NCBI GenBank assembly: GCA_905234645.1
Contig: CAJOIS010000010.1
Span: forward strand, 62,001 to 126,000
Source of the DNA: an uncultured Bacteroidales bacterium
GTDB taxonomy: Bacteria > Bacteroidota > Bacteroidia > Bacteroidales > F082
DNA: 64,000 nt
Direction: 5' to 3'
In this document: one piece after another, positions 1 to 64,000 of the stretch
Numbering within the stretch: the stretch's first letter is position 1
How the letters are laid out: every line of letters starts with the position of its first letter
Made by a program: the position numbers and the translations under genes
Notes under the pieces: generated by a model
Seen by the model: only the letters and a program-made list of their open reading frames with translations
Databases searched by the model: none
What the model was told of the DNA's origin: nothing

Positions 1-1105
1 AGGCTTCTTCTTCGCGGATGACCTTGCTTACCAACTCTTGCTGTGACTTCATTTCGGGGAAGTTGTGTTCCATCTGTTGCACCAGGATGGGCAACAGCTT
101 GTAGACAAACGGCTCCTCAAAGCCGAGGAAGGTGAAACCATAGCGCACGGCACGACGCAACACGCGGCGGATGACGTAGCCGGCGCCGTTGTTGGAGGGC
201 AGCTGTCCGTCGGCGATGGCGAAGCTCACGGCACGCAGGTGGTCGGCGACGACACGCATGGCGACATCAGTCTTCTTGGCCTTGCCGTATTCTATGCCCG
301 ACATCTTGGCGATTTCTTGGATGATGGGTTGGAAGACATCGGTATCGTAGTTGGAGGTCTTGCCTTGCAGCACGCGGACGAGGCGCTCGAAGCCCATGCC
401 CGTGTCGACGTGCTTGGCGGGGAGTTCCACCAGATGACCATCGGCCATGCGGTTGTATTGCATGAACACGAGGTTCCAAATCTCAATCACCTGCGGGTCG
501 TCCATGTTGACGAGGTCGCGGCCAGGGATTTGCTTACGGGCAGCATCATCGCGCAGGTCGATGTGGATCTCGGAGCAGGGACCGCAGGGACCCGTCTCGC
601 CCATCTCCCAGAAGTTGTCCTTCTTGTTGCCGTAGATGATGCGGTCCTCGCTGACATGCTCTTTCCAGTAGCCGTAGGCTTCCATATCGGCAGGCTGCCC
701 GTCCTTCTCGTCGCCGCCAAAGACGGTGACATAGAGTCTGTCCTTGTCGATGTGAACCACCTCAGTGAGGTATTCCCAAGCGTAGGCGATGGCTTCTTTC
801 TTGAAGTAGTCGCCAAACGACCAGTTGCCCAGCATCTCGAACATAGTGTGGTGGTAGGTGTCGTGGCCGACTTCCTCCAAGTCGTTGTGCTTGCCGGAAA
901 CGCGGAGACATTTCTGTGTGTCGGCGGCGCGGTTCCACTTGGCGGGCTGGTTGCCCAGGAAGATGTCCTTGAACTGGTTCATGCCGGCATTGGTGAACAT
1001 CAGGGTGGGATCGTTTTTTACCACGATAGGAGAAGAGGGCACGATGGTATGTTGCTTGGAACGGAAGAAGTCCAAGAAACTATTTCTAATTTCGTAAGCG
1101 TTCAT
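1..1105 (-). CDS. alaS: Alanyl-tRNA synthetase (partial, N-terminal part)
   Basis: Charges tRNA-Ala with alanine in the cytoplasm. The reading frame begins at the ATG complementary to 1103-1105 ([14 protein letters not shown]) and stays open to the window edge, giving about 368 residues, so the C-terminal editing and C-Ala domains lie outside the window. Class II catalytic-core features typical of AlaRS are visible, including the conserved [14 protein letters not shown] stretch near residue 40, the [13 protein letters not shown] segment and GMGFERL. The gene is transcribed away from the M23 peptidase gene, and a TAnnTTTG box lies 50 nt upstream of the start. Identification is by recognition of these conserved motifs; the long plus-strand open frame over the same bases is an antisense shadow. 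Confidence 0.97.
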
Positions 1106-1155
1106 TTTCAAAAGGTTATATATTGTTATCTTAAAAATTGCTTCAGAAAATCGTG

Positions 1156-1163
1156 CAAAGTTA
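1156..1163 (-). promoter_or_regulatory. -7 box of alaS
   Basis: TAACTTTG on the minus strand matches the Bacteroidetes -7 consensus TAnnTTTG and lies 50 nt before the alaS start. A -33 element is not obvious. Confidence 0.6.
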
Positions 1164-1174
1164 CGTTAAATTTC

Positions 1175-1182
1175 TATTTTTG
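1175..1182 (+). promoter_or_regulatory. -7 box of the M23 peptidase gene
   Basis: TATTTTTG matches TAnnTTTG and lies 51 nt before the ATG at 1234. It is back to back with the alaS box, so the two genes share a divergent promoter region. Confidence 0.6.
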
Positions 1183-1233
1183 CGCAATCAAAATGGATTC
1201 TTAGAATTTTTTTTGACTTGTTTTTAAGTTAAA

Positions 1234-2208
1234 ATGGCAAAACAAAAACGCTACATATTCAATCAGCTGACTCAAAACTTTGAGGTGCTTGAGACTTCAA
1301 AGGCGAAGAAAGTATTACGTTTCTTCTTGGTTTTGCTGGCCGTGTTGGGCATCGCCTTTTTGTTTGCCGTGTTGCTGTTCACCTTCTTCAAGTCGCCGAA
1401 AGAGAAAAGCCAGGCTCGTGAGTTGGAATACATGAAGCTGCAATACGAGATTTTGAACGACCGCCTCGATGACATGGAGGCATTGCTGACCGATATGGAG
1501 CAGCGCGACAACGACCTCTATCGTGTCATGTTTGAGGCCGACCCCATTCCGCGCTTGGTGCGGCGTTCCAGCTTTTCGGATGTCGACCGTTATGCCGGAC
1601 TTTACGGCTACATCAACTCGAATCAGGTAGTGAGTGCCGCCCGTAAGCTCGATGTCATTGCAAGTCAACTGTATCACCAGTCGGTGTCGTACGACACCTT
1701 GTTCGCCTTGGCGCGCAACAAGTCGGATATGCTGGCCCACATTCCAGCCATCTTCCCCTTGAAGGAGATGGATATCAAATACATTTCTTCGTACTTCGGC
1801 TATCGCCCCGACCCCATCTATAAGATTGAGAAGTTCCACAGCGGTATCGATTTTTCGGCGCAAATGGGCACTGAGGCGTATGCTACGGGTGACGGTGTCG
1901 TGTTGGATGTGGAGAATAACGAATGGGGCTATGGCAATATGGTCACCATCGACCATGGTTATGGCTACAAGACCCGTTATGCTCACCTGCAGAAAGCGGC
2001 GGTGCGCAAGGGTCAGAAGGTGAAACGCGGACAACGTATAGGATTCATCGGCAAGACGGGCAAGACCACTGGCGTCCACCTGCATTATGAAGTGCTGAAG
2101 AATGACGTGCAGATAGATCCTATCAACTTCTTCTACAACGACCTGACGGCGGACGAGTACGAGCAGATCTTGAAACAATCGACCTTACCCACGCAAACAA
2201 TGGACTAA
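1234..2208 (+). CDS. M23 family (LytM-type) metallopeptidase, membrane anchored
   Basis: Predicted peptidoglycan endopeptidase or LytM-type regulator facing the periplasm. The 324-residue protein has a short cytoplasmic N-terminus, one membrane segment at about residues 29-52, a coiled-coil stretch (about 58-95) and a C-terminal LytM domain (about 195-298). The zinc ligands expected for an active M23 enzyme are present: H202 and D206 in FHSGIDFSA, and H282/H284 in GVHLHYEV. The merR-like gene starts 2 nt after the stop, so the two are probably co-transcribed. Divergence from alaS is a common arrangement in Bacteroidales. Intact catalytic residues argue for hydrolysis rather than a degenerate activator, but the cleaved bond cannot be read from sequence. 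Confidence 0.9.
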   Translation: MAKQKRYIFNQLTQNFEVLETSKAKKVLRFFLVLLAVLGIAFLFAVLLFTFFKSPKEKSQARELEYMKLQYEILNDRLDDMEALLTDMEQRDNDLYRVMFEADPIPRLVRRSSFSDVDRYAGLYGYINSNQVVSAARKLDVIASQLYHQSVSYDTLFALARNKSDMLAHIPAIFPLKEMDIKYISSYFGYRPDPIYKIEKFHSGIDFSAQMGTEAYATGDGVVLDVENNEWGYGNMVTIDHGYGYKTRYAHLQKAAVRKGQKVKRGQRIGFIGKTGKTTGVHLHYEVLKNDVQIDPINFFYNDLTADEYEQILKQSTLPTQTMD

Positions 2209-2210
2209 CT

Positions 2211-2564
2211 ATGGAAGAGAATAAGACCCAAGGGAAATACTACTACAGCATCGGTGAAGTTGCCGCGATGTTCAACGTGAACACTTCGATGATCCGTTAT
2301 TGGGAAAAGGAATTCGATGTGCTGCGTCCGCGCAAGAACAAGAAAGGCAACCGTCTCTTCACCGAACGCGACGTGCGTTATGTTCATGTCATTTACCAGC
2401 TACTCAAGGTGAAAGGCTACACCTTGGCCGGTGCCAAGCAAGCCCTAAAGGAACGTTTCAGCGACTACGAGGAACGCATCATCATGCTTGAGACTCTTGA
2501 CAAGACACGCAATTTTCTTCTGGATTTGGATAAGGCTTTGGCGGAAAAGCAGAAAAAGGCTTGA
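2211..2564 (+). CDS. MerR family transcriptional regulator
   Basis: Small DNA-binding protein of 117 residues. Residues 11-50 form a MerR winged helix-turn-helix (YYSIGEVAAMFNVNTSMIRYW), with a second recognition part reading GNRLFTERDV, followed by helices and a charged C-terminal tail (about 84-113) likely to dimerise. There is no cysteine-bearing metal-binding loop and no ligand domain, so this is the short stand-alone type. It begins 2 nt after the M23 peptidase stop, which implies co-transcription and possibly translational coupling. Target genes are unknown. Its stop codon abuts the end of convergent rluD. Confidence 0.88.
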   Translation: MEENKTQGKYYYSIGEVAAMFNVNTSMIRYWEKEFDVLRPRKNKKGNRLFTERDVRYVHVIYQLLKVKGYTLAGAKQALKERFSDYEERIIMLETLDKTRNFLLDLDKALAEKQKKA

Positions 2565-3686
2565 TTATTCTTCCAACAGATTTCTTGCTTTCAGATAGAC
2601 CCTCCATTTTTCGAGCACCTGCATCATGTCGTCGGGTAGCTCGGAGGTGAACATCATTTGCTTGCCCGTGGTGGGATGCACGAATCCCAGCTCTTTGGCG
2701 TGCAGGGCATGGCGCGGCATGATCTTGAAGCAGTTGTCGATGAACTGCTTGTATTTCGAGAATGTGGTGCCTTTCAGGATGACATCGCCGCCATACATGG
2801 CATCATTAAATAGAGGATGGCCAATGTATTGCGAGTGAGCACGAATCTGGTGGGTGCGACCTGTCTCCAAGCGATATTCGTTGAGCGTCACATAGCCAAA
2901 ACGTTCCAACACTTTCCAATGCGTGATGGCGTCCTTGCCGTATTCTCCGTTGGGATAGACGGTCATCTTGCGGCGGTCGTTGGCGCTACGGCCGATGTTG
3001 CCTACAATGGTGCCTTCGTCTTCGTCAAAGTCGCCCCAAACCAAGGCATAGTAACGGCGATGTATGCTGTGCTCGAAGAACTGATGCGCCAACACAGCTT
3101 GCGCAGCCTCGTTTTTGGCCACAATCATCAGGCCGGTGGTGTCCTTGTCAATGCGGTGGACAAGGTAACCGAAGCGGTTTTCTATGTTTTGGTGGGTCTG
3201 TTCGAAATAATAGGCCAAGCCATGCAGCAAGGTGCCGTCGAAGTTGCCGTGGCCGGGATGCACCACCAAGCCCGCCTGCTTGTTGATGACGATGACGTCA
3301 TCGTCTTCGTAGACGATGTTCAGCGGGATAGGCTCGGGCGTGATGTCGGTCTCACGTGGCGGATAGGTGAACACAATGGAAATCACGTCGTTGGGTTTCA
3401 CCTTATAGTTCTGCTTGACGACTTTGTCGTTGACAAGAATATTGCCCGCCTTGGCGGCGTTCTGCACACGGTTGCGAGAGATATTGGAGAGATGGTTGGT
3501 CAGATAGGTGTCGATACGCTCAGGTTGCTGGCCTGGGTCGACAGACATGCGTATGTGTTCGTAGAGCTCGCTGCCTTCTTCAATATCAGAAAGCATGTCA
3601 TCCCCGCGTAGGGCATTGCCTGGCATGGGATCTATGCTTTCTGAAGCCAGTTCGTTGTCCAGGATTTCATTGAGGTCGTCGTTCAT
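2565..3686 (-). CDS. rluD: RluA/RluD family ribosomal pseudouridine synthase
   Basis: Isomerises uridines to pseudouridine in large-subunit rRNA. The 373-residue protein has an acidic N-terminal extension of about 45 residues, an S4 RNA-binding domain (about 55-110) and the RluA catalytic domain. The catalytic aspartate is D180 in LVHRIDKDTTGLM, and the family motif GRTHQIRAH is present further on. Its ATG overlaps the stop of the upstream T9SS cargo gene by 4 nt (ATGA), which suggests translational coupling in an operon PASTA - cargo - rluD. Exact rRNA targets (RluD-like positions in 23S) are inferred from family only. Confidence 0.92.
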   Translation of the reverse strand: MNDDLNEILDNELASESIDPMPGNALRGDDMLSDIEEGSELYEHIRMSVDPGQQPERIDTYLTNHLSNISRNRVQNAAKAGNILVNDKVVKQNYKVKPNDVISIVFTYPPRETDITPEPIPLNIVYEDDDVIVINKQAGLVVHPGHGNFDGTLLHGLAYYFEQTHQNIENRFGYLVHRIDKDTTGLMIVAKNEAAQAVLAHQFFEHSIHRRYYALVWGDFDEDEGTIVGNIGRSANDRRKMTVYPNGEYGKDAITHWKVLERFGYVTLNEYRLETGRTHQIRAHSQYIGHPLFNDAMYGGDVILKGTTFSKYKQFIDNCFKIMPRHALHAKELGFVHPTTGKQMMFTSELPDDMMQVLEKWRVYLKARNLLEE

Positions 3687-5803
3687 TTCTCGATGATGAA
3701 TTTTTGGCTGATGACATGGCCTTCAGCGGTGATGATGTGAATGAAATACATGCCGTTGTTCAGATTGCCGACGTTGATCTCTTGCTGATACTCGCCTTGG
3801 AATACCTGTCGTCCTGTGAGGTCGTAAATGCTCAGCTGGCCGTTCTCAAAATTGCCTTCGAGATGAAGGATGTCGCTGGCAGGATTGGGGTACAGTGCAA
3901 AGGTCACTGAGCCTGTCGAAGGGCCGTTCTCTTCCGTGCCCAAATAATAGGATGGTCCGATAACGGGACGGATCATCAAAGAGCCGTGTTTGCTGCTGGG
4001 TTGCCACGAGCCGTTGGTGTTGACAAAGTTGTACCCCATATTGTCGATGGAGGTATCGAGACCAATGTTGATGAGGCTGTTGCTGCTTTGCTCGATGCCA
4101 ACATAAAATGTATTGGCGGTAGTGATGGTCTTGTTGAATTTGTAGTATGTGAATCTGTAAGGCTGCTCTTGCCATTGCGTATGTTGGTTCTGCAAACGGT
4201 AGATCTCCTCTCCGGGCTTGCCGTTTTCGTCTTTCCATACCACGATGTCGAAATACTTATCGTTGGCGTCGTTCAGGGTGTGGTTGAATAGTAGCTGAAC
4301 ACCTTGGATGGTGTCGTAGTCGGCGATGTCGAACCTGACAGCGAACTTGCCTCCTGCGTTGCTCACACCATAGCCCAATTCGGGGATGCCGTCGTCATAA
4401 GCGTAGTAGTTATACATGCCCATGCGGTAAACCATGGAATCGATCAAAGGCGGGTTAGCGGTGGAGTCGTAGAGATAATGGCTGATCTGGTAGGAAACCG
4501 AGTCGTACCACATGTTCAAGGCAAACAACTCGCCGACATAGGGACAGGCAGGCGACTCGCCATATTCGGGGCATTGCAGGTAACCATCGGTTCTGTATGG
4601 TTGAATGGTGACAGGCTCCAACGTGCGGGTGTAATGCTGTCCGCCTCCGATTTGCTGCACCGAATAATAATAGTTGGCTTCGTGTTCTACACCGTCAAGG
4701 TTGGCGATATCGAGACTCAAATTCTCACGTATGGATGAATTAGGATTGACGCGGTATTGGCGATAGGGGATGGATTGGTAACGGTTGAAGAACGAGGGGT
4801 GTTGTCCCGAGAAAGTCAGCATGGGATAGTCGATGTCGTAGGCTGAGCGGTTGATGTTCAGGTAGACGAAGTCGATGTTCCAGTTGTCCTCGTTACTGCG
4901 GTTGCTGGGCAGCGATGCGTTGACGATGCTGGCATAGTTATAGAAGCGGAAATAGAAGTTGTCCTTGAAGAACTTCAAGTCGCGGATGGGAATCATCACC
5001 TGCTTGAAGTACTGGCCACCATTTTCCGCCAAGAAGGTCGCAAGCGTCTGTCCTGGTACGCTCCAGATGTGGTACCATGTGGTGTCGGCCACCGTGGTGA
5101 AGACCGAGTCGCAAGGGATGGCTATCTGGCCTTGGGCGATATGAGTCAGCGTGTCGGTGTTGATCACATAAAGGCCTGGGAGGCAGCCGTCAAAAGCCCA
5201 GATGGTGTCGCCGGGAAACAGTGTGTCAACCTGCATTTGTTCAAAGATTTCGGCGATGCTATAGTTTTGGTAGTTCAGATAAAGGAACTCTTGACGTTCT
5301 GTGGTGATACCAAATTGCAGCACGAGCGAATCCTGTGCCTCGGGGGCATTGCCATTACCTTGAGGTTGGTAATAAAAACTCAGGTACACCGAGTCGGCAG
5401 GGGTGATGGCACGCGGCTCAGGCTCCATGATGGAGTCGAGGCGGATGCGTGCCGATGTCAGGTATTCCGCGACAAAGGCATTGCTGATGGCGTAGTCATA
5501 CACACGACCGTTGGCGTCCAGCACGTCGAAAGTGGCAGCGTTGCGGTTAGTGGGACAAATCGGGAAGCCGTCGTTCACCAGCACGTTGTTGTCGGTCCAT
5601 TTCGTCGCGTCAGGGTAGAGGGTGCTCTGGCTGAAGTCGTCGAAGAAGGGGAGGAACCGTGCTTCCCCTACGCTACGCTGGGCAGGCGCCTGCTCCGTCG
5701 AGGTCCTAAAATTGGTGAGTATTTCTTGTGCTGCGGCTCGGCCAGCGATAATCCCGAGGGCCAAAACCAAGGCGAATGCCTTAAAATTCATCTTCATATT
5801 CAA
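3683..5803 (-). CDS. Secreted protein with T9SS type A sorting domain
   Basis: A 706-residue exported protein with no recognised enzymatic domain. It has an N-terminal signal peptide ending near AGRAAAQ (about residue 25), a long beta-rich, Tyr/Asn/Asp-rich body, and a C-terminal T9SS type A sorting domain starting near FALYPNPASD with the usual YDLTGRQV and GMYFIHI blocks. It should cross the outer membrane through the Por machinery. Two alternative ATGs follow at codons 3 and 5. The start overlaps the PASTA gene by up to 23 nt and the stop overlaps rluD by 4 nt, so it is embedded in that operon. Its linker before the sorting domain contains an in-frame copy of a dispersed DNA repeat (3902-3925). 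Confidence 0.85.
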   Translation of the reverse strand: MNMKMNFKAFALVLALGIIAGRAAAQEILTNFRTSTEQAPAQRSVGEARFLPFFDDFSQSTLYPDATKWTDNNVLVNDGFPICPTNRNAATFDVLDANGRVYDYAISNAFVAEYLTSARIRLDSIMEPEPRAITPADSVYLSFYYQPQGNGNAPEAQDSLVLQFGITTERQEFLYLNYQNYSIAEIFEQMQVDTLFPGDTIWAFDGCLPGLYVINTDTLTHIAQGQIAIPCDSVFTTVADTTWYHIWSVPGQTLATFLAENGGQYFKQVMIPIRDLKFFKDNFYFRFYNYASIVNASLPSNRSNEDNWNIDFVYLNINRSAYDIDYPMLTFSGQHPSFFNRYQSIPYRQYRVNPNSSIRENLSLDIANLDGVEHEANYYYSVQQIGGGQHYTRTLEPVTIQPYRTDGYLQCPEYGESPACPYVGELFALNMWYDSVSYQISHYLYDSTANPPLIDSMVYRMGMYNYYAYDDGIPELGYGVSNAGGKFAVRFDIADYDTIQGVQLLFNHTLNDANDKYFDIVVWKDENGKPGEEIYRLQNQHTQWQEQPYRFTYYKFNKTITTANTFYVGIEQSSNSLINIGLDTSIDNMGYNFVNTNGSWQPSSKHGSLMIRPVIGPSYYLGTEENGPSTGSVTFALYPNPASDILHLEGNFENGQLSIYDLTGRQVFQGEYQQEINVGNLNNGMYFIHIITAEGHVISQKFIIEK
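3902..3925 (-). repeat. Dispersed CTTCGACAGGCTCAG repeat inside a coding region
   Basis: On the minus strand this 24-nt stretch contains CCCTTCGACAGGCTCAG followed by TGACC. The same sequence family occurs between genes at 27431-27468, 49441-49461 and 63000-63042. Here it is read in frame and encodes GPSTGSVT, just before the YPNP start of the T9SS sorting domain. Confidence 0.75.
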
Positions 5804-6677
5804 AGTCGGTGGTTTCTATGGATTCAGTGATGGTGTCGGTAATCGTGTCAATGATGAGTTGCGGAAGATTGGTGAGCGAGTCCTCGTGAAGCAACTCATC
5901 CATCTCCTTCTTGAAGTCCAGCGTTCTGCTGGAATGATACCAAACGTCAATGGCGGTTCCTGCCAAGACAGAGCCGGAACTGGGGCCGGGACTCATGCGT
6001 CTGACGCACATGTATTGGATGCTGTCGTTGTCTTCGAAGACTTCCTCACCGAGATTCAAGCCCAATAGGTTGAGCAGGCGTTTCGTCTCTGAGGCGGGCT
6101 TGCCGATCAGGTTGGGCACTTTGGCTCTCATACGATCCTGTCCAAAGCCTACCTTCAGCACAATTTTGCTACCTTTCACAAGCTCAGTGCCTTCTTGGAT
6201 GGGCTGGCCTTCGTAGTATTGGTCGATGACATTGTTTCTATAGGAATAGGTCTGATAATCGAGGCGCTCTACATCCAATCCACTTGATTCAAGGCGTCCA
6301 AGGGCCTCGCGCAAAGAAAGGTTCTTCAAGTTGGGCATGATGGTCTTCTCTGGCGTCACGGCCACGATGATGGCATACACGTTTCTTCCTTTCTTGATCT
6401 TTGAGCCCGGCAAGGGGTCCTGCTGGTAGATGCTGCCAGGTTGTTGGCCCTTCGGATACACGCTGTCGATAAGGATGAAGTGGAAGTCCTTCGAGTAATC
6501 GTGCTTCACTTGATTGTAGTCTTGGCCAACAAAATCAGGCATGGTGTAGACTTTGTCGTGACGGGTGTATTTGTCTAGCAACCTGAAGGTTATCCATAAC
6601 AAAATACCGCATAGTACCAGTATGATGAGCAGGTTGAGATAAAATTTCTTTTCCTTGAGAAAGTGTAGGCGTCCCAT
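5781..6677 (-). CDS. PASTA domain-containing membrane protein
   Basis: Predicted cell-envelope protein of 298 residues with one membrane segment (about 13-33) and three PASTA repeats facing the periplasm (about 43-108, 112-177 and 185-248), followed by an acidic tail. PASTA modules bind peptidoglycan stem peptides or help localise division and wall enzymes. There is no kinase or transpeptidase domain attached. It is divergent from ddl (D-Ala-D-Ala ligase), 72 nt away, and upstream of a T9SS cargo gene and rluD, with overlapping ends. The ddl / PASTA / rluD neighbourhood is common in Bacteroidota, and the wall link is supported by that context. Confidence 0.87.
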   Translation of the reverse strand: MGRLHFLKEKKFYLNLLIILVLCGILLWITFRLLDKYTRHDKVYTMPDFVGQDYNQVKHDYSKDFHFILIDSVYPKGQQPGSIYQQDPLPGSKIKKGRNVYAIIVAVTPEKTIMPNLKNLSLREALGRLESSGLDVERLDYQTYSYRNNVIDQYYEGQPIQEGTELVKGSKIVLKVGFGQDRMRAKVPNLIGKPASETKRLLNLLGLNLGEEVFEDNDSIQYMCVRRMSPGPSSGSVLAGTAIDVWYHSSRTLDFKKEMDELLHEDSLTNLPQLIIDTITDTITESIETTDFEYEDEF

Positions 6678-6749
6678 ATTTTCGTATTTTAGCCGTGAAT
6701 TTACAACTCGATTTGGAGTGTTTTTATTGTTACGCTATTACAAAAAAAT

Positions 6750-7721
6750 ATGAAGAATGTAGCAATTATTTGTGGCGGAGATTCAGGAGAGTTTGAAATC
6801 TCCGTCAAAAGTGCTCAGGTGGTGAAGCAAAACCTGAATCCTGAACTGTATAATTCAAAGATTATTGTTGTATCGAAGAAAGGCTGGTATGGACTCTTGA
6901 AAGATGGTACACGGGTGGATGTCGACAAGAATGATTTTTCCATTTCGGTTGGTGGACACAGGACGAAATTCGACGTGGCTTTCAATGCAGTGCATGGCGA
7001 GCCGGGTGAGAATGGTCCCCTTTCGGGTTATCTGGAGTTGCTTGGCATACCTTGCACCTCCTCGCCCTTGACCACTTGCGCCCTCACGTTCCACAAGGAC
7101 TTTTGCAAGCGCCTGGTGGCTTCCTATGGTGTCAAGGTGGCACCTTCGATTCTGATTAACGAAGGTGAGAAATACGATGCCGATGCCATCATCAAGGAAC
7201 TTGGGCTGCCTATGTTTGTGAAGCCGACTTGCAACGGCTCCAGCGTGGGCGTGACCAAGGTGAAGACCGCGGAAGATCTTGCCCCTGCCATATATACGGC
7301 GAGGGCGGCCGGCAGACAGATCATGTGTGAGAAGTTCGTCGACGGCCGTGAGTTCGGCTGCGGCGCGATGAACTACAAAGGCAAGATGATGGTCTTCCCC
7401 TTGACAGAGATATGCAGCAAGAACGAATTTTTCGACTATGAGGCTAAATATACCGCCGGCAAATGTGACGAGGTGACACCCGCCCAGGTGGATGAAGCTA
7501 CTGAAATCGAAATCAAGGGTACGACAGCCATGCTATATGAGAAACTGGAATGCAAGGGCTTCGTCAGAATGGACTATATCGTTAGCGACGAAGGTGTGTT
7601 CTTCATCGAGGCCAACATCGTCCCGGGTATGTCGGAAGCCAGCATCATTCCCGCGCAGGCGAAATGCTTCGGCTTGTCGTTGGAAAGGCTGTTTGAAATG
7701 GCGATTGAAAATGTATTATAA
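6750..7721 (+). CDS. ddl: D-alanine--D-alanine ligase
   Basis: ATP-grasp ligase that joins two D-alanines for the peptidoglycan stem. The 323-residue length is normal. Visible family features are the N-terminal GGDSGEFEISVKSA motif, HGEPGENGPLSGYLELLGI, the ATP-grasp strand MFVKPTCNGSSVGVTKV and the metal-binding C-terminal FIEANIVPGMSEASI. The last motif differs slightly from the usual E-N-T-x-P-G form but keeps the acidic, Asn and Pro-Gly residues. No clear TAnnTTTG box is visible in the 72-nt divergent region shared with the PASTA gene. The stop codon runs straight into a palindromic repeat that extends to the frr stop. Confidence 0.95.
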   Translation: MKNVAIICGGDSGEFEISVKSAQVVKQNLNPELYNSKIIVVSKKGWYGLLKDGTRVDVDKNDFSISVGGHRTKFDVAFNAVHGEPGENGPLSGYLELLGIPCTSSPLTTCALTFHKDFCKRLVASYGVKVAPSILINEGEKYDADAIIKELGLPMFVKPTCNGSSVGVTKVKTAEDLAPAIYTARAAGRQIMCEKFVDGREFGCGAMNYKGKMMVFPLTEICSKNEFFDYEAKYTAGKCDEVTPAQVDEATEIEIKGTTAMLYEKLECKGFVRMDYIVSDEGVFFIEANIVPGMSEASIIPAQAKCFGLSLERLFEMAIENVL

Positions 7722-7809
7722 TGCAGAATTATGAATGCAGAATGCGGAATGTCGCGATGCGCTGCAATGCTTCGCTTCATTCCGCATTCCTAATTCCGCA
7801 TTCCGCATT
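7720..7809. repeat. Imperfect palindrome, ATTCCGCATT family, copy 1
   Basis: Left arm 7720-7750 and right arm 7779-7809 are imperfect inverted repeats built from tandem degenerate units such as AATGCGG and AATGCAG. The element starts within the ddl stop codon and ends within the frr stop codon, so it fills the whole convergent gap. A second copy lies at 60061-60153. Confidence 0.85.
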
Positions 7810-8371
7810 ACACGGTCAGAATGTCCTTAGACTTTAGTTCGGTGAGGTCGTCAATCTTCTTGATATATTTGTCGGTGAGTTTCTGAATTTCTTCCTGAAG
7901 GAGTTTCGACTCGTCTTCCGAAATTACATCTTTTTCCAACTTCTTGGCATCGTCGTTGGCGTTGCGGCGGATGCCACGGATGCCGACCTTGGCTTCCTCG
8001 GCGGCGTTCTTCGTGCGCTTCACCAACTCTTTACGACGTTCCTCGGTGAGGGCGGGCACTGCGATACGCAGGATCTCGCCGTTATTGATGGGGTTGAAGC
8101 CCAAGTTGGCGTTCAAGATGGCCTTGGCGATGTTGCCGAGAGCACTCTTGTCGAAGGGTTGCACCACGATCATGCGGGCGTCTGTGCAACCGATGTTGGC
8201 GGTCTGCTCGATGGGCACCGTCGTGCCGTAGTATTCAACCATAACGCCGTTCAGCATGGCTGGACTGGCCTTGCCTGCCCTGATGCCCTGGAACTCATGC
8301 TCCAAATGCTTGATGGTATTATCCATGCTCTCAGTGGCTTCGTCTAATACAAATTGGGAATCGTCTGTCAT
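7808..8371 (-). CDS. frr: Ribosome recycling factor
   Basis: Splits post-termination ribosomes together with EF-G. The product is 187 residues (MTDDSQFVLDEATESM), matching the usual length of about 185. Conserved segments seen are GIRAGKASPAML, VQPFDKSALGNIAKAI, RRKELVKRTKNAAEEAKVGIR and the C-terminal helical DKYIKKIDDL. An upstream in-frame ATG at 8449 would add 26 residues, but a -7 promoter box at 8390-8397 lies inside that extension, so the start at 8371 is preferred. The stop codon is part of a palindromic repeat shared with the end of ddl. Confidence 0.95.
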   Translation of the reverse strand: MTDDSQFVLDEATESMDNTIKHLEHEFQGIRAGKASPAMLNGVMVEYYGTTVPIEQTANIGCTDARMIVVQPFDKSALGNIAKAILNANLGFNPINNGEILRIAVPALTEERRKELVKRTKNAAEEAKVGIRGIRRNANDDAKKLEKDVISEDESKLLQEEIQKLTDKYIKKIDDLTELKSKDILTV

Positions 8372-8389
8372 AATTATTAAATTTGAAGG

Positions 8390-8397
8390 CAAAAATA
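8390..8397 (-). promoter_or_regulatory. -7 box of frr
   Basis: TATTTTTG on the minus strand fits TAnnTTTG, 18 nt before the frr ATG. It decides the start at 8371 rather than 8449. Confidence 0.65.
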
Positions 8398-8442
8398 GGC
8401 TTTTTTTCGTTTCGGAAGCTGTTTTCGCTATTTTTTTGTCCT

Positions 8443-9048
8443 TTACCATTCTAAGCTAAAGACTAAAGAGATATTTGAGATGTTTTCTTGGGTGTCGTAG
8501 TAGTAACCCGATGCTCCCCCCATTCCCATCAGATTTATCTGATAATGCGTGACGGTTATATCGCTGTAATAGGTGGCTACCGCCATCAAGTTGAAGGCTA
8601 TGCTGCTTTTGGTGGCAAAACGTACGCCAAAACCTATGTCGCCGTATGCGCCAAAGCCGTTGTCTTTCGAGGTCATTTGTGTGGTCAAATTCACGCGTGA
8701 GTTCGGGACAAAGTAAGCTCCGCCCCTGGCTCTTATCACAGGACTCACCTTATTAGTAGTGAGGATGTAGTGGAACGCTCCGTAAAACGGGACGACCGTC
8801 GGGTGGTTGAGACTGACGTTCACCCCTGCGCCTATACCGCCGAAGATTTTGTCGGTGAACTGATACCCGTGAGTGGTGGATAGCTGGGAATTCACCAAAC
8901 TTAAGTTATAGGCTAAACCATATGCAGAGCCTACTTCGAAGAAACCTTGGTATCCGCTCGGGACGCGGAATGACTTCTCATTGTTTTCTTGTGCTGATGC
9001 CGTAAAGGTCATTATTATGAGGGCAAGAGCCAGAATTGTCTTTTTCAT
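8443..9048 (-). CDS. Predicted outer-membrane beta-barrel protein
   Basis: A 201-residue protein not recognised as a named family. It has a clear signal peptide (MKKTILALALIIMTFTASAQ) and then alternating amphipathic strands rich in Gly, Tyr and Phe, ending in the aromatic residue W, as expected of a protein inserted by the BAM machinery. The pattern resembles small opacity- or OmpW-sized barrels of 8 strands. It lies just upstream of frr but probably has its own promoter (9077-9084). Function is unknown; small-barrel adhesin or porin-like roles are possible. Confidence 0.7.
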   Translation of the reverse strand: MKKTILALALIIMTFTASAQENNEKSFRVPSGYQGFFEVGSAYGLAYNLSLVNSQLSTTHGYQFTDKIFGGIGAGVNVSLNHPTVVPFYGAFHYILTTNKVSPVIRARGGAYFVPNSRVNLTTQMTSKDNGFGAYGDIGFGVRFATKSSIAFNLMAVATYYSDITVTHYQINLMGMGGASGYYYDTQENISNISLVFSLEW

Positions 9049-9076
9049 AACTGTTTAATTTAAAGTTACGAAAAAA

Positions 9077-9084
9077 CAAACTTA
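9077..9084 (-). promoter_or_regulatory. -7 box of the 201-residue barrel gene
   Basis: TAAGTTTG on the minus strand fits TAnnTTTG, 28 nt before the ATG at 9048. Confidence 0.55.
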
Positions 9085-9110
9085 CAAAAACTGAGCCAAA
9101 ACGGTTTTAC

Positions 9111-11036
9111 TTAGTTTAAAGGATCGTACAAGCCGGTAAGCACACGATTCTTTTTCGTGTAATAATAGCTTAGCTTGTTCACGATAAGCGGCTTCTTGTC
9201 CTGGTTCCAAAGGTAGGTTTTGACGGTCTTGCCTTTTGGGCTGAAGTCATCGCCGAAAACGATGGCATCGGCAACGGCATGGTCTCCAGGCAGGAACTGA
9301 CCATCGGCTGCCGTTGAGCTGTGCCAAAGCACAATGCTGTCGGTTTCGGCATCATGAAGTTCCATTACGACAATGCATCGGCTGAGTTCTTCGTCGTTAT
9401 GGATCTGGGCGATGACGCTCAGTGCTTTGATGTCTTCAGGCAACGAGTCGCCGGCAAAGGTAAAACCCTGCCCCCATTCTTGGCTTTCATGATAAGCATA
9501 GGGGGCGTCGTTCAAGTCGTTGAGGAGGTATTGGCTGCCTGCGACGGGCGTTTTGCTCAGTGTTAGGTAACGCGAAGTGAACCAGTCTTTCTTTTCGATG
9601 AGGTAGGGGTAGTTGCCTACAGCGGTGGCTTCCCATAGGGGATTTGCGTAGTCGGTCCAGCCGAAACCGAGCATTGGGGTTTCATGGTGTTCATTGAGCC
9701 AACGGTTGAAGTCGCTCAACTCGGGTTCGCGCACGAAGTCGCCCTCTTCGGTGTAGATACGATGGAAGACGATGCGTTCATCAATGCCCAAAGGCTCTTG
9801 GTAGAATTCGACTGCTTCACCGATTTCCGTTTTGGTGGCAAATTGGATGCTGTCGCCAAATTGTTCGCGGTCTGACTTCATCTCCACGGCAATCTGGTCG
9901 AAGCCTTGGTGGTACATCAGGTCGTAATGCCTGCGTTCCAGGATGAGAGAAGCTGTCCCTGCAAAGAGGATGGCTGCCACCTCCAAGGCGGTCTGCCATG
10001 GCGACAAAGTCCGCGTCCCGAACATGGAGAAAGCCACGATGATGACAAAGGGGAAGCTGAAAATCAATGTGCTCTGCTGCAGGATTGGCTCTCGGGTCAA
10101 GGAATAGACGAAAGCGATGGCGAAGATGATGACAAACCATGTGATGCCAACCCAACGCAAGGGATTCTTCTGTTTGCTGCGCTTGCCGAGAAAGAGAGGG
10201 AAAATGATGATGGTGCCCACGAAGAACATAAACAGCATGGAGTAGTTCATCGTGTACTGGATGAAGTCAAGGAGGAAGGTGGCCTTGGGTGCTGCCAGCC
10301 AACCGCCGATGCTACCGCTGACGAAGAGTTGCTGGTAGAAGATGGGCAGGGTGGGGGCAAATAATACCACGGCTGCTATACCACTAAGCCAATAGGCTTT
10401 GTGACGTTCTTTCGGCAGGAAGAACAAGCCGGTTAAGAAGATCAAGCCTGCCTGAGCAAGGGAGAAATACTGCATCAGCGAGCAGGCCCAAGCCGATAGT
10501 GCGAAGCCGATGTAAACGCCGATGGGGGGCTTTTGGGCTTCGAAGACAATCTTGTGCCAGAAGTAAGCCATCAGCAGGACAAAGAACAACCCCGCCGAAT
10601 AAGGCCGTGCTAGCTGGCTGTAGAACACCGTGAACTGGCTGACGGCAAAAAACGCTGCTGAGAACAAACCGACTTTGCGGTTGAACCATTGGCGGCCGAT
10701 TAAATAAATAAGGTATATGGAACCGATGCCCATCAGCACAAAGGGCAGCTTGACCCAGAACTCGCTCCAGCCGAAGATCCTCACCCAAAGCCAAAGGAAA
10801 GCTTCCACCCCGATGGGGTGGCTGTCGGGCATGATGCCCTGCTGGATGAAGTCGTGGAAGTTGTCGAAGCGGGTGCGTAGCAGGGCGCTGAACTCGTCGT
10901 GCATGAAGGGTACGTCGCCCAGCTTCCACAGACGCAGCACCGCCGCTACAAGCATAATGACGCCGAGCAGGATGTAATCCATCCTCTTGCTCGGCGCATT
11001 GTGGGATTTACGCAGATGGGTTTTGCGGGTTCTCAT
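9111..11036 (-). CDS. GT-C type glycosyltransferase (family 39 / ArnT-like)
   Basis: Integral membrane glycosyltransferase of 641 residues, predicted to move a sugar from a lipid-phosphate carrier to an acceptor on the periplasmic side. A basic N-terminus precedes about 11-12 membrane segments (residues 20-365). The first periplasmic loop has the acidic motif FMHDEFSAL, which corresponds to the catalytic Asp/Glu loop of protein-mannosyl and ArnT-like enzymes. A large soluble C-terminal domain (about 380-641) follows, rich in aromatic and acidic residues. Acceptor and sugar are unknown; Bacteroidota O-glycosylate many secreted proteins, which is one candidate role. It lies downstream of pyrH, separated by a palindromic repeat. 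Confidence 0.8.
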   Translation of the reverse strand: MRTRKTHLRKSHNAPSKRMDYILLGVIMLVAAVLRLWKLGDVPFMHDEFSALLRTRFDNFHDFIQQGIMPDSHPIGVEAFLWLWVRIFGWSEFWVKLPFVLMGIGSIYLIYLIGRQWFNRKVGLFSAAFFAVSQFTVFYSQLARPYSAGLFFVLLMAYFWHKIVFEAQKPPIGVYIGFALSAWACSLMQYFSLAQAGLIFLTGLFFLPKERHKAYWLSGIAAVVLFAPTLPIFYQQLFVSGSIGGWLAAPKATFLLDFIQYTMNYSMLFMFFVGTIIIFPLFLGKRSKQKNPLRWVGITWFVIIFAIAFVYSLTREPILQQSTLIFSFPFVIIVAFSMFGTRTLSPWQTALEVAAILFAGTASLILERRHYDLMYHQGFDQIAVEMKSDREQFGDSIQFATKTEIGEAVEFYQEPLGIDERIVFHRIYTEEGDFVREPELSDFNRWLNEHHETPMLGFGWTDYANPLWEATAVGNYPYLIEKKDWFTSRYLTLSKTPVAGSQYLLNDLNDAPYAYHESQEWGQGFTFAGDSLPEDIKALSVIAQIHNDEELSRCIVVMELHDAETDSIVLWHSSTAADGQFLPGDHAVADAIVFGDDFSPKGKTVKTYLWNQDKKPLIVNKLSYYYTKKNRVLTGLYDPLN

Positions 11037-11060
11037 CTTGATTGGAACTTGCGTCGCTTC

Positions 11061-11137
11061 GCGTCATTGCGAGCATAGCGAAGCAATCTAGGGTGGTGTT
11101 GTTTGGATTGCTTCGTCGTGCCTCCTCGCAAAGACGC
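11061..11137. repeat. Imperfect palindrome, CGTCATTGCGAG family
   Basis: Left arm 11061-11088 contains GCGTCATTGCGAG and GCGAAGCAATC. Right arm 11105-11137 contains GGATTGCTTCG and CTCGCAAAGACGC. This sequence type is familiar as a short palindromic repeat in genomes of several phyla. It fills the pyrH - glycosyltransferase gap. Confidence 0.8.
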
Positions 11138-11151
11138 AAAGCGTGTCCTTA

Positions 11152-11859
11152 TTACTTCGTTACAAGGGTGCCAATATTCTCACCCCTCAAAACCTTCATC
11201 AGGTTACCACGCGTGTTCATGTCGAAGACGTACATCGGCATGTCGTTCTCCTTGCACATGGTGAAGGCGGTCATGTCCATCACCTTCAGGTTACGTTGGT
11301 AGGCCTCGTCGTAGGTGATATGCTCGAACTTGGTGGCCGTGGGGTCTTTCTCGGGGTCGGCGGTGTAGATGCCGTCCACGCGAGTGCCCTTCAAGATGAT
11401 GTCGGCCTTGATTTCGACGGCGCGGAGGGCCGAGCCGGTGTCGGTGGTGAAGAAGGGGTTGCCGGTGCCGGCGCCCATCACCACGATGTGACCTTCCTCA
11501 AGCAGACGGATGGCCTTGGCGCTGCTCATCGTGTCGGCGATGCGGTCGATGTAGAGACCCGACAGCAGGGTGGCTTTCTGGCCTTTGCCCTGCAGGGTCG
11601 ACTGCATGGCCATCGAGTTGATGACGGTGGCGAGCATGCCCATATAGTCGCCTTGGATGCGGTCCATGCCCTTCGAGGAACCTTGCAGGCCGCGGTAGAT
11701 GTTGCCGCCGCCGATGACGATGCCGATTTGCACGCCCGCCTGGGCGGCTTCGATGATTTCATCGGCATAATCGGCCAGACGCTGCGGGTCGATGCCGTAT
11801 TGCTGGCTGCCCATCAGGGCCTCGCCGCTGAGTTTCAGTAATACTCTCTTGTATTTCAT
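11152..11859 (-). CDS. pyrH: UMP kinase
   Basis: Phosphorylates UMP to UDP in pyrimidine nucleotide synthesis; bacterial type, hexameric, amino-acid-kinase fold. The 235-residue length is normal. Conserved blocks are LLKLSGEALMG, VGIVIGGGNIYRG (seen as IGIVIGGGNIYRG), MGMLATVINSMAMQ and ATLLSGLY, then GAGTGNPFFTTDT. The start at 11859 is 20 nt after the secA stop, so pyrH is probably transcribed with secA and may continue into the glycosyltransferase gene. Confidence 0.97.
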   Translation of the reverse strand: MKYKRVLLKLSGEALMGSQQYGIDPQRLADYADEIIEAAQAGVQIGIVIGGGNIYRGLQGSSKGMDRIQGDYMGMLATVINSMAMQSTLQGKGQKATLLSGLYIDRIADTMSSAKAIRLLEEGHIVVMGAGTGNPFFTTDTGSALRAVEIKADIILKGTRVDGIYTADPEKDPTATKFEHITYDEAYQRNLKVMDMTAFTMCKENDMPMYVFDMNTRGNLMKVLRGENIGTLVTK

Positions 11860-11879
11860 GGTGTTAATGTTTTTATGGT

Positions 11880-15179
<3,300 letters not shown>

Positions 15180-15185
15180 TTATTA

Positions 15186-15219
15186 TCAGTTTGTAGTTGT
15201 CAGTTTATAGTTTGCAGTT
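15186..15219. repeat. AACTG-unit repeat in the secA leader (one arm)
   Basis: Minus strand reads tandem degenerate units of AAACTGCAAACT and AAACTGACAACT type just before the secA start codon. Only one arm is seen, so it may be a partial copy of a palindromic intergenic repeat. Confidence 0.5.
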
Positions 15220-15248
15220 AAAATGCTTGCTTTTAGTCAAAAAGCGTG

Positions 15249-15256
15249 CAAAGTTA
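15249..15256 (-). promoter_or_regulatory. -7 box of secA
   Basis: TAACTTTG on the minus strand fits TAnnTTTG, 69 nt before the secA ATG. The leader includes the 15186-15219 repeat. Confidence 0.55.
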
Positions 15257-15348
15257 CGGAATTTTGGTGAAATGAGGAAAATATGCGACAAAAAGGCAGA
15301 TTTTGTGTTCTTTTCAGATAAGGATTTCTCCAATTTAAGTTTTTATGA

Positions 15349-16725
15349 TTAAAGCAGTTCGATTCTCGGAATCACCAAATCTCCCTCATCCCGCACGTAA
15401 TCCTTCTGATAGAACATGCAGTAATAGACTGGCAGATATGTAATGCCGCTTTTCACCGAGACTTCCCGTTCGTTGCCCAACACCACGGCCTTTTGGATGC
15501 GGTAGTCGGGCGTTTCCAACAAATTGTCAAGTGCGCTGTGGACGGTGTAGTCCTTGCCCGACTTCACTTCGATGGGTAATACGGTCAGGTGCTCGTAGTA
15601 GTCAATCAGATAGTCCACCTCGCCCTTCTGCTTGTTGTCGTAATAATGCAAAGTGAAACCGTGGGCGTGAAGTTCCTGAGCCACCACCGTCTCATACACC
15701 GAACCAAGGTTGATGCTTCTGTCGTCTTGCAGCACGGCGTTGATGTTGAGACCATACAGGAGGTTGGTCAGCAGGCCAACGTCGTTCATATAAAGCTTGA
15801 GCAGGTTCTTGCTCTCTGACTCCGCCAAAGGGAACCTGGGGTTGCTGACGGCTTGCACACCGAGGGCTATACCCGAATTGGTCAGGTACTCAAACTCGTT
15901 GGCATAGTCGCTGAACTGCTTGTGGCTGGCGGTTTCCTCGATGCGCTTCACGACAATCCGCTTCTTCTTGTTTTCCATGATGGATGGAATCATGTCGTAA
16001 ATCTTCCTGATCAGCAGCTTCTTTTCCGCATCGTATTGCGAAGCATCAATTCTATAAAGCTCATGGATGTCGCGATGCACCTTCCTGACACGAGCCATAT
16101 TCCTGTTTTCCAGAAACTTGTTGATGGCATCAGGCATGCCACCCACGAGAAGATAAATCTTGAACTGCTGCATCATGTAGTTGTGCAATGATTCGTTGAG
16201 CGACTCCCCGGCAAGGAACTTTTCCCTCATGCCGTCGATGGTTTCTTGTCCGCAGCCCATGGCCAGCAAAAACTCCTCGAAGTCGAGGGGATACATCTCT
16301 TCGATTTCGACACTCCCAATGGGCACTGATGCAGTCTCCGACAAGGCCACACCCAACTGCGAGCCACTGGCCACATAGGTGTACCGTGCTTCTTGGTTCA
16401 GGAACTTCAGCATTGTCATCAAATGGGGATAGCTCTGGATCTCGTCCAAAAAGACCAAGGTGTTTTCCTTGGTGCCAAGACGATTTCCTGCAATGGCACC
16501 CAATTGCATGTAAAAGTCGCTGGTGCTTTTCACATTGGCAAAAACACCCAAATTTTCCTTGTCCTCCTTAAGGTTGATTTCAATGTAGTTCTTGAACATC
16601 CTTTTGCCGACATATCGGATGAGATACGACTTGCCAATCTGCCGGGCACCGTTTACCAAAAGAATCTTGTTTGATTCCTCTTGGAAGAACTTTTCAATGC
16701 GCTTTTCGAACTTCCTGTACAGCAT
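15349..16725 (-). CDS. AAA ATPase with C-terminal DUF4143 domain
   Basis: A 458-residue protein of the AAA_14/DUF4143 family. The N-terminal ATPase has Walker A GARQIGKS (26-33) and Walker B TLVFLDE (89-95), followed by a sensor-like YVASGSQLG. The C-terminal part (about 215-440) is DUF4143 and carries a nuclease-like signature of PD-(D/E)xK type: GEVDYLI (E369, D371) and LPIEVKSGK (E386, K388). Family members are abundant, often variable in gut bacteria, and of unproven function; a DNA-directed or defence role is an inference. The gene is a single-gene unit with its own -7 box and a four-copy, 32-bp-period palindrome array directly upstream, unlike any other gene here. Confidence 0.88.
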   Translation of the reverse strand: MLYRKFEKRIEKFFQEESNKILLVNGARQIGKSYLIRYVGKRMFKNYIEINLKEDKENLGVFANVKSTSDFYMQLGAIAGNRLGTKENTLVFLDEIQSYPHLMTMLKFLNQEARYTYVASGSQLGVALSETASVPIGSVEIEEMYPLDFEEFLLAMGCGQETIDGMREKFLAGESLNESLHNYMMQQFKIYLLVGGMPDAINKFLENRNMARVRKVHRDIHELYRIDASQYDAEKKLLIRKIYDMIPSIMENKKKRIVVKRIEETASHKQFSDYANEFEYLTNSGIALGVQAVSNPRFPLAESESKNLLKLYMNDVGLLTNLLYGLNINAVLQDDRSINLGSVYETVVAQELHAHGFTLHYYDNKQKGEVDYLIDYYEHLTVLPIEVKSGKDYTVHSALDNLLETPDYRIQKAVVLGNEREVSVKSGITYLPVYYCMFYQKDYVRDEGDLVIPRIELL

Positions 16726-16743
16726 GATTTATCAATTTTGCCG

Positions 16744-16751
16744 CAAAAATA
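16744..16751 (-). promoter_or_regulatory. -7 box of the DUF4143 ATPase gene
   Basis: TATTTTTG on the minus strand fits TAnnTTTG, 18 nt before the ATG at 16725. A TTG (complement of 16772-16774) 20 nt further upstream fits the -33 element and touches the first unit of the repeat array. Confidence 0.65.
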
Positions 16752-16775
16752 TATAAATCAATTTGTTTCTGCAAC

Positions 16776-16888
16776 AAAAAGGGACTTTTTCCATAAAATT
16801 TTTTCCAAAAAAGGGACTTTTTCCGAAAAATTTGACATAAAAAAGGGACTTTTTCCGAAAATTTCAAGCCGAAAAAGGGACTTTTTCC
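16776..16888. repeat. Four-copy 17-bp palindrome array, exact 32-bp period
   Basis: AAAAAGGGACTTTTTCC occurs at 16776-16792, 16808-16824, 16840-16856 and 16872-16888. Start-to-start distance is 32 bp each time, about three helical turns. Each unit contains the inverted repeat AAAAAG-GGA-CTTTTT. The 15-bp spacers are partly alike (GAAAAATTT or GAAAATTT) and partly different. The array begins next to the -33 position of the DUF4143 ATPase promoter and ends 14 bp before the stop of the upstream gene. Confidence 0.9.
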
Positions 16889-16901
16889 GTTTCTGGAAGT
16901 C

Positions 16902-18272
16902 TTACTTCCCGTACATTTTTCTTACCCTTTCCTCTAAATACCGCTCCGGCGACGGTGCCGGTGCCTCACCGATCTTGTTGCCCTTGCGGATGAGGATGTA
17001 CTCGGGGAAGGTGCGGACATTGTAAGCCTCTAAAAGGAGGATGTTGTCGCCAAGGTCGAGGAGAGGCCAGTTTTGCTTTTTCTCTGCGAATTGCTGCTTG
17101 AAAAACTCCATCTTTTCGTGCATGGCGATGGTAAGGATTTGCACTGAATCCTGCCATTGGTAGTGGAGGTTGCGCAATTCTGCGAACTGGTGCTCGCTGA
17201 CGGGAGACATGCCGTCGACAAACTGCAGTAATACCATGCCGCCCTTGAAATCGGAGAGGTTGACGTCCTTGCCGTCACTGTCTTTTAGGGTGAACTCGGG
17301 AGCATCGGCGCCAGGGGCGAGTCGGCTGTAATTGGTGAAGAAGTCGCTGATGACGGCTTTATGCTCGGTGTATTTCGTTTGCTCCTTAATATAAGTAAGG
17401 TGATTTTGGGCGAGTCTGCGTGTGTTGCGGTCACCGTAGCAGAGCTTCTGCAGGTTGTAGATGGTGATCAACTCGGCCAGACGTGGGTTTTTCGCCATAA
17501 AGGGATCGGTGTCAAGGTATTTCTTCAAGGCCTTGGGACTTTCTGCCATGGCGTCGCTGAGCAGGTGGCTGTCGTAGGTCGTACTGTTGAAGTAGCTGTC
17601 AAACAACTCTTTGAAGAGGTCGATATAGGCACTTTGGGTGTAAAGCACAGGCTGCCCGTCGAAGTAGTCCTTGATGATTCTTTTGCCGCCATCTGCGCTG
17701 ATGCCCAATCGGACTGCCGCAATTTTATAGCGGTTATGGTCCTTCACATAGTCCGACTTGATGTCGGGCAGCTCCTTGTTAATGGCGTTTTGGATGGAGT
17801 CGATGTAACGCAGCTGCCGCCCACGGTAGATTTGGTTGAAATGGTCGATGAGGTAGCTGTTGATGATCTCTTCGGAATAGACGACTTGGCGGTAGATGCC
17901 ATGGTCTGTGGCACGCTTCACGCGGATAGTGGGCATCTCTTTCTCGAAGTAGGAGACGTTGTCTTTTTGCTCGGGGACGATGATCTCGATGTCGTAGCTG
18001 GCGTTTGGGGTGAGGACAAGGTCGACATATTCCAGACCGACATAGATGCGGGCGGGCAGGATTTGTTTCACGCTGCCTTCGAGGATGAAATGGCCTTGTG
18101 CGTTGCTCTGGCTTTGGTTGAGCAAGATGCCTGTCTCGTTGACGAGGTCCTCGTATGCGAAGAGCCTGACCAAAGCATTGGTCTTGTTGCTCCGTCCCGT
18201 GATGGTCACGCTTTGGGCGCTTGCCGTCACGAAGAGCAAAGAGAGAATGAGGGTGATGATCCTGCGTTTCAT
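16902..18272 (-). CDS. Exported TlpA-like thioredoxin-fold protein lacking the CxxC motif
   Basis: A 456-residue exported protein with signal peptide (MKRRIITLILSLLFVTASAQ), an N-terminal beta domain resembling DUF4369 (about 22-105), a helical middle region, and a C-terminal TlpA/thioredoxin-like domain (about 320-440) starting APEFTLKDSDGKDVNLSDF. Where active members have W-C-x-x-C, this protein reads FVDGMSPVSEHQF, so the redox cysteines are absent. A structural or binding role is more likely than disulfide exchange. It begins 26 nt after coaD and is probably co-transcribed with it. Confidence 0.78.
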   Translation of the reverse strand: MKRRIITLILSLLFVTASAQSVTITGRSNKTNALVRLFAYEDLVNETGILLNQSQSNAQGHFILEGSVKQILPARIYVGLEYVDLVLTPNASYDIEIIVPEQKDNVSYFEKEMPTIRVKRATDHGIYRQVVYSEEIINSYLIDHFNQIYRGRQLRYIDSIQNAINKELPDIKSDYVKDHNRYKIAAVRLGISADGGKRIIKDYFDGQPVLYTQSAYIDLFKELFDSYFNSTTYDSHLLSDAMAESPKALKKYLDTDPFMAKNPRLAELITIYNLQKLCYGDRNTRRLAQNHLTYIKEQTKYTEHKAVISDFFTNYSRLAPGADAPEFTLKDSDGKDVNLSDFKGGMVLLQFVDGMSPVSEHQFAELRNLHYQWQDSVQILTIAMHEKMEFFKQQFAEKKQNWPLLDLGDNILLLEAYNVRTFPEYILIRKGNKIGEAPAPSPERYLEERVRKMYGK

Positions 18273-18298
18273 GCTGTGAAAACGAGGAAAATGTGGAA

Positions 18299-18769
18299 TT
18301 ATTGCTTTTCGGGCAACTTCACCTCGACGGGCAGGAACTTGGAGGTGTCGCCGCCGTTTTTGTAGATGTCGCGCACCACGCTCGACGACACACCGACCAG
18401 CTCGCTCTCTGTGAGAAGGAAAATGGTCTCCAACTCGGGGTGCAGACGCTTGTTGGCGTGGCCAATCATGTTCTCGTACTCAAAGTCGCTGCCGCAACGC
18501 AGGCCACGGATGATGGTGTTGGCGCCCACCTTCTTGCAGAAGTCGGCAGTGAGGCCTTCGTAGCTCTCCACCTTGATCTGCGGGTAGTCGGCGAAGACGG
18601 CCTTGCACCAAGCGATGCGGTCTTGCAAGTCAAAGGTGGAACGCTTTTCCATGTTGATGCCGACGGCGACATAGATCTCGTCGAACATGGGGAGGGCGCG
18701 CAGTACGATGGAACGGTGACCCAAGGTGATGGGGTCGAAGGAACCGGGAAAAACGGCGATCTTTTTCAT
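18299..18769 (-). CDS. coaD: Phosphopantetheine adenylyltransferase
   Basis: Fourth step of coenzyme A synthesis: 4'-phosphopantetheine plus ATP to dephospho-CoA. The 156-residue protein has the nucleotidyltransferase motif GSFDPITLGH (9-18, with H18 as the T/HxGH histidine), the RGLRCGSDFEYE segment and the VSSSVVRDI block corresponding to the ISSTxVR motif. Its leader contains a long palindromic repeat between the -7 box (18871-18878) and the start codon. coaE, the next enzyme of the pathway, is in this window at 48712. Confidence 0.97.
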   Translation of the reverse strand: MKKIAVFPGSFDPITLGHRSIVLRALPMFDEIYVAVGINMEKRSTFDLQDRIAWCKAVFADYPQIKVESYEGLTADFCKKVGANTIIRGLRCGSDFEYENMIGHANKRLHPELETIFLLTESELVGVSSSVVRDIYKNGGDTSKFLPVEVKLPEKQ

Positions 18770-18783
18770 TGATTTTTCTTTTT

Positions 18784-18859
18784 GACGCGGGACTTCGAGA
18801 CGCGAGACGCGGGACTTTGCAAGGTTGTCTCGTGTCCCGTGTCACGTAGTCTCGTGTCC
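18784..18859. repeat. Imperfect palindrome, GACGCGG family, copy 1 (coaD leader)
   Basis: Left arm 18784-18815 is made of degenerate 7-8 nt units GACGCGG, GACTTCGA, GACGCGA, GACGCGG. Right arm 18827-18859 is the inverse (GTCTCGT, GTCCCGT and similar). It lies between the coaD promoter box and the start codon. Related copies are at 54485-54556 and 61442-61509. Confidence 0.88.
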
Positions 18860-18870
18860 TTTTTCGGCTG

Positions 18871-18878
18871 CAAAAGTA
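18871..18878 (-). promoter_or_regulatory. -7 box of coaD
   Basis: TACTTTTG on the minus strand fits TAnnTTTG. It abuts the stop codon of the upstream Nudix gene, giving coaD a leader of about 95 nt that holds the palindrome. Confidence 0.6.
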
Positions 18879-19505
18879 TCACTTTGTCACGATTTGGCGT
18901 AAATCTTTTCCTAGAATTTCACTGATGGAACGGAAAGTGTTTTTCAAAAAGTCCTCAATCCCTTCATTTCCAATCAGTTTTATCTCTGTAATACCTTCTT
19001 CGGTCTGGGGCTTGGGTTGGATGGCTTCTTCGCTTTCCATCAGATACCACCAGGTGCGTTTCAACTTCCATTCTTCATGCTCCCAGTAGCAATGCCAAGT
19101 GGATAGTAACTCGCTGACGATGTGTAACTTGCCTATGCCAGTCTCTTCCTCTACCTCGCGCAAGGCAGCCTGTTCAGGGCTTTCACCTTTTTCTATATGT
19201 CCCTTGGGCAGGTCAGGGATGCCATGACGGGTAATGCTGACGAATTTGCCGTTGGTGACAACGATACCACCAGCTGCAGGTGCCATCTTAAAGGTCTTGT
19301 TCAAAGCTGAAGCCACTGCGCTTTCGCCCACTTCATGTATGAATGTGTCGCCAGGATCATGGTCATTGAGCCATTCTGGAAAAAATTCGCACAATAGCTC
19401 AGCGTCGTATCTATCAGATTCTAAAAGTGTTGCGTCGAGTTTTAAAGAATTGTCCTCAATTTTTGGAAAAACCAAGGCTTTGTTTTCGTGAAAAATCTTG
19501 TACAT
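18879..19505 (-). CDS. Nudix hydrolase
   Basis: Hydrolyses a nucleoside diphosphate linked to another group; the substrate is not predictable. The 208-residue protein has a non-Nudix N-terminal region of about 75 residues and then a Nudix domain whose box runs from G102 to I124 (GHIEKGESPEQ, then REVEEETGI), matching GX5EX7REUXEEXGU. An upstream ATG at 19541 would add 12 residues but overlaps the -7 box at 19539-19546, so MYKIFHENKALVF is taken as the start. It is divergent from pyrE. Confidence 0.87.
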   Translation of the reverse strand: MYKIFHENKALVFPKIEDNSLKLDATLLESDRYDAELLCEFFPEWLNDHDPGDTFIHEVGESAVASALNKTFKMAPAAGGIVVTNGKFVSITRHGIPDLPKGHIEKGESPEQAALREVEEETGIGKLHIVSELLSTWHCYWEHEEWKLKRTWWYLMESEEAIQPKPQTEEGITEIKLIGNEGIEDFLKNTFRSISEILGKDLRQIVTK

Positions 19506-19513
19506 TTGTAGCC

Positions 19514-19521
19514 TATTTTTG
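19514..19521 (+). promoter_or_regulatory. -7 box of pyrE
   Basis: TATTTTTG fits TAnnTTTG, 56 nt before the pyrE ATG, within the divergent Nudix-pyrE region. No clear -33 element. Confidence 0.5.
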
Positions 19522-19538
19522 AATGTTCGTTTAGACGA

Positions 19539-19546
19539 CAAAGATA
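19539..19546 (-). promoter_or_regulatory. -7 box of the Nudix gene
   Basis: TATCTTTG on the minus strand fits TAnnTTTG. It overlaps the upstream ATG at 19541 and so favours the downstream start at 19505. Confidence 0.6.
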
Positions 19547-19577
19547 CATAATTCTATTTCGACAAAGCTCAATAACC

Positions 19578-20225
19578 ATGAAATACGAAGATTCAGCATT
19601 GACATTGGCCCAGCATCTCCTTCGGATCAAGGCCGTAAAACTCAGCCCGAATGCGCCTTTCACATGGGCTTCGGGACTGAAAAGCCCCATCTATTGCGAC
19701 AACCGCATCACCCTTTCTTATCCTGCTGTGCGCACCTATATCCGCCAACAGTTTGTGGAGAAGTTGATGCAGACCTTCGGCAAGCCTGATGTCATCGCCG
19801 GCGTGGCCACGGGTGGCATCGCCCAAGGTGCCTTGGTGGCGCAGGAGTTAGGGTTGCCATTCGTGTATGTGCGCTCCGAGAAGAAGTCGCATGGCATGCA
19901 GAACCAGATCGAAGGCAGCCTCATGCCAGGACAGTCGGTGGTGGTCATCGAGGACTTGGTCTCCACGGGCAAGTCGAGCCTCATGGCAGTGGATGCCTTA
20001 CGTGAGGCGGGTGCCGAGGTAAAAGGCATGCTGGCCATCTTCACCTATCAGATGGACCTCGCCAAGAAGAATTTCGAGGAGAAGAACTGCGAATTGGTTA
20101 CCTTGTCGAACTACGAGACGCTGATCCACAAGGCCGTGGAAGAGAAATACGTCACCGAAGAAGACGTGCAATCCCTGAAGGAATGGCGCAAGGACCAGCA
20201 AGCCTGGAGCGATAAGTGGTCCTAA
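19578..20225 (+). CDS. pyrE: Orotate phosphoribosyltransferase
   Basis: Converts orotate and PRPP to orotidine 5'-phosphate in pyrimidine synthesis. The 215-residue length is normal. The PRPP-binding loop VVVIEDLVSTGKSS is at 121-134, the GVATGGIAQGALVA segment at 75-88, and the flexible catalytic loop EKKSHGMQNQIEG at about 101-113. The 3' end overlaps convergent birA by 4 nt. Confidence 0.97.
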   Translation: MKYEDSALTLAQHLLRIKAVKLSPNAPFTWASGLKSPIYCDNRITLSYPAVRTYIRQQFVEKLMQTFGKPDVIAGVATGGIAQGALVAQELGLPFVYVRSEKKSHGMQNQIEGSLMPGQSVVVIEDLVSTGKSSLMAVDALREAGAEVKGMLAIFTYQMDLAKKNFEEKNCELVTLSNYETLIHKAVEEKYVTEEDVQSLKEWRKDQQAWSDKWS

Positions 20226-20953
20226 ATCAAAAACTTGATCTGTTTGATTTCGTACTGATGCATCTGTTGCTGCTCGTCAACGAGTTGCAACTGCCCAAAT
20301 GCATCTATTCCTGTCATAAACAGTCTCTGGACTTTCCCGCCGACTTCATAATCCGCCCAAGTACGGTAGCGGTAAAGGCGCTGTAGGTACTCCGTTTCGA
20401 CGGCAGCCACATCGTTTTTTAGCCTTTCAGTTTCTTTGGCAACGCTTTCGGCAACCTGCTGTAGCAAGGTTTCCAAATCATATTCCTTTCCCGTGATTTG
20501 TTTCATGGAAATCGGATGTGTCGGCCAGTCTTGGAACTGCATCTGGTTGACATTCAGCCCAATACCGATGATAGAAGTATCCATCATGTTCGCTTTTATC
20601 GTGCTGTTGATGAGGATGCCGGCGAGTTTGTGGTTCTCGTAAAAAATGTCGTTCGGCCATTTGATATGGAGTTTTTCTTTCGGCAGCATAGCATCCAACT
20701 CATAAATTAAGCCCAGGGCCACGGCCTTCGACAGGAGGAACTGTCTCTCGGCAGGCAAAAAACTCATATCCACGGCCATAGAGAAAGTGAGGTTCTGTCC
20801 AACCTCACTCTCCCAGCCGTTGCTTCCCATGCCTTTGCCTGCGGTTTGCTCGTCTGCGCTGACCACCCAGTTGCGGATGTCGCATTCCGACTGCTTCCGT
20901 TGCAGGTAAGCGTTGGTGGAGTCGATTTGCTCTAAATGGATGTATTTGAGCAT
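20222..20953 (-). CDS. birA: Biotin--[acetyl-CoA-carboxylase] ligase
   Basis: Attaches biotin to the carrier lysine of carboxylases. The 243-residue protein is the monofunctional type without an N-terminal DNA-binding domain. The biotin/ATP loop reads AGKGMGSNGWES in place of GRGRRGR, and the KWPNDIFY motif and GIGLNVNQ are present. The start codon shares a base with the stop of the upstream Omp28-like gene (TAATG), so the two are co-transcribed and probably coupled. The 3' end overlaps pyrE by 4 nt. Confidence 0.93.
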   Translation of the reverse strand: MLKYIHLEQIDSTNAYLQRKQSECDIRNWVVSADEQTAGKGMGSNGWESEVGQNLTFSMAVDMSFLPAERQFLLSKAVALGLIYELDAMLPKEKLHIKWPNDIFYENHKLAGILINSTIKANMMDTSIIGIGLNVNQMQFQDWPTHPISMKQITGKEYDLETLLQQVAESVAKETERLKNDVAAVETEYLQRLYRYRTWADYEVGGKVQRLFMTGIDAFGQLQLVDEQQQMHQYEIKQIKFLI

Positions 20954-22581
20954 TATTTCACGATGATTCTCTGTGTCTCGCTGCCGACTTGAATGGCGTA
21001 GATGCCAGCACCGTAAGCCTTCATGTCAATTTGGAGGTAACCGTTGCTTCTGCCTTCAAAGACGCGTTGTCCGGCCATGTTATAGATGGTGACGGCCTGT
21101 TCGCCATCGCTTTCGATAGTGACCATATCCTTAGTCGGGTTGGGGTAGATGGAGGTTGCCGAGCAAAGTGCTTCTTCTGCGCCGGCTACTACTTCATACG
21201 AGAACTCGTTGCTTTCGCTCTCGCCGAACACCTTGCCCGAGAATAGGGTGGTGCTGCCTGCTTTCAGGCCATAGACGCCGCTACCCGAGAAGCCGTTGCC
21301 GCCTGCATCGTAGATGGTGAAGTCGTAGCAGCCGTCGCCAGTGATTTCCAAGACTTGGTTATAGGTGTGGTTGGGCGTATCGTAGGGACCGCCTTCGAGA
21401 ACGACCTCGCCTGTCCCGAGGTTGGTCACTTTCCAAGTGGTTTGTTCGGGGTTAGCATCGGTGCGGATGGTGAGTTTCAGCACCTTGCCCACAACGTCGG
21501 GAGCGCCTTGGATGTCGAAAGTGGTCACGTCGTTGTCAGGGGCCTCGTCGTTGACACTGTTGACGCTGAGGATTTTCACCTCAAGCGTGTTCGTTTCTTC
21601 GACGGGGAAGGTGATTTCGCCCAAGTCGACGGTCTCGGAAGCGAGGCAAGCCAGGTTGCCGTCCCATGTCACGGTTTCCATCGACACTCCATTGACAAGC
21701 ACTTCCAGCTCGGCAGAAGTCAGGGCGTTGCTGCCATAGTTGGTCAGTACGACTTTCGGGGCGGCCACACCGCTGCAATTGATGTTCTTGATGTTGCTTA
21801 AGCCGTTGACGCAGGCTTCGTTGGCAAAGAAAGGCTCAAAGTCCTGACTTGACTTGCAGGCTTGATATACTTCTTTCGTGTTTGCGTTCTGCACCCAAGC
21901 GATGGCGTCCAACTGGTCCATGTTGTAAATGTTGGCCAGTTCCCATGTGAAAGTATAAGAGAAGTAGTCGCCTGCCTCCAATTCGCCGAGGGCGGTACCG
22001 CTGGCACTGGGCAGGAGTTTCTTCATCACGCTGTAGAAGTCACGTTCGCCATTGGGGCCGGGTGCCGAGGTGAAGTGGATTTCCTTCTCGATGACACCGA
22101 CGTAGAGCTTGAGGCTGCCAATGATGTCGGTGGTGACACGCCCCATCACATAGACAGTGATAGTGTTCTGGGCTTCGTCCACGTTATAGGTCAAACGTAA
22201 TTCCATAGGCGATTCGATAGCGGCAAACTGATTGATGACGTTTTGGTTGATTCCGCCAGGGGAGCCACTGAAACGAGTTCCGTCGATGACGACGTGGGGT
22301 ACGGAGTTCACGCCATAATAACTTGTCCTTGAGCCGTTTTCGCTGGTGTTATGAAGATACATGGGATCGTTGGCGGAAGGCCAGTTCACATGATACTTGA
22401 TAGCCGCGATCTTGTCGGCATTGGCCGCGATGAGGGCGTCCATGGTGGGGTTATATGCGGCGCAAGGGCCACAACCCGTGTTGGTGAAACTCTCAAGCAG
22501 CAGAATTCTTTCGTTTTGTGCGTTGACTTTCAACGAGAAAAGCACCATCAATGATGCCAAGATGAGGGTAAATCTTTTCAT
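20953..22581 (-). CDS. Omp28-related thioredoxin-like protein with T9SS sorting domain
   Basis: Exported protein of 542 residues starting MKRFTLILASLMVLFSLKVNAQ (signal peptide). Right after it comes a thioredoxin-like region with an intact CGPC motif (SFTNTGCGPCAAYNPTM) and SVPHVVIDGT, as in the Omp28 family first described in Porphyromonas. Middle beta-sandwich segments follow, and a C-terminal T9SS type A sorting domain begins near SATSIYPNPTKDM. A further ATG 75 nt upstream is excluded because a -7 box lies between. The stop overlaps the birA start by one base. A redox or adhesin role at the cell surface is inferred. Confidence 0.83.
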   Translation of the reverse strand: MKRFTLILASLMVLFSLKVNAQNERILLLESFTNTGCGPCAAYNPTMDALIAANADKIAAIKYHVNWPSANDPMYLHNTSENGSRTSYYGVNSVPHVVIDGTRFSGSPGGINQNVINQFAAIESPMELRLTYNVDEAQNTITVYVMGRVTTDIIGSLKLYVGVIEKEIHFTSAPGPNGERDFYSVMKKLLPSASGTALGELEAGDYFSYTFTWELANIYNMDQLDAIAWVQNANTKEVYQACKSSQDFEPFFANEACVNGLSNIKNINCSGVAAPKVVLTNYGSNALTSAELEVLVNGVSMETVTWDGNLACLASETVDLGEITFPVEETNTLEVKILSVNSVNDEAPDNDVTTFDIQGAPDVVGKVLKLTIRTDANPEQTTWKVTNLGTGEVVLEGGPYDTPNHTYNQVLEITGDGCYDFTIYDAGGNGFSGSGVYGLKAGSTTLFSGKVFGESESNEFSYEVVAGAEEALCSATSIYPNPTKDMVTIESDGEQAVTIYNMAGQRVFEGRSNGYLQIDMKAYGAGIYAIQVGSETQRIIVK

Positions 22582-22612
22582 TTGTATCGGTATTCGTTTG
22601 TAATAATTTGCA

Positions 22613-22620
22613 CAAAAGTA
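22613..22620 (-). promoter_or_regulatory. -7 box of the Omp28-related gene
   Basis: TACTTTTG on the minus strand fits TAnnTTTG, 31 nt before the ATG at 22581. Confidence 0.6.
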
Positions 22621-22642
22621 GGTATTTTTCAAAAAATGGCAA

Positions 22643-22650
22643 TATTTTTG
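22643..22650 (+). promoter_or_regulatory. Candidate -7 box of the 251-residue cargo gene
   Basis: TATTTTTG fits TAnnTTTG, 71 nt before the ATG at 22722. A second near-match (CATTTTTG, ending 22681) lies closer to the start and cannot be excluded. Confidence 0.45.
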
Positions 22651-22721
22651 TTGCATGATTGGAAAAAGTTTCGCATTTTTGCAAGTTGAAAGAATAATAA
22701 GAACAATAAAATATCTAAGCT

Positions 22722-23477
22722 ATGTTTAAGAAATCTATTTTTACTCTCGCTTTCTTGGCTGTAATTGGTTGGGTGTCAGCTCAATCTTTGCAGTTTGAGT
22801 ATGGTGGACATGTCTATGCCAATGGCGAAACTGTCGTCTGTACGCATTATGATGAAGATATGGGAGAATTGCTGCAAGAAATGCAGCTTCGTAATCTTTC
22901 CACTACTTCGCAGGATGTCATGGTCAAGAGAGAGATTATCCAAATGGTTGAGGGAACACAGAATTCGTTCTGCTGGGGGAACTGCTTCGCCCCTTCGGTG
23001 GATGTCAGTCCGAGACCTCAAATCTTGGAGGCTGGTGAAGTGAGTGCTGAGGGGCTCCTCTCTTTCCATCAATTGATTGACCCGTCTTATTCAGGCAATC
23101 CGATTCCCGGGACTTCCATCGTGAAGTATTATGCCTATCCTGCAGGTCAAGAGACCGAAGAGGATATGGTTTGCATCGAAGTGTGGTTTGCCTTTAACGC
23201 AGAGGGCATCGACGAGAACAAGATTGTTTTCAGCCACGCCTTCCCCAACCCTGCCTCTTCAGTGGTGCGCTTCAACTATCAGCTGCCCGCCACCGGCAAT
23301 GTCTCGGTGTCGGTCTATAACCTGCTGGGCCAGGAAGTGCTGAGCCAGCAGCTGGATGCTATGCAAGGACAAGCCGCTCTTTCGGTTTCCGACCTCACCG
23401 AAGGCATCTACTTCTGCAACCTTAAGGTTGACGGCCGTGCCGTGAAGACCGAGAAGTTCGTCGTGAAGAAATTCTGA
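22722..23477 (+). CDS. Small secreted protein with T9SS type A sorting domain
   Basis: A 251-residue exported protein, not assigned to a named family. It has a signal peptide (MFKKSIFTLAFLAVIGWVSAQ), a beta-rich N-terminal domain of about 140 residues with three cysteines (two in CWGNC), and a C-terminal sorting domain beginning SHAFPNPASSV with the VYNLLGQEV and GIYFCNLKV blocks. The compact domain reads like an immunoglobulin-type module (ends in PIPGTSIVKYYAYP and a DMVCIEVWF strand). It is monocistronic, followed by a strong hairpin terminator. Confidence 0.8.
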   Translation: MFKKSIFTLAFLAVIGWVSAQSLQFEYGGHVYANGETVVCTHYDEDMGELLQEMQLRNLSTTSQDVMVKREIIQMVEGTQNSFCWGNCFAPSVDVSPRPQILEAGEVSAEGLLSFHQLIDPSYSGNPIPGTSIVKYYAYPAGQETEEDMVCIEVWFAFNAEGIDENKIVFSHAFPNPASSVVRFNYQLPATGNVSVSVYNLLGQEVLSQQLDAMQGQAALSVSDLTEGIYFCNLKVDGRAVKTEKFVVKKF

Positions 23478-23515
23478 TTCTAAACAGAACATAATGTTTT
23501 GTTCTGCATGGTTAT

Positions 23516-23543
23516 AAAGCCGCTCTTTTGGGCGGCTTTTTGT
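23516..23543 (+). terminator. Rho-independent terminator
   Basis: Stem AAGCCGC / GCGGCTT around a short loop, followed by T5. It lies 39 nt after the 251-residue cargo gene. Confidence 0.8.
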
Positions 23544-23662
23544 GTTCCATGCGAGGTTGCAAGGTTACAACCCGGTGAAAAGAGTGACATTTCTGCAAAA
23601 ATGACGACTTTTGCACAATGTTTGATGATAAAAATGCGGTTCAACAACAAATTAATACAAAG

Positions 23663-24070
23663 ATGGAAAAGAAACTTCAAAGAGACACGCAACACAGAGT
23701 CATCGGCGGCGTTTGCGCAGGCTTGGCCAACTATTTCGGTATGGATGCCTCGCTGTTACGCTTGCTCCTGGCCTTCATGATCTTGTTCGCTGGCACGGGC
23801 TTCTGGCTCTACATCATCCTGTGGATTGTGATGCCTGCCGCCGTTTCGCAACCGACATCCGACACTGTCGATGCGGTAATGGCTGACACCCAGCAAACGC
23901 CCAAGCCCAATAAAGGCAGCTTGGTCGTCGGTTTGATCCTTATCGGTTTGGGCGCCATAGGATTGCTACACCGCTTTGTCCCTTCCTTCAACTGGCAAAT
24001 GATTTGGCCTGTCCTCCTCATCGCTCTCGGCCTTGTTTTACTTATCCCTAAAAAAGACACAAAGTCATGA
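23663..24070 (+). CDS. PspC domain membrane protein
   Basis: Small membrane protein of 135 residues. The PspC domain (about 3-60) reads KKLQRDTQHRVIGGVCAGLA then a membrane segment, and a second hydrophobic pair near the C-terminus (about 88-133) resembles the LiaI/DUF5668 type. PspC proteins sense envelope stress in other bacteria; here the partner is the next gene, which overlaps by 4 nt. An in-frame ATG at 23618 would add 15 residues; the MEKKLQ start is preferred because PspC domains usually begin right there. Confidence 0.82.
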   Translation: MEKKLQRDTQHRVIGGVCAGLANYFGMDASLLRLLLAFMILFAGTGFWLYIILWIVMPAAVSQPTSDTVDAVMADTQQTPKPNKGSLVVGLILIGLGAIGLLHRFVPSFNWQMIWPVLLIALGLVLLIPKKDTKS

Positions 24071-24363
24071 AAAACAGGAATTTGTTATTAGGAATTATCC
24101 TCCTCTTTGTGGGTGTTATTGCCCTGCTGGCCTCTCTCGATATCTTTGAATTCAGGTGGAGCATCGTGTGGCGCCTGTGGCCCATGCTGCTCATCTTCAT
24201 AGGCATCTTGGTCTTGCCGATCAAGGACTGGCTGAAAGTCGTGTTTCTGCTGGTGTCGCTGGCAATCAGCGTGCTCTTGTATCACTATGAGATGAACCAG
24301 AATCATTTTTGGCCCTTCTCCCAAAATGTGGCTGGCGTGAAGACGGAGCTACCCTGTGCATGA
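24067..24363 (+). CDS. LiaI/LiaF-like transmembrane protein (DUF5668 type)
   Basis: A 98-residue protein that is mostly membrane-embedded, with three hydrophobic segments (about 5-22, 32-51 and 55-75). The pattern NLLLGIILLFVGVIALL followed by WRLWPMLLIFIGILVL is typical of LiaI/LiaF-type membrane modules that accompany PspC in envelope-stress clusters. Its ATG overlaps the stop of the PspC gene by 4 nt, so the pair is translationally coupled. No C-terminal soluble domain is present. Confidence 0.7.
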   Translation: MKNRNLLLGIILLFVGVIALLASLDIFEFRWSIVWRLWPMLLIFIGILVLPIKDWLKVVFLLVSLAISVLLYHYEMNQNHFWPFSQNVAGVKTELPCA

Positions 24364-24474
24364 GCCGTTGAGACAAAGGGCGATTTTTTTTTGAGGTTTT
24401 TTGTCCCATAATTCAAGGGAATTTGTTTATTTTGCACTTTTTTAGGTAAACTAACGAATTCTCAATTTGGAACT

Positions 24475-26829
24475 ATGAATAATCGCCATTTTTTCAGACT
24501 GCTTTTTGCGACTTTGTTTTACTTCTTAGGCTCGCTACCCCTTTGGGCTCAAGACAATAGCGTCAAGGGATTCGTCTATGAGGAAGCCACTGGTGAGCCG
24601 ATGATGTTCACCAATGTCTACCTGAAAGGCACTACTTTTGGCAGCACGACCAACGAAAACGGCTATTTCAACATCAACCGCATCCCTGATGGGCGCTACA
24701 CACTGCTGATCACCAGCGTGGGTTACGACACCATCTCGGAGAGCTTCAGCCTGTCGAACGGTCAGACCGTCAGCCGTAAGTATTACTTGAAAGAGACGAG
24801 CCAACAGCTGGAAACAGTGACGATTACCGCTGATAAGATCGAGGCACGTACCGAGACCAAGACTTCGGTCATCACGGTCACGCCCAAGACCATCACCAAG
24901 ATCCCGAGTGTGGGCGGTCAGGCCGACTTCGCACAATACCTGCAAGTGGTGCCAGGTGTCATCTTCACAGGTGACCAAGGCGGACAGCTCTACATCCGTG
25001 GTGGTTCGCCCATCCAGAACAAGGTACTGCTCGACGGTATGGTGGTCTATAATCCCTTCCATTCCATCGGTTTGTTCTCCGTCTTCGACACCGACATCAT
25101 CCGCAACGCCGATGTCTACACGGGAGGCTTTGGCGCCGAATATAGCGGCCGTATCTCTTCCGTGATGGACATTTCAACTCGCGACGGCAACAAGAAACGC
25201 ATCTCGGGAAAGATTGGCGGCAATACTTTCGGTGCCAAAGTGATGGTTGAAGGCCCTTTGAAGAAGGCTAAGAATCCTGACGATGTGTCTATGTCGTTCA
25301 TCCTTTCGGCGAAAAACTCGTACTTGGAGCAAACGAGCAAGTATATATACTCGTATGCCTCTGAGACTGGCTTGCCCTTCAACTTCCAGGATGTCTATGG
25401 TAAGGTGTCGTTGAATGCCCCCAACGGCAGCAAGTTCAATTTGTTCGGCTTCTCGTTCAACGATCAGGTGAACAACTATATGTCGCTTTCCGATTTTGGA
25501 TGGAACTCATACGGGGCAGGATCCAATTTCCTTGTCATTCCCGGGAAGGCTCCGGTGATGATCGAAGGTAATATTGCCTATTCGAGCTACACGGCACGCA
25601 TGAAAGAGAGCGATAGCCCCGACCGCTTCAGCAAAATCAGTGGCTTTAATGCAGGCTTTGACTTCACCCAGTTCATTGGCAAGAGCACGCTGAAATATGG
25701 TATCGAGTTTTTGGGCTATACGACAAACTATCTCACTTATAGTGTATATGGCCATCAGAAGATTGGCGGAGAACCTGAAAATTCCACGGAGTTGGGCGTT
25801 TATGCCAAATACAAGGCTTCCCTTGGCAAGTTTTTGCTTGAACCTAGTTTCCGTCTCCAATACTATCCTTCCGTTACTCGCGGAGGCCTGTCGCCTGAAC
25901 CCCGGTTGGCTGTCAAATACAATGCTGCCGAGTGGCTTCGTCTGAAAGCCGCTGCGGGTATGTACTCTCAGAACTTTGTGGCGGCCACCAGCGACCGCGA
26001 TGTGGTCAACCTGTTCTACGGCTTCCTTTCGGGCATCGACAATATGCCTCAGACCTTCAACGGTGAGAAGATCACCAGTTACCTACAAAAGGCCAACCAT
26101 TACATTTTGGGCGCTGAATTCGACCTGAGCAACAACGTCACCGTGAATGTGGAAGGCTATTGGAAGGACTTTGTGCAGCTGACCAACATCAACCGCAACA
26201 AGATTTACGCCGAAACGGAACAGAACCTGGATGTCCCCGACCTGCTGAAGAAAGACTTCGTCAAGGAGACGGGCGATGCCTATGGATGCGATATTTCGTT
26301 GAAGTTTGAAAACCAGCATTGGTACTTGTGGGCTGTCTATGCCTTGGGCTTCGTGACAAGGGAATACGAAAAGGCTGTCGACAACGACGTGGTGCTTGAG
26401 CAATATGCTCCCCACTTCGACCGTCGCCATAATATCAACCTCATCCTGACCTACACTGCAGGTTCGAAGCGTCAGTGGGAGTTCAGCGGTCGCTGGAACT
26501 TCGGTAGCGGCTTCCCCTTTACGCAGGTGCAAGGCTTCTATGAGTATTATTCCTTCCAGGATGGCATCAACTTCGACTATACCAGCACCAACGGAGAGCT
26601 TGGCGTGCTGTATGGCGAGCTCAACGAGGGTCGTCTGCCCACCTATCACCGTTTCGACATCGACGTGAAGCGTAAGTTCTTCTTCACCGAGAACATTATG
26701 CTGGAGGCCGACCTTGGCGTCACCAACGTATACAACCGTAACAATGTGTTTTACGTCAACCTGATCACCAGTGATGTGGCGCGTCAGTTGCCTATCCTCC
26801 CGACCTTTGGCTTGACCTTCTCGTTCTGA
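24475..26829 (+). CDS. TonB-dependent receptor with N-terminal carboxypeptidase-like domain
   Basis: Outer-membrane active importer of 784 residues. It has a signal peptide (ending near LPLWAQ, residue 26), a CarboxypepD_reg-like beta domain (about 32-115; VKGFVYEEATGEPMMFTNVY), a plug domain (about 125-235; YIRGGSPIQNKVLLDGM) and a 22-strand-type barrel ending in aromatic FGLTFSF. No SusD partner is next to it, so it is not a canonical Sus pair; siderophore, metal or peptide uptake is possible. A near-consensus -7 box (TTATTTTG, ending 24434) lies upstream. The CpcT-like gene starts 17 nt after the stop. Confidence 0.9.
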   Translation: MNNRHFFRLLFATLFYFLGSLPLWAQDNSVKGFVYEEATGEPMMFTNVYLKGTTFGSTTNENGYFNINRIPDGRYTLLITSVGYDTISESFSLSNGQTVSRKYYLKETSQQLETVTITADKIEARTETKTSVITVTPKTITKIPSVGGQADFAQYLQVVPGVIFTGDQGGQLYIRGGSPIQNKVLLDGMVVYNPFHSIGLFSVFDTDIIRNADVYTGGFGAEYSGRISSVMDISTRDGNKKRISGKIGGNTFGAKVMVEGPLKKAKNPDDVSMSFILSAKNSYLEQTSKYIYSYASETGLPFNFQDVYGKVSLNAPNGSKFNLFGFSFNDQVNNYMSLSDFGWNSYGAGSNFLVIPGKAPVMIEGNIAYSSYTARMKESDSPDRFSKISGFNAGFDFTQFIGKSTLKYGIEFLGYTTNYLTYSVYGHQKIGGEPENSTELGVYAKYKASLGKFLLEPSFRLQYYPSVTRGGLSPEPRLAVKYNAAEWLRLKAAAGMYSQNFVAATSDRDVVNLFYGFLSGIDNMPQTFNGEKITSYLQKANHYILGAEFDLSNNVTVNVEGYWKDFVQLTNINRNKIYAETEQNLDVPDLLKKDFVKETGDAYGCDISLKFENQHWYLWAVYALGFVTREYEKAVDNDVVLEQYAPHFDRRHNINLILTYTAGSKRQWEFSGRWNFGSGFPFTQVQGFYEYYSFQDGINFDYTSTNGELGVLYGELNEGRLPTYHRFDIDVKRKFFFTENIMLEADLGVTNVYNRNNVFYVNLITSDVARQLPILPTFGLTFSF

Positions 26830-26846
26830 TGAAATACTGATTTGAT

Positions 26847-27419
26847 ATGAAAAGAATTGCCCTGATAATTGCAGCTATTATTTTGACGTTTAATGGTTTA
26901 GCCCAGAAACAAAAGTACACTGTGGAAGACGCCATGCAGTTCTATCGCACCATGCAAGGCGATTATTCGGTTATCGTGAACGACTCCACAACGGCTTCGG
27001 CTCATATCACGCCGATATGGGAGAATGCCAGTCCTTTTCAATGGCTGTATGTCGAAGTGACACTTGAAGAAAGAGTCATCCTTCAGAAGGTCCTCGAGTT
27101 GAGACCCAAGTCCGACAAGGTGTTTAAGGTCTTTGCCTATGACTTGAAGAGCCCTGCCCAGTTTGCCGGAAAGTGGGGCAACCCCAACTATTTTGATGGC
27201 TTCAACAGCGCGATTCTCAAAGGAGGGAAAAAGATGACGTTTTTGAAGACCTCAGATTTCTCCTATCAAACGCGATGGGCACGATACAATGCAATCAATT
27301 GCTTCCCTTTGGGTGACTTGCTGCATTTCAAGTTCGTGCAACAGGATGAGCGTTTCTATGTCAAACGGATGCCCAAGGGGACGAACCGAATCTTAGGCTA
27401 TCAAGGCATAAAGGAATAA
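26847..27419 (+). CDS. Small exported protein with weak CpcT/CpeT-like features
   Basis: A 190-residue protein with a signal peptide (MKRIALIIAAIILTFNGLAQ). The segment MQGDYSVIV, then ITPIWENASPFQWLYVEV, with a later FAGKW and NAINCFPLGDLLHFKF, resembles the layout of CpcT/CpeT-type proteins (bilin lyases in cyanobacteria, of unknown role elsewhere). I rely on memory of that family, so this is tentative. It starts 17 nt after the TonB-dependent receptor stop and is probably co-transcribed, which suggests a role connected with the receptor's ligand, but that is inference. Confidence 0.55.
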   Translation: MKRIALIIAAIILTFNGLAQKQKYTVEDAMQFYRTMQGDYSVIVNDSTTASAHITPIWENASPFQWLYVEVTLEERVILQKVLELRPKSDKVFKVFAYDLKSPAQFAGKWGNPNYFDGFNSAILKGGKKMTFLKTSDFSYQTRWARYNAINCFPLGDLLHFKFVQQDERFYVKRMPKGTNRILGYQGIKE

Positions 27420-27430
27420 AAGAAATGTGG

Positions 27431-27468
27431 CTCCTTCGACCCTTCGACAAGCTCAGGGTTCAGGAACC
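27431..27468. repeat. CTTCGACAAGCTCAG dispersed repeat
   Basis: Contains CTTCGACCCTTCGACAAG and GCTCAGGG, the same family as 3902-3925, 49441-49461 and 63000-63042. It sits in the convergent gap between the CpcT-like and fucosidase genes. Confidence 0.75.
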
Positions 27469-27482
27469 ATACCGCATTTTTA

Positions 27483-29210
27483 TTATTCCATTTTAAACAC
27501 CCAAGCCGCCGTACTCTTTAAATCGGAGTATTTCAGTCCGCTCGTGTCGATGATGAGTTGGCCGTCTCTGTATTTCCATGGCAGTATCTTGTTGCAACCC
27601 AGGAGCGAGACTTTCATGTTGTCGGCGGGTTGGTCGAGGTTTAAGATCAACTGCTCTTCGGGATACTCTAAAGCGATGGCATAGAGAGCATCGTCGCTTT
27701 GCGTGTAACAAATGCTGGGCTGCTCGCAGGTGTAGGTGGCTTTCAGCCCCATGGCGGGTAGCATGCCTCCCATCTGGAAGCCTTGCATTACTTGTTTCTC
27801 CATCTTCTTCGACGACCAATACAAGGCAATGGTGGCCTCAAGTTCGTCTTCCTCGTAGAAAACGTCAATGCTGTGTTGACCTTCGGAGAGTTTTATTTTG
27901 CCTGTGGGCGATTTCTTCGTGTCTTCGATGACGGTTTGTCCGTCAATAACGAGCTTTGCGTAATCGTCGGTTTGGATCTCAAAGGTATAGGTGCCTTTCC
28001 CGCAGTCAAAATAACCTTCCCAGTGGGCTTGGAAGTGGTCGCAGCTGATGATGGGATCGGGCGCGTTGCGCTTCCAGTCGAAGTTGATTTCCGCATCGTT
28101 ACGCGTCACCGTGATGGGTTTCATCTCGTAGAACTTCTTGTAAGGCCTTGTGCCATAAATCGCTTCCCCATTGATTTCTAACCACTTGCCTAGGTCTAGC
28201 AGGCGCTCTTGTTGCAGCAGCGGGATCTTGCCGTCAGCGGCAGGGCCCACGTTAAGTGTCATTCCGCCGCCAGCCGCCACGAGGATGCAGAAATGGCGGA
28301 TGAGTTCGTCGGAGGTCATGTAGTTATCAAGAGGCTCGTTGCGGTTGAGACCGAAACTGCGGCCCAGGCCACGGCATTCCGCCCAGGGACGGTCGGTGAG
28401 GGTGATGCCTGCACTGTATTCGGGGGTACGGAAGCCATGCTGCTGACCGCCGCCCCAGCGGTCGTTGACGATAGCGTCCTCGCCCACGGTGTTGTAATAC
28501 CACGAGATGAGTTCGGTGGCATGCCATTGCTCCGCGCTGTTGCGCCACTCGCCATCGGTAAAGAGGACGGTGGGCTTGTATTTGGTGATGAGTTCCTTGA
28601 ACTGCGGAATCATGTGGGTGTCGACATAAGTTCCAATTTGGTCGTCAGGGTCGACATACCAACGATGGATTTTACTTGTCCACTCGGGTAGGGAATAGTA
28701 GAAGCCCATTTTGAGGCCTTGTTTGCGCACGGCATCGGTCAGCTCGCCGCAGATGTCGCGGTGCGGGCCAACATCCATGGAATTCCAATCTGGTGCATAT
28801 TTGCTTGGCCAAAGGCAGAAACCGTCGTGGTGCTTTGAGACCAGAAGCACATACTTTGCTCCAGAGTTCTTGAATAGTTCGGCCCATTCGTCAGGGTTCC
28901 AAAGCTCGGCTTTCCACTTGGGAGCGAAGTCCTCGTATTTGAAGTCCTTACCGTAGAGGCGTTCTTGGAAAGCTTGGCGGTCGTCGTTGGTCATCAGGCC
29001 GCGGTAGTACCATTCGGCGTAGCCTTCTAGGCTAGCGTAGGCGGGAACGGAATACACTCCCCAATGGATGAAGATGCCCAATTTGGCGTCGGAGAACCAC
29101 TGCGGATAGCCCCGCTCGTTGATGGATTCCCAAGTGGGCTGCACTTGGGCATTGAGGAGGTTGCAGAACAGCAACGCTGCGATGAGAAGGAGGGTTTTCT
29201 TTGCTTTCAT
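27483..29210 (-). CDS. Alpha-L-fucosidase, GH29, with C-terminal PA14-like domain
   Basis: Releases terminal fucose from glycans, probably in the periplasm or at the surface. The 575-residue protein has a signal peptide (to about residue 22) and a GH29 domain with SDAKLGIFIHWGVYSVP, the SKHHDGFCLWPS motif (H127-H128) and the predicted nucleophile D219 in PTVLFTDGEW. After about residue 385 comes a PA14-like beta-sandwich (YTFEIQTDDYAKLVIDGQ, then HSIDVFYEE), which may bind sugars. The acid/base residue cannot be assigned from sequence alone in this family. It is divergent from a GH13 gene, 65 nt away, with a -7 box touching the start codon. Confidence 0.93.
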   Translation of the reverse strand: MKAKKTLLLIAALLFCNLLNAQVQPTWESINERGYPQWFSDAKLGIFIHWGVYSVPAYASLEGYAEWYYRGLMTNDDRQAFQERLYGKDFKYEDFAPKWKAELWNPDEWAELFKNSGAKYVLLVSKHHDGFCLWPSKYAPDWNSMDVGPHRDICGELTDAVRKQGLKMGFYYSLPEWTSKIHRWYVDPDDQIGTYVDTHMIPQFKELITKYKPTVLFTDGEWRNSAEQWHATELISWYYNTVGEDAIVNDRWGGGQQHGFRTPEYSAGITLTDRPWAECRGLGRSFGLNRNEPLDNYMTSDELIRHFCILVAAGGGMTLNVGPAADGKIPLLQQERLLDLGKWLEINGEAIYGTRPYKKFYEMKPITVTRNDAEINFDWKRNAPDPIISCDHFQAHWEGYFDCGKGTYTFEIQTDDYAKLVIDGQTVIEDTKKSPTGKIKLSEGQHSIDVFYEEDELEATIALYWSSKKMEKQVMQGFQMGGMLPAMGLKATYTCEQPSICYTQSDDALYAIALEYPEEQLILNLDQPADNMKVSLLGCNKILPWKYRDGQLIIDTSGLKYSDLKSTAAWVFKME

Positions 29211-29215
29211 GATGG

Positions 29216-29223
29216 CAAAGGTA
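29216..29223 (-). promoter_or_regulatory. -7 box of the fucosidase gene
   Basis: TACCTTTG on the minus strand fits TAnnTTTG and ends only 5 nt before the start codon, so the transcript is predicted to be leaderless or nearly so. Confidence 0.6.
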
Positions 29224-29263
29224 ACACATTTTTCATTGATTTGGAATTTTGTCCGAGATTTCC

Positions 29264-29271
29264 TACTTTTG
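29264..29271 (+). promoter_or_regulatory. -7 box of the GH13 gene
   Basis: TACTTTTG fits TAnnTTTG and ends 4 nt before the ATG at 29276, again predicting a leaderless transcript. This supports the start at 29276 over the upstream ATG at 29249. Confidence 0.6.
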
Positions 29272-29275
29272 CCGT

Positions 29276-30790
29276 ATGAACATCTATCAACTCTTTGTAA
29301 GACTTTTCGGCAACAAGCAGACTGCCTTCCGGATGAACGGCAGCAAGGCCGAAAATGGCTGCGGTACCTTCAACGATATTGACGATACCGCCCTCAATGC
29401 CATCAAGGACTTGGACTTTACCCATATCTGGCTGACGGGCATCCTGGAACATGCATCCGAATCGACGGGCACACATCCTGACATCACCAAAGGCCGAGCA
29501 GGCTCGCCCTACGCCGTCACCGACTATCGCGCCGTCGACCCTGATTTGGGCACGATGGAAGATTTTGAACGTTTGGTCGAACGAATCCATAACAAAGGCA
29601 TGAAAGTCATCATGGACTTTATCCCCAATCATTTGGCACGACAGAACAAAGGCTTCGACCCATGCAATTTCTATTATTGCGAAGGACAAGGTTTTGTTTC
29701 GCCAAGGCGAATTGCAGAGCAACCCTACGAGGAGTTTCCTGCCAAGGTAACGGGCAACAATGTCTTTGCGCCTAATCCGAGCATCAACGACTGGTATGAC
29801 ACGGTGAAGCTGAACTACGATGAGCACGACACTTGGGAGAAGATGCTCGACATTCTGCGCTATTGGTGCGCTAAGCAGGTGGACGGTTTCCGCGTGGATA
29901 TGGCCGAGATGGTGCCGGTGGCCTTCTGGCAATGGGTGATAGCAGAACTGCGCAAAGACTATCAGCCCTTGATGATTGCCGAAATCTATCAGCCCGACCT
30001 TTACAGGCCCTTCTTGGATGCAGGTTTCGATTATCTATATGATAAGGTGAGCCTCTATAACACCTTGGAGCGTGTGCTTTGTGAGGGCCACGAAGCGAAA
30101 GAGATCAGTCAGGTATGGAAGGATTTGGAAGGCATCGAAGGCCATATGTTGCGTTTTATGGAGAACCATGACGAGAAGCGTCTGGCTTCGCCGCAGTTTG
30201 TGGGTAATGCCTTTGCTGCTTTGCCCGCCGTGGTGCTTTCTGCCTTGATGAATACAGGCCCGTTTATGGTATATAATGGCCAAGAAAACGGAGAGAGTAC
30301 CAATGGCGAAATCGGCTACAGCGGTGATGACGGCCGCACTTCCATCTTTGACTACTGCCATATGCCCGAGCATCAAAAATGGATGAACGGTGGCAGATTC
30401 GATGGTGGTGGCTTTGATGATGCGCAAAAGAAACTGTTTGGCTATTACCACAACCTGTTGCATTTCAGGCAGGAGCATTCCGCCATCAGCGAAGGCAAGT
30501 TCTACGACCTGATGTGGTGCAATCCTTGGTATGCCAACTTCGACCCACAGTTTGTCTATGCTTTCTTGCGCTATTCCGAGACGGAGCGCCTGCTTGTGGT
30601 AGTCAACTTCAACCGCACCGAAAGCCGCGATATGGAGGTGAAGATTCCGCATGATGCCCTCGCTTTGATAGGCAAGCGCAGGTTCAATGAGTTTGGCATG
30701 AATGACTTTAACTCGGAGGTCGTGAAGGTGCATTTGGAAGCGTCGGAAACAAAGGTGATGGATTTGGACAATTATACGACGGCGTTTTAA
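29276..30790 (+). CDS. GH13 alpha-amylase family glycosidase
   Basis: Acts on alpha-glucans; there is no signal peptide, so it is cytoplasmic. The 504-residue protein (MNIYQLFVRLFGNK) has the GH13 catalytic barrel with all three catalytic acids: D208 in VDGFRVDMAE, E236 in MIAEIYQPD and D299 in FMENHDEKR. A C-terminal beta domain of about 90 residues ends the protein. It is followed by a glycogen branching enzyme gene 44 nt later, which suggests joint work on storage glucan or imported maltodextrin. Substrate and mode (amylase, maltogenic or transferase) cannot be told. Confidence 0.9.
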   Translation: MNIYQLFVRLFGNKQTAFRMNGSKAENGCGTFNDIDDTALNAIKDLDFTHIWLTGILEHASESTGTHPDITKGRAGSPYAVTDYRAVDPDLGTMEDFERLVERIHNKGMKVIMDFIPNHLARQNKGFDPCNFYYCEGQGFVSPRRIAEQPYEEFPAKVTGNNVFAPNPSINDWYDTVKLNYDEHDTWEKMLDILRYWCAKQVDGFRVDMAEMVPVAFWQWVIAELRKDYQPLMIAEIYQPDLYRPFLDAGFDYLYDKVSLYNTLERVLCEGHEAKEISQVWKDLEGIEGHMLRFMENHDEKRLASPQFVGNAFAALPAVVLSALMNTGPFMVYNGQENGESTNGEIGYSGDDGRTSIFDYCHMPEHQKWMNGGRFDGGGFDDAQKKLFGYYHNLLHFRQEHSAISEGKFYDLMWCNPWYANFDPQFVYAFLRYSETERLLVVVNFNRTESRDMEVKIPHDALALIGKRRFNEFGMNDFNSEVVKVHLEASETKVMDLDNYTTAF

Positions 30791-30810
30791 AACGGATAGG
30801 ATTTATTTTC

Positions 30811-30818
30811 TACTTTTG
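30811..30818 (+). promoter_or_regulatory. -7 box of glgB
   Basis: TACTTTTG fits TAnnTTTG, 16 nt before the glgB ATG, in the short gap after the GH13 gene. Confidence 0.55.
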
Positions 30819-30834
30819 CAAAAAACAGAACGCT

Positions 30835-32835
30835 ATGCTTCCTCTTGTCGAAAACGACCCTTGGCTCGAACCTGTCAGCAAGGCAGTGGAGAAACGCCAC
30901 AACCGCTACGAAGAACGGTTGCGCGGCATCATTAGCCGTTACGGCAGCCTCAAAACCTTCGCTACGGCGCATCAGTTTCTGGGCTTCAATTACGACAAAC
31001 GCCGTAAAGGCTGGTGGTATCGCGAGTGGGCTCCTGCGGCACATTACCTCTCGCTGATGGGCGACTTCAATAATTGGAACCGTTACGAATATCCAATGGA
31101 GCTTGCTGGTGCTGGTCTTTGGGAAATCTTTTTGCCCGATAGCGAGTTTGGCAACAGACTCGTCCACGGCAGCAAATTGAAGGTGTTAGTTCAGTCGCAG
31201 ATCGGGGAGCATGAGCGTATTCCCGTCTATATCAAACGTGTGATTCAGGATGAAGGCAACAAGGACTTTGCGGGTCAGTTTTGGAATCCGCCCACACCTT
31301 ATAAATTTAGGCATGCTGTTCCTCAATTGAAGGGCGAACCCTTGCTGATCTACGAGACACACATCGGCATGGCGCAAGAGGAGGAAAGGGTAGGGACGTA
31401 TAAGGAGTTCACCGAACACATCCTTCCACGCATCAAGACGGACGGCTACAACGCCATCCAACTCATGGCCATTGCCGAGCATCCTTATTACGGCTCGTTT
31501 GGTTATCATGTATCCAACTTCTTCGCGCCGAGTTCGCGTTTCGGTACGCCCGAGGAACTGAAAGAACTTATTGACACTGCCCACGGCATGGGCATGCTGG
31601 TCGTCATGGACCTAGTGCATTCTCACACAGTGAAGAACATCCGCGAGGGCATCAACCTCTTTGATGGCTCCGACAGCCAATACCTGCATCCTGGCGAACG
31701 TGGCAACCATAACCTCTGGGATTCCAAGCTCTTCAACTATGGCAAGGAAGAGACACTGCAGTTCCTGCTCTCCAATGTGCGCTACTGGTTGGAGGACTTT
31801 CATTTTGACGGCTTCCGTTTCGACGGCGTGACCTCCATGCTCTATCTTGACCACGGCATTGGAACGACTTTTGATGCACCCGAGAAATACTTCGGCGACA
31901 ATGTGGATGATGATGCCGTCACTTATCTGCAGTTGGCCAATACGCTGTGCCACGAGTTGAACCCAAAGACTGTCACTATTGCGGAGGACGTGAGCGGCAT
32001 GCCGGGACTCTGCAACCCGGTTGCAGATGGCGGAATGGCCTTCGACTATCGTTTGGGCATGGGCTTGCCTGACTTCTGGATTAAGATTTTGAAAGACGAG
32101 CCCGAGGAGCAGTGGAACATGAAGAATTTCTTCTTCACCATGACCAACCACCTGCCACAGACCAAGACTGTGGCTTACGCTGAAAGTCACGACCAGGCAC
32201 TGGTGGGCGACAAGACCATCGCTTTTCGCCTGATGGACAAGGAAATGTACACCGCCATGAGCATCGACACGCCTTCCATAACTGTGGACCGTGGCATTGC
32301 CCTGCACAAGATGATACGCCTCTTCACACTCACTTTGGGCGGTGAGGCTTGGCTTAACTTTATGGGCAATGAGTTCGGCCACCCTGAGTGGATTGACTTC
32401 CCGCGTCTCGACAACGGTTGGAGCTATCAATATGCCCGCAGGCAGTGGTCGTTGGTAGATAATGAAAAGCTGAAATACCGTTTCATGGGCGCTTTCGACA
32501 AGGCCATGCTTGACTTCGTGAAATGCCATCCCGTGATGCAGGCTCCACCCGCTTGGATGCTTTATGCCGATGAGGAGAACAAGACCGTCGTCTACGAGCG
32601 TGGCAACCTCATCTTCGTCTTCAACTGGGGTCCGCATTCCATTCCCGACTACGAGATTCCCGTCAAGCAAACGGGCGATTACCGCATCATCCTCACTACC
32701 GACGACAAGGTTTTCGGTGGTTTCGGGAATATCGATGCAAAAACAAAGTTCCCCTCCGAGAAGAAGGGGAACTGCATTACGATGAAGGTCTACAACGTCA
32801 GCCGCGTGGCGACGGTGTATCAGCGTGTTCCGTGA
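30835..32835 (+). CDS. glgB: 1,4-alpha-glucan branching enzyme
   Basis: Creates alpha-1,6 branches in glycogen. The 666-residue protein has an N-terminal CBM48-like domain (about 55-160; GWWYREWAPAAHYLSLMGDF), a GH13 barrel with D330 in FHFDGFRFDGVTSM, E384 in TIAEDVSGMP and the third acid D453 in AESHDQALVGDK, and a C-terminal all-beta domain. The architecture and motifs look like the eukaryote-like GH13_8 subfamily rather than the E. coli GH13_9 type. It follows the GH13 gene and has its own -7 box. The short hairpin at 32842-32863 follows the stop. Confidence 0.93.
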   Translation: MLPLVENDPWLEPVSKAVEKRHNRYEERLRGIISRYGSLKTFATAHQFLGFNYDKRRKGWWYREWAPAAHYLSLMGDFNNWNRYEYPMELAGAGLWEIFLPDSEFGNRLVHGSKLKVLVQSQIGEHERIPVYIKRVIQDEGNKDFAGQFWNPPTPYKFRHAVPQLKGEPLLIYETHIGMAQEEERVGTYKEFTEHILPRIKTDGYNAIQLMAIAEHPYYGSFGYHVSNFFAPSSRFGTPEELKELIDTAHGMGMLVVMDLVHSHTVKNIREGINLFDGSDSQYLHPGERGNHNLWDSKLFNYGKEETLQFLLSNVRYWLEDFHFDGFRFDGVTSMLYLDHGIGTTFDAPEKYFGDNVDDDAVTYLQLANTLCHELNPKTVTIAEDVSGMPGLCNPVADGGMAFDYRLGMGLPDFWIKILKDEPEEQWNMKNFFFTMTNHLPQTKTVAYAESHDQALVGDKTIAFRLMDKEMYTAMSIDTPSITVDRGIALHKMIRLFTLTLGGEAWLNFMGNEFGHPEWIDFPRLDNGWSYQYARRQWSLVDNEKLKYRFMGAFDKAMLDFVKCHPVMQAPPAWMLYADEENKTVVYERGNLIFVFNWGPHSIPDYEIPVKQTGDYRIILTTDDKVFGGFGNIDAKTKFPSEKKGNCITMKVYNVSRVATVYQRVP

Positions 32836-32841
32836 AATGTA

Positions 32842-32863
32842 GAGACGTTTCCTGAAACGTCTC
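32842..32863. repeat. GAGACG hairpin (possible terminator)
   Basis: GAGACGTTTC and its inverse GAAACGTCTC form a hairpin just after the glgB stop. It belongs to the same family as the hairpins near 51835, 51865 and 58907. No T run follows, so termination is uncertain. Confidence 0.6.
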
Positions 32864-32877
32864 CAAACCTGTGACAA

Positions 32878-33387
32878 TCAGAAATTGTAATAAATCCCGA
32901 ACGAAGGTGCCGCAGTCGCGAAATCTAGCACGAAACGCTGCTCGGGTATCTCGTCTGGCAACTTTTCCCATTCAAATCCAAGAAAAGCAAAGCTGAATTC
33001 CGCCGACCAATGTTCCGTAAGATTAAAGGAGACGCCAGGGCTTAGCCCAATGTCGAAGAAATTGAACTCCAAGGCGTCGATGTCGGAGGCGAGGTCCACA
33101 AAGAGGGAGAAACGCTCGCTAATGGCGCAGATGTCGTAGCGGAAGTAAGGGGAGATGGTCAGAGAATGGCAGTAGTCCATGCCTTTTTGGAACGTACCGC
33201 CGTATTCAATGGCGCAGGCGATGGAGAATGGCGTGTTTGGGATGCAATAGCCCACATCGGGTGCGATGGTGAAAGCCTTGATGTCCTTGTTGATATTAGC
33301 ATTGACGGAGCCTCCGAGCCATATCTGGGCTTGGACAGTGAAAACGCAGGATAATGCGAAGGCTATGGTAAGTAGCAGTTTTTTCAT
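32878..33387 (-). CDS. Predicted small outer-membrane beta-barrel protein (paralogue A)
   Basis: A 169-residue protein with a signal peptide (MKKLLLTIAFALSCVFTVQAQ) followed by alternating short strands and ending in the aromatic YYNF, as in BAM-inserted barrels. It is clearly related to the next upstream gene product (33448-33960): shared features are the IWLGGSVNANINK start, PEVGYCIPN-type and SPYFRYDIC segments, and the AAPSFGIYYNF end. The pair probably arose by tandem duplication. Function is not known. Confidence 0.72.
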   Translation of the reverse strand: MKKLLLTIAFALSCVFTVQAQIWLGGSVNANINKDIKAFTIAPDVGYCIPNTPFSIACAIEYGGTFQKGMDYCHSLTISPYFRYDICAISERFSLFVDLASDIDALEFNFFDIGLSPGVSFNLTEHWSAEFSFAFLGFEWEKLPDEIPEQRFVLDFATAAPSFGIYYNF

Positions 33388-33400
33388 TGTGTGGTGTATG

Positions 33401-33426
33401 AAAAAGCCACCCGAAGGTGGCTTTTA
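33401..33426 (-). terminator. Rho-independent terminator
   Basis: Stem AAAAGCCACC / GGTGGCTTTT with loop CGAA. On the minus strand it follows the 33448-33960 gene by about 20 nt and ends in T-rich sequence. Confidence 0.75.
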
Positions 33427-33447
33427 TCATTAGAGAAGGTTATGTGC

Positions 33448-33960
33448 TTAGAAATTATAATACAATCCAAAACCGGGAGCAGCGGTGGCGAATTTTATGA
33501 CGAAGCCGTCACCATAGCCCAAATCATGGTAATAGCTGCAATGGTTGTAGCCGATGAAGGCGAAGCGGAAGGCCGCTGTCCAGTGCTTGGTGGCCATCCA
33601 TGCAACGCAGGGCTGTATGCCCACTCTGTAGCCGAATTCTTCGCTTAACACATCGAAGTCGCCAGTGAGGTCAAGGGCAACGGCGAATTTCTCGACGCTG
33701 CATAGGGTGTAACGGACATAGGGAGAGAGCAAGAGTCCGTGGGAGGCATCGGTGCCCTCATATTTTTTGAAGGTGTAGTCGGCAGCAACGGCAATCGACC
33801 ACTTGGAGTTGGGGATGCAATAGCCGACTTCAGGGGCGACATTGAATGCCGTACCGGCTTTGTTGATGTTGGCGTTTGTGGAACCACCGATCCAAACTTG
33901 GGCGTTGGCAGTGAAAACGCCCGCAAGGGCCAGGGCCAGGATTAAGAAAAATCTCTTCAT
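33448..33960 (-). CDS. Predicted small outer-membrane beta-barrel protein (paralogue B)
   Basis: A 170-residue protein with a signal peptide (MKRFFLILALALAGVFTANAQ), the VWIGGSTNANINK start, internal GYCIPNSKWSIAV and LSPYVRYTLC strands, and the same GLYYNF ending as its downstream neighbour. The two proteins align end to end without a large gap. The gene lies 86 nt downstream of the carboxyltransferase gene on the same strand, and no clear TAnnTTTG box was seen in that gap, so read-through from upstream is possible. No functional motif is visible. Confidence 0.72.
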   Translation of the reverse strand: MKRFFLILALALAGVFTANAQVWIGGSTNANINKAGTAFNVAPEVGYCIPNSKWSIAVAADYTFKKYEGTDASHGLLLSPYVRYTLCSVEKFAVALDLTGDFDVLSEEFGYRVGIQPCVAWMATKHWTAAFRFAFIGYNHCSYYHDLGYGDGFVIKFATAAPGFGLYYNF

Positions 33961-34046
33961 TTCTTTTTGTTTTTAGGTTAATAATTGATGTTTTGGTTGT
34001 TTTCTGTTTTAGAGCCGGACGGGCATTTGCAATTTCCGTGCCAGAG

Positions 34047-35813
34047 TTATTTTTCGATGAAAGCAATCGTCTCGCCTTTGGCGACGCGCTTGCCTTGGTC
34101 GGCCGTGGTTTCCACGATCTTACCAGGCCAGAGGGCATAGACAGGTTCCAAGCCGAGATCCGTTTGGATGGCACACAGCAGGTCGCCTTCCTTATAGACG
34201 GTGCCGGGGGCGGGTGAGATGCTCTTGTCTTCGAAGTCGACTTCCCAAAGCACGATGCCACTGACGGGAGCGATGACAGGCTCTGCATTCGGGTGACGCA
34301 AGGCGCGCAAGTCCGGAATCTTGGCCTCGCCGCCAGCCTTTTCGAACTTGGCCTTCATCTTGGCCTCCAGCTCTTGGTTGAAGCGGCGCTTGGCTTCGCC
34401 CGACTTGTACTCGCGGTACTGCTTCTCGTGCATGGCGAACTCGAAGAGCTCCTCGTCGTCCCGACCGCGGTCCCATCCTTCCTTCTTCATTTCCTCGATG
34501 AAATGCGGCAAAGCGTTGGGGTAGTTGTCTTGCGGGTTGCCGGTGAAGAACTCGAAGCCTTTCTTCTTGGCCAGCTCCACGATTTCAGGTGCGAGGGTGC
34601 CCGGGAGTTTTCCAGCTTTGCCGAGGATCATGTCCCAAGCAGCGGGGTCGATGCTGGTCTCGTAGCGAGGCTCACCCTTGCTGAGGGCGAAGAGGTTCAT
34701 CAGGGCGATGTTCTTGGTGTATTGGCTGAACGGCGTCACCAAAGGCGGGTTGCCGAGCTTGGGCCAGATGTCCTGCACCTCCTGGAACATCTCGACGAGC
34801 ATCTCGTCTTCGCTGAGTTCCGGAATGCCTTCTTTCTTGCGGTTCATGTTGATGGCAGCATGCACAGGCTTGAGGTCGGCCATGAGAGAGCCCATCATAC
34901 CGCCTGGCAGACCGCAGCCCAGCAGCAGCGAGTTGATGTAACGGTTGCGCGGGTCGATCCAGTAGCCGAGGAAGTCGTCGATGAAGCTCTGCGTCATCGA
35001 GCGGGCGGCCATGTAGGTCTTCATGTCGATGTCCTTGACGAGGAAACCAGCGTCTTTCAGCATGGCCTGCACACTGATGACATCGGGATGGACGGTACCC
35101 CACGACAACGGCTCCATGGCCACGTCGACATAGTCGCAGCCGGCCTTGCAGACCTCGAGCATCGAAGCCATCGAGAGGCCCGGGGTGGTGTGGCCGTGAT
35201 ACTGCACCTTGATGTCGGGGTGCTGCGTCTTGATATGGTTCACAATCTTACCTAACGAGGCGGGGCGGCCTACGCCGGCCATGTCCTTCAGGGCGATTTC
35301 CTTGGCACCAGCCTCGATGAGCTTCTCTGCCATGGCGATGTAATACTCGGCGGTGTGCACCTGCGAGTAGGTGATGCTCATGGCGGCTTGCGAGATCATG
35401 CCGGCCTCGTTGGCCCATTGGATGGACGGGATGATGTTTCTTACATCATTCAATCCGCAGAAGATACGGGTGATGTCGACGCCTTGTGCCTTCTTCACCT
35501 TGTACATCAGCTGACGCACGTCGGCGGGCACGGGGTTCATTCTCAAGGCATTGAGGGCACGGTCGAGCATATGGCACTCGATGCCGCCCTTATGCAATGC
35601 TGCCGTGAAGGCGCGGACCGACGGATTCGGGTTCTCGCCATACAACAGGTTAACCTGCTCGGCGGCGCCACCGTTGGTCTCCACACGGTCGAAGCAACCC
35701 ATGTCGATAATCAAGGGAGCAATCTGCTCCAATTGGTCCTTGCGTGGCACATATTTGCCTGACGACTGCCACATATCGCGGTAAACCAGGCTGAATTTGA
35801 CTTCTTTTTTCAT
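34047..35813 (-). CDS. Biotin-dependent-type carboxyltransferase (OadA/PycB-like), carrier lysine missing
   Basis: A 588-residue protein of the pyruvate/oxaloacetate carboxyltransferase family. The TIM-barrel carboxyltransferase domain (about 1-300) keeps the metal and substrate residues: D13 in YRDMWQS, K176 in EIALKDMAGVGRP and H206/H208 in YHGHTTPG. A helical PYC_OADA-type domain follows (about 300-470). The C-terminal biotinyl-like domain (about 512-588) keeps its fold pattern, but at the hairpin where the family has A-M-K-M it reads T551-D552-L553-G554, so the biotin-attachment lysine is absent. It may use a separate carrier or have no carboxyl-transfer role. It starts 12 nt after the ion-channel gene and is probably co-transcribed with it. 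Confidence 0.85.
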   Translation of the reverse strand: MKKEVKFSLVYRDMWQSSGKYVPRKDQLEQIAPLIIDMGCFDRVETNGGAAEQVNLLYGENPNPSVRAFTAALHKGGIECHMLDRALNALRMNPVPADVRQLMYKVKKAQGVDITRIFCGLNDVRNIIPSIQWANEAGMISQAAMSITYSQVHTAEYYIAMAEKLIEAGAKEIALKDMAGVGRPASLGKIVNHIKTQHPDIKVQYHGHTTPGLSMASMLEVCKAGCDYVDVAMEPLSWGTVHPDVISVQAMLKDAGFLVKDIDMKTYMAARSMTQSFIDDFLGYWIDPRNRYINSLLLGCGLPGGMMGSLMADLKPVHAAINMNRKKEGIPELSEDEMLVEMFQEVQDIWPKLGNPPLVTPFSQYTKNIALMNLFALSKGEPRYETSIDPAAWDMILGKAGKLPGTLAPEIVELAKKKGFEFFTGNPQDNYPNALPHFIEEMKKEGWDRGRDDEELFEFAMHEKQYREYKSGEAKRRFNQELEAKMKAKFEKAGGEAKIPDLRALRHPNAEPVIAPVSGIVLWEVDFEDKSISPAPGTVYKEGDLLCAIQTDLGLEPVYALWPGKIVETTADQGKRVAKGETIAFIEK

Positions 35814-35825
35814 GTATGTAATGTT

Positions 35826-36905
35826 TTAATCTGACTGATTATTAGGTTTTTCTTTTTCATCAATTCTTTGGTTGACTTGTTCCTGCATCTCCTTCATCAT
35901 CTTTTCCATCTCTTCCAGCTTGATGAGCACGTCCTCGTTGTTGTCTTCAGCCATGGCGTCGACAAAGAACGAGTTGATGAGCGAAACGCCGATGATGCCA
36001 CCCGAGAATAGGAACAGGGAGAAGTAGATTTTGGCAAATACACCCATGCCAGGCGTGCTTCGTTCGGCGATGATGTCGGGAATCTCGAACCACCCTTCGA
36101 TGGTGAACAGACGGAAAGTGGAATACAGCGACTGCCCGGGGTTGCCGAAATATTCAGGAGCAATCTCCCCAAACAAAGTGGAGGATAGGATAGAAGTGAT
36201 CAGCAGCAAGACGATGAAACCCATTACCACCACAAAGCACGACTTGAGCGCTGCCTTAAGACCTTGGATGAGTTTCTCAATGTCGGGGATATAACGCATG
36301 ATTCTTGCGGCCTTTGCGATACGCAGCGCCCTGAAAACACGTAGCGACCTAAATGAAAGGAATAGCGTGGTTTGGACGTTGGAGTCTTCAAAGAAATTGA
36401 GGAGAGAAGGAAGAGCGATGATGGTGACGATGAAATCGAACTGGTTCCAATGGCTGGTCTCGCCATCGTCATCAAAAAGGAATGACAGTAAGAACTTTCT
36501 GATGGGGCCTAGCTTCCGTTTTTTCTCTTTGGCTCTTTTCCTCTCGTTTTGCTTGTCTCTAAAAGCGCGGATGCGTGCTTCCTCTATGTCAACATCGTCG
36601 CCTTTTGCCGCCTTTTTCTCTTTCTGTTTTTCCAAATCATACTTCCCATACCAATAGTAGCGGAATTTCTCTCTTAGCGAACTCTTTCCTGGGCCAGGCT
36701 TTGAACAGGTGATTTTGACTATTGCCTCGATAAGGAAAAAGATGGTGAAGAAGGCGTCGATATAGAGGAAAATGTTGTACTTTAGCTCATAGCCGCTCAA
36801 AAACACGAATACCGTACTGAGTGCGATGGCAACGGCCATCACGACTTCGTTTGTGAAGAAGCCGAACAGCCGGTCGGCAATGCTTTTTTTTGATACGGTA
36901 TTCAT
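35826..36905 (-). CDS. Voltage-gated cation channel (NaChBac-like ion transporter)
   Basis: Membrane protein of 359 residues with a six-segment voltage-gated fold: S1 (about 21-38), S2 (45-66), S3 (153-172), an S4 with repeated arginines (FRSLRVFRALRIAKAARIMR, 185-204), S5 (219-247), pore helix and filter TIEGW (268-272), and S6 (288-316). A C-terminal coiled coil (about 322-350) resembles the tetramerising tail of bacterial sodium channels. Unusual is an 86-residue, highly charged insertion (67-152) between S2 and S3, rich in Lys, Glu and Arg. Sodium or calcium selectivity is inferred from the filter. The leader has a hairpin (36938-36957) after the -7 box at 36972. The next gene starts 12 nt after its stop. 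Confidence 0.86.
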   Translation of the reverse strand: MNTVSKKSIADRLFGFFTNEVVMAVAIALSTVFVFLSGYELKYNIFLYIDAFFTIFFLIEAIVKITCSKPGPGKSSLREKFRYYWYGKYDLEKQKEKKAAKGDDVDIEEARIRAFRDKQNERKRAKEKKRKLGPIRKFLLSFLFDDDGETSHWNQFDFIVTIIALPSLLNFFEDSNVQTTLFLSFRSLRVFRALRIAKAARIMRYIPDIEKLIQGLKAALKSCFVVVMGFIVLLLITSILSSTLFGEIAPEYFGNPGQSLYSTFRLFTIEGWFEIPDIIAERSTPGMGVFAKIYFSLFLFSGGIIGVSLINSFFVDAMAEDNNEDVLIKLEEMEKMMKEMQEQVNQRIDEKEKPNNQSD

Positions 36906-36937
36906 TTCTTTATCAGATAGCTTCGTGTGAGCAATAG

Positions 36938-36965
36938 GCCCTCGTAAAGGCGAGGGCGTCTTTTT
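36938..36965 (+). terminator. Hairpin plus T run; also lies in the channel gene leader
   Basis: GCCCTCG / CGAGGGC stem followed by a T5 run on the plus strand, so it looks like a plus-strand terminator. No plus-strand gene ends just before it, and on the minus strand it lies at the 5' end of the channel mRNA, so its direction of action is unclear. Confidence 0.5.
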
Positions 36966-36971
36966 AGGCTA

Positions 36972-36979
36972 CAAAGGTA
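36972..36979 (-). promoter_or_regulatory. -7 box of the channel gene
   Basis: TACCTTTG on the minus strand fits TAnnTTTG, 66 nt before the channel start. The mRNA leader contains the 36938-36957 hairpin. Confidence 0.55.
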
Positions 36980-37042
36980 CGACTTTTCCTGCGAACTTTA
37001 TCAAAAAATCACCTAGTTTCGCTTAACACACCAAATTAGTTG

Positions 37043-37050
37043 TATATTTG
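37043..37050 (+). promoter_or_regulatory. -7 box of the 298-residue gene
   Basis: TATATTTG fits TAnnTTTG, 63 nt before the ATG at 37114. Confidence 0.5.
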
Positions 37051-37113
37051 TTGCAACTTTTATGTCAAATCTATTATTGAAGTTGCGCCCGACACGTATT
37101 TAGGGAGGATAAG

Positions 37114-38010
37114 ATGAAAAAGTATTTATTGGTTCTATTCGCAATGATTTGCCTTGTCACAACCGCGAAGGCTCAAACTTACATTGGTAATATGAGCGAT
37201 GAGTTAATAGGGGTTGTTCCAAGTTATTTTAGTTCATCGGGACATCCTTATTTGCTTTACTATTTTGAAAATTATGATGAAAGTGAGGGTATCAGCGTTT
37301 ACCAAAGTGATTTTATGACACATTTGGCGGATGTTAGCTTTGGCGATGACGAAATCGAGGAGGTTGAGTTTATCGATTTGGACATCTTTACTAGTGAGAT
37401 CGATATTCTTCTGACGCAAAACCTTTTCAACGACGACGATTACTTTGAGTATTTTGCAAACGAAAGGGAACTGGTAACGTATTACGATACGGTTTGGTAT
37501 TGGGATTATGATTATGATTCTTTAATGTACGAAGCGTATACGTATGAATCATACCAGATTACCGGCATTTCTGTGAAATCCACCAACGGCAGCACGATAT
37601 GGTCATATTCGCCTGGAAACGGAGAGACATGCAGCTTTGAAGCACTCATCAAGTTTGATGGCAATTTTTACTTTCTTGTCAGGACGTATGATGACAATGG
37701 CGACCGTGTCTATCGTCTCTATTTGATTAGACAAAGCCAAGGTGTTGCCGAGGTGAAAACCGGCTTCCCGATGACGGCATTCCCAACCTTGACTACCCGC
37801 GACCAGCAAATCACGGTTGAGTTGGGTGAAGGCAATAACGCCAGGGAAATCACCGTGGTCAATGAATTGGGCCAGGTCGTCAAGCGCGTGCCTGTGCAAG
37901 AAGGTCAGCGCGAGGTCGTCATTCCTGCACGAGACCTGAGCACCGGCCTCAATGTGCTAAGTGCCCGCACGAAGCAAGGAAAAGGCAGCTGCAAGATTAT
38001 TGTGCGATAA
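37114..38010 (+). CDS. Exported acidic protein with T9SS-like C-terminal domain
   Basis: A 298-residue exported protein of unknown function. It has a signal peptide (MKKYLLVLFAMICLVTTAKAQ), a very acidic, Tyr-rich N-terminal half (many Asp, Glu and Tyr), and a C-terminal beta domain (about 225-298) with REITVVNELGQVV and RDLSTGLNVLSAR blocks like the T9SS type A sorting domain, but without the usual Y-P-N-P entry. It may be a degenerate or short sorting domain. The first 600 bases are AT-rich compared with neighbours. It ends at a bidirectional hairpin terminator shared with hutU. Confidence 0.72.
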   Translation: MKKYLLVLFAMICLVTTAKAQTYIGNMSDELIGVVPSYFSSSGHPYLLYYFENYDESEGISVYQSDFMTHLADVSFGDDEIEEVEFIDLDIFTSEIDILLTQNLFNDDDYFEYFANERELVTYYDTVWYWDYDYDSLMYEAYTYESYQITGISVKSTNGSTIWSYSPGNGETCSFEALIKFDGNFYFLVRTYDDNGDRVYRLYLIRQSQGVAEVKTGFPMTAFPTLTTRDQQITVELGEGNNAREITVVNELGQVVKRVPVQEGQREVVIPARDLSTGLNVLSARTKQGKGSCKIIVR

Positions 38011-38032
38011 GCTAAATATAGCCTTAGAAATG

Positions 38033-38064
38033 AGTGAGGGCGAGCCATCTGGCTCGCCCTCACT
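38033..38064. terminator. Bidirectional rho-independent terminator
   Basis: Long stem AGTGAGGGCGAGCC / GGCTCGCCCTCACT followed by T-rich sequence. It lies between the convergent 298-residue gene and hutU and can serve both. Confidence 0.8.
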
Positions 38065-38088
38065 GTGTTTTAATATGTAAAGACACTA

Positions 38089-40089
38089 TTAAAACAATCC
38101 GTCTAGTATCTTGTCTTCCACCAAATTCGGCATCGTGACCTTCAGTTTAGGTTCAGCCTCCATGGCGCGCTTGATGGCGAAGGTAGCACCTTCGTTGCGG
38201 GCCCAGTTGCGGCGGGCGATGCCGTTGTTGACATCCCAGTGCAGCATGCAGTGGAGTCTGCGGTCTGCGTCAGCGCTGCCGTCGAGAACCATGCCGAAGC
38301 CGCCATTGATGACTTCGCCCCAGCCTACGCCGCCGCCGTTGTGGATGCTCACCCAGGTGGCGCCACGGAAACCGTCGCCGATGACGTTCTGCACAGCCAT
38401 GTCTGCGGTGAACGACGAGCCGTCGTAGATGTTGGAAGTCTCACGGAACGGGCTGTCGGTGCCGGAAACATCGTGGTGGTCACGACCAAGGACAACAGGA
38501 CCGCTCAGGCGACCGTCGGCGATGGCCTTGTTGAACTCGGCTGCAATCTTGGTGCGGCCTTCGCAGTCGGCGTAGAGGATACGGGCCTGTGAGCCCACCA
38601 CCAGGTGGTTCTCCTGTGCGCCACGGATCCACTGGATATTGTCGCGCATCTGTTGTTGAATCTCTGCGGGAGCGGTGCGGGCAATGTTTTCCAACACTTC
38701 GCAGGCGATGTCGTCAGTGACGGCGAGGTCTTCAGGCTTGCCGGATGCGCACACCCAGCGGAAGGGACCGAAGCCGTAGTCGAAACACATGGGACCCATG
38801 ATGTCCTGCACGTAGGATGGATAACGGAAGGTGCCGTCGGCCTTCATAATGTCGGCACCGGCGCGGCTGCTCTGTAGCAGGAAAGCGTTGCCGTAGTCGA
38901 AGAAGTACATGCCCTTGGCGGTGAGCTTGTTGATGGCGGCCACATGGCGGCGCAACGAAGCCTGCACCTTCTCCTTGAAGAGCTCGGGGTTCTCAGCCAT
39001 CATGTTCTTCGATTCCTCAAACGACTGTCCGACAGGATAGTAACCGCCTGCCCACGGGTTGTGGAGCGAGGTCTGGTCGGAGCCGAGGTCGACGTGGATG
39101 TCGTGTTCGGCGGCATATTCCCAAAGGTCCACCACATTGCCCTGGTAGGCATAGCTGCGGGCTTCTTTCTTGTTGAGACTCTCATTGACATGTTTGAACA
39201 ATTCTTCAATGTTGTCATATACCTCGTCGACCCAGCCTTGCTGATAGCGTTTCTGCGTGGCAGCAGGGTTGATTTCGGCGGTGATGCTCACCACACCGGC
39301 GATGTTACCCGCCTTGGGCTGGGCGCCGCTCATGCCACCCAAACCAGCGGTGACGAACAGCTTGCCAGCCGTACTGCCACCGTGTTTGCGCGCTGCGTTG
39401 AGCACGGTGATGGTGGTGCCGTGGACGATGCCTTGGGGACCGATATACATATAGGAGCCGGCGGTCATCTGGCCGTATTGCGTCACGCCGAGGGCGTTGT
39501 AGCGCTCCCAGTCGTCGGGTTTGCTGTAGTTCGGGATCATCATGCCGTTAGTGACGACCACGCGCGGGGCATCCTTATGCGAGGGGAAGAGTCCCATCGG
39601 GTGACCGCTGTACATGGCGAGGGTCTGGTCTTCGTCCATGTTGGCGAGGTACTGCATCACGAGGCGGTATTGTGCCCAGTTCTGGAAGATGGCGCCGTTA
39701 CCGCCGTATATGATGAGCTCGTGTGGATGCTGCGCCACAGCAGGGTCGAGGTTGTTTTGGATCATCAGCATGATGGCCGCGGCCTGCTTGCACTTGGCGG
39801 GATATTCCTCAATCGGGCGGGCGTACATCTTGTAGGACGGACGGAAACGGTACATGTAGATGCGGCCGTATTTCTCCAATTCCTCTGCAAATTCGGGGGC
39901 CAAAGTGGCGTGGAACTTGGCGGGGAAGTAACGCAAAGCGTTGCGGATGGCCAACTTCTTCTCGGCCTTCGTCAGGATGTCCTTGCGCTTGGGCGCATGG
40001 TTGATGGCGGTGTCATAGGGTTTCACTTCCGGCAACTCATCGGGGATGCCTGCGAGAATTTCTTTTTGGAAATCGTTGAGTGCGTTCAT
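38089..40089 (-). CDS. hutU: Urocanate hydratase
   Basis: Hydrates urocanate to imidazolone propionate in histidine degradation, using tightly bound NAD. The 666-residue length fits the longer form found in Bacteroidota. Recognisable parts are QAAAIMLMIQNNLDPAVAQHP, YGGNGAIFQNW, the FVTAGLGGMSGAQPKA NAD-binding region, DQTSLHNPWAGGYYP and the SQARILYADCEGRTKIA segment. Other hut genes are not in this window. It has its own -7 box and shares a terminator with the gene downstream. Confidence 0.96.
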   Translation of the reverse strand: MNALNDFQKEILAGIPDELPEVKPYDTAINHAPKRKDILTKAEKKLAIRNALRYFPAKFHATLAPEFAEELEKYGRIYMYRFRPSYKMYARPIEEYPAKCKQAAAIMLMIQNNLDPAVAQHPHELIIYGGNGAIFQNWAQYRLVMQYLANMDEDQTLAMYSGHPMGLFPSHKDAPRVVVTNGMMIPNYSKPDDWERYNALGVTQYGQMTAGSYMYIGPQGIVHGTTITVLNAARKHGGSTAGKLFVTAGLGGMSGAQPKAGNIAGVVSITAEINPAATQKRYQQGWVDEVYDNIEELFKHVNESLNKKEARSYAYQGNVVDLWEYAAEHDIHVDLGSDQTSLHNPWAGGYYPVGQSFEESKNMMAENPELFKEKVQASLRRHVAAINKLTAKGMYFFDYGNAFLLQSSRAGADIMKADGTFRYPSYVQDIMGPMCFDYGFGPFRWVCASGKPEDLAVTDDIACEVLENIARTAPAEIQQQMRDNIQWIRGAQENHLVVGSQARILYADCEGRTKIAAEFNKAIADGRLSGPVVLGRDHHDVSGTDSPFRETSNIYDGSSFTADMAVQNVIGDGFRGATWVSIHNGGGVGWGEVINGGFGMVLDGSADADRRLHCMLHWDVNNGIARRNWARNEGATFAIKRAMEAEPKLKVTMPNLVEDKILDGLF

Positions 40090-40123
40090 TTTATTTGATT
40101 TGTTTGTTTGCTTAATTTGGCTG

Positions 40124-40131
40124 CAAATTTA
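40124..40131 (-). promoter_or_regulatory. -7 box of hutU
   Basis: TAAATTTG on the minus strand fits TAnnTTTG, 34 nt before the hutU ATG. Confidence 0.55.
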
Positions 40132-40183
40132 GGGAAAATTTCATCAATTTTCGTGATTTTGGTTATGCCGCGAAATTTTTCCT

Positions 40184-40191
40184 TATTTTTG
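40184..40191 (+). promoter_or_regulatory. -7 box of the 1160-residue gene
   Basis: TATTTTTG fits TAnnTTTG, 52 nt before the ATG at 40244. Confidence 0.55.
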
Positions 40192-40243
40192 CCTTTGAAC
40201 AGATGAAACACACCTTTTTTTCAATCAACAAATCCATTACACT

Positions 40244-43200
40244 ATGAAAAAGTATTTTACCATCATTGCAGGGCTGTTGTTCCTGCTTGTGTTTGCGCAG
40301 TGCAAGAAAGACGAACCAGTAACCCCGAATGACGATAACAACAATAACGGCAAGATGGAAATCCCGGTAGGAATGAGCCATACGGACATTGTCGTGACCA
40401 ATTTTGTCGAGGACGCCATTCCTGACGAGGATGGCGGATTTGAGCTTGGGAATGGAAAGATGTTGATTGCGAAAAATGCGAACAACGGAAAGTTGATATA
40501 TTTCAGTATCAATTCAATTGATCGGAACGTCAAAAACACAACTGAAAACGATTGTGAGCTTAATGCTAAGGAGACAGCTATATTTATAGCTATGAGATTG
40601 CTGCCAACCAGTATGATGGATGCACCGGACCAGTCATTGATGAACATGAAGGCCATGCTTTACGATTTGCCATGTGTGAAAAACCTTGAGACGACCATAC
40701 AGACGGTGGTTGACAACTATGGATATTTGGAAGAGGGGCAGATCAAGACATCGGTAGATGCTGTAAAGGATTATATATATGATAAATACATGTCTATCAC
40801 AGGAAAGGAGATGAAAACAAACAAAGCTAGTAGCGGATTTGTGCATGAAAGTTTAAATGCTCCTTTTTTCTCGCCAGATAAAAAGCATGGGGTAAGGGTT
40901 GTTATCAATAGTTCAAATTACATAGATAATGATAATGATTTTTATGACTACTGGAAAGTCAACTGTGATGTGCAGAATTCATTAATGACCATGTGGGGTT
41001 TCTTTGAGACTAATGTCGACGGGATCAATTATATTGACGAAGACAAAATAAGGTTTCTCCCTCCGACGGGATTATCGAATTTTGTCAATCAGTTGATTAG
41101 CTTTGATGGTTTGATGCAAATATATGACGATGCATGCAATATACTGTCCGATCCTGACTATTCACCGGAATTTGGAAAATTCGTTGTCAAGAATGTGGAG
41201 TTAGAGTTTCCTGAGAACATGAATGCGTTGAGATTCGTTGGACCGAACAGTAGCGATAAGGTTTTTGTTGCGTATATAGTTTACGACTGTTTGTATTTTG
41301 TTGATTTGAGCCTTGATGCGCTGTTAAATCAACTGCTTGCCAATGGATATAGCATGTTAAGACCAATAGGAATTGAAGATTTGGTTCTGGGATGTGTGGC
41401 TGACGGTGAACTTGTCTCGTTCATAATGAGGGAGAAAGACAATGGTGCTGCTGGATATAGAATGATAGCAAATGCGGTATTGGAGAAAGCCACCTCGTTG
41501 ATAATGGAATCCATGCAACCGGATAATTATGCTAGTACGCAGATACATAATTTAATAGACGCTATTTCTGATATTGATTTTATCACACAAGGTTTTGATT
41601 TGTTGGTGGGGGCAGCTTTCAATGGATTTGCGAATGACTTCTGTTTATCGTTCATGGCGGAGTATGAGAACCAATACTATCCAAGGCTTCTGACATACGA
41701 GGTGGAGAGCATTGGGACGAATACGGCACAATTTAAAGGGGAGGTGTTTCCTGTGCAGGGAGGCTTAAGCATTATAAAGCGTGGATTCATTTATGGAACA
41801 GAACCTATCACTACAGACTTAAATGGCGATTTGGCGTTGTGTCAAACGACCGAGGACGAATTACAGTATGACATGACTGGGCTGCAGGCATTTACCTATT
41901 ATTATGTGAGATCCTACGTTCAGCTTTCGGATGGTTCTGTCTTCCTTGGCAATGAAGTTGGGTTTGAAACTCTCTCCGCTGTTCCTATTCTGACCACCTA
42001 TCCTGCAGATGAGTTTTACATCACGAGCACAACAGTCCTATTTGAAGGCAAAGTGGAAGGTGTGCCTGAGGAATCCATCTTAATGCGCGGTTTCATGTAT
42101 AACACTTCTCCTCAAGTTAATATCAATCAGCCAGGTGTGATGTCGGTGGATGCCGAGGAAGGTGCTGGATTGGGAGAATTCAGTGCAATAGCAACAGGAC
42201 TTACGCCAGGTACGACCTATTATTACCTGGCATATGTGGAGTCGAATGGGGAATTCTTCCATGGGACGGAAATGAGCTTCACCACGCTGCCAAGCGGAGG
42301 TGGAGGCGGCTCCCAAGAATACGTTGACCTAGGCCTGCCGAGCGGTACTTTGTGGGCCACTTGCAATGTGGGTGCAAACACACCAGAAGAGTATGGGGAT
42401 TATTTTGCTTGGGGTGAGACCCAGCCAAAGAGCACCTATAACTGGAGTACTTACCAATACAGCAACGGCAGCAATTACACGCTCACCAAATATTGCAGCA
42501 AGTCCAGTTACGGTTACAATGGCTTCACAGATAATCTGACTACCTTGTTACCTGAGGATGATGCAGCTACGACCCAGTGGGGAAATGGTTGGCGTACGCC
42601 TACTAAAGAAGAGTGGGAAGAATTGATTGGTAATACCACTTCTACTGTAACTACAATTAACGGAGTGAAAGGGTCTCAAATTACTGGGCCAAACGGTAAT
42701 AGTATCTTCCTCCCTTATGCGGGTGGTCGCGACGATAATACTCTCTTGGATGAAGGTGTTTACAGCTATTTTTGGTCAAGTTCACTTAACACTGAATATC
42801 CAGACTATTGTTGGGGCGCATATTATAATAGCAAGAATATAGATGGTCAACGTTTCAATGGCTTATCTGTCCGCCCTGTGCGTTCCACATCTCAGGCCGA
42901 ATCCTATGTCGTTAATGCCACTCCAAGCCCAATAGAAGGTGGTACAATCAATGTGACTGGCGGATCATATTATGGTGCCACCTGCACATTGACGGCCACG
43001 GCCAACGAAGGCTACACCTTTACCAACTGGACCGAGAACGGTTCGGTGGTTTCAACAAATGCCACATATAGCTTCACTTTAACAGGCAACAGGACGTTGG
43101 TGGCGAACTTTACCGCCAATGGGGGAGGTGGTGGCTCCTACAATGGACACGACTACGTTGATCTCGGCCTACCGAGCGGCACATTGTGGGCCACTTGCAA

Positions 43201-43726
43201 TGTGGGTGCAAACGCACCGGAAGAAAATGGAGATTATTTCGCTTGGGGCGAGACACAGATGAAAGAGAATTATGTGTGGAGTACTTATCAGCATTGTATG
43301 GGTAGTCTCAATACATATACCAAGTATTGTAACAGTAGTATGTATGGTAATGTTGATGATTTGACCATATTGGAACCTATAGACGATGCGGCCACATCCA
43401 ACTGGGGGATTGGTTGGCGTATGCCTACTCAAGCTGAATGGGAAGAGCTTCTCCAGAATACCACCAGTACCGCTACCTACTTGAACGGTGTGAGGGGTAG
43501 ATACTTTACTGCGAATAATGGTAACCGCATCTTCTTGCCTTGCGCTGGGCAATATCAAGAAGACTCTTATTATTATGACGTTGATGGCTATTATTGGTCT
43601 AGTTCTCTATACCTTAATTATGCTGGTAAGGCTTGGGGTTTATGTTTTAATCAATGGAATATAGGGATGGCATACAAATACCGTAGTTGGGGATGGTCTG
43701 TTCGTCCCGTACGTTCCACACGCTAG
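40244..43726 (+). CDS. Large surface lipoprotein with two FISUMP-like domains
   Basis: A 1160-residue predicted lipoprotein: signal segment MKKYFTIIAGLLFLLVFAQC with acceptor Cys20 followed by KKDE and an Asn/Asp-rich linker. Residues about 40-480 are a unique, AT-rich-encoded domain. Two FN3-like modules follow (about 485-685). Then come two copies of a FISUMP-like domain (about 691-883 and 969-1160), both starting YVDLGLPSGTLWATCNVGAN and ending SVRPVRST, separated by a Bacteroidales repeat module (about 886-960; CTLTATANEGYTFTNW) and Gly-rich linkers. The two copies are also near-identical at DNA level at their starts. A role in adhesion is inferred from the modules. A hairpin terminator follows. 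Confidence 0.85.
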   Translation: MKKYFTIIAGLLFLLVFAQCKKDEPVTPNDDNNNNGKMEIPVGMSHTDIVVTNFVEDAIPDEDGGFELGNGKMLIAKNANNGKLIYFSINSIDRNVKNTTENDCELNAKETAIFIAMRLLPTSMMDAPDQSLMNMKAMLYDLPCVKNLETTIQTVVDNYGYLEEGQIKTSVDAVKDYIYDKYMSITGKEMKTNKASSGFVHESLNAPFFSPDKKHGVRVVINSSNYIDNDNDFYDYWKVNCDVQNSLMTMWGFFETNVDGINYIDEDKIRFLPPTGLSNFVNQLISFDGLMQIYDDACNILSDPDYSPEFGKFVVKNVELEFPENMNALRFVGPNSSDKVFVAYIVYDCLYFVDLSLDALLNQLLANGYSMLRPIGIEDLVLGCVADGELVSFIMREKDNGAAGYRMIANAVLEKATSLIMESMQPDNYASTQIHNLIDAISDIDFITQGFDLLVGAAFNGFANDFCLSFMAEYENQYYPRLLTYEVESIGTNTAQFKGEVFPVQGGLSIIKRGFIYGTEPITTDLNGDLALCQTTEDELQYDMTGLQAFTYYYVRSYVQLSDGSVFLGNEVGFETLSAVPILTTYPADEFYITSTTVLFEGKVEGVPEESILMRGFMYNTSPQVNINQPGVMSVDAEEGAGLGEFSAIATGLTPGTTYYYLAYVESNGEFFHGTEMSFTTLPSGGGGGSQEYVDLGLPSGTLWATCNVGANTPEEYGDYFAWGETQPKSTYNWSTYQYSNGSNYTLTKYCSKSSYGYNGFTDNLTTLLPEDDAATTQWGNGWRTPTKEEWEELIGNTTSTVTTINGVKGSQITGPNGNSIFLPYAGGRDDNTLLDEGVYSYFWSSSLNTEYPDYCWGAYYNSKNIDGQRFNGLSVRPVRSTSQAESYVVNATPSPIEGGTINVTGGSYYGATCTLTATANEGYTFTNWTENGSVVSTNATYSFTLTGNRTLVANFTANGGGGGSYNGHDYVDLGLPSGTLWATCNVGANAPEENGDYFAWGETQMKENYVWSTYQHCMGSLNTYTKYCNSSMYGNVDDLTILEPIDDAATSNWGIGWRMPTQAEWEELLQNTTSTATYLNGVRGRYFTANNGNRIFLPCAGQYQEDSYYYDVDGYYWSSSLYLNYAGKAWGLCFNQWNIGMAYKYRSWGWSVRPVRSTR
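42316..42893 (+). repeat. Internal duplication, FISUMP-like unit 1
   Basis: First copy of an intragenic repeat; the second is at 43150-43723. The first 100 bases of both units are nearly identical, for example GTGGGCCACTTGCAATGTGG in each, while later parts have diverged. Confidence 0.8.
43150..43723 (+). repeat. Internal duplication, FISUMP-like unit 2
   Basis: Second copy of the unit at 42316-42893, ending at the stop codon of the same gene. Confidence 0.8.
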
Positions 43727-43750
43727 GAAAAACCTGTTTTTATAAATCCG

Positions 43751-43790
43751 GAGGGCGACTAAAAATCTTTTTTGTCGCCCTCTTGTTTTT
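43751..43790 (+). terminator. Rho-independent terminator
   Basis: Stem GAGGGCGAC / GTCGCCCTC followed by a T-rich tract, 25 nt after the 1160-residue gene. Confidence 0.8.
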
Positions 43791-43825
43791 GGTGAAAAAT
43801 GCCGCTGCGTTCTGCAAATTTTTCT

Positions 43826-43833
43826 TATTTTTG
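43826..43833 (+). promoter_or_regulatory. -7 box of the amidase gene
   Basis: TATTTTTG fits TAnnTTTG, 16 nt before the ATG at 43850. It rules out the upstream ATG at 43799. Confidence 0.6.
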
Positions 43834-43849
43834 CTCAAATTATTCTCCA

Positions 43850-45595
43850 ATGAAACGAATCTTCCTGCTGTTAGCCATGCTGTTGTCGATGACGATGTCC
43901 TTGACGGCACAAAGCCCCGTTCAAGAATACGTCCCTGCCTTCAAATCCGCCTACCAAGCCTGCCCCGACATTCCACAAGGCCTGCTGGAGGCCATTGCCT
44001 TCACCAACACGCACTGCAACCACTTGACCGATGCCAACTACTTCAACGACGGTCCCGACGCCATGCCGCGCGCCTACGGCTTGATGGGCTTGGTGCGTGA
44101 CGGCAAAGGCTATTTCCGCGAGAACCTACACCTTGTTTCAGAATTGTCGGGCATCTCGGAAACGGAGATTTTGGAGAGTCCAGACAAGAATGTGTTGGCC
44201 TACGCCAAGGCCTTCTCCCGACTGGCCAAAGAAGACAAGGCTACCGAGACAATAGACTACCTCTCTGTGATACAGCGGCTTTCGGAGTTGCCGGTAGGGG
44301 AGGAGAAGGATATCTATCCCATGCAGTCCATGCTTTATTCGGTATGCACCTTCCTAAACGATGCCGAAAAGGCTGCGCAATACGGCTTCCCGAAATACGA
44401 CATCGACCTGAAAACGGTCTTTGTCGAACATTACGACTTGCTTACCGCCCCCGTGCTGGGTGTCACCCGTAGCCCCGACTATCCGCCGGCCATTTGGGAC
44501 CCTGCTCCGGAATGCAACTGGGAACCTCGTACGAAAGAAGTAAGCGCCGTCGTCATCCACTACACGGAAGGCTCCTATGCGGGCTGCATCAGCTGGTTTA
44601 AGAACTGCGACGCCGAGGTTTCGGCCCATTATGTCATCCGCTCATCCGATGGACAGATCACGCAGATGGTACGTGAAGCCGACAAGGCTTGGCATGCTCG
44701 TACCGCCAACGGCTATACCATCGGCATCGAACATGAAGCCTATGGCAATATCTGGAGTTTCTTCACCGAAGAGATGTACCAGTCATCGGCCAACCTGGTG
44801 CGCAGCATCTGCTCCCGATATGAGCCTATCGATGGACTCCGTACTTTTTGTCGCGACACACTGGACAATGGCACCTGCCTCAACAATGGCCTTCACGACC
44901 TAGGTGGCGAGGGTGCATGCATCAAGATCCGTGGCCACCAGCATTATCCCGACCAGTCGCACACCGACCCGGGACCCTATTGGGACTGGAATTATTATTA
45001 CAAACTCATCAACGAAGGCACAACCGTCACCGTGCTTGAAGGCGAAGATGGCCGCCTCGACCACCTGAACTACGGCGACGATGAACGCAAGATATGGGTG
45101 ATCCGAGGCACTGAAGAATCAAGAATCCAAATGACTTTTAGCAGCTTCAGTCTCGAAGCCGATTATGACTTCCTTTGGATTTATGACGGCGACAATGTCT
45201 ATGCTCCGAAGATAGGCCGTTGGAACACACACAGCCCTCGTTCGGTGCAGGCCTCTGGCAATGTGATGTGTCTGGAGTTTCGTTCCGACTGCCTCACCAC
45301 CGACACGGGTTGGGAGGCCTCATGGCATGCTGAGATGCCCTCTGTCCCAATTCCGGAAGTGGAGATTAAGGAGGGCGTGTTCCCTAACCCGATAAACGAC
45401 AGCTTCACGATCAAGTCGAATCGTGAGGGCTTTACCGATGCCGTTGTCTACAATGTGTTAGGCGTTGAAATGCTGCACGTCCGTTTTTCCGATACCTTGG
45501 TTGTTGATACAAGTGACTGGCCTTCAGGTGTCTATGTGGTGAATTATGGCGCCCCCATAGTGATGGGAACGCTGGTCAAGCTGGTGAAGCTGTAA
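43850..45595 (+). CDS. Secreted N-acetylmuramoyl-L-alanine amidase with CUB-like and T9SS domains
   Basis: Predicted peptidoglycan amidase, 581 residues, exported by T9SS. Domains in order: signal peptide (1-21); a helical region (about 40-200) with LLEAIAFTNTHCN and MPRAYGLMGLV, which looks like a lysozyme/SLT-type fold; an Amidase_2 domain (about 230-385) with zinc ligands H237 (VIHYT), H363 (RGHQHYP) and D373 (HTDPGPYW); a CUB-like beta domain (about 398-494; YDFLWIYDGDN); and a T9SS type A sorting domain from about 508 (GVFPNPINDSF). A wall-degrading or scavenging role outside the cell is inferred. The first domain's assignment is tentative. Confidence 0.87.
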   Translation: MKRIFLLLAMLLSMTMSLTAQSPVQEYVPAFKSAYQACPDIPQGLLEAIAFTNTHCNHLTDANYFNDGPDAMPRAYGLMGLVRDGKGYFRENLHLVSELSGISETEILESPDKNVLAYAKAFSRLAKEDKATETIDYLSVIQRLSELPVGEEKDIYPMQSMLYSVCTFLNDAEKAAQYGFPKYDIDLKTVFVEHYDLLTAPVLGVTRSPDYPPAIWDPAPECNWEPRTKEVSAVVIHYTEGSYAGCISWFKNCDAEVSAHYVIRSSDGQITQMVREADKAWHARTANGYTIGIEHEAYGNIWSFFTEEMYQSSANLVRSICSRYEPIDGLRTFCRDTLDNGTCLNNGLHDLGGEGACIKIRGHQHYPDQSHTDPGPYWDWNYYYKLINEGTTVTVLEGEDGRLDHLNYGDDERKIWVIRGTEESRIQMTFSSFSLEADYDFLWIYDGDNVYAPKIGRWNTHSPRSVQASGNVMCLEFRSDCLTTDTGWEASWHAEMPSVPIPEVEIKEGVFPNPINDSFTIKSNREGFTDAVVYNVLGVEMLHVRFSDTLVVDTSDWPSGVYVVNYGAPIVMGTLVKLVKL

Positions 45596-45649
45596 AACAG
45601 ACGACAAACAATAATAGCATTCAAATTGCGTTCATCATAGGATTTTTCC

Positions 45650-45657
45650 TATCTTTG
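45650..45657 (+). promoter_or_regulatory. -7 box of the T9SS type B gene
   Basis: TATCTTTG fits TAnnTTTG, 18 nt before the ATG at 45676, and favours that start over the ATG at 45655. Confidence 0.6.
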
Positions 45658-45675
45658 CAACCTATTTCAACAGGA

Positions 45676-46932
45676 ATGAGAAACAACACCATCATATTCA
45701 AGACATTGCTGCTCTTATGGGCATGTGTCTGCCCGTTTTTTGGCATGGCGCAAGAGCCTTGCGAAATCACATGCAGCACTGAAGTGCCCGTTTGCAGCGG
45801 TACTCCCGTGACGCTCAGCGTGCCTAACAATTACCAGTACCGTTACCAATGGTCGCCAGGTGGGCAAACCACCAATAGTATCACCGTGCGACCGACCAGG
45901 GACGCGCATAGCAGTGACTATTATGGATCGAATGTCCATGAGGTGGTTTATCGTGTCACGGTGTATGATTTGAACACCGACACTGTTGTTTGCACTTCAT
46001 CCTGTTCGGTAGGCGTGAATCCGATTTTCAAGATGAAATTCCGGCAATTGAAGCTAACGTGCAGCAATCACGAAGAAGAGAACGGCCGTACTGCGCAGGT
46101 GGTGGTGGCGATTGACAGTTTGTTGGGGGTATGCGAACCGCCCTTCGACTACCAATGGCAGGTGAGTCCCCTGCATATCGCCCCTAACGAACCGACATGG
46201 GCCATCGGCTTGGAGGCTTACAAATTCTACTACATCAAGGTTACGGATGGCCGTGGTTGCATGCAAATGGATAGCGTGTCGCTGAGGGCTTATCCCAATC
46301 CCGTGGTCGAAATTAGCACCGATCCGGGTGACACGGTCTATCTGCAAAACCCGCATGAGACCTATTCTTTCGAGAATCTTTCTGTCGACACCTTGGATAT
46401 CAGCCATTTCTACTGGATCCTTAACCAGCAGTACAACATCACCTCTACTGAGGATGAACCCCGTTTCACCTATGTGGAAGTGGGCGACTACAATACGGAG
46501 CTGAAGGTGTACAATCCCCAGGGCTGCGACACCTCCTATTTCAAGTCCGTCAGGGTAGAGCCTGTGAAGCTGAAAATCCCGAATGTCTTTACGCCCAATG
46601 GCGATGGCACCAACGACTATTTCATCATCTCGCTTGAAAACGGTAGCGACTCGCCCGGTGGCGGCAGCAACAACGGCTTGAGAGGCAGTCGCGACCAGCA
46701 TTATGAATATGAAGACTATGAGCCGTTGAATCGCTATTATGAGTCGTCGGAGCTGACCATTTTCAACCGTTGGGGCCGTATCGTCTACCAGTCCAAGGAC
46801 TATCAAAACAATTGGGACGGCGGCAACTTGCCTGACGGCACTTATTTCTATGTGCTGAAATGCCATGGTTTGAAGAATGATGCCACTTATAATGGCTCAG
46901 TTATGATTGTTAAATCCAGAAGAGGAGACTAA
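45676..46932 (+). CDS. Secreted protein with gliding-motility-type (T9SS type B) C-terminal domain
   Basis: A 418-residue exported protein starting MRNNTIIFKTLLLLWAC, with signal peptide ending near FGMAQ. The N-terminal half has PKD/Ig-like beta domains with several cysteines. The C-terminal domain is the type B sorting signal, recognised by KIPNVFTPNGDGTNDYF, LTIFNRWGRIVYQ, NWDGGNLPDGTYFYVL and the final MIVKS. Such proteins are exported by T9SS with the help of a PorP/SprF-like partner, not seen here. The DUF1573 gene begins 3 nt after the stop, so an operon with the yajC cluster is likely. Confidence 0.87.
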   Translation: MRNNTIIFKTLLLLWACVCPFFGMAQEPCEITCSTEVPVCSGTPVTLSVPNNYQYRYQWSPGGQTTNSITVRPTRDAHSSDYYGSNVHEVVYRVTVYDLNTDTVVCTSSCSVGVNPIFKMKFRQLKLTCSNHEEENGRTAQVVVAIDSLLGVCEPPFDYQWQVSPLHIAPNEPTWAIGLEAYKFYYIKVTDGRGCMQMDSVSLRAYPNPVVEISTDPGDTVYLQNPHETYSFENLSVDTLDISHFYWILNQQYNITSTEDEPRFTYVEVGDYNTELKVYNPQGCDTSYFKSVRVEPVKLKIPNVFTPNGDGTNDYFIISLENGSDSPGGGSNNGLRGSRDQHYEYEDYEPLNRYYESSELTIFNRWGRIVYQSKDYQNNWDGGNLPDGTYFYVLKCHGLKNDATYNGSVMIVKSRRGD

Positions 46933-46935
46933 AAC

Positions 46936-47397
46936 ATGAAGAATATCAAGTTGTTGTTGTTTGCGGCCGTGATGGCGATGATGGCATTGTCGTCCTGTAA
47001 CGGCAAAGGTGAAGGCAAACTCTCTACCGATTTGGTGACCAGTCCCAAGTCGGCCACCGAGACTTCCGATAAACAGGCTGCCATTACGTTTGACACCGAT
47101 AAGCATGACTTTGGCACCGTGCTTCAAGGCGAGGTGGTATCCTATTCCTTTCATTTCACGAATACAGGCAACATGCCTCTAATCATCAGCAGCGTAAAGT
47201 CGAGCTGCGGTTGTACGGTGGGCGACTATCCCCGCGAGCCGATAGCGCCAGGCGAAAGAGGCGCCATCAAAGTGTCATACGATAGCAAAGGCCACCATGG
47301 CTTCCAGAGCCGCGTCCTCACCGTGATGTCGAATACCATCCCGGCCAAGACCAACCTTCGCATCAAAACCATTGTGAAAACCCCTGACCAATACTAA
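46936..47397 (+). CDS. DUF1573 lipoprotein
   Basis: A 153-residue lipoprotein with signal peptide and lipobox ending in C23 (MALSSCNGKGE) and a single DUF1573 Ig-like domain (about 50-150): FDTDKHDFGTVLQGEVVSY, then SSCGCTVGDYP and RVLTVMSNTIP. DUF1573 proteins are common at the surface or periplasm of Bacteroidota; function is unproven. It is tightly placed after the T9SS type B gene (3 nt) and before yajC (18 nt). Confidence 0.9.
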   Translation: MKNIKLLLFAAVMAMMALSSCNGKGEGKLSTDLVTSPKSATETSDKQAAITFDTDKHDFGTVLQGEVVSYSFHFTNTGNMPLIISSVKSSCGCTVGDYPREPIAPGERGAIKVSYDSKGHHGFQSRVLTVMSNTIPAKTNLRIKTIVKTPDQY

Positions 47398-47415
47398 ACA
47401 AATTATTCCATAAAA

Positions 47416-47748
47416 ATGAACAACTTACTCATCTTACTCCAAGCCGCTGAGCAAGCAGTACAAGAGCCTACTGGTTTCCAAAAGTACTCTAGCCTTTTAT
47501 TCATCCTTCTCCTTGTCGTCGTTTTCTGGCTGTTCTTCATTCGTCCGCAGTCGAAGAAAGCCAAGGAGGAGCAGAAGTTCCGCGATAGCTTGCAGAAGGG
47601 CGACAAGGTGGTCACCATCGGCGGCTTCCACGGCAGGGTAGTTGAAGTGAAGGACACCACCGTGGTCATTTCGCTCGCTCCCAACATGGAAGTGGAGGTG
47701 GAAAAGACAGCTCTCGTCCAGAACGGCAACCGCGTCGGACAAGCCTAA
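47416..47748 (+). CDS. yajC: Preprotein translocase subunit YajC
   Basis: Accessory factor of the SecDF complex. The 110-residue protein has one N-terminal membrane segment (about 28-48; LLFILLLVVVFWLFFIRPQS) and the small soluble domain with GDKVVTIGGFHGRVVEV, the family core. It sits in the yajC - YbbR - coaE cluster common in Bacteroidota, with 1 nt between its stop and the YbbR start. nusB, often upstream in relatives, is not seen here. Confidence 0.95.
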   Translation: MNNLLILLQAAEQAVQEPTGFQKYSSLLFILLLVVVFWLFFIRPQSKKAKEEQKFRDSLQKGDKVVTIGGFHGRVVEVKDTTVVISLAPNMEVEVEKTALVQNGNRVGQA

Positions 47749-47749
47749 T

Positions 47750-48715
47750 ATGAACCAACTGGATACCATCAAGCCGAAGACGGAACGCAAGAGCCATCGT
47801 TCCGTACTCACTTTTTTGGTCTTTTTGGCCCTTTCCACGGCAGCGTGGTTTCTGGTCAAATTGTCGGAAAACTATGCTACTCAGGCGGCATTCCGTATTC
47901 AGTTTACCGAAGTTCCCGCCGAGAAGTGGGTGTCGTCGGATGAGCAGCAGCTGAAGATGTCGCTTAACATCGACGGCTTCCATACTTTGCGCTATAAGAC
48001 GCTCCGTGAACTCAACCGTTTCGTCACCATCCCGTTGAACGAAGTGCCGTATCGTCATGAGAACGGCAATGTCTATTCCATCAGTAGCCAAGATGTGGCG
48101 GAGAAGGTGGCAGAGAGGCTTGGCATCAGTCCTTCCGACATTACTATGAACGATCCTAAGGTGCTTTTCACCATGGATGAGCTGAAGTCAAAAGTGGTGC
48201 CTGTCGTCTTCTGTTCCGACATCAAGATGCAACGCCAATTCGGGCTTTATGGTATCCCTACCATCGATCCGGCTTCTATGACCATCTACGGCCCGGAGGA
48301 GGTTATCGATACGGTGAGGGCGGTGCGTACCCTGATGGTGTCCAAAACCAACGTGAGCGAAGATTTCAGCGAGTCAGTCGGTCTCGACATGTTGGGCGGC
48401 AAGATCCAATCCAACGTCAAGGAGGTGAGGGTGACGGTGGAGGTGGAGAAATACACCGAGATGGATATCGAAGTGCCCGTCAAGGTGGCCGACAACCCGA
48501 AGCTGAGGTTTTTCCCCGAGACGGTATCGGTGAAATGTCTCGTGGCGATAAAAGACTATGCTTCCGTCGTCGCCGACGATTTCAACGTCACTGTCGACAA
48601 GCAACAGCTGAAGGCTTTGCAACCTCTGCTTGATGTGAGCCTCACGTCTTGGCCTAAGACGGTGCAGGTTTTGAGCATCCAACCCGACAAGGTGGAATAC
48701 CTCATCGTACAATGA
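47750..48715 (+). CDS. YbbR-like domain protein
   Basis: A 321-residue membrane-anchored protein with a single N-terminal membrane segment (about 19-37; SVLTFLVFLALSTAAWFLV) and two to three periplasmic YbbR-type beta domains (for example IDPASMTIYGPEEVIDTV and VEVEKYTEMDIEVPV). YbbR proteins regulate c-di-AMP cyclase in Firmicutes; in Bacteroidota the role is not settled and no cyclase is next to it. It lies 1 nt after yajC and overlaps coaE by 4 nt. Confidence 0.87.
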   Translation: MNQLDTIKPKTERKSHRSVLTFLVFLALSTAAWFLVKLSENYATQAAFRIQFTEVPAEKWVSSDEQQLKMSLNIDGFHTLRYKTLRELNRFVTIPLNEVPYRHENGNVYSISSQDVAEKVAERLGISPSDITMNDPKVLFTMDELKSKVVPVVFCSDIKMQRQFGLYGIPTIDPASMTIYGPEEVIDTVRAVRTLMVSKTNVSEDFSESVGLDMLGGKIQSNVKEVRVTVEVEKYTEMDIEVPVKVADNPKLRFFPETVSVKCLVAIKDYASVVADDFNVTVDKQQLKALQPLLDVSLTSWPKTVQVLSIQPDKVEYLIVQ

Positions 48716-49311
48716 AACGCGTCGCCATCACCGGCAACATCGGCAGCGGCAAGTCGTGGGTCTGCGAGCTCTGGTCGAAGAAACTCTCTATTCCCGTCTA
48801 CAACAGTGACTTTGCCGCCAAGCAGATGTATTTCTTACCTGAAGTTCGCGAAAAGCTAGTACGGCGTTTTGGAAAAGATTTTTACCTTTCTGAGAAAGAA
48901 TTAAATCGAAAACTCATCGCCGATTTGATTTTCAGCGATGAGAAAGCCCAATGCGACCTGGAGGGTATCCTTTATCCCGCCTTGTTCGTCGACTTTGCGC
49001 AATGGATGGAAAGACAAGATGCGCCTTATGTCTTATTTGAGTCGGCTCTGGTGTTCGAAAAGCGTCTCGAGAAGCGATTTGATGCCATCGTGACGGTGAC
49101 GGCCTCCGAGGCCACCCGACTGCGCCGTGTTATGGAACGTGAACGTTGTGACGAACTCACTGTGCGCGCCCGTATGGCGAAGCAATGGCCCGAAGAAGGC
49201 AAGCGCCTGCTTGCCGATTATGTCATCTGGCATGAGAAAGACGACGAAGATGAAGCACTGATGAGGCAAATCATGGAGGTGCACAAGTTTTGCGGAATAA
49301 ATCCGCAATGA
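48712..49311 (+). CDS. coaE: Dephospho-CoA kinase
   Basis: Last step of coenzyme A synthesis. The 199-residue protein has the P-loop ITGNIGSGKSWVCELW (residues 5-20) and the LID-type region of P-loop kinases, with the characteristic DFAAKQMYFL, EGILYPALF and ESALVFEKRLEKRFD segments. Its start overlaps the YbbR gene by 4 nt. It closes the yajC operon. Confidence 0.94.
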   Translation: MKRVAITGNIGSGKSWVCELWSKKLSIPVYNSDFAAKQMYFLPEVREKLVRRFGKDFYLSEKELNRKLIADLIFSDEKAQCDLEGILYPALFVDFAQWMERQDAPYVLFESALVFEKRLEKRFDAIVTVTASEATRLRRVMERERCDELTVRARMAKQWPEEGKRLLADYVIWHEKDDEDEALMRQIMEVHKFCGINPQ

Positions 49312-49378
49312 AGGTAAAGTTTTTCTTGTTCGTATTGAATTATTGACTCACTTTGTGTCGTCGAATTAAAAATTTCCG

Positions 49379-49386
49379 TATCTTTG
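49379..49386 (+). promoter_or_regulatory. -7 box of iorA
   Basis: TATCTTTG fits TAnnTTTG, 137 nt before the ATG. The resulting leader contains the palindrome at 49402-49497. A TTTG at 49352-49355 may be the -33 element. Confidence 0.55.
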
Positions 49387-49401
49387 TGCAATCTTGAAAA
49401 T

Positions 49402-49497
49402 AGCTATCAGCCGTCAGCTATCAGCCGTCAGCATGGAGATACTTCGACAAGCTCAGTAACCTTACATGCTGAAAGCTAATGGCTGAAAGCTGAAAGC
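49402..49497. repeat. Imperfect palindrome, AGCTA family, copy 1 (iorA leader)
   Basis: Left arm 49402-49434 (AGCTATCAGCCGTCAGC units) and right arm 49466-49497 (GCTGAAAGCTAATGGCTG and similar) are inverted. The loop carries a nested copy of another repeat family at 49441-49461. It lies between the iorA -7 box and the start codon. Confidence 0.85.
49441..49461 (+). repeat. Nested CTTCGACAAGCTCAG repeat
   Basis: CTTCGACAAGCTCAG followed by TAACC, a member of the family at 3902, 27431 and 63000, located in the loop of the AGCTA palindrome. Confidence 0.7.
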
Positions 49498-49523
49498 ATT
49501 ATAGAAATATTGAATCATACGAT

Positions 49524-51093
49524 ATGGAAAAATTATTGCTTTTAGGCGATGAGGCCATTGCACAAGGCTTCATCGACGCTGGCGGCTCGGCCATCAACAG
49601 CTATCCGGGCACGCCTTCAACCCAAATCACAGAGTATGTCATCAACTCGAAGCAAGCCAAGGAATGCCAACTGGTGCGCCAACGAAAAGACGGCCCTCGA
49701 GGCCTCCATCGGCGTAGCATACGCAGGCAAGCGCGCTATGACCTGCATGAAGCATGTGGGTCTCAACGTTTGCGGCGACCCCTTCATGAATGCCGCCATC
49801 ATTGGCACTAAGGGCGTCCTCGTCGTGGTGGCCGACGACCCGAGTATGTTCTCGTCGCAGGACGAACAGGACAGCCGCTTCTACGGTCACTGGGCCATGA
49901 TTCCCATGCTGGAACCTTCCAACCAACAGGAGGCCTACGACATGGTGCACTACGGCTACGACTTGAGTGAGAAACTCGGCACGCCGGTGCTCTACCGCAT
50001 CCCCACCCGTCTGGCCCACAGCCGCGCTGGTGTGGTGCGCAAGCCCGTCCGTTCGCAGAACGAGCTCACTGAGCCCGCCGATGCCAAGTCGTTCGTGCTG
50101 TTGCCGGCCAATGCCAAGCGTCTCTATCGCGACCTCATCGACAAGCAACCTGCCTTTGAAGAGGCTTCGGCTACCTCTGGTTTCAACAAATACTTTGATG
50201 GCCCCAAGAAGAACATCGGCATCATCACCACGGGTATTGCCTACAACTACCTGATGGAGAACTTCCCCGATGGCAAGTGCCCCTATCCCGTCGTGAAGAT
50301 CACGCAGTATCCGCTGCCTTACGACATGATCAACAAGCTGTACGACGAGTGCGACGAGATCCTCGTCCTCGAAGATGGTCAGCCGTTCGTTGAGGAGCAT
50401 ATTAAAGGCTTCCTCGGCAAGGGCAAGAACGTTATGGGTCGTCTCGACGAGACCATCCGCCGTGACGGTGAACTCAACGCTGAAAAGGTCGCCAAGGCTC
50501 TCGGCATGGATGTGCCGGTGATGTACAAGGTGCCGGAGGTGGTCACCAACCGTCCGCCTGCGCTCTGCCAGGGTTGCCCGCACGTCGACAGTTACAATGC
50601 CTTGAATGCCGTGATGGCCAACCATAAGGGCGGCAAGGTGTTCGGCGACATCGGCTGCTACACCTTGGGATTCAACATGGGTGCTATCCAGACGACCGTG
50701 TGCATGGGTGCCTCCATCACGATGGCCAAGGGCGCCAGCGAGGTGGGCATCTTCCCGAGTGTGGCTGTCATCGGCGACGGTACCTTTGGTCACAGCGGCC
50801 TGACGGGCCTCATGGATTGCGTTAACGAAAAGGCCAATGTCGTGGTGATGATTCTCGACAACGACATCACCGCCATGACGGGCGGTCAGCCTTCGTCGGC
50901 ACACAACAAGATCCGCCGCATTTGTGAAGGTCTCGGCGTGGAGCCTGAGCATATCCGCGACATCATCCCGCTGCCCAAGAACCACGAGGAGAACGTCAAG
51001 ATCATCGAGGAAGAGGTCAATTACAACGGCGTGTCCGTCATCATTCCGCACCGCACCTGCATCGTGGAATTGAAGAAACACATGAAGAAATAA
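49524..51093 (+). pseudogene. iorA: Indolepyruvate ferredoxin oxidoreductase alpha subunit, frameshifted
   Basis: Large subunit of the enzyme that oxidises aryl pyruvates (from aromatic amino acids) to aryl acetyl-CoA using ferredoxin. The N-terminus MEKLLLLGDEAIAQGFIDAGG and SYPGTPSTQITEYVI is in one frame; from about base 49665 the conserved part (WCANEKTALEASIG and onwards to KKHMKK) continues in the next frame (+1). One base lost or two gained near the AAGGAATGCC stretch would restore a 520-residue protein. The remainder has no other defect: TPP-binding GDGTFGHSGLTGLMD is intact. It may be a sequencing error or a recent mutation. iorB follows, separated by a palindrome. Confidence 0.88.
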
Positions 51094-51099
51094 GCCTTT

Positions 51100-51175
51100 G
51101 AGCTATTAGCCATTAGCTGTTAGCTTTTAGCCGATAACACGGCTGCTAATAGCTAACAGCTAAAAGCTAATGGCC
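51100..51175. repeat. Imperfect palindrome, AGCTA family, copy 2 (iorA-iorB gap)
   Basis: Left arm 51101-51132 (AGCTATTAGCC, ATTAGCTGTTAGC) and right arm 51140-51175 (GGCTGCTAATAGC, TAAAAGCTAATGGCC) are inverted and made of 7-nt-like units. It occupies the gap between iorA and iorB. Confidence 0.85.
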
Positions 51176-51213
51176 AAACAATTAAACAGTTAAACAATCA
51201 ACAATTCAACATA

Positions 51214-51774
51214 ATGAAAAAAGACATAGTATTATGCGGCGTGGGCGGCGACGGCATCGTTTCGGTGGCCAAGATCATCTCTGATGCCGCTCTGAATATG
51301 GGCATGAACCTGAAACATCACGGCATGTCGCAGCGCGGCGGCTCGGTGTTCTCGCACCTCCGCATCTCCGACAACGAGATCTTCGCTGACGTTATCCCTG
51401 AGGGCCAGGCTGATATCATCCTCTCTTCGGAGCCTATGGAAGCCTTGCGCTATCTGCCTTGGCTGAGCAAAGAAGGCTGGGTCATCACCAACAACGATCC
51501 CTTCATCAACATCGGCAACTATCCCGACATGGCTTTGATTAACGGTGAACTCGGCAAGTTGGAACATGTCGTTTCTTTCAACGCTAATGAGATTGCCAAG
51601 CAGCTGAAGGCTCGTTCCAACATGGTGCTTTTGGGTGCCACGGTACCTTATCTCGGCATCTCCATGGAGAAGGTCGAGGAGGCCATCGCCCACATCTTTG
51701 GCAAGAAAGGCCAGGAGGTCGTCGACCTCAACATCCAGGCCGTGCGTGCTGGTTACGAACAGGCCACGAAATAA
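51214..51774 (+). CDS. iorB: Indolepyruvate ferredoxin oxidoreductase beta subunit
   Basis: Small subunit of the aryl-pyruvate oxidoreductase, 186 residues, of the pyruvate/ketoisovalerate oxidoreductase gamma type. The core GVGGDGIVSVAKIISDAAL and GMSQRGGSVFSHLR are conserved, with LLGATVPYLGISMEKVEEAI near the C-terminus. It follows iorA after a 120-nt gap holding a palindrome and an unusual G-poor leader. A strong hairpin terminator follows the stop. Confidence 0.94.
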   Translation: MKKDIVLCGVGGDGIVSVAKIISDAALNMGMNLKHHGMSQRGGSVFSHLRISDNEIFADVIPEGQADIILSSEPMEALRYLPWLSKEGWVITNNDPFINIGNYPDMALINGELGKLEHVVSFNANEIAKQLKARSNMVLLGATVPYLGISMEKVEEAIAHIFGKKGQEVVDLNIQAVRAGYEQATK

Positions 51775-51795
51775 CCCAATTTACCATAATGAAAC

Positions 51796-51830
51796 AAATG
51801 CCCGACGGGAAATCCCATCGGGCATTTTGT
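51796..51830 (+). terminator. Rho-independent terminator of iorAB
   Basis: Stem AAATGCCCGA / TCGGGCATTT, followed by TTGT, 22 nt after the iorB stop. Confidence 0.75.
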
Positions 51831-51834
51831 TGTA

Positions 51835-51855
51835 GAGACGCATTGAATGCGTCTC
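51835..51855. repeat. GAGACGCA hairpin
   Basis: GAGACGCATT / AATGCGTCTC inverted repeat after iorB. A second, very similar hairpin follows at 51865-51889, and relatives are at 32842 and 58907. Confidence 0.7.
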
Positions 51856-51864
51856 GTTTTGGTA

Positions 51865-51889
51865 TAGAGACGCAAGCATTGCGTCTCTA
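51865..51889. repeat. GAGACGCA hairpin, second tandem copy
   Basis: TAGAGACGCAAG / CATTGCGTCTCTA near-perfect inverted repeat, adjacent to the copy at 51835, just before the stop of convergent cstA. Confidence 0.7.
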
Positions 51890-51896
51890 CAACGGG

Positions 51897-53345
51897 TTAT
51901 TTCGTGGCCTTTCGTTTCCAAACGATAAACAGCACCAACCCCAACACCATGAGTGCTGCGCCGATGCCATAGCCCACAGGGCGGGGCAAGATGGAACCGA
52001 GTCCTCCGTCGGCAGCCTTGGCCACGAAGAGGAAACAGCCCGTCACCATGGTCATGAAGAGGGCAGGGATGAGGGTGATGAGATACCACAGTTTGCCTTT
52101 GTTCTTGGCCAGGTAGACCGAGATAGCCCACAATGTCACCGTGGCCAGTACTTGGTTGGCCCAAGCGAAGTAACGCCAAATGAGTTGGAACCCTTGGGCG
52201 TCGGAGATGCTGTAGACCAAGATGCCTGCTGTGACGGCAAACATCGGGACGGCCACGATCAGGCGGTTCTTGATGGGCTTTTGGTCGAAGTGCATGAAGT
52301 CGGCGATGATGAGTCGTGCCGAACGCAGGGCTGTGTCACCCGAGGTGACAGCGGCGCTGATGACACCCAGAATGGTGATGGTGGCGATGACAGGCGTGAA
52401 CCACGTGTTGGCGATGACACCTACGATGGCGGCACCGCTCTTGCCTGTCACATCGACTACGCTGTCGGGACCGAAGAAATAGGCGGCGGCAGCGGCCCAG
52501 ATGAGGGCTACCACGCCTTCTGTAATCATGGCTCCATAGAAGATGGGACGGCCTTGTTTCTCATTCACCATGCAGCGCGCCATCAGTGGCGACTGCGTGG
52601 CGTGGAAACCTGAAATGGCGCCACAAGCGATGCTGATGAACATCATCGGGAAGATGGGGTTGTTGGACGCGTCGGGGTGACGGTTCTGCATGCCGCTCCA
52701 GATCTCAGGGATTTCAGGTTTGTAGATAAGGAAGGCCACAAAGATGGCCACTGCCATGCCTAACAGCAGGATGCCGAAGATGGGGTAGATCTTGCCGATG
52801 AGTTTGTCGATGGGCAAGAGCGTGGCGATCAGGTAATAGGCCAAGATGATGATAATCCAGATGTAGGGGTTCCAGCCTTGGGTGAAGTTGGCATTCAGCA
52901 GTGTGGCGGGTGTGTTGACGAAAACCACGCCGACCAAAATCATCAGGATGATGGTGAAGGCACGCATCACCTGCTTTGCGCCGTTGCCGAGGTAGGTGCC
53001 GTGGATTTCGGGTAGGCTGCATCCTTTGTCGCGCAGCGAGATCATGCCAGCGAGGTAGTCGTGGACGGCACCAGCGAAGATGCTGCCCAACACAATCCAC
53101 AGGAAGGACGCCGTGCCGAACTGTGCGCCCATGATGGCACCGATGATGGGGCCGACGCCAGCGATGTTCAAGAACTGAATCAAGAAGATGCGCCAGGGTT
53201 TCATCGGCACATAGTCGACGCCATCGGCCATCGTGGTGGCGGGAGTGGCGCGTTGCGGGTCGATGCCGAAGACCTTCTCGACGAATTTTCCGTAGAGGAA
53301 GTATCCCAGGATAAGGACTGCTAATGCAATAAAGAATGTTATCAT
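51897..53345 (-). CDS. cstA: Carbon starvation protein CstA, peptide/pyruvate transporter
   Basis: Polytopic membrane transporter of 482 residues with about 12-13 membrane segments. CstA family members import peptides or pyruvate under nutrient limitation. Conserved regions are PWRIFLIQFLNIAGVGPIIG, HDYLAGMISLRDKG, FHATQSPLMARCMVNEKQGR and GDTALRSARLIIADFM. The start is 3 nt after the prfB stop, so translation coupling is likely, although there is no functional link. The 3' end faces iorB across the hairpin repeats. Confidence 0.93.
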   Translation of the reverse strand: MITFFIALAVLILGYFLYGKFVEKVFGIDPQRATPATTMADGVDYVPMKPWRIFLIQFLNIAGVGPIIGAIMGAQFGTASFLWIVLGSIFAGAVHDYLAGMISLRDKGCSLPEIHGTYLGNGAKQVMRAFTIILMILVGVVFVNTPATLLNANFTQGWNPYIWIIIILAYYLIATLLPIDKLIGKIYPIFGILLLGMAVAIFVAFLIYKPEIPEIWSGMQNRHPDASNNPIFPMMFISIACGAISGFHATQSPLMARCMVNEKQGRPIFYGAMITEGVVALIWAAAAAYFFGPDSVVDVTGKSGAAIVGVIANTWFTPVIATITILGVISAAVTSGDTALRSARLIIADFMHFDQKPIKNRLIVAVPMFAVTAGILVYSISDAQGFQLIWRYFAWANQVLATVTLWAISVYLAKNKGKLWYLITLIPALFMTMVTGCFLFVAKAADGGLGSILPRPVGYGIGAALMVLGLVLFIVWKRKATK

Positions 53346-53348
53346 GGT

Positions 53349-54465
53349 TTATTCTTTTTTTGCTCCAAATTCCATGAGCCACGCTTTCAGGAACTCGTCG
53401 ATATTACCATCCATGACGCCTTGCACGTCGGAGGTCTGGTAGTTGGTGCGGTGGTCTTTCACGCGACGGTCGTCGAAGACGTAGGAGCGGATCTGGCTGC
53501 CCCATTCGATCTTCATCTTGCCCGCCTCAATCTTGTTCTGCTCCTCCATACGGTGGCGCATCTCGCGGTCGTAGAGTTGCGACTTCAAGAGGCGCAAGGC
53601 GTTCTCGCGGTTCTTGGGTTGGTCGCGCGTTTCGGTGTTTTCGATGAGGATTTCCTCTTCTTCACCGGTGTAGGGGTCTTTGTATTGGTAACGCAAGCGC
53701 ACGCCCGACTCCACTTTGTTGACGTTCTGTCCACCGGCGCCGCCACTGCGGAAGGTATCCCACGACAGTCTAGACTGCTCGACCACAATCTCAATTGTGT
53801 CGTCGACCAGCGGGGTGACGAATACCGAGGCGAATGAGGTCATGCGTTTGCCTTGGGCGTTATAGGGACTGACGCGCACCAGACGGTGCACGCCGTTCTC
53901 GCCTTTCAGGTAGCCATAGGCGTAGTCGCCTTCGAGTTTCATCGTCACCGACTTGATGCCGGCCTCGTCGGCTTCCAGAAGGTTCGAGATGGTGAGTTTG
54001 TATTTGTGGTTTTCGGCGTAACGCATATACATGCGCATGAGCATCTGCGCCCAGTCCTGGGCCTCGGTGCCGCCCGCGCCTGCGTTGATCTTCAGCACGG
54101 CGCTCATGGGGTCGGCCTCCTCACGCAGCATGTTCTTGAACTCCAGGTTCTCCACGATCTGGAGAGTGGCGTTGTACTGCTCGTCCACCTCTTCTTCAGT
54201 GGCTTCGCCTTCCTTGGCGAAATCGAACAGAACGGTGAGGTCGTTACCGGCGTCTTCGGCTTCCTTGTAGCCGTTGAGCCAGCCCTTCACCTCGCGCACT
54301 TTCTTCATGGTGGCTTCGGCGGCCTTGGGGTCGCTCCAGAAAGCGGGATCTTGGGTCTTTTCTTCTAATTCTTGGGCTTCAATAGTGCGACGGTCGACGT
54401 CAAAGATACCTCCTCAAGGCATCAATCCTCTTACATAATTCTTTAAGTTGGTCTTGGGTGATCAT
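53349..54465 (-). CDS. prfB: Peptide chain release factor 2, with programmed +1 frameshift
   Basis: Recognises UGA and UAA stop codons and releases the peptide. Translation starts at 54465 (MITQDQLKELCKRIDALRRYL); codon 22 is an in-frame UGA at 54402-54400. An internal AGGAGG (complement of 54409-54414), three bases before CTT-TGA-C, is the classic site where the ribosome slips +1, giving about 371 residues ending at 53349. Conserved features are the GGQ loop SGGAGGQNVNKVESG and the domain-2 recognition segment, which reads VSPYNAQGKRMTSF, with SPY where E. coli has SPF. The mechanism makes RF2 autoregulatory. Leader: a GACGCGG-family palindrome. It is followed 3 nt later by cstA. Confidence 0.96.
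54400..54414 (-). promoter_or_regulatory. prfB: Programmed +1 frameshift site of prfB
   Basis: Minus-strand sequence AGGAGG-TAT-CTT-TGA: Shine-Dalgarno-like hexamer, three-base spacer, slippery CTT and in-frame stop, as in other bacterial prfB genes. Confidence 0.95.
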
Positions 54466-54484
54466 ATTAATAAGGTGTTATTAT

Positions 54485-54556
54485 GACGCGGGACTGCGGG
54501 ACGCGGGACTACGGGACCTAAAAGTCTCGTGTCTCATGTCTCGAAGTCTCGAGTCC
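54485..54556. repeat. Imperfect palindrome, GACGCGG family, copy 2 (prfB leader)
   Basis: Left arm 54485-54517 (GACGCGG, GACTGCGG, GACGCGG, GACTACGG units) and right arm 54524-54556 (GTCTCGT, GTCTCAT, GTCTCGAA, GTCTCGA). It lies between the prfB -7 box and start codon. Confidence 0.88.
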
Positions 54557-54568
54557 TCTTTTACGCTG

Positions 54569-54576
54569 CAAAATTA
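54569..54576 (-). promoter_or_regulatory. -7 box of prfB
   Basis: TAATTTTG on the minus strand fits TAnnTTTG, 103 nt before the prfB ATG. The palindrome 54485-54556 is in the leader. Confidence 0.55.
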
Positions 54577-54606
54577 AGAAAAATCTCTCAGCTTGTAATA
54601 AATCCC

Positions 54607-54614
54607 TACTTTTG
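54607..54614 (+). promoter_or_regulatory. -7 box of the ECF sigma gene
   Basis: TACTTTTG fits TAnnTTTG, 38 nt before the ATG at 54653; divergent from prfB. Confidence 0.55.
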
Positions 54615-54652
54615 CTGTCTAACATGATGAACGTTGCAACGGGAAACGCAGT

Positions 54653-55141
54653 ATGAACAACGACAAAGAACATCAGTTTGAACTTTTGGTGCGGCAGCAC
54701 AAGCGAACCATCTACACGGTGTGCTACATGTTCTCGCACGACAAGGCCGAAATCGACGACCTGTTTCAGGAAATCCTGATTCGGCTTTGGAACGGCTTCG
54801 ACACTTACGAGGGTCGCAGCGATGCGCGCACTTGGATTTATCGCGTGGCACTCAACACCGCCATCAACCAAGACAAGAAGGAACGTCGCCGCATCGAGAC
54901 CGTGCCGCTTACGGTAGACATCGACCCTTACGAGGCCGACGACCCCAAGACGCAGCAAATCCGCGAACTTTACGATCGCATCTCACGCCTTGACCTCATC
55001 GACCGAAGCCTTATCCTGCTTTGGCTCGAAGGCGTCACCTACGACGAAATCGGTGCCATCATCGGCATTACGCCAAACAATGTGGGGGTGAGGCTGGCAC
55101 GCATTAAGGAAAAACTGGTTCAAATGTTCAAAAAACAATGA
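54653..55141 (+). CDS. ECF family RNA polymerase sigma factor
   Basis: A 162-residue sigma-70 family factor with region 2 (about 10-80; TVCYMFSHDKAEIDDLFQEILIRLW, then RTWIYRVALNTAINQ) and region 4 (about 105-160; LILLWLEGVTYDEIGAIIG, then GVRLARIKEKL), and no region 3. It directs transcription of an unknown regulon. The next gene, 12 nt on, encodes a membrane protein that might act as its anti-sigma factor or sensor. It has its own -7 box of housekeeping type. Confidence 0.92.
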   Translation: MNNDKEHQFELLVRQHKRTIYTVCYMFSHDKAEIDDLFQEILIRLWNGFDTYEGRSDARTWIYRVALNTAINQDKKERRRIETVPLTVDIDPYEADDPKTQQIRELYDRISRLDLIDRSLILLWLEGVTYDEIGAIIGITPNNVGVRLARIKEKLVQMFKKQ

Positions 55142-55153
55142 AAGGAATGTATC

Positions 55154-56236
55154 ATGGAAAACCAAGATAACAATAATCTCTCCGAACTTGAACGGCTGAA
55201 AGCGGATTACGAAACGCTGAAACAGCAGTTCGAAAAGCAGGAAATTGTCAACGACAGGCTGATGAAATCGGCTACACAGACAGATGTCGACTTTTTTGTG
55301 AAATACAGGAAAACAGCATTAATTACCTATTCCATTCTTGCGGTTCTCGGATTTGCCTATTATGCCTTTTGGGGCCAGTGGGCTTTTGCCATCGGCTTTT
55401 TCCTGCTGTTGGCTGTAATGATTGTGGTTGAGATGAGGCTCACCCGCAAAACACGACGGCAGGTGATGGAGAATGCCGACTTACTGACGCTTTCGCAGAA
55501 CATGCAGAAACTGAAAACAGGATACGCCATTTACACTACCCTGATCATCCTTGTGGGCTTCTTGTTTGTAACGGCTGTAACAATAGAAAAGATTGACAGC
55601 CTACAGCTCCATGGCCCGCAATTCATGGATAAGATATGGTCGCTTGGATTCGCCATGGTATTGATGCTGGTCTTTGCCATCTTGGCATACCGCAACTTTG
55701 TAGGTCATTGCAACAATGTTATCCGACAAATCGACACCATCGAGGGGAGACCCACTTCTAAGAAAAGCTACATCTATTGGTATTTTTTGGGAGGATTGAT
55801 TCTAGTGATTGTCGGAAGCATGTTTTTGATTTATCAACTTGGGAAGCCCACTGTCTATACCCGTCCTGAAAACGACACAACCTCCGAAGGGAAGATGGAG
55901 ATTCGTGTGATTGACGACAGCGTTAGCTATTTTCACATCAGCTCAGGGGCTGGTCAACCTATGGTGCAAACCGTGACCTGTAGTTCCCGCCTGTTCAGAA
56001 AAGAAGACAAGCCGACCGCAATTATCGTCTATCTCACTCCCCAAGCGAGTGTTCTATGGCACATTTTTACTTCTGATATGAAAGGTCATCGTGCGGCGCT
56101 TTTCATGGATGAGGAGGTGGTTCAGGAATGGTACATCCAAAGTGCTATCGAAAACGGCTGTTTCTTCATCAATGCCGATCCAAGTTGGTCGAAAGACGAA
56201 TTGGAAGACTTTTGCAATCGCTTGATTAAGCAGTGA
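55154..56236 (+). CDS. Polytopic membrane protein, possible ECF sigma partner
   Basis: Not recognised as a named family. The 360-residue protein has an N-terminal coiled coil (about 7-40; LERLKADYETLKQQFEKQE), about five membrane segments (54-71, 75-93, 122-142, 162-180 and 205-225) and a C-terminal soluble domain of about 130 residues. Four segments lie in pairs joined by short loops. It begins 12 nt after the sigma factor stop, so the two are co-transcribed. By position an anti-sigma or sensor role is possible, but no known anti-sigma motif (zinc-binding or RsiW-like) is seen. Confidence 0.65.
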   Translation: MENQDNNNLSELERLKADYETLKQQFEKQEIVNDRLMKSATQTDVDFFVKYRKTALITYSILAVLGFAYYAFWGQWAFAIGFFLLLAVMIVVEMRLTRKTRRQVMENADLLTLSQNMQKLKTGYAIYTTLIILVGFLFVTAVTIEKIDSLQLHGPQFMDKIWSLGFAMVLMLVFAILAYRNFVGHCNNVIRQIDTIEGRPTSKKSYIYWYFLGGLILVIVGSMFLIYQLGKPTVYTRPENDTTSEGKMEIRVIDDSVSYFHISSGAGQPMVQTVTCSSRLFRKEDKPTAIIVYLTPQASVLWHIFTSDMKGHRAALFMDEEVVQEWYIQSAIENGCFFINADPSWSKDELEDFCNRLIKQ

Positions 56237-56263
56237 TTACAAACTATTTTGTAAAATAATTCA

Positions 56264-56290
56264 CTTTTTTCTTGACAGCATTGAAAAAAG
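56264..56290. promoter_or_regulatory. Inverted repeat CTTTTTTC / GAAAAAAG at the receptor promoter
   Basis: CTTTTTTC (56264-56271) and GAAAAAAG (56283-56290) flank the spacing between the -33 TTG (56272-56274) and the -7 box. It could be a regulator binding site. Confidence 0.4.
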
Positions 56291-56293
56291 CTG

Positions 56294-56301
56294 TACTTTT
56301 G
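56294..56301 (+). promoter_or_regulatory. -7 box of the 814-residue receptor gene
   Basis: TACTTTTG fits TAnnTTTG with a TTG at 56272-56274, 19 bp upstream, fitting the -33 element. The leader is about 130 nt. Confidence 0.65.
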
Positions 56302-56438
56302 CAGTGTCTTAATAAACTAATACACTAAAACAAAATTGAAATACGAAGCAGAAATTATTTCACTCAGACAGCAATAATGTAATTTCACCTTCGTTAAAAA
56401 AGTAATTCAACAGGAGTTTTTCAATTTTAATAACAGTT

Positions 56439-58883
56439 ATGAACAAGCGTGTTTTTATCCTTTTCGCACTGATCGGGTGCATCATGATGCCAGCTTTGGC
56501 ACAAAACAAAGTGACGGGAACTATCGTCGAGGAAGCCAACGGCAAGGGCATTCCCTTTGTCAATGTGGGGCTGTTCCGTCAGGCCGACAGTGTCTTCGTC
56601 AGCGGTGCCGCCTCCGATGACAAGGGCAAGTTCGAATTGTTGGCGCCCAACGGCGATTACCGCTTGTCGGTCTCGGCTATTGGCTTTCAGACCTATGAGC
56701 AGGATTTGTCGGTGAAGGGCAACCAAGACCTTGGTCAGTTGAAACTCAAGGAAGGCTCCACCAAGCTCAACGAGGTGACCATTACGGAGAAGCGTCCTTT
56801 GTTTGCTGTGGAAGGGGAGAAGACCATGTACAATGTGGCCGAAGATAACAGCATCCAGACGGGAACGCTGTCGGACGCCTTGCAGAATGCGCCTGGCGTG
56901 AGCGTCGACGTGGAAGGCAACATCACCTTGCGCGGCACATCGAGCGTCGAGGTGTGGATTAACGACAAGCCTTCGCACATGACGGCGGAAAACCTCAAGA
57001 CCTACATCCAGACTTTGCCCGCCAACAGCATTGACCATGTGGAAGTCATCACCAATCCCTCGGCACGCTATGGCTCGAAGGCCGATGGCATCATCAACAT
57101 TGTCACTAACGCCAAAATCCAGAAGAACGAGTTCTTCAGTTTCGGCGTGAACGCCTCGACGCAGCCTTACATCGCCCCGTGGGCATCTTACGTCTGGTCG
57201 AATGATAAACTGACCATCAATGCCTATATTAACGGCGGCTATTCCCGCTGGAAAGGCAACAACAAAGTGGAGCAATCCTTGTTCAACGACGAAGGGCTTT
57301 TGGCCAGCCACGAGATTGATTCCTCAAACAACTCCACCAAGGACTTTAATGTAGGAGGTTTCTTCAGTCTTGATTATGAAATAGATACTGCCAATAGTTT
57401 GAATTTCTGGTTCAGTTGCTGGCCGAGTTGGGGCGGCAACAACAACTACAGCATGACGAGTCGTGAGGAATTTCTGCCAGACACCCTGCTGACCGCCTAT
57501 TCCGAGAGTTCCAGTGCCTATGACAGAGGCTTTTTTGCCAACGGAGGACTGTATTATCAGCACAAGTTCGACAACAAAGGCCACAACCTTTCGGTCAGCG
57601 TCAACGGCATGGGCTGGGGCGGTGGCAACGGCGGCGATGTAGACAGACAGTTTACCAGTCCTATCGCATACAACCACATGTTCAGACAGGAAAACAGTTA
57701 CAGCTCCTTTGGTGTGGAAGGTGAAGTGGTCTATAACCGTCCCTATTCCGAAGATGGTGAAATTTCCATGGGATACACTGTGGGTTACGACCCCGAGCGC
57801 CAGTATCTGAAAACAGACTCGTTGGTAGGCCAGGACTGGGTGAACGACGTTTATCGTTCCTACAGAGCCAACTTCACCAACTTGAACAATGAGTTGTTTT
57901 TCACAATGCAACAGAAAATCGGTGGCTTTACCATCAAGCAAGGCATGCGTTTCTGTAGCGAGTTGGTCAGCGGCAAATATCCCTATACTTTCCCCAACGA
58001 CACCACCAATTATGATTTCACGAAGCACTTCTTCAGTGTCAGGCCATCGTTGCACCTGTCGTATCGCACCAAGTCGATGCACAACTTCAAGTTGAGCTAT
58101 ACGATGCGCATCGCAGCTCCCAGTGCAGAACAGTTGAGCGAGTTCCCCTTGTATCACATGGACAACTACAGCACGGGCAATCCTGACTTGGATCGCATCT
58201 ATACCCATTCCTTAGAGGCGGGCTGGACCAAGTATTGGGACAAGTTCGGCTCCATAGGCTTGTCGGCCTATTATCGTGGCAAAACCAATGAAGTCAATAC
58301 AATTCAACTGTCAGAGTATCATTGGCTTTACGACCGTGTTGTGCGGTATTCCTATCCTGTCAATGTGGGCAAGAGCCACACCACGGGCTTGGAGTACAAC
58401 ATGATGTACCGTCCGAGTGGTTTCTTCAACATGAGATTCTATGCCAACCTCTACAATTCCTATATCTATACGGAATACAACGACCAGCCCTATGAATTCA
58501 GCAAATGGTCGTACAGCTTCCGCTTGAACCTGTGGGCCAAGCTTTGGAACAAGCTGGAGGTGACGGCTTCGGGATATTACAGTTCCCCGACGCAATCCCT
58601 GTTTAGCGAGAGCCATGCCCGCTACGGCATCAACGCTGGATTGCGTGCCGACTTCTTCGACCGTAGGCTGTCCGTGTTTGTCAATGCCAACGACATCTTC
58701 AACTGGAACAGCTGGGGACAGACGAACGACAGCCCCTACGTATATTCTACATCCAACTACAAGTACAACAGCCGTAGTGTCGCAGTCGGCGTGACTTTCC
58801 GTTTCGGCAAGATGGAGCTGGAACAGATGGCTCGTCAAGGCGAGGGTGAGTCAGGCAGTGTTCCCCAAGGTATGGGAATGTAA
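56439..58883 (+). CDS. TonB-dependent receptor-like outer-membrane beta-barrel protein
   Basis: An 814-residue outer-membrane protein: signal peptide (ending PALAQ, residue 22), CarboxypepD_reg-like domain (about 25-105; VTGTIVEEANGKGIPFVNVG), a plug-like region (about 115-225; SDALQNAPGVSVDVEGNITL and IDHVEVITNPSARYGSKADG) and a large barrel of the OMP_b-brl_3 type. Instead of ending at the last strand (SVAVGVTFRFGK), it continues with a 25-residue Gln/Gly/Glu tail. The gene has a long leader and a clear promoter and is followed by a hairpin terminator. The transported substrate is unknown. Confidence 0.88.
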   Translation: MNKRVFILFALIGCIMMPALAQNKVTGTIVEEANGKGIPFVNVGLFRQADSVFVSGAASDDKGKFELLAPNGDYRLSVSAIGFQTYEQDLSVKGNQDLGQLKLKEGSTKLNEVTITEKRPLFAVEGEKTMYNVAEDNSIQTGTLSDALQNAPGVSVDVEGNITLRGTSSVEVWINDKPSHMTAENLKTYIQTLPANSIDHVEVITNPSARYGSKADGIINIVTNAKIQKNEFFSFGVNASTQPYIAPWASYVWSNDKLTINAYINGGYSRWKGNNKVEQSLFNDEGLLASHEIDSSNNSTKDFNVGGFFSLDYEIDTANSLNFWFSCWPSWGGNNNYSMTSREEFLPDTLLTAYSESSSAYDRGFFANGGLYYQHKFDNKGHNLSVSVNGMGWGGGNGGDVDRQFTSPIAYNHMFRQENSYSSFGVEGEVVYNRPYSEDGEISMGYTVGYDPERQYLKTDSLVGQDWVNDVYRSYRANFTNLNNELFFTMQQKIGGFTIKQGMRFCSELVSGKYPYTFPNDTTNYDFTKHFFSVRPSLHLSYRTKSMHNFKLSYTMRIAAPSAEQLSEFPLYHMDNYSTGNPDLDRIYTHSLEAGWTKYWDKFGSIGLSAYYRGKTNEVNTIQLSEYHWLYDRVVRYSYPVNVGKSHTTGLEYNMMYRPSGFFNMRFYANLYNSYIYTEYNDQPYEFSKWSYSFRLNLWAKLWNKLEVTASGYYSSPTQSLFSESHARYGINAGLRADFFDRRLSVFVNANDIFNWNSWGQTNDSPYVYSTSNYKYNSRSVAVGVTFRFGKMELEQMARQGEGESGSVPQGMGM

Positions 58884-58906
58884 GAATTGGGCAAAACAAC
58901 CCCTAT

Positions 58907-58934
58907 AGAGACGCAAGTTTTTGCGTCTCTTTTT
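58907..58934 (+). terminator. GAGACGCA hairpin terminator
   Basis: AGAGACGCAA / TTGCGTCTCT stem followed by T5, 24 nt after the receptor stop. Same family as the hairpins near 32842, 51835 and 51865. Confidence 0.8.
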
Positions 58935-58945
58935 GTTTGCGGTGG

Positions 58946-59003
58946 GAAATTTCACCACAAAAATGGCCGAATTTCGCCACAAATGGGGGAATTTCGCCAC
59001 AAA
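58946..59003. repeat. Direct repeats of GAATTTCGCCACAAA upstream of fabH
   Basis: Three imperfect copies: 58946-58961 (GAAATTTCACCACAAA), 58969-58983 and 58989-59003 (both GAATTTCGCCACAAA). Spacing is about 22 and 20 bp, about two helical turns. They lie 45-110 bp upstream of the fabH -7 box. Confidence 0.65.
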
Positions 59004-59048
59004 AGCCCGTTTTTGGACACATTTTTTCCACGGCATGGATTGGTGGAG

Positions 59049-59056
59049 TACTTTTG
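59049..59056 (+). promoter_or_regulatory. -7 box of fabH
   Basis: TACTTTTG fits TAnnTTTG, 49 nt before the ATG. Confidence 0.6.
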
Positions 59057-59105
59057 CGGCGATTTTGAAAAAATTGAAAACGAGCATTTTTAAATTGTAA
59101 ACAAA

Positions 59106-60059
59106 ATGAAAGTTATTGGAACAGGAAGCGCGTTGCCGTCCCTCACCGTCACCAACGATGACTTGGCTACATTCTTGGACACCAACGATGCTTGGATTAC
59201 GACCAGAACGGGTATACAGGCCCGCCACCTATTATCATCCGAAGATTTGTATGACTTGGCTGTGGATGCCGCCAGCAAGGCCATCAAGGCCGCAGGCTTG
59301 CGTCCTGACCAAATAGACTTTCTCTTGGTCTCGAACGTGGCCAACCGCCATATCACCCCGGGACTGAGTTGCATCGTGCAGAAGCGCATCGGCCTCAATT
59401 GCGCCGGCCTTGACATCAACGTGGCATGTGCAGGCTTCGTCAACGCACTGATGCTCGCCGACAGTATGATGAAAGCCGGTCACGCCAAGAACATTTTGAT
59501 ACTGTGTGCCGAAGAGCCTACCAAATACTGCAACTGGCATGAACGCGACTGTAGTGTTCTGTTTGGCGACGGGGCGGGTGCCGTGGTACTCACCGAGGGC
59601 AATGCCTTTAAGGATGTGCAGCTCACCATGATCAGCGACCGCGACGTGCTATATTATGAAAGAGGTATGGAGACTACCCCTTTCGAGCAGCATTATGTGA
59701 AGGGCCAGCCATTGGTGATGAAAGGCAAGGAACTGTTCCGCACCGCCGTCACCGAGTCGGCCAAGGATATCACAACCATTTTGAACCGTGCCCACCTGAC
59801 GCACAATGACATCAACTGGTTCATGCTGCATCAGGCCAACAAGCGCATCATCGAGGGCATCCGCAACATCGTAGGCGGTCCCGATGAAAAGTATCCTACC
59901 GTCATCGAGAAATACGGTAACACCTCTTCAGCCAGCATCCCGATCATGTTGGATGAGATGATGAGAGACAATAAGATCCATCAGGGCGACAAGATTGTCA
60001 TGAGTGCCTTTGGCGCCGGTTTCGTGTCGGCCGCCTGCTGGTGGGAGTGGGAGTTTTAA
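59106..60059 (+). CDS. fabH: Beta-ketoacyl-ACP synthase III
   Basis: Starts fatty-acid chains by condensing acetyl-CoA (or a branched acyl-CoA) with malonyl-ACP. The 317-residue protein has the catalytic triad C108 (NVACAGFVNAL), H243 (FMLHQANKRI) and N273 (YGNTSSASIP), as well as GDGAGAVVL. It is the first gene of a fab cluster: fabH - fabF - fabZ - acpP - fabG. A -7 box and an array of direct repeats lie upstream. The start ATG at 59106 is the natural one (MKVIGTGSALP). Confidence 0.95.
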   Translation: MKVIGTGSALPSLTVTNDDLATFLDTNDAWITTRTGIQARHLLSSEDLYDLAVDAASKAIKAAGLRPDQIDFLLVSNVANRHITPGLSCIVQKRIGLNCAGLDINVACAGFVNALMLADSMMKAGHAKNILILCAEEPTKYCNWHERDCSVLFGDGAGAVVLTEGNAFKDVQLTMISDRDVLYYERGMETTPFEQHYVKGQPLVMKGKELFRTAVTESAKDITTILNRAHLTHNDINWFMLHQANKRIIEGIRNIVGGPDEKYPTVIEKYGNTSSASIPIMLDEMMRDNKIHQGDKIVMSAFGAGFVSAACWWEWEF

Positions 60060-60060
60060 A

Positions 60061-60153
60061 TAATGCGGAATAATGAATGCTGAATGCGGAATAGGGCAAA
60101 AGCCCTGCGTCGCATCGCAATATTCCGAATTCAGCATTCCAAATTCCGAATTA
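60061..60153. repeat. Imperfect palindrome, ATTCCGCATT family, copy 2 (fabH-fabF gap)
   Basis: Left arm 60061-60093 (AATGCGGAATAATGAATGC type) and right arm 60121-60153 (GAATTCAGCATTCC type) are inverted, with a short internal GGGC / GCCC hairpin in the loop. Related to 7720-7809. It begins one base after the fabH stop. Confidence 0.85.
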
Positions 60154-60190
60154 AAAATATTATATATAGAAAAGAAAACTAAACTAAACA

Positions 60191-61435
60191 ATGAATACAG
60201 AAACTAGAAGAGTAGTAATTACTGGTATGGGCGCCGTTTCGCCGATTGGCAATGACCTGTCCATCATTTGGGATAACCTGATGAAAGGCTATTGCGGCAT
60301 CGACTTCATCAAGTCGTTTGATGCCACCGATCTTCCCGTGAAGATCGCCGCTGAATTGAAGGACTTCGACCCTGAGGCACTTGGCGTTGACAAGGCCTTT
60401 GTCAAGCGCAACGATCGCTTTGCCGTCTACACCCTGGCTGCAGCCTATCAGGCTATGAAAGACAATGAAGACCTGCAGATGGATCCCAGCCGTCTGGGCG
60501 TGTATATCGGCTCAGGCATTGGCGGTTTCGACACCATCATGAAGGGCATCAAGACATACTATGAAGAAGGTGCGCGTTGGATCTCACCCATGATGATTCC
60601 CACCATGATTGGCAACCAGGCTTCGGGCAGCGTGGCCATCCGCTACAACGCACAAGGCCCCTGCGTCCCTATCGTGACGGCTTGCGCCACGGGTACCCAC
60701 AGCATCGGTGAAGCTTATCGTGCCATCAAGCACGGCTATGCCGACGCCGTCATCACGGGTGGCTCGGAGGCAGGCATCAATCCGGTCTCTATCGCAGGCT
60801 TTGCCAACTGCAAGGCCTTGACGAAGGTCGAAGACCCCAAGCATGCCTCCCTGCCGTTCAATAAGAGCCGAGCAGGCTTCGTCATCGCTGAGGGCTCGGG
60901 TATCGTGCTGCTCGAAGAATACGAACACGCCAAGCAGCGTGGCGCGAAGATCTATGCAGAGGTCTGTGGCTATGGTAACTCCTGCGATGCCTACCACAGC
61001 ACGGCACCACGTCCCGACGGTACCACACAAAGTCTGGCCATCAAGCAGGCACTGGATGAAGCCAACTTCAAGGCTGGCGAGAGCATTTACATCAACGCTC
61101 ACGGCACGGGTACCCCGATGAACGACAGCGGAGAGACCCACGCTATCAAGATTGCGATGGGCGAGGAGGAAGCCCGCAAGGCTCACATCAGCTCCACCAA
61201 ATCTGAGATGGGCCACGCTTTGGGTGCTGCAGGTGCCATAGAGTTGATTATCAGTGTTATGGCTTTGAACAATGGCATAGTCCCGCCCACCATCAATTTG
61301 GATGAGCCCGACCCCGAGTGCGACCTCGACTACACACCCAACAAGCCGCTCAAGGTAGACCTTGACATCGCCATCTCCAATTCATTGGGCTTCGGCGGTC
61401 ACAACGCCTGCCTGGCCATCAGGAAGATAAGATAA
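60191..61435 (+). CDS. fabF: Beta-ketoacyl-ACP synthase II
   Basis: Elongates acyl chains. The 414-residue protein has active-site Cys165 (IVTACATGTHS) and histidines in INAHGTGTPMNDS and EMGHALGAAGA, with the C-terminal NSLGFGGHNACL. It lies 131 nt after fabH, with a palindromic repeat and an A-rich leader between. The protein resembles the FabF form seen in Firmicutes in several segments (an impression from memory, not tested). Confidence 0.96.
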   Translation: MNTETRRVVITGMGAVSPIGNDLSIIWDNLMKGYCGIDFIKSFDATDLPVKIAAELKDFDPEALGVDKAFVKRNDRFAVYTLAAAYQAMKDNEDLQMDPSRLGVYIGSGIGGFDTIMKGIKTYYEEGARWISPMMIPTMIGNQASGSVAIRYNAQGPCVPIVTACATGTHSIGEAYRAIKHGYADAVITGGSEAGINPVSIAGFANCKALTKVEDPKHASLPFNKSRAGFVIAEGSGIVLLEEYEHAKQRGAKIYAEVCGYGNSCDAYHSTAPRPDGTTQSLAIKQALDEANFKAGESIYINAHGTGTPMNDSGETHAIKIAMGEEEARKAHISSTKSEMGHALGAAGAIELIISVMALNNGIVPPTINLDEPDPECDLDYTPNKPLKVDLDIAISNSLGFGGHNACLAIRKIR

Positions 61436-61441
61436 TTGACA

Positions 61442-61509
61442 CGATACTGCGAGATACGAGACACGGGACAAACCAAATCTCGCGTCCCGCGTCCCGAAGT
61501 CCCGCGTCA
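61442..61509. repeat. Imperfect palindrome, GACGCGG family, copy 3 (fabF-fabZ gap)
   Basis: Left arm about 61443-61470 (GATACTGC, GAGATAC, GAGACAC, GGGAC) and right arm about 61480-61509 (CTCGCGTCCCGCGTCCC and CCCGCGTCA), made of 7-8 nt units like copies 1 and 2. It lies between fabF and fabZ. Confidence 0.85.
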
Positions 61510-61547
61510 GCAACAATTAAACGATTCAACAAAAACAATTCAACAAT

Positions 61548-61976
61548 ATGAACAGAGACGAAATCAAACAGTATCTCCCGCACCGCGAGCCTATGCTACT
61601 GGTCGACGAGATGAACCTCGACGAGAACCATGTGTGCCATTCCAAGTACCACGTGACGGGCGAGGAGTTCTTCCTGCAAGGCCACTTCCCGGGCGAACCC
61701 GTCGTGCCGGGTGTCATCCTCTGCGAGATCATGGCCCAGTCGTGCGCTCTGCTGATGAAGGACGACCTCATCGGCAAGCTGACATTCTACACAGGCATCG
61801 ACAAGGTGCGTTTCAAGAACAGCGTCAAGCCCGGTGACACCGTCGAGGTGGAAGCCACGCTGACCTATCACCGCGCCAACATATACATCTGTTCCGCCGT
61901 GCTCAGCGTCGGTGGCAAGATGTGCGTGAAAGGCGATCTCTCATTTGCCCTGCTGCCTGATACGAGAAACAAATAA
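61548..61976 (+). CDS. fabZ: 3-hydroxyacyl-ACP dehydratase FabZ
   Basis: Removes water from 3-hydroxyacyl-ACP. The 142-residue protein has the hot-dog fold, with catalytic H46 (LQGHFPGEPVVPG) and E60 (GVILCEIMAQS). It follows fabF with a palindrome and a G-poor leader and precedes acpP by 8 nt. It is a stand-alone FabZ, not fused to LpxC as in many Bacteroidales, which argues for a cluster-specific enzyme. Confidence 0.94.
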   Translation: MNRDEIKQYLPHREPMLLVDEMNLDENHVCHSKYHVTGEEFFLQGHFPGEPVVPGVILCEIMAQSCALLMKDDLIGKLTFYTGIDKVRFKNSVKPGDTVEVEATLTYHRANIYICSAVLSVGGKMCVKGDLSFALLPDTRNK

Positions 61977-61984
61977 TCACCGTT

Positions 61985-62224
61985 ATGGCTAGTATACAAG
62001 ACAAAGCGCAGGCGTTGATTGCTTCGAAGCTGAAAATCAGCGAGAATGAGATTACGCCCGAGAAGCATCTTTTCAACGACTTGGGTGCCGACTCGTTGGA
62101 CGTCGTGGAGCTGATCATGATTTTGGAACGTGAATTCAACATGAAATTCTCCGAAGAAGAGACGGCCAACGTCAAGACCGTCGGTGACTTGTATCAACTG
62201 ATTGAAAACAACACGAAGAAATAA
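61985..62224 (+). CDS. acpP: Acyl carrier protein
   Basis: Carries growing acyl chains on phosphopantetheine. The 79-residue acidic protein has the attachment serine S37 in LGADSLDVVELIM. It lies between fabZ (8 nt) and fabG (19 nt), inside the fab cluster. Confidence 0.96.
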   Translation: MASIQDKAQALIASKLKISENEITPEKHLFNDLGADSLDVVELIMILEREFNMKFSEEETANVKTVGDLYQLIENNTKK

Positions 62225-62243
62225 TCTAAAAATCAGAAATACT

Positions 62244-62990
62244 ATGGGACTATTAGACAATAAAGTGGCTCTGATTACGGGAGCCGGTCGTGGCATCGGC
62301 AAGGCTATCGCCCTGCGTTTTGCCCAGGAAGGATGCAACATCGCCTTCACCGATATCGCACTGAACGATGTCGTTTTGGAAACGGAAAAGGAACTGCAAG
62401 CCCTCGGCGTGAAAGTCAAGGCTTATGCCTCCAATGCCGCCAACTTCGAGGAGACGCACCAGGTGGTTGACGAAATCGTCAAGGACTTCGGCCGTATTGA
62501 CATCCTCGTCAACAATGCAGGCATCACCAAGGATACCGCCCTCAAGCGTATGACCGAGGAACAGTGGGATGCCGTCATTAACGTGAACCTCAAGTCGGTG
62601 TTCAATTTTACGAAGGCGGTGCAGCCTGTCATGTGGAAGCAGAACGGCGGCAGTGTCATCAACATGAGCTCGGTGGTGGGCGTTTCGGGCAATGCCAACC
62701 AATGCAACTACAGCGCCTCGAAGGCTGGCATCATCGGCTTTACGAAGAGTGCCGCCAAGGAGATGGGTGTGCGCAACATCCGCCACAATGCCATCGCTCC
62801 TGGCTTCATCATCACTGCCATGACCAATGCTCTGCCCGAGGAAGTGCGCAAGGCTTGGGAAAGCCTCATCCCGTTGCGTCGCGGCGGCACACCTGAGGAC
62901 GTGGCCAACGTGGCTCTCTTCCTCGCCTCTGACCTCAGCTCGTATGTCACGGGTCAGGTCATCCACTGCTGTGGAGGAATGAATTGTTAG
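62244..62990 (+). CDS. fabG: 3-oxoacyl-ACP reductase FabG
   Basis: Reduces 3-oxoacyl-ACP with NADPH. The 248-residue SDR protein (MGLLDNKVALITGAG) has the glycine-rich TGAGRGIG, LVNNAGITKD, the catalytic Ser and Tyr (NMSSVVGVSG and NYSASKAG) and the C-terminal SDLSSYVTGQVIHCCGG. An upstream in-frame ATG at 62202 lies inside acpP and is not used. It ends the fab cluster, and two hairpin terminators follow. Confidence 0.95.
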   Translation: MGLLDNKVALITGAGRGIGKAIALRFAQEGCNIAFTDIALNDVVLETEKELQALGVKVKAYASNAANFEETHQVVDEIVKDFGRIDILVNNAGITKDTALKRMTEEQWDAVINVNLKSVFNFTKAVQPVMWKQNGGSVINMSSVVGVSGNANQCNYSASKAGIIGFTKSAAKEMGVRNIRHNAIAPGFIITAMTNALPEEVRKAWESLIPLRRGGTPEDVANVALFLASDLSSYVTGQVIHCCGGMNC

Positions 62991-62999
62991 AATGAAACG

Positions 63000-63042
63000 G
63001 GCCCTTCGACCCTTCGACAGGCTCAGGGACCTCAGGGACCCT
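63000..63042. repeat. CTTCGACAGGCTCAG dispersed repeat
   Basis: Contains CCCTTCGACCCTTCGACAG and GCTCAGGGACC, with a short extra direct repeat (CTCAGGGACC). It is of the same family as 3902-3925, 27431-27468 and 49441-49461 and lies 3' of fabG. Confidence 0.75.
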
Positions 63043-63072
63043 AAACATATAATTTGAAAACGATAGCAGAAG

Positions 63073-63099
63073 AAAAGCCTCGCTTTGGCGGGGCTTTTA
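63073..63099 (+). terminator. Rho-independent terminator of the fab cluster, part 1
   Basis: AAAAGCCTCGC / GGCGGGGCTTTT hairpin with T4 tail, about 80 nt after fabG. Confidence 0.75.
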
Positions 63100-63100
63100 T

Positions 63101-63138
63101 AAAAAGGGCGAAAGAATTAAATCTCTCGCCCTTTTTAT
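63101..63138. terminator. Terminator, part 2 (bidirectional)
   Basis: AAAAAGGGCGA / TCGCCCTTTTT hairpin, immediately after part 1. It may also end the minus-strand 124-residue gene. Confidence 0.7.
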
Positions 63139-63150
63139 AGTCTTGTTAAT

Positions 63151-63525
63151 TCAAAAATCAATGAAGTAATTGCGTCCACCGTATGCACAATACCATTTCC
63201 CTTCACTGTTTTTTCGAACAGCGCCAGTATCACATCTGGTTTCATCTGGATTACTTTCTCCTAAGAGAACTCCATTTACACCTTGACAATCAACCACCCA
63301 ATAATAAGCATTGCACGATCCCTCTTTTTCCCAAATAGTAAATTTAAGGTATTGGCCATCATCACTTTTACCTGTATACTTTCCCACACGTCTCCATCCG
63401 TCATTCATGCTGATTTGTGAACATACGGTTTCATCATTTGTTGTCGGTGTAGCAAACGAACTAAACACCATTGCGCCAGCCACCATTCCAGTCAGCACGG
63501 CCATTGTAATCAATATTTTCTTCAT
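63151..63525 (-). CDS. Small exported cysteine-containing protein
   Basis: A 124-residue protein of unknown function. It has an N-terminal hydrophobic signal segment (MKKILITMAVLTGMVAGAMV), after which five cysteines remain in the mature part (TVCSQ, GSCNAYY, VVDCQG, TRCDTG, WYCAYG). The rest is polar with Gly, Asn and aromatic residues. The gene is AT-rich compared with the fab cluster. It has its own -7 box. The hairpin at 63101-63138 lies downstream. Confidence 0.65.
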   Translation of the reverse strand: MKKILITMAVLTGMVAGAMVFSSFATPTTNDETVCSQISMNDGWRRVGKYTGKSDDGQYLKFTIWEKEGSCNAYYWVVDCQGVNGVLLGESNPDETRCDTGAVRKNSEGKWYCAYGGRNYFIDF

Positions 63526-63587
63526 CTTTTCTTGTGGCGGTCTTTATCCTGTTGCCTGCAGTTTGGTTAATAATTTGTTATCGGCAG

Positions 63588-63595
63588 CAAAATTA
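63588..63595 (-). promoter_or_regulatory. -7 box of the 124-residue gene
   Basis: TAATTTTG on the minus strand fits TAnnTTTG, 62 nt before the ATG; a TTG about 19 bp further upstream fits the -33 element. Confidence 0.5.
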
Positions 63596-63679
63596 TACAC
63601 AAACCATTCCATATCAACATTTTCCACCTAACTCATTTTACCAATAAAACTGAAAGATTTTACCACAAAACCATAACCA

Positions 63680-63928
63680 TTATTTCGTTTTCTCCCTCTC
63701 CAGATACGCCGAACAATCCTTAAAGAAGTCATAATTCAATGCCTTGCTTATTTCAAAGAGCAAAGGCATGGAAATCCACTGGGAGCGATAGGCTTTGTAG
63801 ATGTTTTCGGGAGTGCAGTGTACCTGCTTGGCAAGCCATGTGGCGGTGCGGCCTTGTCTGGCGAGTTCGGTTTTGAGGCGTTGGCCTAAATGGAAGTCTG
63901 TTGGGGATAGTGGCGTTTTCGTTTTCAT
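63680..63928 (-). CDS. Small helix-turn-helix DNA-binding protein (XRE-like)
   Basis: An 82-residue protein starting MKTKTPLSPTDFHLGQRLKTEL, with a compact helix-turn-helix (about 14-60; TATWLAKQVHCTPENIYKAY). The helices resemble the lambda-repressor/XRE type that starts RLKTELARQGRTATWLAK. It is a probable regulator, but no partner toxin gene is visible within the window. An upstream ATG at 63973 would add 15 residues; the MKTKTP start fits better as the domain begins soon after. Confidence 0.7.
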   Translation of the reverse strand: MKTKTPLSPTDFHLGQRLKTELARQGRTATWLAKQVHCTPENIYKAYRSQWISMPLLFEISKALNYDFFKDCSAYLEREKTK

Positions 63929-64000
63929 GGTGCTGGCGGTTAGGGGAGGGCTTCCGCCCTTGCCAACAAGCACAAAGAAAGGCGCTCACCTTTCGTTTTA

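Follow-up and report, generated by a model that had tools for sequence, protein, structure and literature searches.

What reads a row of identical short repeats that stands directly in front of the gene of a predicted ATPase-nuclease? This is the question raised by a 64-kb stretch of DNA from an uncultured Bacteroidales bacterium (the window, in what follows), in which the 17-mer AAAAAGGGACTTTTTCC is found in four exact copies, spaced 32/32/32 bp, beside a gene of the DUF4143 family (Table 1). With up to three mismatches allowed, the window contained four matches, all of them the array copies, and 100 dinucleotide shuffles of the window gave at the same stringency a mean of 0.21 matches and a maximum of 2. 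The 16-base core of the repeat, with up to one mismatch, was confined to the array within the 2.59 Mb of the assembly, which is about 84% complete. The four-copy array at 32 bp reported in a preliminary description of this DNA is therefore real.

The array and the gene beside it

Each copy is an imperfect palindrome (AAAAAG-GGA-CTTTTT). The palindromes of the preliminary description are thus present in the window, if imperfect, but palindromy is not general among DUF4143 arrays: the printed arrays of 22–23 bp were mostly non-palindromic. Imperfect palindromes would suit small hairpins in the 3' untranslated region of the upstream gene, which had been put forward as an alternative, or some other RNA element. 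We consider this vanishingly improbable, given the folding z-score of the array (-0.99, with no Rfam match), the scarcity of palindromes in the 22–23-bp arrays and the fact that in most contexts the arrays follow the ATPase gene and not the upstream gene. A CRISPR array was also rejected, since the gaps between the 17-mers are 15 bp and CRISPR spacers are usually about 26–72 nt long.

The gene-proximal copy lies just upstream of the box TATTTTTG, and the DUF4143 gene reads away from the array. TAnnTTTG is a -7 box of the Bacteroidales, and the promoter box that had been claimed beside the array is indeed there. A scan for sigma-70-type promoters, with a model that does not cover those of Bacteroidales, gave none at the array.

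Table 1. Coordinates of the array, the promoter box and the DUF4143 gene in the 64-kb window.
Feature	Position	Strand	Remarks
Array copy 1, outermost, left edge of the array-plus-gene unit	16872..16888	+	Exact 17-mer
Array copy 2	16840..16856	+	Exact 17-mer, 32 bp from its neighbours
Array copy 3	16808..16824	+	Exact 17-mer
Array copy 4, gene-proximal, beside the promoter	16776..16792	+	Exact 17-mer
TATTTTTG, TAnnTTTG (-7-type) promoter box of the DUF4143 gene	16744..16751	-	Read from the sequence
DUF4143 ATPase-nuclease gene, 458 aa	15349..16725	-	PF13173 and PF13635 over cut-off
Codon of Lys365, aligned with the putative specificity residue 343 of P23	15631..15633	-	Alignment; the covariation itself is found in the P23 clade only
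Predicted nuclease motif E369-x-D371 ... E386-x-K388	15562..15621	-	Conservation in P33 proteins

The encoded protein matches the PADLOC model PDLC04792 of PDC-S01 (E 1.8e-182). According to Pfam, an AlphaFold model and Foldseek, it consists of an AAA_14/STAND-like ATPase, a winged helix and a PD-(D/E)XK-like C-terminal domain, the winged helix and the nuclease fold being named from the secondary structure of the model plus the sequence motif. The models of the window protein (pLDDT 83) and of a member of the clade with 23-bp arrays (P23 from here on; pLDDT 92) both have an ATPase, a lid, a winged helix and a nuclease-like C-terminal domain, i.e., the predicted ATPase-lid-winged-helix fold is that of STAND / Orc1-Cdc6-like AAA+ ATPases. 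The solved folds nearest to the P23 model were the archaeal STAND ATPases 2qen and 2fna, followed by NLR/CED-4 proteins; Orc1/Cdc6 on origin DNA ranked third in Foldseek with both models, and the maltose-system structure 8bob was among the structure matches. The putative catalytic signature of PD-(D/E)XK nucleases (ExD...ExK) can be recognised in the sequences of the family. Among 20 proteins of the 33-bp class (P33, which includes the window gene), E369, D371 and K388 were invariant and E386 was conserved in at least 90%, and in a set of 18 P33 proteins all four were invariant. The equivalent P23 residues, E347, D349, E363 and K365, were invariant in sets of 13 and 77 proteins.

The window gene belongs to the same protein family as PDC-S01, a candidate single-gene phage defence of PADLOC (AAA_14 plus DUF4143). 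PMC12988326 presents PDC-S01 as a defence candidate by genomic embedding, as the fourth most common defence across prokaryotes and as one of the predicted defence genes found most often in bacteria and archaea; according to PMC13356809, no other individual locus is as frequent in rumen genomes. The same domain order is found in arCOG03166, listed in PMC4158269 as “AAA+ superfamily ATPase fused to HTH and RecB nuclease domains” with the comment “likely involved in defense (or some plasmid gene)”. We infer that it is the same family; the passages on it report no such repeats. In the accessible portions of the PDC-S01/DUF4143 literature, with bioRxiv outside the search and subscription journals thinly covered, we found neither promoter arrays nor address reading, and no mechanism for PDC-S01 is described in the literature searched.

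Arrays at other DUF4143 genes

The genome of the window has eight DUF4143 matches, and six of them carry their own array of at least three upstream copies, each different in sequence. A 17-base word of a second array matched its three array copies plus two chance places (two mismatches) in this genome. In two more genomes of the genus the figures were 29 of 43 usable genes (G132) and 22 of 39 (G067), so that over the three genomes 57 of 90 usable DUF4143 genes have at least three upstream copies at quantised spacing. These counts exclude one wrongly taken ORF of G132 (L211, RarA-like by eye, on a tree branch of 4.9), before whose removal they were 30/44 for G132 and 58/91 for the three genomes; the ORF is still within the 128-region lag set, the 128-protein tree and the 91-gene comparison used below. 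The 50 loci listed for G132 are 48 distinct places, with four rows too short and two without an ORF; two of the 50 matches were left out of the set of loci.

Shuffled upstream regions reached three copies in 0/80 cases for the window's own genome, 2/440 for G132 and 0/390 for G067 (2/910 in total). As a further control, arrays were found at 2 of 352 other genes from 20 control stretches and the window, a set that includes at least one weak, below-cut-off DUF4143 match (G132:C8:23696, in stretch L179). General tandem-repeat noise was rejected as well, with six arrays of at least three copies across these 20 stretches and the window, one of them being the window's own. Another ATPase family, PF09820, also fused to a PD-(D/E)XK domain, had arrays at none of its 22 usable members over the cut-off.

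Arrays are unevenly distributed within the family. Other loci of the genus, mostly best Pfam matches, had at least three copies in 9 of 37 cases, and the DUF4143 loci with the best Pfam scores in 1 of 26, a set that samples subfamilies with two copies or none. Several subfamilies near the Pfam consensus have fewer than three copies; many members below this number still have two, at 22, 32 or 33 bp. Of 22 genes with 22–23-bp arrays, 19 have a TAnnTTTG box between the array and the gene start, and in these the array ends 0–55 bp before the box; among genes with 32–34-bp arrays, 19 of 45 have such a box, and shuffled 90-nt leaders contained one in 57 of 670 cases. It is practically certain that the arrays are real and linked to DUF4143/PDC-S01 genes.

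Two loci of G132 are worth mentioning separately. At the removed ORF, L211 (G132:C13:54300-58200), a four-copy 32-bp array lies upstream of the RarA-like gene with a DUF4143 fragment nearby, and is possibly an orphan. At L393 (contig C23), four tandem copies with a 15-bp period precede the gene of another type of ATPase, which scores below the cut-off of PF09820.

The period of the arrays is fixed by clade. The lag spectrum of 128 upstream regions had peaks at 22, 23, 32, 33 and 34 bp and at the multiples of these lags and was nearly empty elsewhere, and in the tree of 128 proteins the clade of the window gene had 32–34-bp arrays in 41 of its 46 members, while another clade had 23-bp arrays in 17 of 18. 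The three-turn spacing seen in the window is thus no general rule, other clades having 22–23 bp.

Outside the genus, a scan of genome contigs with the P23 clade gave at least 588 confirmed loci, of which the best 80 were kept, so that this set leans to close relatives. The record titles of these best 80 of 588 include Bacteroidota, Clostridia, Bacilli, Negativicutes, Treponema, Gardnerella, Fibrobacter and Proteobacteria. Among the 79 usable loci of the best 80 of 588, 67 had a match at lag 23 and 65 had 23-bp arrays of at least three copies; the shuffle control applies to the strict statistic (47/79), and support for the looser 65/79 comes from the lag spectrum. Within the best 80 of 588, these arrays were found in four phyla (Bacteroidota, Bacillota, Spirochaetota and Actinomycetota), and the Fibrobacter locus and two proteobacterial loci had fewer than three copies. 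An Oscillospiraceae and a Gardnerella gene with 85% protein identity have the core TCGCCAATCGTCGGAA in common, as expected if array and gene travel together.

Viral contigs had at least three copies at 32–34 bp in 12 of 26 usable loci, one with a 62-bp gap and some of them near-identical. Among ten hand-picked named plasmid or phage records, six had 32–33-bp arrays (Segatella, Prevotella, Collinsella, Agathobacter and Vibrio coralliilyticus plasmids and one phage contig); in the other four, Acinetobacter had two copies, Vescimonas two by eye, and Ruminococcus and Fusobacterium none. A third repeat style was seen upstream of the DUF4143-family gene of the Vibrio coralliilyticus and Acinetobacter towneri plasmids (L400 and L404), with three and two copies, respectively, of palindromic TATGCGCATAAAA-type repeats 32 bp apart.

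Units on plasmid records bring to mind iterons, direct repeats of small size that lie next to a Rep initiator gene and are spaced by about two turns of the helix. The likeness lies in direct repeats beside the gene of their, here putative, binding protein, and together with the Foldseek matches to Orc1/Cdc6 on origin DNA it could mean that the ATPase is the initiator of a small replicon and the array its origin. This is highly improbable, however: the window unit has SecA- and CoaD-like genes as neighbours on a contig of 162 kb, there are up to 50 DUF4143 matches per genome, and, unlike in iteron systems, the protein has a nuclease domain and the periods are two or three turns depending on the clade, with dozens of types per genome. 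An iteron replicon was therefore rejected for the window, where the separate small replicon is missing.

The array sequences differ from gene to gene and are largely private, less so in the 33-bp class. The best array words of protein pairs 50–70% identical matched at 0.68–0.69 vs 0.67 in distant pairs; the match rose to 0.93 at 80–90% protein identity and to 1.0 at 90–100%. None of 91 genes had a relative of at least 80% identity in the same genome, compared to 25 of 91 with one among the other sampled genomes. Identical 14-base array words were found in 0/400 within-genome pairs vs 10/821 between genomes, and at least seven within-genome pairs matched at 13 of 14 bases. Since many 33-bp arrays have a common GAAAA-GTG-like core, privacy is clearest in the 23-bp class.

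Covariation of protein residues and array bases

Repeat tracts were obtained for 87 of 96 P23 loci, and 86 remained after one poly-A tract (L304) was dropped. The consensus of the 87 aligned 23-bp units was TCGCCAAATTACCGAATAAAATT, with information near zero at positions 1 and 10–11. Base 4 of the array goes with residue 343 of the protein (numbering of the L233 protein), located in a hairpin four residues before the nuclease Glu347: Lys or Arg was found with C in 65 of 66 cases and other residues with A or T in 20 of 20. With 85 of 86 correct, this was the best of 424 residues for base 4, the next best reaching 78. Along the tree, residue 343 and base 4 changed nine times each, six of them on the same branches (p 2e-7). 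A second pair was residue 251 and base 14, where Asp or Glu goes with G, with 12 residue and 9 base changes, six on the same branches (p 2e-6). In the model, residue 251 is at the start of the predicted helix 250–262, which we take as the recognition helix of the winged helix. Bases 4 and 14 are ten bp apart, about one turn of DNA.

Both associations were found again in a held-out set. It comprised 78 new loci, 52 with a P23 ORF, of which 45 had an array and 7 did not; two of the 45 were dropped as identical to the training loci, leaving 43, and positions 3, 4 and 14 were masked when setting the register. The residue-343 rule was correct in 37 of 43 (Fisher 1.3e-6), with Lys right in 20/20, Ser in 10/11, Arg in 5/8, Asn in 0/2, Ala in 1/1 and Tyr in 1/1; Arg was mixed, with five C and three not C. 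For Asp or Glu at 251 and G at 14 the table was 8/3 vs 2/30 (p 4e-5). A stricter test on 43 sister pairs gave p 0.004 for residue 343 and 0.02 for residue 251, and in it columns other than these two scored higher for array positions 3–4 and 14. By mutual information the P23 winged helix as a whole was not enriched (10 of the top 40 pairs vs 8.8 expected), and the case for reading in P23 rests on the specific residues. The scan of P33, with 53 sequences and a poor alignment of repeats, gave no outlier at the equivalent Lys365.

From this covariation the encoded protein very probably reads its own array. The proposal that the array is a regulator array and the target of the DUF4143 protein itself is favoured by the paralogues with their own arrays and by the P23 residues and bases, and is left without such a signal in the P33 scan. 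Neither of the two outcomes named beforehand as refuting it was seen: relatives do show the association with DUF4143 genes, the array staying with the gene across surroundings, and their spacing is kept within 32–34 bp. A separate host transcription factor or nucleoid protein would explain why the arrays lie directly upstream of promoters and why many 33-bp arrays have a common core. We find a host factor very unlikely nonetheless, as the repeats differ by gene, the period tracks the clade of the ATPase and the P23 bases covary with residues of the encoded protein; the general nucleoid-like protein suggested earlier as the binder is not supported, precisely because the arrays differ by gene.

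The unit in relatives and its possible function

Two or more copies in a row of the window repeat were found in 17 of 173 genomes of the family, all of them in the genus of the window, and in each of the 17 the copies were at one place. Their spacing was 32–34 bp, or 65 across one degenerate copy, so the exact 32-bp period holds in the window and is slightly relaxed in its relatives. In 12 of the 17 (window included) the array was just upstream of a DUF4143 gene 85–88% identical to that of the window; of the other five, one locus ran off the contig end and four had an array without this gene beside it.

The window-type gene was found in at least four surroundings, including a SecA/thioredoxin-like/CoaD site and an aminotransferase site (SecA, TRX-like, CoaD, aminotransferase, FabH-like and GIY-YIG-like genes were named by eye, AhpC/TSA by Pfam match). 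The DNA common to pairs from different surroundings mostly began at the outer array edge (-163 to -205 in the lineage of the window) and ended near the stop codon, and in 12 printed copies flanks from different surroundings join the unit at the first repeat. The exceptions, with a common 3' flank, were L080/L083 and L067/L077. As L080 and L083 have about 380 nt of 3' flank in common and a different upstream context, the array edge appears as a repeated breakpoint. Array and gene are thus one self-contained unit, staying together when the surroundings change.

At the SecA/thioredoxin-like site, some genomes had 1–4 repeat copies with no intact ATPase of the window type, its place being taken by another ATPase, another gene (e.g., a GIY-YIG-like one) or nothing. 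Seven loci (L082, L085, L084, L075, L079, L070 and L066) have repeat copies at or near this site with the ATPase missing, truncated or replaced. We read such copies as remnants and the site as a hotspot.

Our preferred reading, function included, is that the ATPase-nuclease binds the private array at its promoter and controls its own transcription, to which we give a probability of roughly 60%. The recognition helix of the winged helix would lie near one half of the repeat (base 14 in the 23-bp clade), and the other half (base 4) would be close to the hairpin that adjoins the nuclease active site; with these bases about one turn apart, the protomers would form a row on one face of the DNA. A STAND/Orc-like ATPase assembled in this way on its own promoter array could hold down the level of an ATPase-nuclease that might do harm, until its nucleotide or oligomer state is shifted by a trigger, most likely an invading element, and distinct addresses would limit cross-talk among the dozens of paralogues per genome.

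In a protein that does nothing but regulate itself, the conservation of a nuclease site is unexpected. The array might instead be chiefly a substrate or breakpoint that the PD-(D/E)XK domain nicks or cuts, moving or spreading the unit, with promoter control being secondary. The block from array edge to stop codon, the breakpoint at L080/L083, the conserved active site, the position of residue 343 four residues before the catalytic Glu and the up to 50 matches per genome all speak for it. We still consider this unlikely: a second end with a further copy of the motif was absent from the 64-kb window (up to three mismatches), no within-genome pairs of at least 80% identity exist among the 91 genes, and such block edges are also expected if flanks diverge while functional DNA stays.

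The lack of close relatives within a genome could reflect incompatibility, i.e., the protein would remove or silence other copies with the same address, leaving one unit per type and making addresses diversify. Also in line with self-exclusion are the contrast in identical words within and between genomes and the single place of the window repeat in each of 17 genomes. However, the same pattern is expected from vertical inheritance combined with gene loss, the comparison covers three genomes examined in depth, and near-identical pairs at 13 of 14 bases coexist in one genome, and we consider it quite improbable. An unlikely, though slightly less so, combination would be that of self-addressed genes, the private address serving as operator and identity tag and the nuclease acting on the same address when its location or copy number is wrong (a second copy or an invading element); if true, one of each type per genome and a runaway diversification of addresses would follow.

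The unit of array and ATPase-nuclease gene has partial parallels. The ends of Tn7-type elements carry arrays of ~22-bp sites, and TnsA/TnsC are a restriction-type nuclease plus an AAA+ ATPase. The window unit resembles them in its site array and in joining an AAA+ ATPase to a nuclease-type domain, and differs in having one array; a two-ended transposon was rejected, as the motif is on one side only within the 64-kb window (up to three mismatches). The STAND-ATPase transcription activators MalT, whose promoter repeats are the MalT boxes, and IniR also have an archaeal-ATPase-like module acting at promoters, but they regulate other operons and, to our knowledge, have neither a nuclease domain nor a private address each. 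For IniR, PMC5760070 describes an AAA+ domain resembling SSO1545 and a binding peak upstream of iniBAC. We know of no gene family in which each gene has a helically phased array of its own at the promoter, read by the ATPase-nuclease that the gene encodes.

The array found beside many PDC-S01 genes names the likely DNA target of the protein in question, provides a partial residue-to-base code in one clade and a sequence signature for annotation, and puts regulation, nuclease action and self-exclusion within reach of a few experiments. Even if only autoregulation were true, the family would still be a rich and unexploited source of proteins that read DNA and differ in their targets.

Other repeats were seen in the window. 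A short AATTTCGCCACAAAAATGGCCG-like array of about 2.7 copies, 20–22 bp apart (58948–59004), lies upstream of a FabH-like gene (59106–60059) and may have been orphaned by the loss of an ATPase unit. At 51825–51887 the palindromic element TTTTGGTATAGAGACGCAAGCAATGCGTCTCG is present as two tandem 32-bp copies; this element is REP-like and unrelated to the DUF4143 array, and a similar inverted repeat, GAGACGCAAG...TTGCGTCTC, is located at about 58908–58929.
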